From positions 22,706,733 through 22,770,732 of the forward strand of contig CM036764.1 in NCBI GenBank assembly GCA_020796225.1: a stretch of 64,000 nucleotides of DNA. The letters run 5' to 3'. The notes below the pieces were generated by a model. It saw only the letters and a program-made list of their open reading frames with translations. It did no database searches and was not told the origin of the DNA. The translations under genes and the position numbers were made by a program. Shown in pieces: positions 1 through 64,000 of this stretch; position 1 is the first letter of the stretch, and every line of letters begins with the position of its first letter. The DNA comes from Arion vulgaris (Eukaryota; Mollusca; Gastropoda; Stylommatophora; Arionidae).

Positions 1-1137
1 CACCATGAGCAAGCGCGCCGAATAGTTCCATTATAAACGTGTAAATAAATTTCAAATCAGTCGAATTATTTGTATGCTGATCCGCCGATAGGGTTTAATT
101 CTTGTTTGTTGGCCACGCCGATATAACCAAAAGTGGTCATCCTAAGGTTGGAAAGCGACGTGCCCGGTTGAAGATGCTTTAACTCTACATAACAAAACAA
201 GCAAGTCGAATAGAGAATAAGGCTGATAAACATATCAACTTTCACAGACGCAGTAATAACTACGAATGTTCATGTTGCTTCCATAAATCTAATCCAACGT
301 AATCCGCGTAACAAGACCGAGCAGATAACAAAACCGATATCTGCAGATCAGACAATTGTTAATCCAAGTTTTTAAATACATTTATAACAAGTCTCGACGC
401 GTTTTCACCTATAACAAGTTCGGTCGATTTTGTGATTATGTACATCTCTATTTAATGTGATGCTCTGTCGCTTACTGCAGCAACAAATGCACACCATTCT
501 TATCTATTCTTACTGTTCTCTGTATTATGTTCAGCTGTGATTCATTCTTTCAGTTCTTGTTTTACAATGTTTCTCCTCCTGGTCGCTTAACTCGCGTTTC
601 GTTATCTTTCTAGTGTTTTTCAGGGTGTAGTCTTCGTGATGCAAAGTTAAATATCACATGTTAGAATTAGCACCAAACGCACCCCCATCTCCCTGCACAG
701 AGCAAAATGAGTTTTCACTAAGGAACACAGCCATTTTAAAGAAACATAAATATAATTGTGCACAACTTGAAAAATTCTAAAGAAATAAAACTATAAGCAA
801 GTGATATATATATATTATTAGAGAATATACTGAAGCATTATTCCCATAAATCTGTCAAGTTAATTTTTCCCTTGACTCCTCATTCTAGTCAACGGTTTGT
901 CCCTGTTGAATTAAGTTTATTTTTCATGTTTTGGTGACAACTATTTCTTGCCCTCCACCCTTTCATATTATTCATAAAATATATGTTATTATTATACATT
1001 TAAAAAATACTAAAACAATTTTAAGAAGTGTACTCACAGAAATTTGATTTTATTCCATGCTACAGCGAGTTTGGAATGACACACTGTACAAACTGGAACT
1101 GAGGGGCGAATGAGTAGTCCCAAAGGGACCAAAATGC
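1..1137. other. AT-rich sequence without a recognised gene
   Basis: No coding exon, RNA gene or repeat family was recognised here on either strand. Reading frames are short and stop-rich. A small TA-rich run lies near 807-820. Confidence 0.5.
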
Positions 1138-1257
1138 GAAGGACCGATTTCATTGCACCGGGTTTTCCCATATAGCATCGTCCCTTTCGGCAGAGACGGC
1201 ATGTCATCTGTCGAGAGCATTACACACGGCACAAACTCCGGCAACATTCCTAGGGCC
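1138..1257 (-). mobile_element. SINE family D fragment, head missing
   Basis: The segment matches the non-tRNA body of family D seen complete near 55650-55895: the blocks TTGCACCGGGTTTTCCCATA, GCAGAGA, GAGCATT and CCTAGGGCC occur in the same order. The tRNA-like head is absent, so this is a decayed 5'-truncated copy in minus orientation. A short reading frame across it (1050-1247, minus) is a by-product and not a gene. Confidence 0.6.
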
Positions 1258-1284
1258 TCATAAAAAAAATTGCACCATGTGTCA

Positions 1285-2537
1285 CAGTGCCGGATTAGGC
1301 GCGGCGGGCCCGTAGCAAACGAAGCGCGGCCCTAGATTTTGTATGATAATAAAATAAAACACAACTTTTACTAAACAAACTTGTCTCGATTTCTTAATGT
1401 GATAAACTTAGAGATAATACTAGACAAATTAATTTCTAAGCAAATCATATTCAATGTTCATTAAGGTGAGTTACTTACTATTCTTGTCCCCATCATGTTC
1501 CTGAACTCACTTTTTATACGCTCGAATACGCTTTTATATGTCGAAAGAACTGCAGTTAAAACTCTGCTAAAAAACAAGTAAATCTGCAAGACTATTTCTA
1601 CATTTGGGGAAACACGACTCTAATGAATTTTCCAATATAGTTTATAAAATTGCGTCTAATATTTCATGCTTTCGTTGCTGAAGTAGCAGCAGCTACATTA
1701 GTTTTAAGTAGTTCAGTGAACTGCATAAGTTCGTCGCTCAGGCTTCCAAATCCTCTGGTAAGAGCTGACAATATTTTGAGTTCTTTTCTAAGACCTCTCT
1801 GTTGTAATAGATTTTAACTGCCGGAGTATTCCAAATACACCAGTCACTCTATGGTACAGCCTAAATCAATAACTTTGCAAACAAAACAGAACAGTTGTCC
1901 TTAGTATCTGTATAACACAAACCAATCTCTCACGTGAGTTTTACTGTTGGTAAAGGGTGTGTATGTGAAAAACGACTGACAAAAATCGTGGATTGTTTTT
2001 TATTGTATGGTTTTTTTTTTTAAGACATGAACACTGTTCATATGTTGCACTTCGCTACTTTCTTTCACAATCCAATAATCTCGATTGGAATTGTTTGGCC
2101 ATTCACCAATATCGTTGGAGTACATTTTACTTTAGTGTTTTGGTTTGTAGAAGATAAAGTGTCAGTATACAAAAGGCAGCTTTCTGCCTCTCTTGGCTTA
2201 GTTGATATGGCTAAATTGGAGGACTTTCTGTTATCTGATTTCAGTTTTGTCTTAGAAAATATACAATCGTGAAGAGTTACTGATCTTAATGGCAGTATTG
2301 AATGATGATTCTTCTATAGCACTGCTTCATCCACTACACAGTGGACACGTCTTCTGTATTTTCTGCTTCGATTTCTTTGGATTCGGCACCATCACATTTA
2401 TATTAAAAATTCAGACATAATGCGTGCTTTTTAAATAACATATGGTTATTTTTCCATTTTCATTCTTGTCACATAGGCGGTCTCTAGAAGCGCGGCCCGT
2501 AGCATTTGCTACTTCGCTACTAGGCCATCCGGCACTG
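1285..2537 (-). mobile_element. hAT DNA transposon, fossil copy
   Basis: The element is bounded by an 11-bp perfect terminal inverted repeat, CAGTGCCGGAT at 1285 and ATCCGGCACTG ending at 2537, with a weaker GC-rich extension inward on both sides. The flanks read ATGTGTCA (1277-1284) and TGTGTCTA (2538-2545), an 8-bp duplication with small changes, the size typical of hAT insertions. Minus-strand translation between about 2380 and 1600 gives broken blocks resembling the zinc-finger and N-terminal part of hAT transposases, for example NDIGEWPNNSNRDYW, interrupted by stops. Only about 1.25 kb remains, so much of the transposase is missing. It is inactive. Confidence 0.7.
1600..2400 (-). pseudogene. 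decayed hAT transposase remnant
   Basis: Inside the hAT element, minus-strand frames contain a D-x-G-E-W-P motif followed about 60-70 residues later by a YTDTKDNCSVLFC-like block. This order matches the TTF-type zinc finger region of hAT transposases, where a D-x-G-x-W-P motif precedes a Y-S-x-x-x-D-x-x-x-C-F-C-C block. Several stops and frameshifts break it, and no catalytic core or dimerisation domain was found. The assignment rests on motif spacing only. Confidence 0.4.
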
Positions 2538-2545
2538 TGTGTCTA

Positions 2546-3105
2546 GATCCGAATAATCCAACAACCTTCAGCACGACAGGCAAACGGATTTAACTGATTT
2601 ACATTAAGACCTCCTGGGAAACATAAGTATGCATATACCCACACATTCAGAAGGAGACAAACAATGGATTCGCCCAGAATGATATAAGTCAGTTCAGAGT
2701 CATAAGTCTGTCATAACGTGGGTAAGAAGTTTCAAGTTTTAAATCGTCAAAATTCTACTTCGCCATATCATAAATATCCTTGCCCATTCATTTCAGCACA
2801 GTATTTTTATCACCAGGTTTGTCTTCCCTTTCGATCCCTACACGTTACCAAGCTGCAATAGCAGTTTGTTACCAGAGACACCATTTGAAAGTGTGTATTA
2901 AACCGGTTTTTTTTTTTTTTTTTTGGTGACATAAACACTAGCTCATTAAATTCACCTTCGGTCTCCTCCATTATTGTACTCGACAGCTGATTGATCCATG
3001 CTGGTAAAAGTGTATATGTTTATGGCAATGTGCCACTTGCTAGCTTGTACCTGTGTCTTCAATCCTATGAATAGCAAAATCATCATGAGTAAAAATGTCA
3101 TTTTC
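2546..3105. other. no recognised gene; contains a poly-T run
   Basis: No gene or repeat family was recognised. A run of about 17 T residues at roughly 2908-2925 may be the tail of an old minus-strand retroelement, but no body could be matched to it. Confidence 0.4.
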
Positions 3106-3137
3106 TAGGTAATTGTTTTTGTGTACACCTGATACTA

Positions 3138-3345
3138 TTTATTGTTAGGAGTTCACTGATACTTTGGTTTGATCGGTACAGTGACGAGTGACTATCCCTT
3201 TGTGTGTGCGGGTTCAATTCCGTGGATGTCAGAAAACCCACAGATTCCCCAGATTTACGGTGTCTGTGGCACTGAACTGAAGGGCTGATGATGTCCATGG
3301 CACCGAGCCGAAAAGCTCAAGTGCTTCTGGATCGGGAAAAAACAG
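3138..3345 (+). mobile_element. tRNA-headed SINE family I
   Basis: The copy contains a box-B-like sequence, GGGTTCAATTCCG (about 3210), after a diverged box A region. It is followed by a body shared with the better preserved copy at 17997-18204, including AGATTTACGGTGT, GATGTCCATGGCACCGAGCC and AAGTGCTTCTGGATCGGG, and ends in an A-rich tail. The two copies are in opposite orientation. The order of head, body and A-rich tail fits a tRNA-derived SINE. Confidence 0.7.
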
Positions 3346-3790
3346 AGTATTACAATGAAAACCAACCAAAATAATAAGTCATATGGGACAATAAATTAGG
3401 ATCACTGCTAGCTGTTTGGTAAAATTAGGACATACATGCATGTGGTGCGTGCATATGTCGTTCAAGATTTACTTTAAGGATGTAACAGTTTTTCAACAAT
3501 GATGGAGCCTGTTCAGCTGCAGTGAGCAGGATGCTCGCACGGGTAGTGTTCGTTGCCCTGTCCTTCATATGAAAACGGGTAACAAGATGAAGGCGACAGC
3601 GTGTGTATATGGGGACGCAGCAGCTGCACATATCATTTTACAGAAGAATTTAGATGAGCTACGCCTTGGACAATAATTGGTAAAACGGTTTTTAGAAAGG
3701 CTGAAGCATTGATATGAAGATTTATTATTAAACAACTAAACATCAGACACTGCCACAAACAACACAACCATTAGCGTATGAAATCAAACA
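3346..3790. other. no recognised feature
   Basis: A 68-codon minus-strand frame at 3425-3631 is open but shows no recognised domain, signal peptide or splice context. Nothing else was identified. Confidence 0.4.
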
Positions 3791-4170
3791 TTTGGTTCTG
3801 TGGTCTTCATAGTATCCTCTCTGCCAGTTTGTCTCCTTCCATAATGATCTTCTCCAACTCTTCGCGTCTTTTTACATGTCCAAAATACGTCAATTTTTCT
3901 CAATACACAGAGATCAGCCAGTTTTATTTTTTGATTCATTCTGGATAGATAAAACAACTTTCAGAACACAACTTATGGGGACCGGTGTGGAAGACCTCAA
4001 GCGTATCGTTCTGTTACATACTGAGCTGTATGTCACAGCAGTAAGTTATTTAGGCAAGATCGCACCTATTCGCTTAGTATACAGAACTTTCGGTAATATT
4101 TATATTCAAAGGAACTTATGCTTTTCACTGCCTTACAATGTTCTGTTTCACACCCATACATTGTGATCAA
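3790..4170 (-). pseudogene. LINE reverse-transcriptase C-terminal fragment
   Basis: Minus-strand translation near 3815-3880 gives GHVKRREELEKIIMEG. This resembles the G-H-x-x-R block that follows the reverse transcriptase domain in many animal LINE ORF2 proteins. Flanking frames hold further stop-interrupted fragments. The 4080-4170 end resembles 8370-8455, including TTATATTCAAA and TGTTTCACACCCATA, so it belongs to a dispersed family. No complete domain survives. Confidence 0.45.
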
Positions 4171-4704
4171 TATACACTTTGTATTTTAGATCTGCTTTTC
4201 AATGTCCTATACTGTTTTAAGCTTTCTGTGGTTATATTTGTTATACACTGATGTCTTGTTATAACCAAAAGACTGTATACGGTTACATTTGCATATGTCC
4301 CACCACAAGAAAATTGAACTTACAAGTCGACAACCTATACTAGCTGTACTGTTTGAACATATTTGTGCAGACACCCACCTCCAATACTTACTGTCTGAGT
4401 AAACAGGAGTTGATTTCGTCCCATTAATCACCATATAGTTTAGTTAGGTCGTGCCAGATGTCCAACGCTGATTGTGAGCATCTATCAATGTTCTGGCCTC
4501 GATTATACGAAGAGCAGCGCTGGACTACCAATAATATTTTCTCGACTTCAAGGCAATAACCTAACACTGAACTGCTGGAAGTAAGGAAATTATTAGAAAA
4601 TTCAATTTTATAGAAGAGAATTTAATGAAATCTCTCAAATAAATTGTATTTGCAGCAAATATTTGGAACAAAGATTTTACATCTGTGTTCAAGAGGTATG
4701 GCCC

Positions 4705-5062
4705 GTCCGACCCAATGCAAACAGAAAAACAAACTTAATCTAACAGAAACAAAACAACCTTCGACCCAATGAAACAAAACAACCTTCTGACCCAATGCAA
4801 ACAAAAAAACCTGTCTACCTAATGCAAACAGAAAAGCAAACTGCTGACTCTAATGTAAACAGAAAAGCAAACTGTCGACCTAATGCAAACATAAAACAAC
4901 CGTCGACCTAATGCAAACATTAAAAACCTGTCGACCTAATGTAAAACATAAAACAACCGTCGACCCAATGCAAACAGAAAAACAACCTTCGACTCATTGC
5001 AAACAGAAAAACAACCGTCGACACAACGCAAACAGAAAATCAACCTTCGACACAATAATAAA
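4705..5062. repeat. degenerate minisatellite, unit about 28 bp
   Basis: Imperfect tandem copies share the core TCGACCTAATGCAAACA with A-rich linkers. Unit length varies by a few bases and copies differ by substitutions. The open plus-strand frame at 4911-5114 arises from the array and is not treated as a gene. Confidence 0.85.
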
Positions 5063-5764
5063 TAGAAAATTAAGAGATTCCAAAGTAATCAGAAATGTGC
5101 ATATATATATATGATTATCGTTTGGTCTCTAGTATAACAAATTTATTAACCACACGCTATGATGATTTGTAATGTGTCAGCCAAGTGTTGATGATAATCA
5201 AAGAAATTGTGATATCTCGCTTACAGCCAGTACATAGAGCATTTGCGATATGTTTTGCTCGCCTCCCGGTTGTTTCATTGTGATTTAAGAAACAAAAGAA
5301 TCCTTTTGTTGATAGCCAAATTGCCATTATAGTTTATTGTTTTTTCTGACTGTTAAGACTTCCTGTGTTGGATTAATTGGAAAACGGGACCAAACTACTC
5401 ACTAGTTTTAAAATGCTTATTTCAATAAAGATCAGTAGGATCAGTGAAAATAACACAATAGTTCCACATGGGGAGCGAACAGATTAACTTTCAGAGCATA
5501 ATGCAAGAATCGTAATACATCCGATAAAGTGGCGACATTTAATTTTGAATAAATTGCACATGCAGACAATCTACAAACACAGAAGAACTTAAAAATATGT
5601 AACAACGAAATGTTTTTATATATACGGAAACTAGATAACGTCAAAATCTAAATCATTGCAATGAGACCGTCATTATAGGGGGTTCGTCCTATTCAGCTTG
5701 TTAAACTCCCAGTGACAGAGCCCTAACGTAGCCTGCGTGACGCACCGTACCTGACCCATTTTTA
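5063..5764. other. no recognised feature
   Basis: Mostly AT-rich sequence without a long open frame, repeat-family match or RNA gene. A short TA run lies at about 5101-5112. Confidence 0.4.
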
Positions 5765-6170
5765 TCTAACTGTACTGAGAATCACACATACTAGAAAGGT
5801 AATCTATATGATATGCACTAGTGACTGAACTAACGCGATAGGCCAGCACGATAACTTCATTTTTTTTTCTCGATCGTCCAAGGCAATCCAGACGTAGGCA
5901 TGGCGCTTCTAACTGATTTTTGCGTGAAGGTTTCATTCCCTTACGATCATGGCTACTCGCCGTTAAGGCAAGCAATACTCCCGACTTCAGAAGTAATTGT
6001 AATTTAGATCACCAAATAAAGGATCACACTTCCTGTAGTCCATGCAAAAACAAGTGTGCATAACGGAAACTGTTGGTCTCGAACTCGGAATTTCAACACG
6101 TTGTCTCCTAGCGCAGCATCAATCTCACATCGGCAACCCAGCAATTAGAATTTAACCAATGCAACATCCA
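5765..6170 (-). mobile_element. tRNA-headed SINE family F
   Basis: Read on the minus strand, the head lies near 6150 and contains a box-B-like GAGTTCGAGACC (about 6078-6089). The body follows, with AGGATC-type and ACTTCTGAAGTCGGGAG-type blocks also present at 16745-17065 and 38455-38690. The tail lies near 5765. This order marks a tRNA-derived SINE. A T-run on the plus strand at 5862-5870 lies inside the body. Confidence 0.6.
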
Positions 6171-6439
6171 GTTGAGACTTCATATGCTGTTAACTGAATC
6201 CAACTCATTGTCCCGGGTACCGACACTTCGATATAAACATATTCTTCTTCTGTTCTTAACTATGTATTGATAAAGCAGAGCATGTCTGACACTCACTACG
6301 CTACTCTTGTTGACAACAACAAAATCTGTCCAACTTGCTTGGCATGTAGTCATCATTATCATGGTTACCTGGTCTGACCCACACTGTGAATATCTATTGT
6401 TCTCTGCCACATTGTGTTTTGTGCCGGGTTGATTTGACT

Positions 6440-6628
6440 TATTGCACCGGTTTTGCCCCACATTGTTCGGTCCCTCTTCGCAGAAATGGCACGTTACTCG
6501 CTAGAGTATTGCACAAAGCACGAACTCCAGCAACAATCCTAGGTCTCTGGAAAACTGCACTGTGGACAGAAGGGCACGGTCCGATTCGGCAACCACGACC
6601 TCGACTCACAAGGCAAAGGGTTTAATGG
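6440..6628 (-). mobile_element. SINE family D copy
   Basis: The copy keeps the family D blocks GGTCCCTCTTCGCAGAAATG, TTGCACAAAGCACGAACTCC and AATCCTAGG. A diverged tRNA-like head follows near 6570-6625, with GATTCGGCAACC where other copies carry the box B complement. It is a minus-orientation, mostly complete but mutated SINE. Short reading frames over it are artefacts. Confidence 0.75.
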
Positions 6629-7090
6629 GCCAAAGACCCCATATCAGCTTGTCTGTTCTTCACCTTCCTTCAGGAGTTCACTGGATGGCAGTTCTGTGAT
6701 ATTTCTGATAAGTTCATAGTTGGGGGCATCATCTAGCTTGTCCCTGTTGGACCTGGCTCCCATGACAGCAACCAAATGCCTCCTGTCTTGTGTAAGGTTC
6801 CCAGAGCTTGCCAGTCATATTCTGCTTGACTATCACATCCTACACTTATCTTCCTCCTTAGTACGTCTCACCCACCTGTCTTCCTAGAGAATCATGTTTA
6901 TTTGTGCCAGTGAGCTCTGAAAACTGCTCATTGATCAATCAGAACCTGACACTATGCTACTATATAACCTGTGATAAAGGTTTTTAAAGTGGGGTGTTTC
7001 TAGATGTAAATGTTAGTTCCCTTCTGTAAATTTGTGTCCTGTATTTTTAGTTCTTTTAATTTATGCAGAATTGTTTATTATTTTTATTTC
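6629..7090. other. unclassified sequence, possible old LINE debris
   Basis: The minus strand near 6640-6790 holds a stop-poor stretch of about 50 codons containing RHLVAVMGARSNRDKLDD. The region looks coding-derived, but no family was recognised. No start, splice sites or neighbouring exons support a host gene. Confidence 0.3.
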
Positions 7091-7097
7091 CTTGATA

Positions 7098-7245
7098 ATA
7101 TTTCTGTCACTTTTTATTTTGTGCCTAATAGATGCAAGTTTTGTTCTTTGCTATTTCTGTCACTTTTTATTTTGTGCCTAATAGATGCAAGTTTTGTTTC
7201 TTTGCTATTTCTGTCACTTTTTATTTTGTGTCAACAGAGTAAAGT
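7098..7245. repeat. short tandem repeat, three copies of 53-54 bp
   Basis: TTTCTGTCACTTTTTATTTT recurs at 7101, 7154 and 7208 with conserved linkers. This small array is internal to an open frame (7010-7369, plus) that has no other support as a gene. Confidence 0.85.
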
Positions 7246-7365
7246 TTTGTTCTTTCAAGTATTACTATTAATTCAGTACTATTTTGTGAGGTGGACAAAA
7301 GCACCACATAAATATCAGCATATCCGATCTCTGACAATACATGACTTTTCTGCCAATGAACACTC

Positions 7366-7592
7366 ATAGTGATCACTTGTTAACCACTTTTTGTGATATG
7401 TATGTGAAATGAGCCTAAGAGCAATCGTATGTTGCACGCCTACAGCCAGGCCAGCCCATCCAATTTCTGTGATGCTTTTTATTTACTAGGGTAGCTTCCT
7501 AAGCCCCTACTCCTGGTCGCCCTTATAACATGTCTTGTAGGTCTCAATGTTACTATTCTTGCTCTTCTATGACCTGGCAACACATGGGCAAC
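7366..7592 (-). mobile_element. SINE family A copy
   Basis: The plus strand carries the family A complement: CACTTGTTAACCACTTTTTG, then GAGCCTAAGAGCAAT, CTTTTTATTTACTAGGG, and at the head side CTTGTAGGTCTCAATGTTAC and GGCAACACATGGGC. The (GAA)n tail at the low-coordinate end is lost. Family A is defined here with its GGGCCC-containing end as the head and (GAA)n as the tail, so this is a minus copy. Confidence 0.85.
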
Positions 7593-7599
7593 ATGCCTT

Positions 7600-10522
7600 T
7601 CCAATCACTAGAGCATCCTACTGTTTTATGCTTTTCCAACTTCTTAATATTTATCATATTTTCTGAATATATATTGAATACAAGATGCAAGGTTTGTTAC
7701 TGCTAGAACTTATGTTAGTGCCAAACATAGTCCAATTGAATGTCAATCAACCAATGAGAAAAATGTAAGTAGTGAAATAAGCTTTGTCTCAACAAACTTT
7801 CTTTCTACTTTACAACATATGTGGTGATCTCATGCCAAAAAAAACAGGTTCTGTCTCCACCTCGTGATCTGACAATAGCCATCTTTTTATTCACCTTACT
7901 TGCAGGATGTTTAGAATGGGGTTTTGTGCTTTGGGACTTTTTTGAGAGAATAGCTGTTCAATTCAAACCACTACTTGTTAATTTTGTGTGTATATCGCTC
8001 TGTTTTCTGAGAGAGAAATTCTAAATGTTTTTAATATCAGGAGTTTCATTCAGGATACCATGTTTTAACATACAAAAGTAAAATCCCATGAGGGTATTTT
8101 ATGTTACTGAGCTGAAAACAGGTCTGTAAATGTACATAATCATTGAATAACCTGTTCAAGCAGAACTTACCACCCTGGGGTAAAAGACCTTGTAAAATGT
8201 CCTTCAATTTAATAGGCCAATGTCCAGCAAGTAAGTGCTGCTGTTATTTCATGGCATCTCGACGCTGGAAATCCTCTCAGCATGATTTTTCTCTTCTCTT
8301 TATAAATTGTCTGCTCCAGCTATTCATCTTTTGGATGTGCACCGGATATATTTATTTGTTATCTTCTGTCATGGACTCTTTCTTAGAATTTATATTCAAA
8401 CTACATATACTTTCACTGTCCAAACAATTAGTCTGTTTCACACCCATATATTAAGTAATCTGGGAATTTGAAAAAGCTCTAAATATTCTGATCTTTGTAG
8501 CATTATCTGTTCCTTCCATTTTTAGTGTTTGTTACTGAACGTAAGGGTTTGTTTTTATTTTCATCCATTTCCATCTTTTGCTAACAGGAACCAATATATC
8601 TAAAACCACTCACTTTTTCTATTTTAGTCTTCATTTGATGACAAGACTGTTGTCACATTTGTTTTATCAGTCATTATTTTTAATGGCATTGAGATGATTT
8701 GATATATTGCTTTTCTCTTGCACTTCCACCCTATTAATTTCTAATTCCATTTGTACTTTGTATCTTCAGCCTACCTTTTAGAAGAATTTCTTCCTTTGAG
8801 TACAAAATGGTTGTACTGTGTCAAGGTCATGTTTTTTAAACTATCCTTATCCTCTGTAATATCGCATGCAGTTTCAGTGCAACATGTATCATGTATGGAA
8901 ACAGAATGCAACCTTGTCAAACTCACCGTCTTTATGTCAAACCAATCTGATGTCATGCACACCTTAAAGGCAGTAATCTCCATATAATTATTTTACTATT
9001 CTTTGATCCTCTGTATCACAAATTATATGTAATGTAAACCTCATTACTTCCATAATGCCTTATGGTATAAACAATCATGTCATTGATACAAATAAGCATA
9101 GTATACCATACCATTCAATGTCTATATATCTACATTATGTTACTAGATGTTTCATAATTGTCCTCTCAAACATATGACTATGTGTGTAAATTTAAAGTCT
9201 AAACTCAGCTTTAAAAAGGTACACCCAACTTTGGATGAAATACTGCTTGGCTACTGCGCAAAATGTTTCTTAGTACCACTTCCAGATAGCTGAATGGTAC
9301 GAATTCAGAAACTACTGCAGTGCATCCTAAATGAAACGAAGATTGTTCCAATCCTAATCCATTTTGCTATCAACTTTACCTACCTATGTTAACTTTAACT
9401 AAAGGTAATAAAGAAATATAAACTGCGACATATCTGAACAAACAACAATATAAAGTTTATTTTATTTAACATATTAGTGTCAGAAAGTGTAACGCAATTT
9501 GTATAATAAATTACAGTAACAGTGCGGGAGTGAGGCGTGAGAAGTTTTTAGGATTTGATAGAAAACATTTCTTTTTTGTTTCTTTTGTAATAATGACAAT
9601 GAGTGAATGACTGAGAAAGGTAAGGTGCTAATTTTCCACGCCACAAGCAACACCTTTGATAAATGTAACGTGTATTTTATTACTTAATTAATTAATCATA
9701 ACTTACTAATAACTTATAATCTCTCAAATTAACTATTTTAAAAATCTAAATTCAGTAATTTCCAAATTTGGACGAGGGCAATTTTAATTTAATGTTCTTT
9801 TTATGACTAACCGCATTGTAATTGTTCTGAACCGAGCGCGCTTTGTTATTGACAAACCTAGTGAATTCTGCGTTATTAATAGGTCCCATCTTATCTCCTA
9901 CTACATAGTTCAGGCAGCTACACGTTTCATTAATGCTGACAACAGCTGTGCTGGACATGTTCAGTCGAACAACAGAGAATGCTAGCACCTCACCACTCTC
10001 TTGGTACTTCGTTCAAAAGTTATAAACAAAGTTTCAATACTTACGTACGAAGCTTGCAATGTCAATGTTCTTTCGTTGTCTGCTAACCCTTTATTGTGCC
10101 AGTTGCTGTTGATATTCGAAAATCCGAAGATCACTAGAAACTCGACATGCTAGTTCAACCACTTGTTTACAGTTCATTCACACACACGAAGACTGAAATC
10201 AATGGTGTAGTGATGGTATGTGGACGTCGGGTAATGCAGACGAGACAGCGCGGCAACTGAAAATTTAGAATTGGGCACAGTTGACACACACCGTTTCTCG
10301 CGTCAGCATCTCTGGACAACTATTTTGAAATTGAAAAAGCGATGTTTCATACGCAGATTTGGTCTAAAGAGAGAAAGAATGCACCTGTATGTCCTAGTAC
10401 ATTGCTGCAAGCAAGGTTTGGTGAATATGTTAGAAACTATTTTTAAGTGGTATTAAATGTTTATCATAGGTATGTGTATTTCAGCCACGGGTGCTCTATT
10501 TACTTGGCATTAATGTTTGCAA
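7600..10522. other. AT-rich region without a supported gene
   Basis: The 8370-8455 end resembles 4080-4170 and is probably old LINE debris. Short frames at 8751-8987 (plus), 8771-8983 (minus) and 9752-9988 (minus) are open, but no domain was recognised and opposite-strand frames overlap each other. No splice-site pattern connects them. Confidence 0.4.
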
Positions 10523-10619
10523 AATATTGAGCTGAAGAGCAAGACATATATTAAGAGCCCTAGTTAAGCAACAGCCAGTTTTGTTTAGAGGTAAGAGTCA
10601 AAGTAGATGCAATATTACA

Positions 10620-11130
10620 CTAAGACAGATCCGTGAACAAACAATTGAATACAATCAAAGTAAACAACTTATATTTATAGACTAAGAAAACGCATTTGAT
10701 AGAGTAAACAGGTGAAAACTATGGAAGATCCTTCAAGAATATGGCGTCCAGGGACAACTATTAGGCAATATCATGGCCTTATATCAAGATAGCCAGAGTA
10801 CAGTAAGAACAACAGAAGGAATGACCGACTGGTTCTCCATTACATCAGGTGTTAGACAAAGTTGTGTCCTCTCACCACTACTCTTTATGCATATATGGAT
10901 TAACTCAAGAGTCAAATTCAGATAATGATGAAATAAATGAACTGTTGTTTGCAGATGATCAGTGTCTGATACATCAAAATGAACAAGATCTACATCATAT
11001 TGACATCTTGAACAAAAATTGTGTAAAACATGACATGAAAATCAACAACACTAAAACAGAAATAATGAATATGGGAAGAAAACATAATAATCTAGACATC
11101 CATGTCAATGGCACTAAAATAAACCAAGTG
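10620..11130 (+). pseudogene. LINE-L reverse transcriptase domain, broken
   Basis: Plus-strand translation shows the three palm motifs in order: an F-I-D-x-E-N-A-F-D-R-V motif A near 10670-10705 (with one stop), SGVRQSCVLSPLLF as motif B near 10846-10890, and LLFADDQ as motif C near 10945-10965. The aspartate pair of motif C is retained. A frameshift separates motif B from motif C, and stops occur before motif A. The spacing matches non-LTR retrotransposon reverse transcriptases. Confidence 0.8.
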
Positions 11131-11139
11131 AAAGAATTC

Positions 11140-12638
11140 TCTCTCTCTCTTTTTCGTTCATTCTTCACGGCCAATTTCATCATTCTTTTTTGTGATGTAT
11201 AATTGGTCCACTGGCAAGAACGGAGTGATCTACGTCGATGGATGTGCGCCCATGGTGACTAGGCCCGCCCGTCCGATTTCAGTCAGCTTTTGATTTACTA
11301 GGGTGAACTTTCCTAGGGTACGATCCTTTCTGCCGACTATGTCGGCCCGGATCTACGCCTTTTCGATCAGCTTTGCCGTATATTTGGGCTTTGTGATCTG
11401 CACCAAGACAGTGAGCTACGATGTTATGACCATTCTGACTGTGAGGTCGTTCCGGATTAGAAACAATTCTCGGGGCTTATAATCTTGTCCTCGGACGGCG
11501 TCTTACTCGTATAAGACACCGTGTAAAGTATCTGCCTTCGCCAATGTTCGGACCCGGACAGCCTGTCAGATCTTTACATTGTCGACCTTACTTTACCGTT
11601 CAGTTTTGAGTTTGATCCGGAGTAGGAGCATTCTCAGCCTTTTCTAGACGGGCGTTGGTACGTGGCAATTTGCAGTTAGCCTCGGAAGACAACGGCCTGT
11701 GGCCAGGCACAGACAATGTAGAGGGTCGTTTCAATCGGCGCTAGCAGCGCAACTGAGGATTTTGCGCTCGCCACAATCACCCGCCCCAGTTCTTCCGGTG
11801 ATGTTAGTTGTGACTTCAATAGTACCTTGCCCTGTTGTTCCAAGGCTGGCAGTTCCGTTAGGCACCACCCACCTCAGTTCTTTCGGGGATGTTAATTGTT
11901 ATCTCAACAATACCTTGCACGGTCTTCCCAGGGAGGGTAGTTTCGTTATGCACTAGAATGCAACTTGTTGTTTTGCGCTCGGCAAACCATGCCCAGTACA
12001 TATATCTGCACCAGGCCGCCAATGCGGAGTCAGCTGCGATCTTTCCTCGTACCGACACGAGGGTAGACTTTTATTCGTTACGGATCTGACATTTATTTTT
12101 GCCAACGAGCTGGCAATGTTTGCCCCTTCCTCAGGGCTTCGAGCTTCGCCCAGCGTGGGCACATGTTTCTTCACTAGATGCGTCTCTCTTCCTTTCATAT
12201 TCACAAGTCTCCCCATCGACAGAGAAACTGGTGATTTGTGGCGGGACCTTTGGCTTATACGTCGAGTCTATGGAGTATATGGTATGGAGTCTCTTGCTCC
12301 GGAGATTACAATTTGCGTTCTTGCCCTGGTGCCTACCTCAGCATGTCCGTTAATTCCCTCTGGGCTGTCCCAGCTTTTTCCTTCGGTCGGGAGAGTCGAG
12401 CATTGATAGTCACTCTGGGAGTTCGCTCGTCTATGTTGCGAGCGGATCCCATCAAGCATGACTACCTTTACATCTCTACTTGCACCAAATTAGCTCTCCT
12501 GATCCCTGCCCCCTTAGCCAGACCAGAACCTGAGTATGTTTCCAGGGTCACCGCGTGGAGGTTGGGGCAGGGTCTTGGTTAGCGCTCCCTCGCTAACCCT
12601 GGCTCATGTTACCACAATGCCCATAAGCCTTTGACCCC
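11140..12638 (-). mobile_element. family C retroelement with 5' HDV-like ribozyme
   Basis: A 10-bp duplication, GAAAGAATTC, at 11130-11139 and 12639-12648 flanks this 1499-bp insert in LINE-L. On the minus strand the element starts at 12638 with GGGGTCA and ends at 11140 with a (GA)n tail. The tail resembles that of family B (AATTGG, GAAGAAYGAACG, then purine repeats). It is more GC-rich than its surroundings. Open frames of 60-117 codons occur on both strands but show no recognised domain. An imperfect duplication of about 100 bp lies near 11780-11950. It is best described as a non-autonomous retroelement. Confidence 0.85.
12501..12638 (-). ncRNA. predicted HDV-like self-cleaving ribozyme, copy 1
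   Basis: Minus strand from 12638. P1 pairs GGGGTCA (12638-12632) with TGACCCT (12550-12544), 7 bp with a G.U pair at the cleavage site. J1/2 carries a hairpin, GGTTAGCG with CGCTAACC. P2 pairs CCCTGCCCC with GGGGCAGGG over 9 bp. A short loop with TCCACG follows, then P1', then GGAAAC as the P1.1 region. GGCTAAG supplies the catalytic cytosine at 12517. P4 (around CAG-GTT-CTG) is weak. The P3 stem is only about 2 bp here. Position at the exact element 5' end matches known LINE ribozymes. Activity is untested. Confidence 0.65.
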
Positions 12639-13240
12639 GAAAGAATTCAAATACTTAGGAAGCATATTCACAGAAGACAGAAAACTGGATAGAGAGATAG
12701 AGGCTAGAGTGCAAAAGCAAATGCTGTAACCTACCAGCTAGCCCCACTGTTAAGGCACCCAAAAATTTCACAGGCAGCTAAGCAACAGATGATAAACAGC
12801 ATTTTATACCTACTTTGTGTTACCAGTGCCAAACATGGACATTGAGCAAAGCGCAGTCACAAAAATAACTACATGTGAAATGCGTTGCCTGTGAAAAGTT
12901 ACCAACAACACAAGAAAAGACAGAATCACTAACATCAGCATAAGAAAGAAAGTTGGCACAAAACCGTGCTTGAATTACATAGAGAAACAAAGAATGAAGT
13001 GGTTTGGCCACTTAATAAGAATGCATCCAAACTCCACAATATACATAGTCTTCTACAACAGAACATCGGGAAAGAAGGCAAGAGAAGACCACGGAAAAGA
13101 TGGTTAGATGGCGTAGCAGAATCCTGGGAAAGAGCAAAGTTAACAATCACACAAGCTACCAGAACAGCGCAAGACAAAAACAGAAAACCACGACACTGAG
13201 CAACAACCCGGTAGCAGTGTGACGACAAAAGAAGAAGAAG
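12639..13240 (+). pseudogene. LINE-L ORF2 C-terminal part
   Basis: After the family C insertion the LINE resumes at GAAAGAATTCAAATACTTAG. Translation fragments give FKYLGSIFTED, then KWFGHLIRMHPN near 12995-13035 and GRPRKRWLDGVA-like residues near 13080-13120, ending before the TGA at about 13198. This is the usual C-terminal organisation of this LINE group. Frameshifts are present: for example a CTGTGA stop where the 58-kb copy reads CTGAGA. Confidence 0.8.
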
Positions 13241-13248
13241 AATATTGA

Positions 13249-13610
13249 CTAACGCAAGACTGAATAGACATTAGTTTAATTTATATCTAATTAAGTAAGA
13301 TGTTATTATCATCAGTGATCATCCCACTCAAGGACACATAGGGAAAAGGCACACAAAATTTCCACTCACTTAAATCTTGTGACTAACTATGTCAGCCGGA
13401 TCTTCATGAGCAGTTTCAGTGTTTTGTTTTTTTCCCTTGTTTTTGTAGCTGTTTGATTTGTGTTATTGTGTGAGATCGCTTGTCCCAAAATTAGCCCACT
13501 GAGTCGACTTTCACAACATGGAAACTGGTTCCATTATTCATACCCCAGAAAACACACGGGTCAAGATTGTATAGAAACATTTACTTATGTGTTCGCTGAA
13601 ATTGACATCT
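13249..13610. other. no recognised feature
   Basis: No family match or conserved frame was seen between the LINE-L copy and the following SINE. Confidence 0.4.
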
Positions 13611-13625
13611 TCATTTTTCATCTTT

Positions 13626-13880
13626 TCTTCAAACTCCATATCGACCACTTGTCAACCACTCTGTGTGATTTGTATGTGATATGAGCCTACGAGCGATTGT
13701 ATGTTGTGCCAGTTATGCGCCTACAAGTCGGCCAGCACATCCGGTTTCTGCGCTGCTTTTTATTTACTAGGGTAGCATCCCAATGGCCTACATCAGGCGC
13801 CTCTTACTACATGCATTGTAGGTTGCAGTGGTACTATTTTTTGCTTCTCTGCGGGCCCCGGCACCAGATGAGCGATTTTT
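13626..13880 (-). mobile_element. SINE family A copy
   Basis: The copy has a near-complete consensus: CTTCAAACTCCATATCGACC at the tail side, GTGCCAGTTATGCGCCTACA, CTTTTTATTTACTAGGGTAG, and the head-side GGGCCCCGGCACC. The flanks CATTTTTCATC and GATTTTTTTCGTC may be a decayed target duplication. It is in minus orientation with the (GAA)n tail eroded to TCTTTTCTTC. Confidence 0.9.
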
Positions 13881-13919
13881 TTCGTCTGAATTGTGTTGTT
13901 TTATTATATCAGTTGTGAA

Positions 13920-14335
13920 CACTTTCTTTAATGCCACTTTAAAAATGTAACTCACTTCATACAGCTATAGTGGTGTACAGATGTGCGCCAATCACACCAC
14001 CAGCGACGTTGTGGTTTTCTACATACATCACTATCTTTCCCCTTTGTACGAAACCTTCTAAAATGTTATTATAGCTAACCTTCTAGAAATAACATAAATA
14101 CTAAATCATTGTGCAATAAAATTATTGTGGCGCAAAACAATTGTGGTCAGTACACAACATCATTCACGGTATATAAAGAGTTAACTATTTAATTTAAATA
14201 GTTTGTGTTGATTTACAATGTTGGTATTGAAATAGGCTTCTGTTTAGCTCTCCGTAGCCTCTTCTATAAACCGATACTACGTGCGTGATTGCTGAGCACG
14301 TGTACTACATGTTCTTGCAGAAAGAAAAATAATTT
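13920..14335. other. no recognised feature
   Basis: AT-rich sequence without a convincing frame or repeat match. Confidence 0.4.
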
Positions 14336-14339
14336 CTGT

Positions 14340-14985
14340 CACCCCTGCACTAGTCAAACTAGAAGATAAAGCACTTCCAAATACAACTACTTTCACATAT
14401 CTTGGAAGTGTTATCAGCAACAAAGGAGGAGCTTAATCTGACATTAAAATCAGACTGAGTAAGGCACAAAGTACATTCTTTACCCTTCAGACGATCTGAA
14501 AATCAGCCCATACAGCGTCAGAACAAAGATTAATATATATACCGCAATTGTGTGTTATCAACTTTATTATATGTATCAGAATGCTGGAAAATGACAGAAC
14601 AATATATGTCTACACTCTTCACCTTCCATACAACTTGTCTGCGATAGATCTTCTTTGTTTAACTACTACCTATAACAAAGAACTGTTTGCGTGGTGTCAA
14701 CAAGAGAATATAAGCACCATCATTCAGAGGAAACATGAATCGGGCATGTGACATTCATGGAGACTAGCTCTGCCGTGAAAACTGCACTAAGATGGACACC
14801 AGATGGTAAACAAAAGCGTGGAAGTATCAAAACGACCTGGAGAAGAACAGTAGAAAAAGAACTGAAAGAAATGAATCATTGCTGGAACACAATACAGAGT
14901 ACAGCCAACAATAGAGAAGAATGTTGTGCATTTGTTGCTGTCCTACCAGGAAAGTGGCGTCACCTGCTGCTATAGAGAGAGAAAT
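14340..14985 (+). pseudogene. LINE-K ORF2 C-terminal fragment
   Basis: Translation near 14345-14480 gives VKLEDKALPNTTTFTYLGSV then ISNKGG, a block typical of the region after the reverse transcriptase motifs in animal LINEs. A second block near 14780-14875 gives ALRWTPDGKQKRG and TTWRRTVEKELKEM. The same second block occurs at 31340-31400. Stops and frameshifts separate them. No tail or target duplication was identified. Confidence 0.7.
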
Positions 14986-14989
14986 GCTG

Positions 14990-15615
14990 ACGACATAGTG
15001 TTATGTTGAACATCAAAATTGAAATTTATAAATGAAAACTTACACTTCAAGCACAATTTATATCTGAAATGCAATCTTCTGCAATCATTTTAATCATCAA
15101 ATTGTTCATTCGTTGATGACAAACAAAAAATATGCTGATCGAAAAATAAAAGGTCAACATGTTGTCTAATTTATAGTAGTGTATGCTGTCTTGTGAGACG
15201 ATGACCTACACCTATCACCAATGCAGGAGATTGTAGCAACCATGTCGCTAATAGAAGGGTATGTTACTAACAAACCATAGAAACACTGTCATGACGGTGA
15301 CCTTATCGTAAGACAAAGTGGTTGCACTTGCAGTTTCTGACATTGAAAACACTAATATTTTGTTTGTCAGTTGTCTCGCTTACTTGTAGTATGTTATTAG
15401 TTAGTCTTTCCTCTTGGGCCTGTGGCGCATGAGGCAGAGTCAAGCTCATGTCTCCGTTCGTTGCTATTTGTTTTAAGTCTTTGATGTTACTAGGCCCATC
15501 GTTGAGCCTTCTCTGGTGATGGTTCTGCAGAGTCTCTTGGTCTTCCTGTTTTCTTTCCTGGTTTGTAGTATGTAGATAGATATAAAAGAACATATTTTCA
15601 ACAATAGAGTCCTGA
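14990..15615. other. no recognised feature
   Basis: A 96-codon minus-strand frame at 15303-15593 is open, but no domain was recognised. Its lysine/arginine-rich start (QERKQEDQ) vaguely recalls LINE C-terminal regions, which is not enough for a call. Confidence 0.35.
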
Positions 15616-15631
15616 ATTTAAAAATAAATAA

Positions 15632-15878
15632 TCGCTTGAGTGGTTAGCAAATTTGGGGTGTAAAGAATAGAACCACTGTTACCTGCCACGCATGTCGTAA
15701 GAGGTAACTAAGGAGGTTTGGCTGAAATCGGATGCATGTGTCCTAAACATGTAGAAGTATATGCGTTTAGGGCCTACCAAACCAATGTGCAACATATACA
15801 CGTTCTTGGTAAAGATAAAAAATATCACAAAGAGTGATTAAACTTGGTCGTAAAGAACGAACGCAAAGAAGAAAGAAG
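15632..15878 (+). mobile_element. SINE family B copy with target duplication
   Basis: AAAATAAATAA occurs at 15621-15631 and 15879-15889, an 11-bp duplication. Between them lies family B: a head with TCGCTTGAGTGGTT resembling tRNA box A, AAATTTGGGGTGTAAAGAAT, the GTCG-N7-CGAC hairpin family region, CCTACCAAACCAATGTGCAA, and a tail AACGAACGCAAAGAAGAAAG. The GGGGCCC of the head is deleted in this copy. Confidence 0.9.
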
Positions 15879-15892
15879 AAAATAAATAAACT

Positions 15893-16403
15893 TCAGTCTT
15901 CTTCTTCTTTGAACGCTCCATATCGACGACTTGTTAACCACTCTGTGTGATTTGTATGTGATCTGAGCCTAAGGGCATTGTACGTTGTGCCAGTTATGCA
16001 CCTACAAGTAGACCATATTTACTAGGGTAACTTCCCTAAGTCATACATCTGTCGCCTCTAATGACATGCCTTGTAGGTCGCAGTGGTACTCTTCTTCTTC
16101 TTCTTCTTTGCGTTCGTTCTTTACAACCAATTTGAATCATTCTTTGTGATATGATTTGATCTTTGCCAAATACGTGTATACGTTGCACATTGGTTTGGTA
16201 GGCCCCTAAACACATAGACTTCTACACGTTTAGGACATGTGCATCCGATTTAAGCCAAACTCCTTAGTCGCCTCTTACGACATGTGTGGCAGGTAACATT
16301 GGTTCTATTCTTTACACCCCAAATTTGGGCCCCGGTAACCACTCGGGCGACAGTGGTACTATTCTTTGCTTCCCTTTCGGGCCCCGACATTACATGGGCG
16401 TAA
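15893..16403 (-). mobile_element. SINE family A copy, split by family B
   Basis: The tail side starts at 15896 with TCTTCTTCTTCTTTGAACGC and runs to 16090. The head resumes at 16361 and ends near 16402 with GGGCCCCGACATTACATGGG. An internal deletion removes part of the usual CCAGCACATCCGATTTCTGC block near 16010. The flanks AAACTTCA and AAACATCA may be its own decayed target duplication. The inserted family B element postdates it. Confidence 0.85.
16091..16350 (-). mobile_element. SINE family B nested in family A
   Basis: CAGTGGTACT at 16081-16090 is repeated at 16351-16360, a perfect 10-bp duplication of the family A target. The insert is a full-length family B in minus orientation: (CTT)n tail complement at 16091, head complement GGGCCCCGGTAACCACTCGG at the other end. 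This sets the order of insertion, A before B. Confidence 0.93.
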
Positions 16404-16477
16404 ACATCAACGAGTATTATTCCATAATTTTGTCAATTTCACAAAGTTCTTTGATCATGTATATTGCATAAATGTAT

Positions 16478-16736
16478 TGCCCGTGTGTTGCCAGGGATCG
16501 CAAGGAGCAAAGAATAATAACACTGTGACCTACAAGGCATGTCGTAAGAGGCGACTAAGGTAGGGGCATAGGAAGCTACCTAGTAAATAAAAAGCATCTC
16601 AAAAAGCGGATGTGCTGGCCCACTTGTAGACATATAACTGGCACAACATACAATAGCTCTTAGGCTTGGATTACATACAAATCACAAAGAGTGGCTATCA
16701 AGTGGTCGATATGGAGCGTTGGAAGAAAAAGAAGAA
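16478..16736 (+). mobile_element. SINE family A, full length with target duplication
   Basis: GCATAAATGTAT at 16466-16477 and 16737-16748 forms a perfect 12-bp duplication. The element starts TGCCCGTGTGTTGCCAGG and ends in (GAA)n, and defines family A at about 259 bp. Its internal GTCGTAAGAGGCGAC hairpin is intact. Small frames across it are not genes. Confidence 0.93.
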
Positions 16737-16744
16737 GCATAAAT

Positions 16745-17065
16745 GTATATAGCAAGTTATCTGACAAGTGCGCCGATAGCGAAGTCAATAACACGCTTCG
16801 CTAGTAACCACATGCCTTGCTAATTCCGGGGTTCGAAGCAAACAAATGAAATTTGGTGTGCATACGGTGCGCGGTTGGACTACAGGTTTACTGATCCTTT
16901 ATTTGGGAATGTAATTACGAGTACCTCAGGAGTCGGAGTAAGGTTCGCCTTAGTGGCTAAGGACACTGCTGACAAGGACAGATAGCATTCACGCAAAAAC
17001 CAGCAAGAGACGCTGTATTGGGCGCACTGACTACGCCTGAATTCATAACAGAGAAACGAAGAGAG
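16745..17065 (+). mobile_element. SINE family F copy
   Basis: The head contains a diverged tRNA-like region with a box-B-like GGGGTTCGAAGC near 16829. The family F body follows with CTGATCCTTTATTTGGGAAT, GAGTCGGAGTAAGGTTCGCC and ATTCACGCAAAAACCAGC, ending near CCTGAATTCATAACAGAG. The same order occurs at 38455-38690 and, reversed, at 5765-6170. Confidence 0.75.
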
Positions 17066-17099
17066 AGAAAAATGTAATCAGATAGTCATTCACCTAGAA

Positions 17100-17480
17100 C
17101 ATAGATTCCCAAACTGTTTCGGCCCACGCCCACTGTGCACAACATAAATTTTGTACCGCCCTCCACATTATAACAGTTTGCCAACGCCCCCCTTCCACAT
17201 ATATACATGCTTTATTTTTTCTTTGACATAGAAAATTGATATGTATTTCTGTCATACATGGTCAATTTTCAAATGATTATATTCATGAAATAGAATATTG
17301 AAGAAAAATGTATCGTGTAAGACGGAATAAGGGAATATATATGCAGAATTCAAATTTTTAATGATTATTCAATCGCAATATCTCGAAAAAATGCCCCCTA
17401 AATGCTTCTGAACCCACCATCGCCCCGTGGAAGCTTCAGCGCCCACCGGAGGACGGTACCGCCCACGTTGGGAAAAGCTG
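17100..17480. mobile_element. hAT-type MITE, non-autonomous
   Basis: ACCTAGAA at 17092-17099 and 17481-17488 is a perfect 8-bp target duplication. The termini are imperfect inverted repeats: CATAGATTCCCAAACTG on the left against the complement of CGTTGGGAAAAGCTG on the right, with GCCCACGCCC-like sequence inward of each. The 381-bp interior has no transposase frame. The duplication size and TTCCCAA-type ends match hAT-derived MITEs. Confidence 0.8.
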
Positions 17481-17550
17481 ACCTAGAAGATATTATAGAA
17501 GTATTATATAAGGATGTCAGTAGTACCGTGATTACAACATTAATGAATCC

Positions 17551-17652
17551 TTCCCTACCCTAGTAAATAAAAAGCGTCGCAGAAATCGGTTGTTCTGGCC
17601 ATACTTGTAGGCGCATAACTGGACGACGTACAATTGCTCTTTGGGTCATAAA
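17551..17652 (+). mobile_element. SINE family A fragment
   Basis: Only the middle of family A remains: CCCTAGTAAATAAAAAGCGT, CGCAGAAATCGG, CTTGTAGGCGCATAACTGG and CAATTGCTCTTTGGGTC. Head and tail are both missing. Confidence 0.85.
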
Positions 17653-17679
17653 TATCAGAAGAGGGTTTAACAATTGGTT

Positions 17680-17795
17680 CTATTTCATGAATTCAAGTAG
17701 TCAGGATGCCTGTATGACGCTTCTGACTTATTTTGCGTGAAGGCTTACTTTCCTTATTATCAGTGTTCCCTGCCATACAAGCCTGTGTTCTCCGT
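17680..17795 (-). mobile_element. SINE family F fragment
   Basis: TTCATGAATTCAAGTAGTCA followed by ATTTTGCGTGAAGGC matches the 3' portion of family F in reverse, compared with 5915-5935. The remainder is absent. Confidence 0.5.
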
Positions 17796-17796
17796 C

Positions 17797-18460
17797 TTCA
17801 GAGGTTACCAAGTGGTTGCCTCTCTTGTTCCTCTGTTCTTTCTAAAGCCTAACAGTTCTTCTCCTGCCTCTATGTCTATCTTGTTTTTAATTCTTTCATG
17901 TATGATCTTGAGTAGTATTTTTGTTATGTGGTTCATCAGGCTAATTGTCTTATAGTCTGTGCACTTCTGTGCTTTGGGCATTTTGGGTAGTGGTATTTTT
18001 TTTTTTTCCCGATCCAGAAGCACTTGAGCTTTTCAGCTCTTCGGCTCGGTGCCATGGACATCGTAACCCCTCGGTTCGGTACCACGAACACCGTAAATCT
18101 GGGAATCTGTGGCTTTTTCTGCCATCCCGCGGAATTGAACCCACACACACAGAGGGATAGTCACCCGTAGTCCAACGCGCTACGAACACGCTGGGCAGAC
18201 GGGCGGGTAGTGGTATAAATACTGATGTCTTCAAGTCTCTTGGTATATATCCTGTGTTTATATATATATATATCATTGCACAAATCTGTAATAGTTGCAA
18301 TACCAAAATCTTCTAAGGAGGTTATCATTTCCACAATTATATTGTCTAATCCTGCAGCCTTTTCTCGTTTCATTGTTTCAATTGCTCTTTCAACTTCTGA
18401 TTTTAATATTCTTGGACCGTCATTACTCTGTATACTTAGTTTACTGCTTCTTTAATCATC
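17797..18460 (-). pseudogene. LINE-K reverse transcriptase, interrupted by a SINE
   Basis: Minus-strand blocks, from high to low coordinate, are AAGLDNIIVEMI, TDLCNDIY, YIPRDLKTSVFIPLP, then after the SINE PKAQKCTDYKTISLMNHITK, RIKNKID and LLGFRKNRGTREA. These correspond to the fingers and early palm of a LINE reverse transcriptase. The catalytic motifs A to C are not present. The copy is truncated at both ends and inactive. Confidence 0.8.
17997..18204 (-). mobile_element. SINE family I with 12-bp target duplication
   Basis: GGGTAGTGGTAT at 17985-17996 and 18205-18216 is a perfect duplication of the LINE-K target. On the minus strand the element starts GCCCGTCTGCCCAGCGTG, has a tRNA-like head (GTTCGTAGCGCGTTGGACTA and box-B-like GGGTTCAATTCCG), and ends in a run of A. 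It is 208 bp including tail. Compared with it, the 3138-3345 copy is older and more diverged. Confidence 0.92.
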
Positions 18461-18464
18461 AAAT

Positions 18465-18730
18465 AGAACCGCTAGTAACAACTGTTATAACAAGGAGAAG
18501 TTGGAGATATGTTGGACACGCCGTGAGTAGAAATGATCAATGAATATCAACGCAGGCATTGAAGTGGGATGCAGAGGGTTCAAGAAAGAGAGAACAACAT
18601 AAGGATAACCTGAAATGAATTTTGCTGAGAGAGGCAAGAAATATCGGTCTCGGTTCTATGAAGGAGATTTCGCGAGCTGCCCAGGAAAGAGCAGTATGGA
18701 GAAATTACTTACAGGCGCGCCCTATGTAAC
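18465..18730 (+). pseudogene. LINE C-terminal fragment
   Basis: Translation near 18495-18540 reads RRSWRYVGHAVSRNDQ then a stop. ALKWDAEGSRKR follows near 18558-18595. These match the W-x-x-x-G-H and A-L-x-W-x-x-x-G-x-R-K-R blocks that end many animal LINE ORF2 proteins. It is in opposite orientation to the adjacent reverse transcriptase fragment, so it is a separate insertion. Confidence 0.6.
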
Positions 18731-18859
18731 TTATAACGGTACGAGATTAATTATTATTATTATATATAGCACTAGAAGCTAGATAAAGAAAGTAGGTCAA
18801 GACTAGAAATGCTTGTAGCTACAATATCAAGTCTAATGATTTGAAAAAGTAGCATCAGA

Positions 18860-19295
18860 TTCTGATGAGGATCTTCTTCTCTTCCTCCATTTACTTCTTT
18901 ATAGAAGTGTTTGGTGGTGGGGGTGTAGTGATCTTGTGTGTGCTTCTTCTAAAGCACTTCTTAATCGTTATTCATTTTCTTACGGCTGTTATTGATGCCA
19001 CCATCCACCTTTTACGTGGTCTTCCTCTTGCTCTGTATTCGCTATACTTTTTCACTGTGGCTCTCTGGGGTGACGATACCAGGACATTCTTGTCAGGTGT
19101 CCAAACCATTTTCTCCGTTGTTCTTTTATGAATTGCATGACTGATTTCACATCCAGTCTCCTTCTGATTTCTTCATTTCTAATTGTGTCTTCTTATTGTC
19201 ACACCTGCAGCTCTTCTAAGATACCTCATATCCGTTATTATGATTTTCTACTCATTAGCTGCGGTTATTGTCCATGTTTGGCACTGGTAACATAA
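18860..19295 (-). pseudogene. LINE ORF2 C-terminal fragment
   Basis: Minus-strand translation gives YQCQTWTI (near 19280-19257) and DMRYLRRAAGVT (near 19232-19197). Broken basic segments follow, including EYRARGRPRK-like residues near 19045-19000. The order Q-T-W-T, M-R-x-L-R-R and a basic glycine-rich block is typical of LINE C-termini. Frameshifts and stops are frequent. Confidence 0.6.
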
Positions 19296-19301
19296 TAGAG
19301 G

Positions 19302-19535
19302 AGCGTCTAGCCGAATGCATTAGACCGCAGCTCCCATGTGGAGACCGTGTTCAATACATGGTAAGGCCACATATTTTTTTTCTGTTGTGGGCATAAAATA
19401 AATCCTAACCTGAACAGCTGTGCGGCGACTGCAGTAGACATGTGGCCATTAAATTCCTAAGGCACACGTTCCACCTGTCCTACATCGCCCTAAATAGCGG
19501 TGCGACAGACAGTAACTACAATTTTTGTAATACAC
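19302..19535 (+). mobile_element. tRNA-headed SINE family G
   Basis: The head carries CGTCTAGCCGAATGCATTAG (box A-like) and GTGTTCAATACATGGTAAGG (box B-like). The body includes ATAAAATAAATCCTAACCTG, TGCGGCGACTGCAGTAG and CATTAAATTCC, ending at GACAGTAAC-ACA. A second copy with a better box B lies at 45262-45498. The homology covers the full length, which supports a SINE family. Confidence 0.8.
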
Positions 19536-19539
19536 TTAA

Positions 19540-20080
19540 AAGTAACCAGTACTGAATATCAATACAGGTATATGACATTATAAGGAATATTGATAAAGTA
19601 TCGATTTGAAGCTACGAAACAACTATCTGCAGTGCAACGAGTATTGGACATGTTGCAAGTACTCGAGAATTAACAACTACTATTCGAAATGTACTAATTC
19701 GCAAAAAGTAATCGGATTGATGGGGCAGAGATAAACTTGATAAGTGAACAACAAAAGGTAGGAACCATCAGGACAAGCAAAAAATAATTTCATGAAATTT
19801 CTTGCAGCCAACATTCTATGGGGACTATGGGTGGGGGAAGAGGAAGGACATAAGCTGGTTACTTAGTGATAAAGTAGCGATACTATCAGGCAGGTGACAT
19901 TCGGTACTTTCGGATCCGAACAAAAATAAGTGTTCAAGTAACGAATAGTTATTAGTTACTATTCCCACAACCCTTATGAGTGGGTCAAGAGAATAAGGAT
20001 TTGTATGAACCTCATGGGAAGTAACAGAGCCAACGGGTATGATGAGTAAATAGACAGAGAACAATTATTAGAACAATAAG
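19540..20080. other. no recognised feature
   Basis: No repeat family or plausible exon was seen. A minus frame at 19825-20064 is open but unsupported. Confidence 0.4.
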
Positions 20081-20089
20081 AAAAATAAA

Positions 20090-20195
20090 TAATGACCAAA
20101 CACAGGATTCGAACCACAATCTTTTTTTCTGACGGCACCATACAGACGAGGGTTTCTAAGAATACAACCACTAGCTCTCCACACAAAAATATCGC
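20090..20195 (-). mobile_element. tRNA-like SINE head, unclassified
   Basis: The minus strand contains GAGAGCTAGTGGTTGTATTC (box A-like) near 20182 and, about 60 bp on, GGTTCGAATCCTGTG (box B-like) near 20118-20104. The spacing fits a tRNA-derived promoter. A functional tRNA is unlikely because the stems do not close and A-rich sequence lies in the variable region. Confidence 0.45.
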
Positions 20196-20734
20196 GTCAC
20201 AAAGTCGATGAGTTGGCCAGGACTCGTATTGAAGTCTTACAAAGTGTTCCAAGCTCCGGGCGGAGAATTCAAGATAACATTAATATTAGTTAGTGGTTCT
20301 AACTTACGTCATTGCACTCCGGGCAGACCCATAGGTGCTCAGTCTCCCTCAACAGATATCGAAGAGTATGCATACTGATAGTTTCAGTGGCTCGCTGATT
20401 AAACAGTATTTTTTTCCTGCCTTTATTATTTATCAGATTCACCTTTTCTGAAGAAGGACTTTTGCTTTGTATTCACTGTATCGAAGTAACATTGCTCTTT
20501 AAGGCGTACTATCTGTTGGTAATCTGCTTATGTGGCAGAACCATTTAATATTTTGCTTCGTTAAATACAAAGTCAAATCCATTGCTTATTATGTAATGGT
20601 AGTGCGTATCTATTTGTAAGAAAAGTAATATAGAACGAGATTACTTCACTAATCCTACCATCTTTAATAGTGAATATCCTGTGAATTCTGAACTAAAAAG
20701 ACATAGAGTCAGTGATCTTAAATCCAGATTAACG

Positions 20735-20928
20735 GTACAACAGAGTGTGTTTACAAAGACTGCTAAGCAATCACGTAAGGTGCAATAGAGTGTGTTTACA
20801 AAGACTGCTAGCAATCACGTAACGATGCAACAGAGGTGTTTACAAAGACTGCTAGCAATCACGTAACGTGCAATAAGTGTGTTTACAAAGACTGCTAAGC
20901 AATCACGTAACGGTACAATAACTTCTTT
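20735..20928. repeat. tandem repeat, about four copies of 47-48 bp
   Basis: GTTTACAAAGACTGCTAAGC with AATCACGTAA recurs four times with small indels between 20735 and 20928. It lies just upstream of a family A insertion. Confidence 0.9.
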
Positions 20929-20983
20929 AAAATTCTGTCATGACGACATCTTTAGTACATTAAAAAAAGTGTATGAATTATTT

Positions 20984-21238
20984 CGCCCGTGTGCTCGCAA
21001 GGGAACAAAAAACTAGTAACACTGCGACACCTACAAGGCTTGTCGTAAGAGGCGACTGAGGTAGGGACCTATGGAAGCTACTCTAGTAAATAAAAACATC
21101 GCAAAATCGGATGTGTTGGCTCACTTGTAGGCGCATAACTAGCACAACGTATTATCGCGCTTAGGTTCAGATCACATACAAATCATAAAGAGTTGTTAAC
21201 AAGTGGTCGATATGGAGCGTTGGAAGAACAGGAAAGAA
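20984..21238 (+). mobile_element. SINE family A with 13-bp target duplication
   Basis: GTATGAATTATTT at 20971-20983 and 21239-21251 flanks the copy. It begins CGCCCGTGTGCTCGCAAGGG, keeps the GTCGTAAGAGGCGAC hairpin, and ends GCGTTGGAAGAACAGGAAAG. It is a well-bounded insertion. Confidence 0.93.
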
Positions 21239-21287
21239 GTATGAATTATTTTTGTTTGACCGAGTTGCTACTGTCTAGCCTACCCTT

Positions 21288-21405
21288 ATTGATTTTCAAA
21301 TGTCAAGAGTTCTTTTATGTGTTCAACGTCAACACGGAACCTACTTTTATCTTCCGTCTTCAATAGGGCTAAGAATACGATCTCACATATATTTACATTT
21401 TGGAT
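21288..21405 (-). mobile_element. SINE family E fragment
   Basis: GTCAAGAGTTCTTTTATGTG, TCAACACGGAACCTAC and GATCTCACATA match the mid-portion of family E at 40386-40475 and 50985-51075. The remainder is absent. Confidence 0.7.
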
Positions 21406-21502
21406 AACCTTAAAAGTAGTAACCAGGTCGACACGGGACGAGAACCGAGTATTTATGGAGCAAGAAATAAGTACTCTATTTTAACATCAGACATCCTTAT
21501 TC

Positions 21503-21995
21503 TTTCTTCGTCTTCTTTGAGCTTTCCATATCGATCACTTGTTAAACCACTCTTTGAGATTTGTATGTGATCTGAACCGAAGAACGATTGTACGTTATGC
21601 CAGCTATACGCCTACAAGTACGATTTCTGTGACGCGCTTAGATACTATATATATCTCACAAATATGAAGGGGTAATTCTTCTCATTATATGGTTGGCTAA
21701 GGAGATGGTCACTTTTATACACTTTACATAAAGAAAATTTTAAACCATACGTTTGTTATTGAGTAAAAAAAATATCAACCTCAGGACATTACGATCATTA
21801 GATCATATGCAAAGTTACAACAATTACGGTCAAGCGGTTGCAGAAATATTAAATTTTCCCGGCGGAAAATCATTTTGAAACGCACTATAGGGTAAATTTC
21901 CTAGACCTCAACATTATTCACCTCTCACGACATGACTTGTTGGTTGCAGTGTTACTATTTTTTTACTCCCTTTGTGACCCGACAACACACGGACC
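21503..21995 (-). mobile_element. SINE family A copy split by a 250-bp insert
   Basis: The tail side at 21503-21640 runs from TTCGTCTTCTTTGAGC to ACGATTTCTGTGACGCGCTT. The head side resumes at about 21888 with CTATAGGGTAAATTTCCTAG and ends near 21990 with ACCCGACAACACACGGAC. The insert at about 21641-21888 is AT-rich with no frame. The flanks ACGCGCTT and ACGCACT could be a degraded target duplication. The insert was not classified. Confidence 0.75.
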
Positions 21996-22111
21996 ACGTC
22001 AGAATGTTGTATACAATTTTGAAGTGTTCAACGGGACATAACCGAATAATACAAACTACAATCTGTTCCATGAGTTATTTTATCTTTACTATATGTTTGT
22101 GATCACTTACA

Positions 22112-22312
22112 CATCATCAGGTGCCGTGCCAGCTGGTGTAGGCGATCATGGATCATAACAAATCTCTATCTCTGTGTGTTTACTATCAACTCAGATGTTG
22201 ACACTCTACCGTGCCATGAAGTCAGGCTATCCAAAATTTTCTCTCTCTATCTACCCTCGATTTTACCGGTCGTCACAATGTGTTCTAAACCTCCCCTCCA
22301 AAGAAGAAGGTA
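22112..22312. repeat. dispersed repeat M, copy 1
   Basis: This segment aligns with 49665-49855: shared blocks include GATGTTGA-ACTCT, TGCCATGAAG, ATTTTACCGGT or its variant, and TTCTAAACCTCCC. The family was not recognised, and no frame, tail or target duplication was seen. In both cases a family A SINE lies downstream. Confidence 0.6.
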
Positions 22313-22425
22313 ATCTAGAGCAACTGACCTCAACCATTGCTTATACATGACTCAATATAATATAAAAGAGTGAGAAAAGAGCAACTGGAGATGCAATCAT
22401 TTTGTAGAAAATGTAACCACATTGA

Positions 22426-22690
22426 TTTCGTCTTCTTCGAACGCTCCATATCGACCACTCGTTAACAACTCTTTGTTATTTGCATGTGATCCGAGCCCAA
22501 GAGCGATTGTACGTTGTGCCTGTTATGCGCCTACAAGTAGGCCAGCACATCCAACTTCTGCGACGCTTTTTATTTACTAGGGTAGCTTTCCTAGACTCCT
22601 ACCTCAGTCGCCTCTTACGACATGCCGTGTAGGTCGTAGTGTTACTATTCTGTGCTTCCCATCGGCCCCGGCAACACACTGGAGTATTTA
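22426..22690 (-). mobile_element. SINE family A copy
   Basis: A near-complete minus copy from CGTCTTCTTCGAACGCTCC to GGCCCCGGCAACACACTGG. The CAGTCGCCTCTTACGACATG hairpin is intact. Its head end lies about 4 bp from a 64-bp tandem array, a relation repeated at other SINEs in the window. Confidence 0.93.
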
Positions 22691-22693
22691 TTT

Positions 22694-23143
22694 ATAAAAC
22701 ACACAAAGATTCTTATTTCGTGACTGCGAATTGTTTCACCAGAACATGCAAAGAATCATAAAACACACAAAGATTCTTATTTAGTGACTGAGAATTGTTT
22801 CACCATAACATGCAAAGAATCATAAAACACACAAAGATTCTTATTTAGTGACTGAGAATTGTTTCGCTAGAACATGCAAAGAATCATAAAACACACAAAG
22901 ATTCTTATTTAGTGACTGAGAATTGTTTCACAGAACATGCAAAGAATCATAAAACACACAAAGATTCTTATTTAGTGACTGAGAATTGTTTCACCATAAC
23001 ATGCAAAGAATCATAAAACACACAAAGATTCTTATTTAGTGACTGAGAATTGTTTCGCTAGAACATGCAAAGAATCATAAAACACACAAAGATTCTTATT
23101 TTGTGACTGCGAATTGTTTCACCATAGCATGCAAAGAATCATA
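22694..23143. repeat. minisatellite, seven copies of 64 bp
   Basis: The unit contains AAAACACACAAAGATTCTTA, GTGACTGAGAATTGTTTC and AACATGCAAAGAATCAT. Copies are nearly identical. Two alternating variants (CACCATAACA and CGCTAGAACA) suggest higher-order amplification. The array starts at the head of a family A SINE and ends where repeat P begins. Confidence 0.97.
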
Positions 23144-23149
23144 AAGTCG

Positions 23150-23475
23150 GCGGCTAGGTAAAAATCTAGGACATCATTAATATAGATACACAATACATCG
23201 AACCACAACCTTCTCGTGACCTCGCATTCCAGTATAGTTAGATCAAGATAAATTCTTTGTTAAAACAACACAACATGCTAAATCAATGTTATATTATGTT
23301 ACAAATTAAATTTAACACTAAAGGATATCAGTATTATTAACATTTTTTTCATCACTAAATAACCATGGACTCAAATAATTGTGTAAAATTGCAGAAAACC
23401 TTACAGTGTTCTATCAAACACTTATAAAAACCTGCCCCCATTAAACATGGATTTTGGTTTTCCCGTCTGAGCTAG
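23150..23475 (+). repeat. dispersed repeat P, copy 1
   Basis: The segment shares GTGACCTCGCATTC, CAACACAACATGCTAAATCA, GGTATCAGTATTATTAA-like and GTGTTCTATCAAACA with 24090-24452 in the same order and strand. No frame is present. It is probably a non-autonomous mobile element, because the second copy sits inside a SINE. Confidence 0.75.
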
Positions 23476-23533
23476 TTGACCTTATGTTCCCAGGGGCCAC
23501 GCAAAGAATAAACTAAAATTGAATTCTCACATT

Positions 23534-23736
23534 CCTGGAATCTCATTAGTAGATCAAGTACTTGGTGATAAAATGATCTAAATGTGCAGTTGGAATCTCA
23601 TTAGTAGATCAAGTACTTGGTGATAAAATGATCTAAATGTGAAGTTGGAATCTCATTAGTAGATCAAGTACTTGGTTGATTTAAAATTGATATAAATGGT
23701 ATGAATTTAAGTACTTGGTGATAAATTAATGTAAAT
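23534..23736. repeat. tandem repeat, three to four copies of 55 bp
   Basis: TGGAATCTCATTAGTAGATC with AAGTACTTGGTGATAAAATG recurs at 23537, 23592 and 23647. A degraded fourth copy follows. The array ends beside a decayed family D SINE. Confidence 0.92.
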
Positions 23737-23740
23737 TTGA

Positions 23741-23930
23741 AGGATTAACTTCATTCCACTGGGTTTTCACGGATGGCTTCTTCCAGCTCTGCAGAAATAA
23801 CATTGAACTAATGAAATCGAGCACAAAGCACGAACTCAGTAACACCAGTAAAATTATAAGGGACCTCCGAAAAAGTGCACTTGCTATCCGAACGACGTTG
23901 TCCGGGTTTGAGCCCACACCTTTTAGAACA
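23741..23930 (-). mobile_element. SINE family D, decayed
   Basis: Recognisable blocks are CACTGGGTTTTCACGGATGG, GCACAAAGCACGAACTC and CCGGGTTTGAGCCCACACC (box B complement). Internal sequence is partly deleted and the head beyond box B is degraded. Confidence 0.65.
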
Positions 23931-24029
23931 TGTTGATAAATTTCGAAAACCCTTGGGTAGTGCCAGACATATGATTGCTGTTTCTAGTTTATATAATTTC
24001 TAAACATAGCGAAACAATAACTACCATCA

Positions 24030-24656
24030 TCTTCTTCTTCTTCCAACACTCCATATCGACCACTTGTTAACCACTCTTTGTCATTTGCACAGCTAACTAT
24101 AACATACGGCCAGCGGACTCGGCTAAAAATTCGAGGAAGTAAGACAGCAACCGTCACGTGACCTCGCATTCTAGTACTGTTGTATATAGACGAATTCATT
24201 TTAAAATCAACACAACATGCTAAATCAAGGTTATATTATGTAACAAGTTAAGTTTAACAATACGGAATTTCAGTATTATTAATATTTGTCGATCAATAAA
24301 TAACCATAGACTCATAAAGTGAGTAAAATTGCAAAAAGCTCAGTGTTCTATCAAACATATATAAACCCAGCCTCCCTCCCCACCAAATCAAAATTAGGTC
24401 AGGGTTCCCCCAGTGAGTTATACGGCCCAATATTAGAGTTGGCTGTGGTCAGTTGTATGTGATCCGAGCCTAAGTGCGATTGTACGGTGTGCCAGTTATG
24501 CGCTCACAAGTAGGCCAGCACATCCGATTTTGCGACACTTTTTATTTACTAGGTAGCTTTTCTAGGCCCCTACCTTAATCCTCTCAGACATGCAGTGTTG
24601 GTCGCAGTGTTGCTATTCTTTGTTCCCCTTGAGCGCCCCGGCAACACATGGGCGTA
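24030..24656 (-). mobile_element. SINE family A split by repeat P
   Basis: The tail portion is 24030-24089 (CTTCTTCTTCTTCCAACACT to TCATTTGCA). The rest is 24453-24656 (TTGTATGTGATCCGAGCC to GGCAACACATGGGCG). Together they reconstruct one family A in minus orientation, with repeat P inserted between. Confidence 0.85.
24090..24452 (+). mobile_element. repeat P, copy 2, inserted in a SINE
   Basis: This 363-bp segment interrupts a family A SINE, with TTGCA at its left edge and TTGTA at its right, consistent with a 5-bp target duplication. It aligns with 23150-23475 over most of its length. There is no coding frame. The sharp boundary within a known SINE shows it is mobile. The class is unknown. 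Confidence 0.7.
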
Positions 24657-24659
24657 ATT

Positions 24660-25390
24660 TCCATCAAAGAAGCCGCTATCCAGCTCCCAAGCAAAGGATT
24701 AGCGTCACATTTTAACAGAGAGTATAATAATTGAAAAGACCACTTTGTTATAAGTATAATTCAAGTCAATCACCACAGCGACAGTCTATAATAGCGAATG
24801 TTCCATCATTATTCCAAGACCTTTTATTGGCTGGTAGTTGTATAGTATCAGGAAGGATGTGGTCTGTCCGAATAAGTTCCAAATTTCATGCGATCATCTC
24901 AGCATCCTTTTCTCTCTCAGCAACAAAACGATAATGCAGCCTCCGTCTCCTTCTTCATCTGTTGTAAATCGCGCCCAACTATACGTAAATTGAAATGACT
25001 GACTGTTAGAGCTTCCTGTTCATTCTCTGATACTGCACGTTGATGATAGTGATTTTATCACCCCGAAACTTTCGCTATGAAGGTCTCATCAACATTTTCT
25101 TTACTAGCCAATTCTTTAATTCATTAGTGGCTTTGTGTTAGACTTCTATCAACAAAACACATATTTATTGATCATGTCTTCGAGCTTTCAAGACTTTGCA
25201 GTTTTATCTTGTATTCTGTCCAATACATAGATCATAATATATTTTCATAGTCAAGTGACATGGGTGAAAAATAGGTTTAAGCTTCTGTATCGAAAGGTTT
25301 TACTTTGTCAAGGAAGACAACAGGAAAGATGATCACTTTTGTGCCATCTAGTACATTTCATCTAACCAGTAAGTCGATAGTAGAGATAAT
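24660..25390. other. unclassified sequence beside a LINE pseudogene
   Basis: Minus-strand frames continue the downstream end of the LINE at 25400-26865 in places, with many stops. No boundary or tail could be fixed. Confidence 0.3.
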
Positions 25391-25399
25391 CATTATCGA

Positions 25400-26865
25400 T
25401 AAATGTCCTCAATAAACGACTTCCATGATTCAAAATCGGCAGTTGGAGCTTAGTAGAGCCTGTCTCACGACCCGATATTTTCAGTAGCTCAACCACAGCC
25501 AACTATAAACTTGCACTTATAGCTGGATGTGCTTTCTACCCTCTCCTTCGATCAAGTGTTGAAATACATGCCTCAGTTTCAGTTTGAATATCTTCATTAC
25601 ACTCGGACATGTTCATAGGTGCTCCAATTCTTCGCAATATCTCAACACGTCAGCGACTACTGACCATTCGATTTGATTGATGAGCCTACTCACGTATCTG
25701 TTATGCTGTTCTTTTCTTGCTACTCAATCTTCAAGACCCAGCTCCTGCAATCTAGTAGTTGACGTGATTGGTTTAAATGAAATCTTCTTTGCGGTCACAC
25801 TGAGGCGTTCAAAATATCAGCTCTATCCATTGTGCCCTCGATATGGTGGCAGAGCCAGCCAGCTATCTCTCTGCCAAGACATCATGTGCCCCGAATGAAG
25901 ATAAGTGATTCTGCAAATTGCTGACGCTTGTAGTGATTCAGTCCATTGCCTCGCACCAGACAGCTCTACCTTGCGGAACATACTCAATGAATCACTCAGA
26001 ATGCACGCATGAGTTTGTGACTCCAGCCAACGTAAAACATTAGTCACCGCCAGTATCTCCATTGTCATGCTGCTTGTTGTCATACGAAATACCTGTCCTC
26101 ATGGACCATCGCCACATGAGCTTGCAAGAAGGCCCATTCGGACTTTCGTGACGAACTACCGATCCATCCTTAAATCACAACGGCACTTCATTGAGTTTCA
26201 TTAAGTGATAGCTTAACATGTATCCAGCGCCATAGGATTCTCTCTTTAACGTTTGTCAAATTTAATGATGGTGGAAAAAGTGTTCCCGATATGAAGGCAT
26301 CGTATCCATTCTTCCCATAATCGATATTTGTGAGCCGTAAACCAGCTGAACAGTGTGCAGCAGGCAACCGACTTGCGCTTTAATCGATTTCCTACTGGTG
26401 CTGAGCAGCCCTGCAATGGGTGATCCTTTAGACTTATTTTGAGGTACGCTCGTGTCTAGCTATCTTAGTCTATACTCCAGTCGAAATCCAAGAAACCTCA
26501 TCACCACGCAGTGTATCCTGTAACCGAGAATGATACGATAGCCTATTCTTTTTTTCCAGTCTTTCAATTTCGTTTACTAACAGTGAGGATGGCCATTGCA
26601 TATTCAATGGTGGAGAGAACCAGCGTCTAATACAGGATGACAAGCAGCCGTTGCACGATATTAGCAGCCGCCATAACTTTCATTGCCGCTAAACCTTTAC
26701 TTGCTTTGACAATGACATACTCAACATGTTCCCTGAAACACAGGCTGTGGTCAAATTGCACACCCGAAAATGTCATCGATTTAGCTCCGGACAAACAAAC
26801 ACCGCAAAGTTCTACAACAGGCGTACATGCGTTATAAGCACCATCATGGTGTGACATCATCATTT
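25400..26865 (-). pseudogene. RNase H-type LINE (LINE-N group) pol pseudogene
   Basis: From high to low coordinate on the minus strand, a post-RT block with FSGVQFDHSLCFREHVEYV and KGLAAMKVMAA lies at 26770-26650. A stop-rich linker follows. An RNase H-like block at 26080-25960 has MTMEILAVTNVLRWL and ILSDSLSMFRKV. It retains the E and D of a typical RNase H active-site arrangement. A frame-broken SGHMMSWQRDSWLALP near 25900 stands where this group usually has H-A-G-x-x-G-N-x-x-A-D. It is inactive. Confidence 0.75.
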
Positions 26866-26869
26866 AATG

Positions 26870-29800
26870 AATTATGTTGCACTGTTTTGTTAGTCCCCTG
26901 GCACAGTGCATCAGATTTCAACTCGCATTTCTGTCAGATCAGTTTTGCTTAGATTAATTATCATACTTAGGTTAGCTTGATTGATAAAATGAAAGCAAAA
27001 TTTAAAAAAACCAGACAGCAAGTCGGGTTTTCTGGGCATGTTCTTTGAGGAAATATGGGACATGTGCACACTGTGAACTCGATATTTCTGTACCCAGTAG
27101 GCGGACATGTTAATTTGGAGGGGTTTCTGTAGGGTCCTTAGCTTATAGTGTCACATAGTAGACCTGTTATTTCTTATTTACCACATCCGTGTATATAAAA
27201 TCGGGCAAGTAAATTCACAATAGAAAGGAAACGAGGAAAGACTGCTATTGCGCATGATCTAAAAATTAGTCACTAACGGAAAAGTATGAAAAGTGTAACC
27301 AAATAGTAACAAAAGTATTTAACTGCAAGTTCTAGTTTAATATCGATTTACATAACACTTTACAATGTTTTATTGCAATACGTGCTAATAGTGAGTAATT
27401 TTATATTTTATTCTCGCACATATTCTGTGATACTTAAACAAAAAACACTGTTTGTGATAAGTTTTATTGAAAAGTTTCACGTTTAATATTGGCAGTACGT
27501 CTCAAAGTTCAGCGGCGAAGCAGCTTCCTGTTAATGTCTTCATTGGCATTCATTTTGACGTTCGTCCCAACCAATTGCTCAAAAAGTAAATACAGCTTCT
27601 ATTTTGAATGTGTCATTTAACCTAGACCATATTATGTTTGGACTCTTTAACAATTATTATTGTAACAATATTGCAGTACCGTTAAATATACGTGCATAGA
27701 AAGCAGCGCTGTAAACAAGTGTAGTCACGTACTGGTCCTGTCACTCTGTGACTGTCAGTACTCAATGAGTATGAGTAGTCAGTGAGTGAGTGTCACTGTC
27801 TTTAGAGTTAAAGTTAACCATCTCATTGTAGTTCAATTGGGATGATGAAGTATGATGTTTGTTTGTTTATTAGTTCCTGATTTAAATTTATAGATGTGGA
27901 AGAATTCGCTTTAATTTTTCATTGTGTTGAAATAAGAACATACAGCTTGAATGATCTTGTTTGTTTAGACTTTAGTTTAGTTTTATCACTTGATTTAACA
28001 AATCTCTAGCTTAAATTGGTAAATAAAGAAATAACTTCAAATAGCCATACTTTAATAGGATATGACTAATAAGAGTGAGGAAGGATCACAAATTTAGTTT
28101 GTAATAAAAATGCTTAACTTAGTTCATCCTGCAAATACATTTTTATACAAATTCATCATCACAAAGAGATAAATTATTAAAATTGTTATCAGATCTTAGT
28201 TTTTTTCAAGATGATGATTGGATTGATTCATATATTTGAATTGTTTTTGTTGTAATTTTAAAACAGTATTTGAGTACTGACCAATTGGATATTCATATTG
28301 TATAAAATTGTATTTATAATTAATAATATTGTATAAAAGTCACAGTTTAGCTTTTTCATGGTTCTTATTGTTGGGAAAAACAACAGAACATTGGACTGGG
28401 AAGGGACCACCACTTTTGAACCCTTTTGACACTTTCATATTATAGTGCAACAGCATAGCATATTTTTAGTCTCTATAGGCCCCTGTAAAGTATAGGACAT
28501 TACCCCTCTCTCTGGTAAACAAAAATGGAAGGAGGTGATTTGAGTCCTAGGTTGATTGTTGTACAGAAAGGTCCATTTTATGTTTAGAAAATAAGATACG
28601 TATATAACTAATTTTTCAAACTGTTTTTATCAGATATATAGTAGATCATCTATTTCTAGCCACTTATTCTCTCATTATTGTTGGTTCTGAATGGAGCATA
28701 GGACTGCAACTTATCAATAATATTTATATTAGATTTTCTTTTCAGTGTTCCTTTGGGAACTCAGGGATGAAATTGTTCCTAACACTATGCCAATGATTCT
28801 TTTCAGTTTTGGTAACAATAATTTCTATAGATTTTGACAGTTAACCTTATCAATCCTTGTTAACTTGGGAGAATATTGTTTAATAATACACATATATGTA
28901 CAGATGGGTTGCTCATAAGATTGTACAAACATAAAACTCCATTTTATCTATAGAGTTAAACTGTCACCTGGCATTAGATCTGATGGGTCATTTGGGAGGC
29001 CGTCATAGCTGATCCATACCTATAGCTGCTTGTTGAGTAGATTTTGAAGTTATATGTACATCAGTTGACCATGTTAGAAAAATGTTAAAAGATAATCATA
29101 AAACAAGGATAAATTGTATTTAAAAAAGGGAAAAGGTGCATAGTTTCATTAAGTACAACATTATATCTGTTTTTGAGACTACTGTTTCTTTGGATTCGGC
29201 TCATTCTTCAGCAAGTCTTCTATGACCTCACAATTTGTATGTCTAGTCCCCCCTCCCTCCTTCCTTGCCTGCTATGAATTCAGACAATTATAGATGGCAC
29301 CTCTGGCTGATTTTTGCTGAAACACACAATTTATAAAGAGGATGAAAAAATCAAAATGCCAAAACAATAATAAAGATTACTATATTTTTTATTATATATA
29401 TATATATATATATGTGCATTTAACAACATACACAGTTAATTTTTGTTTGTGTGTTCATTTGGCTTCCACTGCTTTTCTGCAATTTTATGAGTGTTTAATT
29501 ATTTTTATAACATAAGACAAATATAAAGATCTTTCAGTTGTTTATCACATACATGTTATAAACATGTTTTCTTGCCTACTGTTGTCACTGTCACATCTCC
29601 CAAAAAATAATGTTCTAAACATCGTCTGATCCTGGTTTACTGTTGCGTTAATGTGGGTTTTTGCACAGTTTAGCAGATAAAGAAGTTTATTGTGGGTTTA
29701 GCTGATAAAGAAATCACTTGTTAAAGTGTTGCGGATATGCAGCACATTCTATGGGCAACTAAGAATTCATATGAGGAATACAAGGCTAAAACTACTTTTT

Positions 29801-30365
29801 TTTTTTATGTGAAGAATAAGTGAATCAATTGCAACAGATAGTCCTGAACAAATTTCACAATTGAAAAAGTCAGATGACAAATAAAATCATAGGAAGACAA
29901 TGTGGAAAGATTTGTTATAAGATGAAAGGGAAACCAGTTTAATTAATTTGCTTAAAATTAAGAAAGTACAAATGCTTATTTATTAAATGAATAAATGGTC
30001 AGTACTACAGGTCAAAACTTAACAATATGAATATACTTGTACTACATAATTATTTCAGTCTACAGCGTAATCTACTAAGCACTTTTAACATTATATGTAT
30101 TTTCTGAATGTATTGATAGGTTTGAAATTTGGATTCCATTAATTTTCAGAACACATTAACTTATGTATTATTTTGTATTCCATAAGTATTATATATTAAA
30201 TATGTATTTGCTTGTATTTTGAGTGGTCTACCTAAAGTGTTAGGAAGTCTGTTCAGTAACTTATATCTTGTATTTATTTAGTTTGTTTTAACATTAAGGA
30301 CACAATGATGAACGTTTAATTAAAAGTGATCAAAACTCATTAGTATTTTGCAATGTTTCTTAAAT
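26870..30365. other. repeat-poor upstream region of the E2 gene
   Basis: This 3.5-kb block has few recognised repeats: a short TA run at 29393-29412 and an F-like fragment near 29275-29330. The stretch 27480-27850 has more mixed composition than its flanks. It contains TCAGTGAGTG near 27779, which could serve as a splice donor for a 5' UTR exon of the downstream E2 gene. No promoter element can be assigned with confidence. Confidence 0.35.
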
Positions 30366-30372
30366 CATGTAT

Positions 30373-30638
30373 CGCCTGTGGGTTTTTCTGGGGACCTAAT
30401 GGGGAGCAAAGAATAGTAACACTGTGACCTACAAGGCATGTCGTAAGGGGCAACTGAGGTAGGAACCTAGGAAAGCTACCTTAGTAAATAAAATGAGCAG
30501 CAGAAATGGATGTGCTGGCCTACTTGTAGGCGCATAACTGGAACAACGCACAATTGCCTTTAGGCTCAGACCACATTAAAAAAAATCACAAAGAGTGGTT
30601 TAACATGATGATATGGAGTGTTCGAAGAAGAAGAAACG
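30373..30638 (+). mobile_element. SINE family A copy
   Basis: The copy starts near TCGCCTGTGGG and keeps GTCGTAAGGGGCAACTGAGG (a mutated hairpin), GTGCTGGCCTACTTGTAGGC and a (GAA)n tail at 30627-30638. Flanks show only a weak duplication (CATGTAT and CGTGTAT). Confidence 0.9.
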
Positions 30639-30639
30639 T

Positions 30640-31090
30640 GTATTGATTAATTAAAGAAATGAGTAATACACTGTTCTTTGGTTAAATCAAATGCCGGAAT
30701 TGTCTCACCATATAGGGTACAGCTAAGTAAGTTTTTGCAAACTATTAGATGACTTCCATAGTATTTGGCTTGAGTGTGTTAAGATGTCGGCCTATGAAGG
30801 ATTATAGAAGTTGTGACTTATTAAAAGAAAAAAAAGCTTGGTCAAAGAATGATGGACCTTAATATTCAAAAACATTAACATAATTAGCATGGACACATAC
30901 GCATAGGAGAAATCAACAAATGCAACAGAGAATTGAAAGGGAGAAGACTTTTTCAAGCAAGCTAATTGTTCAGGAAAAAATGCCTGTCAGTTGCACCAGG
31001 ACAAGTTTCAAATAACTTAAGCAGTGAAACAGATACTAAGTGGAAGTCAGAAGTAATATTAACTAAAAATGGGAACCTGGACTGAAATGT
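30640..31090. other. no recognised feature
   Basis: Sequence resembling retroelement debris (for example AAGGGAGAAGACTTTTTCAA) but without a supported frame. Confidence 0.3.
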
Positions 31091-31119
31091 GAGAGATCTT
31101 GCACATTTTCTGGCCAAAT

Positions 31120-31512
31120 ACTATTTCTACAAAAGTCAATGAAGTTCATACAAGAGACAGCATTAAATATATAGACATATTTCAAGCGAATGAAAGGAAG
31201 GAAGGACTAAGAACTGCTTGCACAGTGTCAGGAAGAGAATAGCAGCACCATCAATCAAAAGAGGCACTGCAGATGTATTGAACATGTGATATGCATGGAG
31301 ACTTGCTTCCCCTTCACACTAACTGCACTGAGCAAGAGGGAAAACGGGGAAGACCCAAAATGACCTGGAGCAGAACAGTAGAACAAAAACTTATAGAAAT
31401 GAATCACAACTGGAAAACAATACTGATAACTGCCAAAATGAGAGTAGAATTGTGTGCATTTGTTGCTACTCTAAGTGACAGGGCATCACAGGCTAGAGAG
31501 AGAGAGTGAAAT
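31120..31512 (+). pseudogene. LINE-K ORF2 C-terminal fragment
   Basis: Near 31340-31410 the frame reads GKRGRPKMTWSRTVEQKL, the basic block shared with 14830-14875. The upstream stretch 31130-31205 (GAAGTTCATACAAGAGACAG, TTTCAAGCGAATGAAAGG) also occurs at 38370-38440. A (GA)n run at 31495-31506 may be a tail. Frameshifted and inactive. Confidence 0.65.
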
Positions 31513-31869
31513 GTTCATTAAATGATGCACTGTCAATAATTGCAGCTCCTAGAGGCTGTAAAAATGCTGACTTTGTAAACCTTGCTGCGGTAAAAGCATA
31601 CAATAGAGAGCAGTTTAGAAGCATTCTGATACAGAGGATATCATTGCAGCACCATCTACTGAACAATGAAGAGACAAGCAGCCTGGCAAAGAGAAGATGA
31701 TAATTACTTAAACTTATCACAAGCATAGCCTATAATGAGTTCAAGATATTTGTTAAAAGCAAATCCCTAACACAGGGGGAGTAAACTAATAGGGCCACTA
31801 GATATCTGTTAATCCTCATATTCTACACAGGTCACAAGACACTTAAATTTCATATGTTTATCAAACTAG

Positions 31870-32020
31870 CGATAAAAAATTCTCATATATGCAATTACCT
31901 CTGAAGTCAGAGTAAGACTCACATGAATGACAAGGGACACTGAGGATAAGAAAAGCAAGTGTTCATGCAAAAATCAGTCAAACGTTGCAAGACTACACAT
32001 GAATTCATAGCGAACAAATG
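31870..32020 (+). mobile_element. SINE family F fragment
   Basis: TACCTCTGAAGTCAGAGTAA, GACAAGGGACACTGAGGATA and TTCATGCAAAAATCAGTC match the body of family F at 16920-17010. No head remains. Confidence 0.65.
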
Positions 32021-32049
32021 AAAAATTATTGCATATTATATGCAATTGT

Positions 32050-32575
32050 GACAGTGATATAAAAATGACAGCTGAACATCTGTTAAAAAAAGTATCCAAC
32101 ATCTGATGATCACATAAAATTTTATGACCATTGCTGTTATCATTTCAGGACAATTGAAATTGCTATTTGAATGTATATTCAGAGGAAGGATAGATAGATA
32201 GAGAACCTTTGTAGTATGTTAGATGGAATGTATGGCCCAGAAAACTTGAACTTAGTGAAACATATGGTCTGAACTTAGAGACTGCAGAATACATCCTTCA
32301 TTCATGTCAGTCCTAGAGAGAAAATGTTGAGAAATTATGGCCTACCAAGAGTAGCTATTTCCGAACCTGAAAGACTTTATGGATGACCTAAAGCAAATCA
32401 TGCAGTTCATTTAAGCTATTGGTGCCCCAGCTGTGATCCAATGATTGAAAAGTGAACAAAGAAGTAGAAGTATGACCCAGCACATCTCTTTCTTGCATAG
32501 TGATAATGTTGTTTGTTCAGAGTGTGCTCAAATCTTTAGAGTGATGCTAAAAAAAAAATTATAGCGCTAAAGGAT
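32050..32575. other. no recognised feature
   Basis: Low-complexity and AT-rich sequence without a supported frame. Confidence 0.35.
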
Positions 32576-32582
32576 TTATTTA

Positions 32583-32800
32583 ATTGCACCAGGACTTATC
32601 CCCTCATGGTTTGGTCCCTCTCCACAGAAATGGCACGCCACCTACTGAGCATATTGCACAAAACACAAACACTGTAGCTCCTCCAACAAACCTTGGGATA
32701 TCTGGAAAAATGCACTCGGAACAGAATGACGTGGTCCGGATTGAACCCACAACCTTTGGGACGCAAAAGCAAGGGATTAACCACATATCCACAGAGAGCC
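32583..32800 (-). mobile_element. SINE family D, near complete
   Basis: On the minus strand the head reads GGGGCTCTCTGTGGATATGT (box A region, mutated) and GGTTCAATCCGGACCACG follows near 32745. The usual body ends at TGCAAT near 32583. The head is the seed of the tandem array that follows. Minus frames of about 62 codons across it are not genes. Confidence 0.88.
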
Positions 32801-33893
32801 CCTTAGATTGATGCTATGTTGATGTATTATTATTATTAACCACATATCCACAGAGAGCCCCTTAGATTGATGCTATGTTGATGTATTATTATTATTAACC
32901 ACATATCCACAGAGACCCCCTTAGATTGATGCTATGTTGATGTATTATTATTATTAACCACATATCCACAGAGACCCCCTTAGATTGATGCTATGTTGAT
33001 GTATTATTATTATTAACCACATATCCACAGAGAGCCCCTTAGATTGATGCTATGTTGATGTATTATTATTATTAACCACATATCCACAGAGAGCCCCTTA
33101 GATTGATGCTATGTTGATGTATTATTATTATTAACCACATATCCACAGAGAGCCCCTTAGATTGATGCTATGTTGATGTATTATTATTATTAACCACATA
33201 TCCACAGAGAGCCCCTTAGATTGATGCTATGTTGATGTATTATTATTATTAACCACATATCCACAGAGAGCCCCTTAGATTGATGCTATGTTGATGTATT
33301 ATTATTATTAACCACATATCCACAGAGAGCCCCTTAGATTGATGCTATGTTGATGTATTATTATTATTAACCACATATCCACAGAGACCCCCTTAGATTG
33401 CTGCTATGTTGATGTATTATTATTATTAACCACATATCCACAGAGAGCCCCTTAGATTGATGCTATGTTGATGTATTATTATTATTAACCACATATCCAC
33501 AGAGACCCCCTTAGATTGCTGCTATGTTGATGTATTATTATTATTAACCACATATCCACAGAGAGCCCCTTAGATTGATGCTATGTTGATGTATTATTAT
33601 TATTAACCACATATCCACAGAGAGCCCCTTAGATTGATGCTATGTTGATGTATTATTATTATTAACCACATATCCACAGAGAGCCCCTTAGATTGATGCT
33701 ATGTTGATGTATTATTATTATTAACCACATATCCACAGAGACCTCCTTAGATTGATGCTATGTTGATGTATTATTATTATTAACCACATATCCACAGAGA
33801 GCCCCTTAGATTGATGCTATGTTGATGTATTATTATTATTAACCACATATCCACAGAGAGCCCCTTAGATTGATGCTATGTTGATGTATTATT
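32776..33893. repeat. minisatellite, about 19 copies of 59 bp
   Basis: The unit begins TTAACCACATATCCACAGAG, continues AGCCCCTTAGATTGATGC and ends TATGTTGATG then TATTATTATTA. The first 26 bases are the head of the adjacent family D SINE, and the rest is flank. Copies are almost identical; the main variants are GAGAGCCCC and GAGACCCCC, plus TTGCTGC. This indicates recent amplification or homogenisation. Confidence 0.98.
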
Positions 33894-34072
33894 ATTTCTC
33901 TTCTAATGTTCAACATGTTTGACTTGTGTATTTCTAGCATTTAGTGTACCTACTTCACGTTTTGTTTAGCTTTTGTTTTAAAATAAAATATATTATCAAA
34001 TTTCCATGATGGTTTGTACACATTGACTTTGATTTCTGTCTGCAGAACATTCATACTTGAAAGTCCAATCTA

Positions 34073-43708
<9,636 letters not shown>

Positions 43709-45095
43709 TTACTGAGAAGTTTATATTACTGCATGAAAGTGAGCTGTCAACAGACAGTGTCAACACCTTTTTATTACATGTTCTTATACTCATCAATATT
43801 TTTCTTACTTTCTTGCTAGTTAGAACATCAAAATTATCACTACAGTTGACCTCTCAGTAGAAAACCTGATTATCTTATACAGTATCATCTTTTTACTGAT
43901 GTGATATTTTGGAACAATTTATATTGTAGATAAATTCGCAGGAGACTTCTTCATTGTCGTTTATGATATATGTTGTAGTATAGTAGTAGGCCTCTTTCAG
44001 TCCCTAGGGACCATAGAGATGTGCCGCTGGATAGGTACTTTGTAGCTCAGTTAATGACTGTAAAGTCTAATGCGGGAGTGACAGTCTGTCACAATTCTCA
44101 CACCCAAATGATAAGAAAGGTCTCTCAAGATGGGATTGCATTCTGGCATGCTTGTTTTATCAGACTGTTCTTAAAATGCATCAGTACACTTTGCACCTCC
44201 TTTATACAGGTACATCTATCTGTCTTTGACAGCTATATTCTATATGTTTATGTCAAGAGCCTTCAACTCCTGCATTTATCTTTATATCGCATTTAGGTTC
44301 TTCCAGCTGTTCTGTATCATGGTAGGATACAATAATCATATTTCTGTCCTCCAAAATTAGTGAGCTTCAGATTCACATAGGAAACTCATTAACTCCAGAT
44401 TCACAATGGAACAGGGCAAAGCCATGTTTTTACAAGCCATTTGTTTTTATTTTTATAATAAAAACATCCATTAATGTGGCTCATGGTAAAAGGTATCCCA
44501 CCTAAAGCCACATAGTGTGACGCTTTGTCCACAAGGAGTTAATCTGTTGGATGTCTTTGTCTATAAAAATGTTGTCAGAATTAAATAGAACAAATTCATA
44601 ATTATCATCTATGTGATAATTGAACATTTTCAAATTTATAATTTCTTTTAGAACCAGTTAATTTTCAACCTGTCCTTATATTTCTCTGTTGCCCTCATAA
44701 TTTTGTCATGTTCTTGTGAAATGTACCTGAATTGTTTCAAGATTACATTTAAAGAGACAAAATATTTTGAAGTACAACTGTAATTAACAAAAACATAACA
44801 GTTGACAATTGTCTCAATGAATGAAAGGGTGTTGACATCTTGTTGTCACCTTACCATTGTCTGGTATATATGTTATTTTTTCACCTGACTTGTTTCACAT
44901 GTATGCCCATTATGTTACGCTTGATCTGGTTTGTATTGTATATGTGTCGAGATGACTTTTTGATGGCAGTATGTACTGCAACATAATGATCTTTCTGTTG
45001 TGTGTTTGAGGTGGTGAAACATTGATATCATGTGCAAGGTAACTCAAATATCTTTCCCATTGTACATTTATGAATAAAATGAGAGTTTGATATAA
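43709..45095 (+). other. probable UBE2E 3' UTR
   Basis: The region after the stop lacks recognised repeats. It contains AATAAA at 44457-44462 and 45073-45078. The second lies close to where repeats resume, so it may mark the long form. Transcript evidence would be needed to choose between them. Confidence 0.45.
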
Positions 45096-45261
45096 GTAAT
45101 ATTTATTTGAAACGGGTATTTGATCTGGAAAATCAGAGGTTCAATTTGATTACTGTATCATTTAAACGAATCCTACATGAGTACACAGATTCAGAAACAA
45201 GTGTACAAATGGTAGTTAGTGTCTCTGAAGTGTGTCATTAATACCATATTATCTTTAGTGG

Positions 45262-45498
45262 AACGTCTGTCTAAATGGATTAGAGCACGGGCTCCCATTC
45301 AGGAGACCCGGGTTCAATCCTTGGTAAGGTCAATTGAGTTTTTATCTGTTCAGGGCGTAAAGAATACAACCTAACCTGTGGAGTTTTGCAGCAACTGCGC
45401 GAGCCATGCAACCATTAAATTCCACAGGCTCATGGCCGCCTCTCTGTCCTACAATGCTTTATAAAGCAGTATTATAGACAGTAACAACAGTTTTTTTT
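45262..45498 (+). mobile_element. SINE family G copy
   Basis: The head GTCTAAATGGATTAGAGCAC (box A) and CGGGTTCAATCCTTGG (box B) are well preserved. The body then matches 19350-19530, with GGCGTAAAGAATACAACC and CATTAAATTCCACAGG. It ends in a T-rich run near 45490. Confidence 0.88.
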
Positions 45499-45542
45499 TA
45501 TGTTTGAGAACTTGCCACTTTGGTGTTCACTACTTAGTAAAG

Positions 45543-45770
45543 GTCTGGGTTCAGCTCCTCAATGTGGTGGAATTTTTCCCGACCACGACGGCTCTCAGGT
45601 CGACCCAGCCTCAACTGGGTACCAGACATGCTCTGGGAAAGTAAAGGCGGCTGGCGTGATGCTGACCACATCACCCATCGTGTGCTGACGGTCAATGAAA
45701 AATACAGGTCTAACACTGTATTGACCTATATACCATGAGGTATGAAAGGGTTCCTTTACTTTTTTTTTTT
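45543..45770 (+). mobile_element. SINE family J with 12-bp target duplication
   Basis: TACTTAGTAAAG at 45531-45542 and 45771-45782 flanks a copy that starts within the box B region (GTCTGGGTTCAGCTCC) and ends GGGTTCCTTTAC plus a T run. The missing box A shows 5' truncation. Confidence 0.9.
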
Positions 45771-45784
45771 TACTTAGTAAAGTG

Positions 45785-46565
45785 GGATGTAATGGCACAT
45801 TACAGTCCTGTGTATTATTGGTCTTCAGTACACATTTGTTTAGGGTTGTTTTAATATTCTTTGTCTTCATTAACCTTTTCGCAAGGCAGAAGTTTTTTTT
45901 TTTTTATCAGGGTGAACTTCCAGGAAAGCTGTCTTTCTATACTGTTTAGCTTGATGTTGGGTTTGTATAGTTTTCATTCTTTTAGATAATGAACTATGAC
46001 ATATGCTCTTACTACACTAGTTTTTAGCAGGGTTGGTTTTCTTGATGGCTTCCAAGGATAGTCCAACACCCACTGTACTGTACTGTTTCATTCAAAGGAA
46101 AGACAAAGACCATACATTTGCAATCTAAATTTACATGAATGGCCTTCTGCATAACTGTGCTGACCCACAAGTTAATGGGGATTTCCTATCAGGGTTTACT
46201 CTCCTAGCCTTTAGCTCTCCCGTCTCTAGCTCTCCTCGCCTCCCTCCCCAAAGTAGTGGATTTAACAGTTGCAGATGGTACCATCTACTGTCATACAGTA
46301 CCAGATGAAACATCTAATCTGACTGATAGTTACAGTGACTGAAGTGGTTAATTCTTAACGACCCTAAAATAATTAGTGAATACATTAAAAAAAAAAAAAT
46401 CAAGAGGAAAATAAAACAGAAAGTATTGTACTGACATTAGATGCAACACGATTATGCTTTCTCAAAAGGTATAACGATAGTATTCAATTTGATGAGTAAG
46501 TGTTGATTCCAGTTGTAGTGTTGTGCAACTGCTATTGACAAGATTACCACTCAACATCTGTTAGC
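45785..46565. other. no recognised feature
   Basis: T and A homopolymer runs at about 45893-45905 and 46387-46399. A 60-codon frame at 46131-46313 is unsupported. Confidence 0.35.
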
Positions 46566-46567
46566 AT

Positions 46568-46815
46568 GGAGGTCTCGATTGCGAGGTAATTAAGATGTTT
46601 GCCTGCCGTACTGAAAGTTGTGAGTTCGAATCTGGACTGGGACACAATATTTTCATCGGATCCCTAGGATTGTTGCAGGACCTACGGAGTTCATGCTTCG
46701 TGCAATGCTCTTGGCTGATGGCATGTCATTTATGGCGCGACAGGGACAGAGCCATATGGGGAAAGCCGGTGAAAACGAAGTCAACCTTTGCCTGTGAACC
46801 CTTTGGATCTATTAG
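46568..46815 (+). mobile_element. SINE family D copy
   Basis: The head has GGTCTCGATTGCGAGGTAAT (box A, mutated) and TGTGAGTTCGAATCTGGACT (box B). The body runs through CCCTAGGATTGTTGCAGGAC, ACGGAGTTCATGCTTCGTGC and GAGCCATATGGGG, ending at GAAGTCAACCTTTGCC. Confidence 0.88.
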
Positions 46816-47179
46816 CATTACCCAACATGTGACCAGAGAAAGTTTACTCCAGAGATAGCTATCTCCTGTAGCAGTCTCAACTGAAAATATCAACAGCTCT
46901 AACCTCTGCTATTTCTTTAAACATATTCTTTCTGAAGTCTGAAGAAGAAATGTATGTATCAAATGTTGTATTATGAGGTAATTACATGTACATTTTTTCC
47001 ATAAGTTGTATTGTCTCTGTCTCCCACATTTAGTTGTAGCTTGCATCTATTTTTGTACAACTTGCAACCTGCAACAAATTTTCTGATCGAAACAGGCCAG
47101 ATTTGATATATACTTGCCACATTGTGATTTGTTGTCAGTTCAGTTTCTCTTGTCATGTGACTGATTGTGTATCATCACA

Positions 47180-47410
47180 CTCACCGACATGGTCAAGTGG
47201 TTAGAGTGCTTGCTTTGTAATATAAATAAACAGTCATCTTTCCAGCTCAGACACACTACATATTAAAAAATGGGTACCTCACTCTCTAAGTTTTGTAATG
47301 GAAAGTTAGTGAAGTGAATTGACCACCTTACCTATAAATGTTACAGTCTAATACTGTGAGGTCTAACACACTTCACACCCTATATTACTATATGGTATAG
47401 AAGGGGTCTC
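47180..47410 (+). mobile_element. SINE family J copy, diverged
   Basis: The box A-like CATGGTCAAGTGGTTAGAGT is present; box B is replaced by an AT-rich insertion. The 3' half keeps GAATTGACCACCTTACC, TACAGTCTAATACTGTGAGG and GAAGGGGTCTC. It runs directly into a family D head. Confidence 0.65.
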
Positions 47411-47632
47411 TTTGTTGATGTGATTAAGCAGTTTTCAGGTCTTGGGTTCGAATCCGGAAATGTCGTTCAGTTCATGAGTGCATTTTTTCCCGAAGACCCT
47501 TATGATTGTTCCTGGTGCTACAGAGTTTATGCTTTGTGCAATACTCGGCCAGGTTGTGTGCCATTTCTGCAGAGAGAGACCAAGCCATATTGGGAAACCA
47601 GATTGAAGGAAGTCAAACCTTTGCCTTTAGAT
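47404..47632 (+). mobile_element. SINE family D copy
   Basis: The head GGGTCTCTTTGTTGATGTGA and box B TTGGGTTCGAATCCGG are followed by the body with TGGTGCTACAGAGTTTATGC, TGTGCCATTTCTGCAGAGAG and GGGAAACCAGATTGAAGGAA. Confidence 0.88.
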
Positions 47633-47689
47633 CCCACATTTTTATAGTATTGTATTACTTTTACGTCATTATTTGGTCTGTATTAAAGT

Positions 47690-47815
47690 CTGGTTTTGGA
47701 CATACAAGAAGGCTCGCCTGCATGGCGGGGGACAGCAGTCAAAGGAAATCAGTCAGAGTGTCATACTAATATTAGTATCATTGCTAATACCTGAATTCAC
47801 AGCGGTGATCGCAGA
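47690..47815 (+). mobile_element. SINE family F fragment
   Basis: AGAAGGCTCGCCTGCATGGC, GGGGGACAGCAGTCA and CCTGAATTCACAGCG resemble the 3' half of family F. It is strongly diverged. Confidence 0.4.
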
Positions 47816-48244
47816 TGATGATGATGACATACAAAAATAATTGACATTTTACCAGAAATCTGTGAATTAAAAAACAGTAATTAATAAAAACAATGACCTG
47901 TTGTTAATAGTACAATTAGAAATGATTGATAAAAGCAGAGTCTGTTTCTGAATAGATTATACAAGGAATTCTTAACCTCTGTAGAAATATTTTTGTCCTT
48001 GTTTTCAATGGCTACGTGCATACATGAATTATTATTATATTTGTAGTTTATTATTAACGAAATCATCAATGTGATGAATCTTGTCATCGCAACATGATTT
48101 AGTTATTGAATGAATGTATGTTGTCATCTGACATGTCATTGAAATATTAAAGAATGGCTGAGTTGTATCCGTTTCATAATGTTTATTAAATGCCATTTTA
48201 TTTGTGTTTGAACTTTCTGAGTTTATTTGTGTCTAGTGGTCAGT

Positions 48245-48748
48245 TACATTAGCAACATGAGCATAAGAAAGAAAGTTGGGACAGAATCTTGCTTGAATTA
48301 CATTGAGAAACAAGTGGCTTCAATGAAAGAAAGGGTCTCAATGGTGAAGGGGTTTAGTCGTTTGCCTGTCGTACTGAAGATTGTGGGTTCGAATCTGGAC
48401 TGAAACACATTTGCAAATTTTGTTGCCGGAGCTATGGAGTTTGTGCTTTGTGCAATGCTCTCTGCTGACAAGGACGAAGCCATATGGGGAACCCGGTGCA
48501 TGAAGTCAATCCTTCTCCTTTGGATAAAGAATGAAGTGGTTAGGCTATAAGAATGCAACCAAACTCTACAGTATACAAAGTCTTCTACAACAGAACATCA
48601 GGAAAGATGGTTAGATGGCATAGCAGAATCCTGTCAACAAACAAAAATAACTATCACCCAAGCCACTAGACCATCACAAGACAAAAACAGAAAACAACAC
48701 TGGAAACAACCCGATAACAGTGTGACGACCAAAAAAAAAAAAAAAGAT
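48245..48748 (+). mobile_element. LINE-L 3' fragment, split by a family D SINE
   Basis: Left part 48245-48312 encodes ISIRKKVGTESCLNYIEKQ. Right part from about 48528 encodes RMKWLGYKNATKLYSIQ-like residues and then KRWLDGIAESC-like residues near 48605-48640. It ends CAGTGTGACGACC plus a run of A (48731-48746). Compared with 58293-59012 the (GAA)n tail is replaced by poly-A. Confidence 0.8.
48313..48527 (+). mobile_element. SINE family D nested in LINE-L
   Basis: The head AAAGGGTCTCAATGGTGAAG and box B TGTGGGTTCGAATCTGGACT are followed by CCGGAGCTATGGAGTTTGTG, GCAATGCTCTCTGC and GAGTCAATCC-like ending. It interrupts the LINE-L reading between GAGAAACAA and AAGAATGAAGTGG. No clean target duplication was seen. 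Confidence 0.82.
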
Positions 48749-48784
48749 AATTACTTACTTGTAGACCTGGATACTTTCTGAACT

Positions 48785-49037
48785 TCTTCAAACGCTCCAT
48801 ATTGACCAGTTGTTAACCACTCTGTGCAATTTGTATGTGATCTGAGCCTTAGAGTGAGTACGTTGTGCCAGTTATGCACCTACAAGTAGGCCAGCACATC
48901 CGATTTCTGTGATGCTTTTTATTTACTATGGTAAGCTTCCTGAGGTCCTACATCAGTCGCCTCTTACAACATGCCTTGTAGGCCACAGTGGTACTATTCT
49001 TTGCTCCCCATGCGAGCCCCGGTACCACACAGGCAAT
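48785..49037 (-). mobile_element. SINE family A with 10-bp target duplication
   Basis: TTTCTGAACT at 48775-48784 and 49038-49047 flanks the copy. It runs from TCTTCAAACGCTCCATATTG to CGAGCCCCGGTACCACACAG. Its hairpin region reads AGTCGCCTCTTACAAC, one base off a perfect stem. Confidence 0.93.
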
Positions 49038-49247
49038 TTTCTGAACTGAAGTACAAGGTTACATTGCACAGCAGCAAATATGACCGAAGGTTCATCGGCT
49101 TCAATGAAACATCTATTTGATAAATAAAGAGCAGTTAGTTATACCACTTGACAATACTACAATGTAAACAATACTGATAAATGTATTCTCAAATAAGGGA
49201 TAAAATCACTATTGTAAGTTTCTAAATGCAGTTTGATGATTATCTCT

Positions 49248-49491
49248 TCGCCCGAGTGGTTGCCGGGTCCAAATTTGGGGTGTAAAGAATACAACCACTG
49301 TTACCTGCCATGCATGTCGAAGAGGCGACTAAGGAGGTTTGGATGAAATCGGATGCACGTGTCCTAAACTTGTAGAAGTTTAGGGGCCTACCAAATCAAT
49401 GTGCAACGTATACACGTTCTTGGCAAAGATCAAACATATCACAAAGAGTGATTAAAATTGGTGTAAAGAACGAACGCAAAGAAGAAGAAGA
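49248..49491 (+). mobile_element. SINE family B with 14-bp target duplication
   Basis: TGATGATTATCTCT at 49234-49247 and 49492-49505 is the longest duplication in the window. The element reads TCGCCCGAGTGGTTGCCGGG at the head, AAATTTGGGGTGTAAAGAAT, and ends in GAACGCAAAGAAGAAGAAG. Two small deletions are present. Confidence 0.95.
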
Positions 49492-49664
49492 TGATGATTA
49501 TCTCTATTTTTATTTTGAAATATATTTCTCATCAGTCACCCTCCTCATCCTTATTGATATGACTGTGAAACATACAGTAAACAATACTGTATCAATGAAC
49601 ATTAGATACTAGATCCTTTATTTGTTGTAAAGATGTACATTTCAAGCATCATCATCATCATATG

Positions 49665-49856
49665 CCATGATGACTAGCATAAACATCATGGATCTCCACA
49701 AGCGTCTGTCCTTTGTGCTGACTATCACTAGGATGTTGAGACCCTCTTCTGTGCCATGAAGCCAGACTGTTTAGCATTTTCTTTCTTCAGCTTCCTCAGT
49801 TTCATCTCCCATTGATTTTACTGGTTGTCACAATTTTTTCTAAACCTCCCTTATAT
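49665..49856. repeat. dispersed repeat M, copy 2
   Basis: It aligns with 22112-22312 through GGATCTCCACAAGCG-like, AGGATGTTGAGACCCTCTTC, TGCCATGAAGCCAGACTG and TTCTAAACCTCCC. It immediately precedes a family A element, as copy 1 nearly does. Confidence 0.6.
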
Positions 49857-49859
49857 AAT

Positions 49860-50112
49860 ATCGCCCATGTGATGCCGGGCCTCACAAGGGAAGCAAAGAA
49901 TAGTACCACTGTGACCTACAAGGCGTATCGTAAGAGGTGACTGATGTAGGGGGGTCTAGAGAAGCTACCTTAGTAAATAAAAAGCGTAGCAGAAATCGAA
50001 TATGCTGGCCTGCTTGTAGGCGCATAACTGGCACAGCGTACAATCACTCTTAGGCTCAAATCACAGAGTGATTAACAAGTGCTTGTGATTCGAGAGTGTT
50101 CGACGGAAGTCT
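49860..50112 (+). mobile_element. SINE family A copy
   Basis: The copy runs from TCGCCCATGTGATGCCGGGC through GTATCGTAAGAGGTGACTGA (mutated hairpin), TTAGTAAATAAAAAGCGTAG and CATAACTGGCACAGCGTAC. Its tail is degraded to GTTCGACGGAAG. Confidence 0.92.
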
Positions 50113-50346
50113 ATTCAATAATGATAATAATATGTATATACCGTATACATTACTCAAATAGATAGTTTATGTGAAAAAAATATTCAGCTCCTTATTCTTC
50201 ATAAATTATGGATTCACAACACTATTAAAAAGTTATTGACACAAGCTACACTAATCTTTCTACATGATATGACAGAGATATAACTGTGAAGTGAACATCA
50301 AGAAGTGGTTACCATCAGAATAAGACATATCATTTTACTGAAAGTT

Positions 50347-50595
50347 CATTGCAGATGACGTCTGTGGCCTAGGGGATAATGACTCGGTCTATTAACCCTG
50401 ACGTTCTGAGTTCGAATCACGCTGCGGACAGTTTGGTTGCAAATTGTTTCGTGTAGATTTTTACAAAGGACGATGGCACCACCCGTTCAGAAAGCAATGG
50501 CAAACTTCTGAAAGTAATAATGCCTAGAAAAATCACAAACAGCGTTTAAAAGCTGTGGTTGATTTGCAAAGTCCTGTAAAGGATATGCAATTAAC
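50347..50595 (+). mobile_element. SINE family H copy
   Basis: The head GTCTGTGGCCTAGGGGATAA (box A) and CTGAGTTCGAATCACG (box B) is well preserved. The body shares CAGTTTGGTTGCAAATTG, CAGAAAGCAATGGCAAACTT and AGTCCTGTAAAGGATATG with 37200-37440. A T-run follows. Confidence 0.88.
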
Positions 50596-50749
50596 TTTTT
50601 TTTTTATTACAGACAACATTTCATGTGGGGATGTATCAAGAAGCTGAGAAAATAGTTTGTAATGAATATTTTTTTTATAGATACTCATTACTTTTAGTAC
50701 TTTGAAGTATTTCATACTTACTATTTGCACATAGCTAATATGTAGGTTG

Positions 50750-51190
50750 AGTGATTGATCAATAGGAGGACCTTCATCATTGCACTTCGGTGAGTAACCA
50801 TGTGTGCTCTGATCTCTTTCTTACACAGGAAGATCTCAGCTTTAGTGCATGAACTCCATAGCACTGACGAGGGTCACCGATGCAATTTTGAAGATCAAGA
50901 AATTTTTGTAGGAATTTTATTTTTAGTTTTTTCTGATGAATTTTCCCAGGCACTGGCTTTCCAGCTTGTTCTTCTCTATTTTGAACTGCCAAGGGTTCTT
51001 TTACATGCTCAGATTGAACACGGGACATACGTTTTATCGTTCGTCTCTGATAGGACTAGGAACTTGATCTCACCTACACTGAGATCAGGATCTCTGGAAA
51101 AATATCCAGATGGCATCATGAGGGAGCGAATGTGGTACCTTTGTCATGAGAGACGAGCACATACCCTTTATACCACAGCGACGCCCAAAC
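50750..51190 (-). mobile_element. SINE family E, full length
   Basis: The tail side at 50765 reads GACCTTCATCATTGCACTTC and the head side at 51160-51190 is the complement of a box A region (GTCGCTGTGGTATAAAGGGT). The match to 40150-40575 is over the full length. The plus-strand frame at 50800-51204 (134 codons) is fortuitous. Confidence 0.88.
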
Positions 51191-51423
51191 ATGTAGATAT
51201 ATAGCTTCAGCCAGCAGATGATGAGAAAGTCCTTATTTTACAGAACAGAAGTGTAGCTTGCGAGTGCATCTTTTCAAATAAAGTCTTTTTTTTACATTGT
51301 GATGTTTTGTCATTAACTCTTTAACTACCAAAAGCCGATCAAACTCATAAAACTTAACCAATTTGACTTATAATAACAGTACATTCATTTACCTACAAAA
51401 TGATGTTCTGATGCATCAAAATA

Positions 51424-51475
51424 TGCTCGCCGGAGTGGTCACTGGGGCCCAAATTTGGGGTGTAAAGAAGAAGAA
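51424..51475 (+). mobile_element. SINE family B with internal deletion
   Basis: The first 40 bases of family B (CTCGCCGGAGTGGTCACTGG, AAATTTGGGGTGTAAAGAA) are joined directly to the tail GAAGAAGA. The missing part lies between two TAAAGAA sequences of family B, which suggests deletion or template switching between them. Confidence 0.85.
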
Positions 51476-51577
51476 GATCAAAATATGTTGACAAATAATC
51501 GAAAGTATAATTTGTACATTTAGGTAGCAATTTTGATTGCACTGGAAATGTTAAAAAAGAAATTATGGTACGAATTG

Positions 51578-51802
51578 TCAAAGCAACATCAGCTTTCCCA
51601 GCCGGATGTTATGGCGGGAGAGAAACACAAATAGAAGTGCGGTAGAAGTAGGAGGGGAAAAGCGCACTGGCGCAGGAATGACAAGAATTATAACCCGGTA
51701 AATTGCTGCTTCTAGTGTTGTGTCACTGCTATTACTTGTTGAAGTTTCACTACCAGGACACAGGTCAGTGCTGTAGAATGTGGAGATCCTGATGTTGTCC
51801 AT
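51578..51802 (-). CDS. open frame of 74 codons, hypothetical
   Basis: The frame starts MDNIRISTFYSTD and contains an NSSDTT glycosylation-type site. One hydrophobic segment follows (about residues 35-62, YRVIILVIPAPVRFSP onward). The layout of a short polar N-terminus then a membrane segment resembles the first exon of a class A receptor, but no diagnostic GPCR residue can be confirmed and no partner exon was found. It may be noise or a receptor pseudogene fragment. Confidence 0.15.
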   Translation of the reverse strand: MDNIRISTFYSTDLCPGSETSTSNSSDTTLEAAIYRVIILVIPAPVRFSPPTSTALLFVFLSRHNIRLGKLMLL

Positions 51803-51880
51803 CAGTATGTCCCCGCTATCTTCATTGTTGATGTTACCAAGGGAAAGACAATATCCAATACAGTTTGATCATCTGATTTA

Positions 51881-52018
51881 ACATTCTTTACACTTGCTAA
51901 ACTAGAACATTCTGTACATTTGCTAAACTAGAACATTCTTACACTTGCTAAACTAGAACATTCTTACACTTGTTACACTAGAACATTCTGTACAGTCGTT
52001 AAACTAGAACATTCTATC
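51881..52018. repeat. tandem repeat, about five copies of 24-27 bp
   Basis: The unit is AACATTCTTACACTTGCTAA then ACTAG, with small insertions such as GTACA. It is imperfect. Confidence 0.9.
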
Positions 52019-52374
52019 AGATAATTTGTGCACTCAACTAGGATTTGAAAGGTAAGATGGAGAGAGATTCAATTGCGACAGTTGTATAACAATTGTTCTC
52101 CTGGTGTCTTTACCTACAACAGTCGTATAGCAAATTCAATGCAAGACGCTTGACTAGGCAAAAAAGCCGTTGCTCTCCATATGACTCTACATAGTGTTGC
52201 CAGGTTCGGCTTGGATCTGGTTACTCAATACGGTAAAAAAAAAAACGTTGACAACAAAATCCAACTAATCATGAACTAGCAGGAGTTAGTTGAGTGCCTA
52301 TGCTCCAACTGGGGCTTGAAAGATTGAAAGACAAGAAGGAGGGGGGAGGGAAACCGAAAATAGCTTTTCCGATA

Positions 52375-52745
52375 TATTTTCACTTCCATACTGTCCCTCT
52401 CTCTTCCTTTCTCATAATCTAGTTTCCCTCTACCCTCTTTCTCACTTATTGTCACGGTCTTGCTATATCTCTATCACTGTCTGTTTCTCTTCTTTTCCAT
52501 CTGAATATCTCACTCTTTCCCTATTTCTCTCTCACTCCTCTCACTTTTCATCACTCCCTCCAGTTTTCTCTCTGTCTCTTTCTATCTCTTTCGTCCTACC
52601 CCATCTCTCTCCAAGTCTCATATTACATCTATCTGTTTCTCTCTCCTATACTCCCACTTTCTATCTTCCTCCCTCATTCTCGCTCTTCCTCTCTTAATCT
52701 CTTCATTAACATCTCGCCCTAATTCTCTCTACTCTCTGACTGTAT
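52375..52745. repeat. polypyrimidine (CT-rich) tract
   Basis: The plus strand is very rich in CTCT, CTTTC and TCTCC motifs. The resulting serine/leucine-rich frame at 52449-52697 reflects composition, not a gene. Confidence 0.9.
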
Positions 52746-52784
52746 GTCTGGTTTGTGTTTTCATGTTATTTCTTTCTGTCAGTC

Positions 52785-53388
52785 ACACCCACATTTAATG
52801 TCTTGCACCATGCCTCCCACATTAAATTTCTTGCACCATCGCACCCACATTAAATTTCTTGCACCATCGCATCCACAAAAAATTGTTTGCACCCACAACA
52901 CCCATATTTAATTTCTTGCATCCACACACCTACATTTAACTTATTGCACTCACACACCCACATTCAAATTCTTGCACTAACACCCAAATTTAAATTCTTG
53001 CACCAACACACTCACATTTAAATTCTTGCACCAACACACCAACATTTAATTTCTTGCACTAACATACCCACATTTAAATTCTTGGACCATCACACCCACA
53101 TTTAAATTCTTGCACCAACACACCCACATTTAATTTCTTGCACTAACACATCCACATTTAAATTCTTGGACCATCACACCCACATTTAAATTCTTGCACT
53201 AACACATCCACATTTAATTTCTTGCACCAACACACTCACATTTAATTTCTTGCACCAACACACTCACATTTAAATTCTTGCACTAACACATCCACATTTA
53301 ATTTCTTGCACTAACACACTCACATTTAATTTCTTGCACTAACACACCAACATTTAATTTCATGGATCAACACACCTACATTTCCTGT
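52785..53388. repeat. minisatellite, about 21 copies of 27-28 bp
   Basis: The unit is CACCCACATTTAAATTCTTG then CACCAACA, with frequent variants (CACTAACACA, TTTAATTTC). Copies are more diverged toward both edges. Confidence 0.95.
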
Positions 53389-53689
53389 CTAGTCATATTT
53401 GAGCATATATTGATGGGCGGCATCGATCCCTTGATTTCCTATACAAACACCATATACAAGTACATCTCATAGAAGTAAGAACTTGTATCGTATCTGCTCT
53501 ATATATGATCTACATACAGTTCCAATTTACACCATTAGAAACGATACTTATATTCTTTTGTTGTTTTATTAATGATCCCTAGAGGCTGGGATATTTACTG
53601 TTAAAGATTGCACGAGACAGCCTTTTCAGTCTCCATACAGATAGACAAATGCTGCTAATTTATTTATGTTATGTGTTAAAGATAACATT

Positions 53690-54000
53690 ATTACAAAGCT
53701 TTGATAGCAGAGTACTAAGAGGAATAGTTGGACCAAACAAGGATGAAATTGTTAGAGAATGAAGAATTAGAAACATTAAAGAAATGTACCGAATGCACCG
53801 AATACATGGACAGACAACATATTGAGTGGTTTGGACATTTAATGAGAATTTAATATAACCAGCCACCAATAATAGCATACAATAAAAAGAGATCTGGTAC
53901 TGGAGCCAAGGGAATACAAAGAAAAATATAGATAGGTTTTTGAATATCAAGATCACATTAAATAAACACGCATACAACACAACAAGGGTGACTCATCTGG
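53690..54000 (+). pseudogene. LINE ORF2 C-terminal fragment
   Basis: Translation near 53822-53850 gives IEWFGHLMRI, equivalent to KWFGHLIRM of LINE-L. It is followed by NQPPIIAYNKKRSGTGAKG, equivalent to the S-G-x-K-A-R-G block. Nucleotide similarity to LINE-L is low, so it is a related but separate lineage or an old copy. Confidence 0.65.
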
Positions 54001-54059
54001 CCCTGGAATGCAAATTAAAGCTTCCACCCCTACGATTAAAACGGCAAGTGTGGACAACC

Positions 54060-54612
54060 AATTCCATCATCCACATGGGGACAAACAATAGGTAAACTGC
54101 AACCCTAACCAATACTGTAAACCATAACCCACGATGTAGACCCACAACAAACGGTAAACTCAACTAACCATAAACCCTAACCCAAACTGTAACCTCTTAC
54201 CTAAAGCGTAAAACCCAAACCTAACCGCAAATTCCGCCACAAACCATAAACAATAACCCTAACGTAAATTCTAACCCTAACCGTAAAATCTAACTCTAGC
54301 CCAAACCCTAACCATATACCTTAGCTATAAACTCTAGCTGTAAATCTTAACCCGAATCATAATTAATATCGGAAACTCAAACCCATACCGTGCACCCAAA
54401 ACATAAACAGTAAATGTAAACCCTAACGCAATCCGTAAACCCTACCTGCCAACCCGAAGTCACATCACAAACCCTAACTGAAACAGTAAATTCAAATCCA
54501 AACCATACACTTAGACCCAAACCATAAACCTTAAGTCGTAACCATTGATCATACCTAACTCTAACCGTAACCTTTAACCCGAAGTATTAACCCAAACTCT
54601 AACCCTAAATGT
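54060..54612. repeat. degenerate interstitial telomere-like tract
   Basis: The plus strand contains many copies of AACCCTAA, ACCCTAACC, AACCGTAAA and ACCATAAACC. These are variants of the complement of the metazoan telomere repeat TTAGGG mixed with NNCCNTAAA. No long perfect run exists. It is unlikely to be a chromosome end because unique and repeat DNA continue on both sides. Confidence 0.75.
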
Positions 54613-54614
54613 GA

Positions 54615-55640
54615 ATCTCCCAAAGTTGTCTAACCCAATTGATTTTGTAGATATGGCCTTGCAATTTAACCTTTCCAAATAAACAAAAACAATTTCAAGA
54701 GCAGCAGTGTCTCTGCTTATATACAGTTTAGACAAAAAGGGGAGGTTCATGCTATAATTATGGGTGATATGTAAATCATATGCTAGTTTGGCATTCTTTG
54801 CACTTCTTATGTTAGCAAAATCCACTGTACGAAGAAGGTGGTTTTTTTAACAATATATTTTCAGGAAAATAAATTTTCTTAAAATAAATAATTACAATGT
54901 ATACACTAAACGTTGCTTATTATCAAAAACAATATCTTTTGCAACATGTGGTAAAATTGTATGACAATATGTTTGTTAGTTTTTCTTTCTGTTAATTAAA
55001 AAAAAGACAACCCTTTTTCTGGGTGAGTCTCCTGCTTTAAACAGTCGATATTTTATGTTCTTGAGTTTATATTTTTGTCCGTGTTTAAATTACTCATGTG
55101 TAAATGTAAGAATTGGACACGATGTACTACTATTTTATATGTGTCATAGGATTTATCATTGAATTATTTTAGTTATTGGTTACTGAACTGACGTCCTAGT
55201 ACGATAGAAAGACCCATAAGTGTTTAGTCGTCCCCAGCATATGTCGAAGTGTACACATAAATGATGATTTCCCCATGTGCAACGTGTACGTTTAAATTCC
55301 TTAAACCACTGGATAAAATCAAATCGATTTAAGCGACTTCATTCAATATGAAACATCCAGATGATCATCTATAATTGCCTGACGATCGGTATTATTGACG
55401 CAACCCTGTCTGCTCACTCATTGCCACACACACGCGCATGTTCATGACAGCAGAACCAAGTAAGACCTTGAATTGTGTAAGTCTGGATAGGGCAATCACT
55501 CACACCGTAACCTGCCGTTTAGAACCTTCTGAACATTGACTAATGGCTCCACTAAATTGATTCCAGGAAGCCATTGGATGGCAACACTAACGACCGCAAC
55601 CTTCATTCAAATACTGAAAGTCTTTAAAAAAAAAAAGAGG
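54615..55640. other. no recognised feature
   Basis: AT-rich sequence. An 83-codon minus frame at 54574-54825 overlaps the telomere-like tract edge and has no recognised domain. Confidence 0.35.
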
Positions 55641-55649
55641 TCTTAAAGC

Positions 55650-55892
55650 CGACGGATGGACTCAATTGCACAGGGTTTTACCGCGTAGGGCTCGGTCCCT
55701 CTTCGCAGAAATGGCACGCCACCTGCCGAGAGAATTGCACAAAGCAAGAACTCCGTAGCTCCGACAAATATCCCAGGGGTATCTGGAAAAAAACTGCACT
55801 CGTGAACAGAACGGCGCGGTCCGGATTCGAACACACGACTTTCGACTCGCAAGGCAAGGGCGTAACCACTTAGCCACAGAGACCCCCACCCC
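55650..55892 (-). mobile_element. SINE family D, well preserved
   Basis: On the minus strand the head is GGGGGTCTCTGTGGCTAAGT, then GGTTACGCCC and the box B-like TGTGTTCGAATCCGG. About 150 bp of body end at TGCAATTGAG. It is the best family D reference in the window. An array of 61-bp units starts about 20 bp beyond the head. Confidence 0.94.
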
Positions 55893-55911
55893 TCCGCCCC
55901 ATGCTGAAAGT

Positions 55912-57355
55912 AATTCTTTATACTCCATTCCGCTCTGTACCGATTGTACCAGGCGAGCTACTAAACAAAAATCTGACATACTCCATTCCGCTCTGTACCG
56001 ATTGTACCAGGCGAGCTACTAGAAAACCAAAATCTGACATACTCCATTCCGCTATGTACCGATTGTACCAGGCGAGCTACTAGAAAACCAAAATCTGACA
56101 TACTCTATTCCGCTCTGTACCGATTGTACCAGGCGAGCTACTACAAAACCAAAATCTGATATACTCCATTCCGCTCTGTACCGATTGTACCAGGCGAGCT
56201 ACTAGAAAACCAAAATCTGACATACTCCATTCCGCTCTGTACCGATTGTACCAGGCGAGCTACTAGACAACCAAAATCTGGTATACTCCATTCCACTCTG
56301 TACCGATTGTACCAGGCGAGCTACTAGAAAACCAAAATCTGATATACTCCATTCCGCTCTGTACCGATTGTACCAGGCGAGCTACTAGAAAACCAAAATC
56401 TGATATACTCCATTCCGCTCTGTACCGACTGTACCAGGCGAGCTACTAGACAACCAAAATCTGATATACTCCATTCCGTTCTGTACCGATTGTACCAGGC
56501 GAGCTACTAGACAACCAAAATCTGATATACTCCATTCCGTTCTGTACCGATTGTACCAGGCGAGCTACTAGAAAACCACAATCTGATATACTCCATTCCG
56601 CTCTGTACCGACTGTACCAGGCGAGCTACTAAACCAAAATCTGATATACTCCATTCCGCTCTGTACCGACTGTACCAGGCAAGCTACTAAACCAAAATCT
56701 GATATACTCCATTCCGCTCTGTACCGATTATACCAGGCGAGCTACCAAACCAAAATCTGATATACTCCATTCCGCTTTGTACCGATTGTACCAGGCGAGC
56801 TACTAAACCAAAATCTGATATACTCCATTCCGCTCTGTACCGATTGTACCAGGCGAGCTACTAAACCAAAATCTGATATACTCCATTCCGCTCTGTACCG
56901 ATTGTACCAGGCGAGCTACTAAACCAAAATCTGATATACTCCATTCCGCTCTTTACCGACTGTACCAGGCGAGCTACTAAACCAAAATCTGATATACTCC
57001 ATTCCGCTCTGTAACGACTGTACCTGTCGCGAGCTACTAGACAACCAAAATCTGATATACTCCATTCCGCTCTGTACCGATTGTACCAGGCGAGCTACTA
57101 GACAACCAAAATCTGATATACTCCATTCCGCTCTGTACCGATTGTACCAGGCGAGCTACTAAACCAAAATCTGATATACTCCATTCCGCTCTGTATCGAT
57201 TGTACCAGGCGAGCTACTAGACAACCAAAATCTAATATACTCCATTCCGCTCTGTATCGATTGTACCAGGCGAGCTACTAGACAACCAAAATCTGATATA
57301 CTCCATTCCGCTCTGTACCGATTGTACCTGTCGCGATACTAGAAAACCAAAATCT
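55912..57355. repeat. minisatellite, about 24 copies of 58-61 bp
   Basis: The core is ATACTCCATTCCGCTCTGTA, CCGATTGTACCAGGCGAGCT and ACCAAAATCTG. Long units have ACTAGAAAACC or ACTAGACAACC (61 bp), and short units have ACTAAACC (58 bp). Short units are clustered at about 56630-57000 and near 57160, so variants spread by local duplication. Two units carry CTGTCGCGA instead of CAGGCGA. Confidence 0.97.
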
Positions 57356-57359
57356 GATT

Positions 57360-58213
57360 TCTCACCCACGATGTGAGGGAAAACAGGATTGGAGAAAAGA
57401 AGAAAGAATTAATGTGTTCATCCATTTCTTCTGGAAATATATAAGCTGATACATTTGGTTGATCATATGCTGTACTTTAGCTAGTTGCTCTTCTGTATCG
57501 TTTCCTAGTATTCCACATTGGAATGGCATCAACTGCAAGACGACATTGCACAGTTTACACAGTTCAGACAGTAGGGTCTGTATATCTGGACATTTTTTCT
57601 CTGGATTTTTCTACGTATTTTTATAATTATCTTGGTTGATATTTGTCATTCACACCAAAACCTGGATATCCTCACTGCATAAATTGTGATCTGTATTCTC
57701 TCCTAATGAATATAACATACCATTGCTATAGTTCGTTCAACTTGTCATGTCCACAGATAAAAATGTGTATCTTTGTAACCATTTGATTAATTAACTTGAA
57801 AACTTGCATGTGAACTAAACATGTTCCGACGCTACAAAATATTTTTGCCATTCAAACAATCATACCATCTAGAAGTTTCCTTCTTTGTGCTATATATTTA
57901 ATGCGTCCATTGGCATGGTTGAAGAAAACTCATGTTAACAGCCATTTAATACATTGACGACAAAAATAGCAACATTCAGGACGAATTCCGTGGTTTTTTG
58001 AACGATTCTTGCATTTTTCATGCACCAAATAGAGTCGATCTTGAACATGGTAATTAAATGACGTCATAAGTGCGTCATAAACTTTCAATTAAAGGCGTAT
58101 ATAGAAATTATAAAAAGTGTGAAGTTATAACAAACATTGATATAACATTTCTAATGAGTTTGAAGTTACAATGCAAAAAGTGTCATTAATACTATACGGG
58201 CAGTTCCGCAAAG
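57360..58213. other. no recognised feature
   Basis: AT-rich sequence without frames or repeat-family matches. Confidence 0.4.
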
Positions 58214-58292
58214 AGGCACATATCTCTCTCTTTATCTCCGTCGTACTTTTTCGGCCATTTTGATCATTCTTATTGTGATATATAAACTGGTT

Positions 58293-59012
58293 ACAATAAT
58301 TGTGTGAAACATGACATGAAAATCAACAACACTAAAACAGAAATAATGAATATGGGAAGAAAACATAATAATCTAGACATCCATGTCAATGCACTAAAAT
58401 AAACCAAGTGAAAGAATTCAAATACTTAGGAAGCATATTCACAGAAGACGGAAAACTAGATAGAGAGATAGAGGCTAGAGTACAAAAGCAAATGCTGTAA
58501 CCTACCAGCTAGCCCCATTGTTAAGGCACCCAAAATTTCACAGGCAGCTAAGAAACAAATGATCAACAGCATTTTTATACCTACTTTGTGTTACCAGAGC
58601 CAAACATGGACATTGAGCAAAGCGCAGTCACAAAAATAACTACATGTGAAATGCGTTGCCTGAGAAAAGTTACCAACAACACAAGAAAAGACAGAATCAC
58701 CAACATCAGCATAAGAAAGAAAGTTGGCACAAAACCGTGCTTGAATTATATAGATAAACAAAGAATGAAGTGGTTTGGCCACTTAATAAGAATGCATCCA
58801 AACTCCACAGTATACAGAGTCTTCTACAACAGAACATCGGGAAAGAAGGCAAGAGGAAGACCACGGAAAAGATGGTTAGATGGCGTGGCAGCATCCTGTG
58901 AAAGAGCAAAGATAACAATCACACAAGCCACCAGAACAGCGCAAGACAAAAACAGAAAACCACGACACTGGGCAACAACCCGGTAGCAGTGTGACGACAA
59001 AAGAAGAAGAAG
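58293..59012 (+). mobile_element. LINE-L, 5'-truncated, nested in family C
   Basis: ATAAACTGGTT at 58282-58292 and 59013-59023 is an 11-bp duplication of family C sequence. The 720-bp insert is the 3' end of LINE-L and ends CAGTGTGACGACAAAAGAAG then (GAA)n. It closely resembles 11005-11130 plus 12640-13240, indicating relatively recent activity of this LINE. Confidence 0.95.
58588..58986 (+). pseudogene. LINE-L ORF2 C-terminus, open but truncated
   Basis: A 132-codon frame covers the end of ORF2. It contains TTCEMRCLRKV, ISIRKKVGTKPCLNYIDKQ, RMKWFGHLIRMHPN, SGKKARGRPRKRWLDGVA and an end at TTR. The first 15 or so codons are likely out of frame, since the adjacent frame reads YQSQTWTLSK, the usual upstream block. 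No reverse transcriptase motif remains, so it cannot act alone. Confidence 0.85.
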
Positions 59013-59885
59013 ATAAACTGGTTTTTTGCCAAGAACGCTTGTTTTACGTTACAATCTTAAGTATCATTTGGAGCTCTAGTGCTTGTCCTTCGGCGACGTG
59101 TCCGATTTCAACCAGCGTTTACTGGGTTCGCTCTCCGTCAACCTTTGACTGTCCCCAGCCAACCTGCAAGACAGTAGGTTGCTATTTTCTTTTAGGGTAT
59201 CGATCCTTAGACCACCTACCCTCCCGGGCTGTCGAGCATCATCTGGCCAGCTTGCCGGTCTTTTTGTGAACTATTTGGTTTTCCTTCCGTCCAGTTTTGT
59301 GTACGGTTTGCTCCGCTAGACTTTGATTGTCACCAATCCAACTACAAGGCAGTAGTAGTTCGCTACGAGCGGAAACGCGCACTGGATTCAAGTCTCTGCT
59401 GGGCTTTCCACTTTTCTGCAACTTTGGGTGGTCCACTCACCCTACGCCTGTCACTATCCCTCACCATCAGCGATGTGCACGTTTACCCACCGGTGGGCCC
59501 ACCGGTGCATCGTCCGCATTCGTGCTCGCTCTATCCTCGTGCCTGCCCCACCATTTCCATCAGTTCTCACGGTGATCACATTTACTAGCCTCTAGGCTGT
59601 CCGGACACTGGGCTGAACTCGGGCCCCCACCTCATCGTTCCGATTTTCGCCATATCTGGGTCCACATGCAACTCATCTCGGGCCCAAGTTTTGCTCCACG
59701 CGGGCCCACGTCCCTTCTCTGGATGCACCCTTCATCCCTTTATGGTTATTCCTTCAGCTTTTCCCATCGACCGGAAGAGACGTGCGTTAATAGTCACTAT
59801 GCGATTCCGCTCGTCTGTGTTGCGAGCGGATCTAATCCAATGTGACTACGTCTGCATCCCTCACCACGCTAGAATTGCTCTCCCT

Positions 59886-60018
59886 AGATCCATATCCGCT
59901 TAGCTAGACAGAAACTAATGTCTGTTACCAGGGTCACCACGTGGAGGTGGGGTAGGATCTGGATTAGTGACAGTTCACTAATCCTGGTGCGGCGTTGTCC
60001 GTATGCGCATTTGACCCC
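59886..60018 (-). ncRNA. predicted HDV-like self-cleaving ribozyme, copy 2
   Basis: Minus strand from 60018. P1 pairs GGGGTCA (60018-60012) with TGACCCT (59936-59930), again with G.U at the cleavage site. J1/2 has a hairpin GGATTAGTGA / TCACTAATCC. P2 pairs AGATCC with GGATCT (59891-59886), with weaker pairing inward. P3 is CCAC/GTGG around CTCCAC. P1.1 is supplied by GGTAAC after P1'. P4 is AGACA/TGTCT. AGCTAAG gives the catalytic cytosine at 59903. Position, order of helices and conserved residues match the HDV family. Confidence 0.72.
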
Positions 60019-60051
60019 AGGCACATATCGGTCATTTGTACCACAGTATAC

Positions 60052-60289
60052 TTCTTCTTCTGCGTTCTTACTAGATTGGGATTTCAGATTCTCTAATAAA
60101 GGCAGCCAGGTGCCTCAGATTATCAGCCATGCCATACAGTTTGTCTTGGATCCTGGTGTAAGTGGGCCACCTCTTTCTTCTCAAGTCTGCATACTAGGGG
60201 CAGATCTGTAGGATATGTTCTGTTGTCATACTCGCCAAGCCACAGGAGCACAGGTCATTGGTGCCTATTTTGAATTTAGTGTACAGGTT
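60052..60289 (-). mobile_element. LINE-N 3' end, 5'-truncated, with 13-bp target duplication
   Basis: TACCACAGTATAC at 60039-60051 and 60290-60302 bounds a 238-bp insert. The minus strand encodes NLYTKFKIGTNDLCSCGLAS, TTEHILQICP, then after one stop RRKRWPTYTRIQDKLYG and AAFIRESEIPI plus TAG. This is the cysteine-containing C-terminus of RNase H-type LINEs. A very short 3' end follows: TAAGAACGCAGAAGAAGAAG. That tail resembles families A and B. Confidence 0.88.
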
Positions 60290-60302
60290 TACCACAGTAT
60301 AC

Positions 60303-61660
60303 AAGAACCATAGTAAAGAGCTATTTTATTGTAGTGATACCCCCTACAACATATGTTAACACACGCACATTGTACCGAAGAAGTAGCGATTTGAAAAGAA
60401 CATCTCCAAGTAGCTCCACCATTGCCAATCCCAAGCCTGGACGCGAAAGGGGATGGCATTATGACATGGCAACTAACTTTAACTGTAATGTAAATTATTT
60501 TTAAAAAACCAATAATACAACTATGTCTATATTTTCTGTTTTTTTCCCATGAATCTATTGCAACTATCAACATTGCTCCCCATGTATGAGCTGGAATGAT
60601 ACGCCTTTGAATGAGACTTGACATCAAATGTCATATTGGTGCATTTAGTGTAAAAACTAAAATTATGTATTAGACTCGCCAAATATGCGGCCAACATCAA
60701 AGAAAACCGCTATATTACAAAATCCAGGTTTTCTATAGCAATTTCTTCAATCAGACATTTGCGTCGGTATAATTCTAAGATTGGGTGCAAAGTTTCGCTA
60801 CTGTGGAATAGATGGTTTTGCTACAATTCGCATTGGACTGTGGGCATGCGTTGTTGAACGGACTATAGTTTTAGTTTTGGCTTTTTCTACCTATCATTTC
60901 CTTCTACCTGTTTCTCGTCTTGTTTTTCTTAAAATATGTCACCCATTTTGTTTTGGTCATTACTCAAATAAAAGTGCGGGTCTACTACAATACACTGAGC
61001 CTCATGGTATGAAAACTGACATTTTACATACTTTAAAAAAATTACACTAAAATTATTTGAACTTTTGAAACTTGGACTGATACAAAATACTTTTCAGAGC
61101 CAAATCTGAAAATCAGTTTTTGAATGAATGTATGGTGTCCTCAAGGGACATCAGTAAATCGTTAATCATAGTCTCTGAAATTGTTGGAATTCATATAATT
61201 TAATGCTACCAAATGATATTCATTGGACAAACAGTTTGACTGCAGGCTAACTCTTCTACAAATAATGGTAGAAAGATTGGCGAATGGAAATGCAATCTTT
61301 GTGAATGCTGTTGTTATATAATAGTGGTATGTAACCGAGAAATCATTGTCTTGTCAGGATTATGTCGAAGTATCATTACAAACTGAAAAAGAAATACAAA
61401 TGTTGGGATATCTTGTGATGTTGGGATAATGTTGGTATGACGGGGCCCCAGCCGTTTCCTTTTCTAACAGTTCACTCACCGCCTATTTAAGCACTCCCTG
61501 TATTGTCCAAACCAACGTTGGCTTTTTCTGTTCTACATCCACCTACCCTTCTGGTCCTTCCAGCCACTACAAACTTAGTGCAATATTGCAATTTACGTGT
61601 CTTTAGTCCATATCACCTGCTTTCCATACATTAACATCCACAGAAGTGTTTCCAGGTTGG
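60303..61660. other. no recognised feature
   Basis: Open frames at 60289-60627 (minus) and 60781-61050 (plus) have no recognised domain or splice context. Confidence 0.4.
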
Positions 61661-61669
61661 GGAACAATT

Positions 61670-61816
61670 ATTGTTTTTAGTTGCTAGTTTGTTTTTAGTT
61701 GCTAGTTTGTTTTTAGTTGCTAGTTTGTTTTTAGTTGCTAGTTTGTTTTTAGTTGCTAGTTTGTTTTTAGTTGTTAGTTTGTTTTTAGTTGTTAGTTTGT
61801 TTTTAGTTGTTAGTTT
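61670..61816. repeat. tandem repeat, eight copies of 18 bp
   Basis: The unit is TTTTTAGTTGCTAGTTTG, with three terminal copies changed to GTTGTTAG. Frames on both strands (VASLFL and TKNKLA repeats) are by-products. Confidence 0.96.
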
Positions 61817-62064
61817 ACTACACACAAAGGAAGAAAACCAGATTCGCATTAAAAACTATTTTTTCAAAAATCAATTTTTCTGGAGTGGCACTTCCCCTCA
61901 CCCTTCTTATCCTTACTGTAACGTATGGACAATCACGTTCCCATCATAAAAATGTGATAATTAATTTAAAAAATGAAAAAGCTGCAATTTGTTTCAATTA
62001 ATTTGAGCAAGGATATTTTTATTTATGTTGTATTTTAATGCATTAATTTATCTGACATAAAGAT

Positions 62065-62357
62065 ACTTTAATGGTGTTCGTTCAAGATTTTGTGTACCTG
62101 GGAAGAAAAGTATTACAGAATCATACTTTAAGGAGGTTCAAGGTTATGTATACCTGGGAAGTCTAGTATCATAAAATCATGATTCGGAAAAAAACATCAT
62201 TGGAAAAATCAAGAAAGCAAGTAAAGCTGTAGCTATGCTCAACACAATCTGGAAAGCAAAATGATCAAAGTTTAAAACGAAACATAAAATAATATATCGA
62301 AGCAGTGTTCTGGGAATGTTATTGTAGAGAAGCAAGTGCTGGAAGATAACCCACATC
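62065..62357 (+). pseudogene. LINE fragment interrupted by SINE B
   Basis: Near 62140-62260 the frame reads VQGYVYLGSLVS, then KNIIGKIKKASKAVAMLNTI and W, resembling the post-RT Y-L-G-S block and K-A-x-x-A helix of LINEs. A short upstream duplication repeats TACCTGGGAAG at about 62095 and 62151. Family B is inserted at 62369. Confidence 0.6.
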
Positions 62358-62368
62358 ATCATATACAA

Positions 62369-62618
62369 CGCCCGAGTTGTTACTGGGGCCCAAATTTGGG
62401 GTGTAAAGAATAGAACCACTGTTACCTGCCACGCATGTCGTTAGAGGCGACTAAGGAGGTTTGGCTGAAATCGGATGCACATGTCCTAAACGTGTAGAAG
62501 TCTATGCGTTTAGGGGCCTACCAAACCAATGTGCAACGTATACACGTTCTTGGCAAAGATTCAACATATCACAAAGAGTGATTCAAATTGGTCGTAAAGA
62601 ACGAACGCAAAGAAGAAG
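62369..62618 (+). mobile_element. SINE family B, full length with 11-bp target duplication
   Basis: ATCATATACAA at 62358-62368 and 62619-62629 bounds exactly 250 bp, the best reference for family B. The head is CGCCCGAGTTGTTACTGGGG, followed by CCCAAATTTGGG (12-bp palindrome), GTCGTTAGAGGCGAC (hairpin), GGGGCCTACCAAACCAATG and the tail GAACGCAAAGAAGAAG. Confidence 0.97.
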
Positions 62619-62629
62619 ATCATATACAA

Positions 62630-63985
62630 GTTGGAGACCTTTAAGAAGAATCCTGCAAGTTCTCTGGCCAAATACAGAAGCAAATGAAGAGTATTAATAG
62701 GAAGAAAATGTGCATCCGTGGAGACCATCATTAAAAGACGCAACAGCAAATACATTTGGTTCTCACTGAACAGTTGACTTGTCAAAAAATATATGCCAAG
62801 AGTGAATCTCTGTGGATAAGCAAGTGAAAGGACTGATTCTATGAAGTATCTGGGTGCAAGATTCGACCAATGTCTAGCATTCAAAGAAGTCATTGACACT
62901 TTTGTAACCAAAGCCTGGTAGAATTTGTCAGCAATAAAATGTATGGCTGCATATTTTAAAAAGGGATTTTAAGGCCGAATGATTGACTTCATTGCACCGG
63001 ATTTTACCCCATATGGCTCGGTCCCTCTCCGCAGAAATGGCACACCACCTGGCGAGAGTACTGTACAAAGCATGAACTCCGTAGCTCCGGCAACAGCCCT
63101 AGGGTCTTGGGGGAAAATGCACTCGTGAAAAGAACGGCGTGGTCCGAATTGGAACCTACGACATTCGACTCGCAAGGCAAAGACATAAGCACTTAGACAC
63201 AGAGACTTCCTTAATCTCACAAGGTAAACCACCTAGACAAAGAGACCCAGTATTGGATAACATATTTGTCTTACACAAAAGATTTCCATTCTTACCGTTT
63301 TGCCATCGTTCTATTATTTGTTTCCCACGTCAGTCCACAATCTTTCAACTCTCTTTAAAAAATCTGAACTGGTCTTACAGTGGATACCAGCACACCGTGG
63401 CATACCAGGAAATGAAAAGGCTGACAAACTCGCACGGGCTGGAGGGAGCCTAAACACAACACCACCCAACACAAAGCTTTACAGAAGCAAAGATTCTCCT
63501 AAAACAATCCAGAAAAATTATGCGGAGAAAAACAAATGGAGGATACAACCCAGAGCAAGACAGTATAAATACACTAAACAGAAAAGCACAGACCACAGTC
63601 TTCAGACTTAGAACGGACACTGCAGTCTCAGAGCAGACCTCTACAGAATGGGTCTCAGGAATTCGGCCGCCTGCACCTGTGAAGCACCTTAGCAGTCCAC
63701 AGAGCACATCCTGCAAGACTGCCCCAGTCTGAGTAGTGTGAGAATGGAGATCTGCCAACAAAACAGCCATACAAGACAAACTATGGGGGACCGGCGAAGA
63801 CCTCAAGCGCACCGCCCTGTTTATGACACATACCGGAGTAGACGCATAGCAGAAGTTGATTGCAGAAGAGGAACTCTCTTTTCACCGTTCTTCTACGTGT
63901 TTCCTTTGAACTTTCATGCTTTCCTTTCCCATTCACTTTCATCGAAGACCCATACGACATAGGACATACATGCCAACCCACCTCC
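62630..63985 (+). pseudogene. RNase H-type LINE (LINE-N group) pol pseudogene
   Basis: Near 62838-62945 a frame reads SMKYLGARFDQCLAFKEVID and LSAIKCMAA, equivalent to the block at 26770-26650. After a nested SINE, LQWIPAHRGIPGNEKADKLA near 63373-63432 is the C-terminal RNase H motif with its histidine and aspartate. FRLRTDTA and, one frame over, GHCSLRADLYRMG, CTCEAP and EHILQDCP near 63600-63725 form the cysteine-containing tail. Frameshifts break the reading. The copy runs close to the window end, so its 3' terminus was not fixed. Confidence 0.8.
62972..63220 (-). mobile_element. SINE family D nested in a LINE pseudogene
   Basis: The body TTGCACCGGATTTTACCCCA and GGCTCGGTCCCTCTCCGCAG leads to the head complement CTCGCAAGGCAAAGACATAA, CACTTAGACACAGAGACT. 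Just beyond it, 63217-63250 repeats the head (CTCACAAGGTAAACCACC, TAGACAAAGAGACCC), a partial tandem duplication. Confidence 0.9.
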
Positions 63986-64000
63986 ATTGCCGTGTACGAC

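What the first reader, a model, noticed from the sequence alone, without database searches (positions are those of the whole stretch)
59886..60018. HDV-like self-cleaving ribozyme at the exact 5' end of a non-autonomous retroelement
Target duplications fix the family C 5' end at 60018 and 12638 independently. From that base, both copies show the HDV order: P1 5' strand, J1/2, P2, P3, P1' 3' strand, P1.1, P4, catalytic J4/2, P2'. P1 is 7 bp with a G.U pair at the cleavage site, GG plus AAC follow P1', and GCTAAG supplies the catalytic C. Known HDV-like ribozymes sit at 5' ends of R2, RTE and related LINEs (established). A 1-1.5 kb element without a recognised frame, with a GA tail related to local SINEs, carrying one may be new. 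That it cleaves is inference.
Basis: partly seen in the sequence, partly recalled or inferred. Interest (0 to 1): 0.92.

Follow-up and report, generated by a model that had tools for sequence, protein, structure and literature searches.

The report
Ribozyme-headed non-coding retroposon family
The start of a gene-less jumping element is folded like a self-cutting RNA related to the hepatitis delta ribozyme, and over a thousand such starts sit in this genome; this extends a known trick of mobile elements to a large new family, although cutting itself was not tested.

Summary
Both copies (A, 60018; B, 12638; minus strand) begin at GGGGTC flanked by target duplications, and both carry the HDV-like order. 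In the host genome a pattern joining both P1 strands, L3 and the P1.1 GG occurs 1185 times (reversed control 0). Rfam's drz-agam-1 model finds 11 relatives above cut-off, best 44.9 bits, and none in 14 control genomes. The window copies themselves stay below cut-off (A 13.0, B 34.8 bits). In 16 chosen copies 93.4% of cells pair, against 19-46% with slid partners, with double changes at six pairs. B-type copies are scattered insertions: 21 of 41 have 9-15 bp duplications and purine tails.

Correction: copy A, the finding itself, is a passenger. It inserted once into a TIR DNA transposon (57726-60868), which carried it to other loci; an empty transposon copy was seen.

Not shown: self-cleavage, and the partner LINE. 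Gene-less elements with a 5' HDV-like ribozyme are already known (R2 SIDEs, NARTc/SIDER), so this is a new, abundant, modular variant of a known kind.

The parts
58225..60018 (-). Element A, about 1.06 kb without its nested insert; purine (GA) tail at its 3' end
   Evidence: Duplication GATATGTGCCT on both sides; 28 copies compared
59886..60018 (-). HDV-like ribozyme of A: P1 60018-60013 / 59935-59930; J1/2 hairpin 59983-59976 / 59969-59962; P2 59960-59949 / 59897-59886 (imperfect); P3 59948-59946 / 59938-59936; L3 59945-59939; P1.1 59944-59943 / 59929-59928; P4 59923-59919 / 59910-59906; J4/2 GCTAAG 59904-59899 with candidate catalytic C 59903
   Evidence: Read; covariation; weak Rfam score for this copy; HDV-type models at 25.5-28.1 bits in 6 of 18 sister loci, none over gathering
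60019..60029 (-). Target duplication of A, 5' side
   Evidence: both arms, some with changes, seen in 18 of 28 A copies
58214..58224 (-). Target duplication of A, 3' side
58288..59024 (+). Repeat D nested in A: 3' end of a LINE with a (GAA)n tail, opposite strand
   Evidence: (matches 13241-12639 and 11139-11012); RVT_1 E 1.9e-6, 28.2 bits under a cut-off of 29.6, in the other copy of D
57726..60868 (-). TIR DNA transposon X that carries A; TIR CTATAGTCCGTTCAAC...; also holds a LINE 3' fragment (about 60290-60051)
   Evidence: an X copy with neither LINE fragment nor A lies 3.0 kb downstream of the A start in L058
11140..12638 (-). Element B, 1499 bp, non-coding, (GA)n tail, inserted in another copy of repeat D
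12499..12638 (-). HDV-like ribozyme of B: P1 12638-12633 / 12549-12544; P3 12562-12560 / 12552-12550; L3 12559-12553; P1.1 GG 12543-12542; GCTAAG with candidate catalytic C 12517; P2' downstream
   Evidence: drz-agam-1 34.8 bits, E 2.2e-5; sister copies above gathering
12639..12648 (-). Target duplication of B, 5' side (GAATTCTTTC)
11130..11139 (-). Target duplication of B, 3' side
42772..42998 (-). Short copy of the A 3' module with GA tail (5'-truncated copy or related SINE)

Best explanation
A and B belong to a large, modular family of non-coding, LINE-dependent retroposons whose 5' end is an HDV-like self-cleaving ribozyme with a hairpin-bearing J1/2. The RNA is probably made as part of a longer transcript, or from an internal promoter. 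The ribozyme cuts just before G1, leaving a 5'-OH element RNA that starts at GGGGUC. A LINE reverse transcriptase recognises the 3' module with its (GA)n or (GAA)n tail and copies the RNA by target-primed reverse transcription, giving a 9-15 bp duplication and restoring a full ribozyme at every full-length copy. Shown: fold conservation with covariation, a common 5' end at different sites, tails, duplications, a shared 5' module on different bodies. Inferred: cleavage, the helper LINE, the promoter. Copy A arose this way once and then spread as cargo of DNA transposon X.
For: drz-agam-1: 11 genome matches over cut-off, best 44.9 bits, from 56 scored of 84232 first-look candidates; 0 of 14 control genomes. 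12 of 20 B-type loci hit at E <= 0.1, two over gathering. 1185 exact matches to P1 + L3/P3 + P1' + GG, reversed control 0. 16 sequences: 93.4% paired, slid partners 19.1-45.5%, 6 pairs and 19 cells with double changes, covariation score reached by 0 of 500 shuffles. P2 in one 8-bp register: 8/8 in 35, at least 7/8 in 51 of 62 parsed rows, 11 of 73 not parsed. J1/2 hairpin pairs A-U and U-A in 24 of 28 A copies, G-C and C-G in 19 of 30 B and 8 of 13 others; 8 of 71 not parsed. Start hexamer GGGGTC in 32 of 43 non-A copies. Only one pair of the 43 (L028, L037) has homologous flanks that meet the junction within about 3 bp of the same place. Duplications with purine tails in 21 of 41.
Against: Neither window copy reaches Rfam's gathering score; A alone scores 13.0-15.5 bits, and 12 of 18 A-type loci show no HDV-type model at E <= 1. 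P1, P3, P1.1 and P4 hardly vary, so covariation supports P2 and the J1/2 hairpins but not the rest. Two of the five measures are weaker: pairs with double changes were reached by 22 of 500 shuffles, further pair types by 454 of 500. The structure was taken from one of the rows, which favours it over slid versions. My strict descriptor found neither window copy. 8 of 58 loci lack C[T/A]AAG. Most A copies have a C x A mismatch in P2. Predicted folding energy of the first 200 bases is ordinary in three copies (z 0.1, -1.6, 0.0), though that method ignores pseudoknots. Loci were top hits to queries that start at G1, so 5'-truncated copies are under-sampled. No partner LINE with this ribozyme was found. 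No cleavage data.
Confidence: 0.85

Rival explanations
1. The fold is an inherited relic or a protein-binding 5' structure that no longer cleaves; the sharp 5' end is set by transcription start at G1.
For: Window copies are degenerate; no cleavage data; ordinary folding energy.
Against: The G.U first pair, P1.1 GG and J4/2 C are kept with P1 in most copies looked at, and the 5' module is shared by elements with otherwise different bodies.
Confidence: 0.11
2. On origin (compatible with the main reading): these are internal-deletion derivatives (SIDEs) of an autonomous LINE that has the same ribozyme at its 5' end.
For: R2 SIDEs and NARTc/RIME are of this kind (PMC3414825 abstract; PMC4035085 passages); HDV-like ribozymes at LINE 5' ends are cited for several clades (PMC3774820 passages).
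Against: Of three LINE types looked at, an RTE-like one has a twister-P1-like 5' end; for D and an RNase-H LINE no intact 5' end was recognised in the stretches held, so they are no test. The bodies show no long shared frame by inspection.
Confidence: 0.35
3. A is a multi-copy retroposon with a fixed insertion target (site-specific like R2).
For: 28 of 28 A copies have the same 5' flank, ending in GATATGTGCCT or near variants.
Against: The shared block reaches about -850 and +1585 in most copies (3' flank shared in 25 of 27 besides the window's) and ends in inverted repeats next to differing sequence in the 7 and 8 ends printed; an empty X exists.
Confidence: 0.02
4. Chance resemblance to the HDV fold in a GC-rich repeat.
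For: Shuffled windows gave 3 descriptor hits in 15 runs while the real window gave none.
Confidence: 0.02

Closest known systems
drz-agam-1 HDV-like ribozyme (Rfam RF01787; its link to LINEs is recalled)
   Same: P2/P3/L3/P4/J4-2 arrangement; relatives score up to 44.9 bits over a cut-off of 37
   Different: Sits on non-coding elements; hairpins in J1/2; window copies score below cut-off
R2 SIDEs of Drosophila (PMC3414825, abstract)
   Same: 5' HDV-like ribozyme, no gene, 3' end read by a LINE protein, target-primed insertion
   Different: R2 SIDEs derive from R2 (or R2/R1) and sit in rRNA genes; here the bodies were not recognised as LINE remnants and sites differ
NARTc, RIME and SIDER of trypanosomatids (PMC4035085, passages)
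   Same: Short retroposons with an HDV-like ribozyme (Pr77) at the 5' end, several shown to cleave; part of a wider LINE/SINE set
   Different: There the module also acts as a promoter and the partners (L1Tc, ingi) are known; the sequences were not compared here
Animal retrozymes (PMC7761336, passages)
   Same: Non-coding, ribozyme-bearing, SINE-like elements in animals
   Different: Hammerhead ribozymes and circular RNAs; here one HDV-like ribozyme at the 5' end
V-domain SINEs and the MER6 DNA transposon (PMC6887750, title and start of abstract in a listing)
   Same: A retroposon sequence spread with a DNA transposon, as for A in X
   Different: Different SINE and transposon

Membership tests
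HDV-like self-cleaving ribozymes | Nested double pseudoknot P1-P2-P3-P1.1-P4 in order | tested here: met
   Helices present in order; 93.4% of cells paired in 16 chosen sequences
HDV-like self-cleaving ribozymes | Catalytic C in J4/2 and GG for P1.1 | tested here: met
   GCTAAG in 16 of 16 and GG in 14 of 16; over 58 loci C[T/A]AAG is found in 50
HDV-like self-cleaving ribozymes | Rfam gathering score for RF01787 | tested here: inconclusive
   Window copies fail; 11 genome relatives and 2 of 20 B-type loci pass
HDV-like self-cleaving ribozymes | Self-cleavage 5' of G1 | not testable with these tools
   Needs an RNA assay
LINE-dependent non-autonomous retroposons | Target duplications, 3' simple tail, scattered sites | tested here: met
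   21 of 41 copies (24 passed, 3 dropped as repeat artefacts; L024's duplication is a GATA run); one possible shared site among 43 copies
LINE-dependent non-autonomous retroposons | No reverse transcriptase frame | tested here: met
   Longest stop-to-stop frame 130-196 aa in 30 B-type copies, antisense in 27; the frames were not run against Pfam
LINE-dependent non-autonomous retroposons | Partner LINE with the same 3' end | tested here: inconclusive
   Matches to LINE 3' ends are short and tail-like; one stronger match (E 4e-7, L080) lies away from the LINE end on the other strand
R2 SIDE | Insertion in rRNA genes with an R2 or R1 3' end | tested here: not met
   Varied flanks; 28S sequence itself was not compared
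Classical SINE | tRNA-derived Pol III head | tested here: not met
   ARAGORN: 0 tRNA genes in 12 loci, a test that can miss decayed tRNA heads; the element starts with the ribozyme module
NARTc/SIDER (Pr77) | Pr77 sequence and L1Tc/ingi partner | not tested
   No Pr77 sequence was compared

The most novel reading that the evidence does not exclude
A superfamily of long non-coding retroposons in which a portable HDV-like ribozyme takes the place of a SINE's Pol III head: the ribozyme module is exchanged between unrelated bodies, defines the 5' end of RNAs cut out of any host transcript, and several LINEs that read (GA)n/(GAA)n tails mobilise it, in a genome whose RTE-like LINE uses a twister-type ribozyme instead.
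Probability: 0.3. Interest if true: 0.75.

Novelty: new variant of a known kind. Interest (0 to 1): 0.56.

Why it matters
It puts more than a thousand candidate HDV-like ribozymes into one eukaryote genome, on elements that code for nothing. That gives a natural library for testing ribozyme sequence space, for asking how a gene-less element gets its 5' end when it inserts at many sites, and for finding the helper LINE. It also carries a warning: the copies of one subfamily came from a DNA transposon, not from its ribozyme.

Tried and rejected
Rejected: site-specific insertion of A; the RTE-like LINE as partner, since its 5' end matches twister-P1 and its tail is (ATT)n in the one copy read to its end; D and the RNase-H LINE as shown partners, since no intact 5' end was recognised in the copies fetched. 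Folding z-scores of 200-base pieces were mostly near zero, with exceptions (L061 at 450: -5.6 sense and -3.5 antisense; L010 at 1050: -3.1 sense, at 0: -3.0 antisense), so a structured body was not pursued. No tRNA head. My strict HDV descriptor hit neither window copy. Alignment A2 (23 rows) misplaced P1 of the C group, so L059-L062 were left out of the 16-row count; L020, L069 and one L021 copy were also not included, for no tested reason. Three rows (L063, L065, L066) stay shifted in P1 there and lower its score. In one search, 24 of 41 passed the duplication test; I dropped L015, L017 and L066, whose match lies in repeated flank without a purine tail. On checking, an earlier claim of mine that all 30 B-type flanks differ had to be softened: L028 and L037 lie in the same repeat within about 3 bp. 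Rows count the window copies twice (as A_win/L001 and B_win/L009).

A species name was not established: 1.52 Gb and large contigs up to C26 resemble Arion vulgaris (1.54 Gb, 26 scaffolds; PMC9392753 passages), an inference only. Whether the family exists in other species did not complete; I had no eukaryote collection beyond G000. Literature searches. I saw no report of this family in their listings, but two key papers on HDV-like ribozymes in LINEs (PMC3308841, PMC3159031) are not held; I know them only from memory and from other papers' reference lists.

Full report
What was checked. The window lies in a genome of 1.52 Gb (G000, contig C12). Both elements are on the minus strand. Element A starts at 60018 and element B at 12638, each with GGGGTC as its first bases. 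A has GATATGTGCCT on both sides and B has GAATTCTTTC. A contains a nested 737-bp piece of a LINE on the other strand (58288-59024); B sits inside another copy of that same LINE. Without the insert A is about 1.06 kb; B is 1499 bp. In 30 B-type copies the longest stop-to-stop frames are 130-196 aa, antisense in 27 of them.

The fold. From G1 both copies read: P1 GGGGTC(A), a J1/2 of about 50-60 nt with hairpins, P2, P3 ACC, L3 TCCACGY, P3' GGT, P1' GACCCT, GG, P4, GCTAAG, P2'. The first P1 pair is G.U. P1 is 6 bp; a seventh pair would use the T that P3 also uses. Rfam gives B 34.8 bits for drz-agam-1 (gathering 37; E 2.2e-5 in 401 bases), and A only 13.0 bits for the same model and 15.5 for HDV-F-prausnitzii. 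At gathering threshold the window has no hit. A strict home-made descriptor missed both copies and gave 3 hits in 15 shuffled windows. On the two copies alone the case would be suggestive for B and weak for A.

The family. DNA searches returned 40 scored matches for each query out of 3437 and 4656 first-look candidates. The RNA family search scored 56 of 84232 first-look candidates and found 11 matches, all over the cut-off, best 44.9 bits (L059), against 0 of 14 control genomes. A pattern with both P1 strands, P3/L3 and GG matched 1185 times, the reversed control 0 times. Of 20 B-type loci scanned with all Rfam families, 12 gave drz-agam-1 at E <= 0.1 and two passed gathering. Of 18 A-type loci, 6 gave an HDV-type model at E <= 1, none over gathering.

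Covariation. On 16 sequences (A, B, D, E and F groups, the two window copies among them; the C group was left out because MAFFT misplaced its P1, and three further rows were not included) the named structure has 93.4% standard pairs over 633 cells. With the 3' partners slid by 1-3 columns the figure is 19.1-45.5%; the structure was taken from one row, which favours it. Six pairs and 19 cells show changes on both sides (22 and 0 of 500 shuffles as high). The covariation score 0.103 was reached by 0 of 500; further pair types were not raised (454 of 500). Double changes fall in P2 (G-C to A-U) and in the J1/2 hairpins. P1, P3, P1.1 and P4 scarcely vary, so they are conserved rather than covarying. 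In a parse of all copies P2 pairs 8 of 8 in 35 and at least 7 of 8 in 51 of 62 rows, with 11 of 73 not parsed. The J1/2 hairpin reads A-U and U-A in 24 of 28 A copies and G-C and C-G in 19 of 30 B and 8 of 13 other copies; 8 of 71 were not parsed. Because A copies descend from one insertion, A against B is one comparison, not many; L067 is a further one with its own sequence in P2 and the hairpins.

Retroposition. In the B-type loci homology starts at G1 or within 2 nt. Of 43 non-A copies 32 begin GGGGTC exactly, the others with one or two differences in the first six bases. Comparing their 150-bp flanks, six pairs show some similarity, but only L028 and L037 meet the junction at nearly the same place of the same repeat. 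In 41 B-type and newer copies 24 have a duplication of at least 8 bp at p <= 0.05; three lie in repeated flanks and were dropped, leaving 21 with 9-15 bp and purine-rich tails. Loci came from searches whose query begins at G1 or that need the ribozyme, so truncated copies are under-counted. Duplications often begin AG or GA (16 of the 24), continuing the tail, as expected when the RNA tail anneals at the nick (inference). Bodies are modular: A and B align only near the 5' end (from base 52) and at the 3' end, and L068 joins a B-like 5' part to an A-like 3' part. That the ribozyme module is the shared part is what a working 5' processing signal would give.

What copy A really is. All 28 A copies examined have the same 5' flank. 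In most the shared block reaches about -850 and +1585, and 25 of the 27 copies besides the window's share the 3' flank too. The block ends in inverted repeats CTATAGTCCGTTCAAC... next to differing sequence in the ends printed, so it is a TIR DNA transposon, X (window 57726-60868). X also holds a LINE 3' fragment with its own duplication just upstream of A. An X copy with neither is seen in L058, 3.0 kb downstream of that locus's A, and 18 of 28 A copies still show both duplication arms around A. A therefore most likely retroposed once and was then multiplied by X. The 5' end at 60018 stands, but the A copies are not independent evidence for retroposition.

Mechanism. The most likely route is co-transcription, ribozyme cleavage before G1, recognition of the 3' module and (GA)n/(GAA)n tail by a LINE protein, and target-primed reverse transcription. 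Cleavage and helper are inferred. An RTE-like LINE of this genome (clade name recalled; L074, L071) has instead a twister-P1-like sequence at its 5' end (43.7 and 38 bits, gathering 67.2) and an (ATT)n tail in L074, so it is an unlikely helper. The LINE of repeat D and an RNase-H-bearing LINE have (GAA)n-type tails, but no intact 5' end was recognised in the copies fetched and their 3' ends match the family only in the tail.

Compared with what is known. R2 SIDEs carry the R2 ribozyme and an R2 or R1 3' end (PMC3414825, abstract). NARTc, RIME and SIDER belong to a set with an HDV-like ribozyme, several members of which were shown to cleave (PMC4035085, passages). HDV-like ribozymes at LINE 5' ends are cited for R2, R4, L1 and RTE (PMC3774820, passages). 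So the kind is known. What differs is abundance, a body not recognised as a LINE remnant, no fixed target, and a hairpin-bearing J1/2. The searches listed no report of such a family; many relevant papers are not in that library.

Noticed in passing
L074 1028-1082; L071 1096-1150 and 2393-2447; L042 776-830: RTE-like LINE copies begin with a sequence matching the twister-P1 ribozyme (43.7, 38, 38, 28.7 bits; gathering 67.2), so this genome seems to use two ribozyme classes at retroelement 5' ends. PMC7761336 mentions truncated twisters in RTEs as work in preparation.
   Followed up: partly
window 57726-60868; L058, 3.0 kb downstream of its A start: A TIR DNA transposon carrying two nested retroelements (a LINE 3' fragment and element A), with a copy elsewhere that has neither.
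   Followed up: yes
window 63261-63860: Decayed LINE 3' part with an RNase H match (PF00075, E 9.5e-8) and at least 150 scored relatives in the genome.
   Followed up: partly
window 41380-41560, 42772-42998, and several 45-60 bp matches: Local SINE-like repeats share 3' parts of A and B; two of them begin at CCTGCTG.
   Followed up: partly
window 11778-11953: An 88-bp direct duplication (76%) inside B, also present in related copies such as L061-L066.
   Followed up: no
L012 233-440: A U2 snRNA-like sequence (36.4 bits, gathering 46), possibly a pseudogene.
   Followed up: no
L021 542-621, 1557-1636, 2472-2552: Three ribozyme matches within about 2 kb, on both strands: neighbouring or nested family copies.
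   Followed up: partly
window 32776-33896 and 55919-57358: Long tandem arrays with units of 59 and 61 bp (19 and 24 copies).
   Followed up: no
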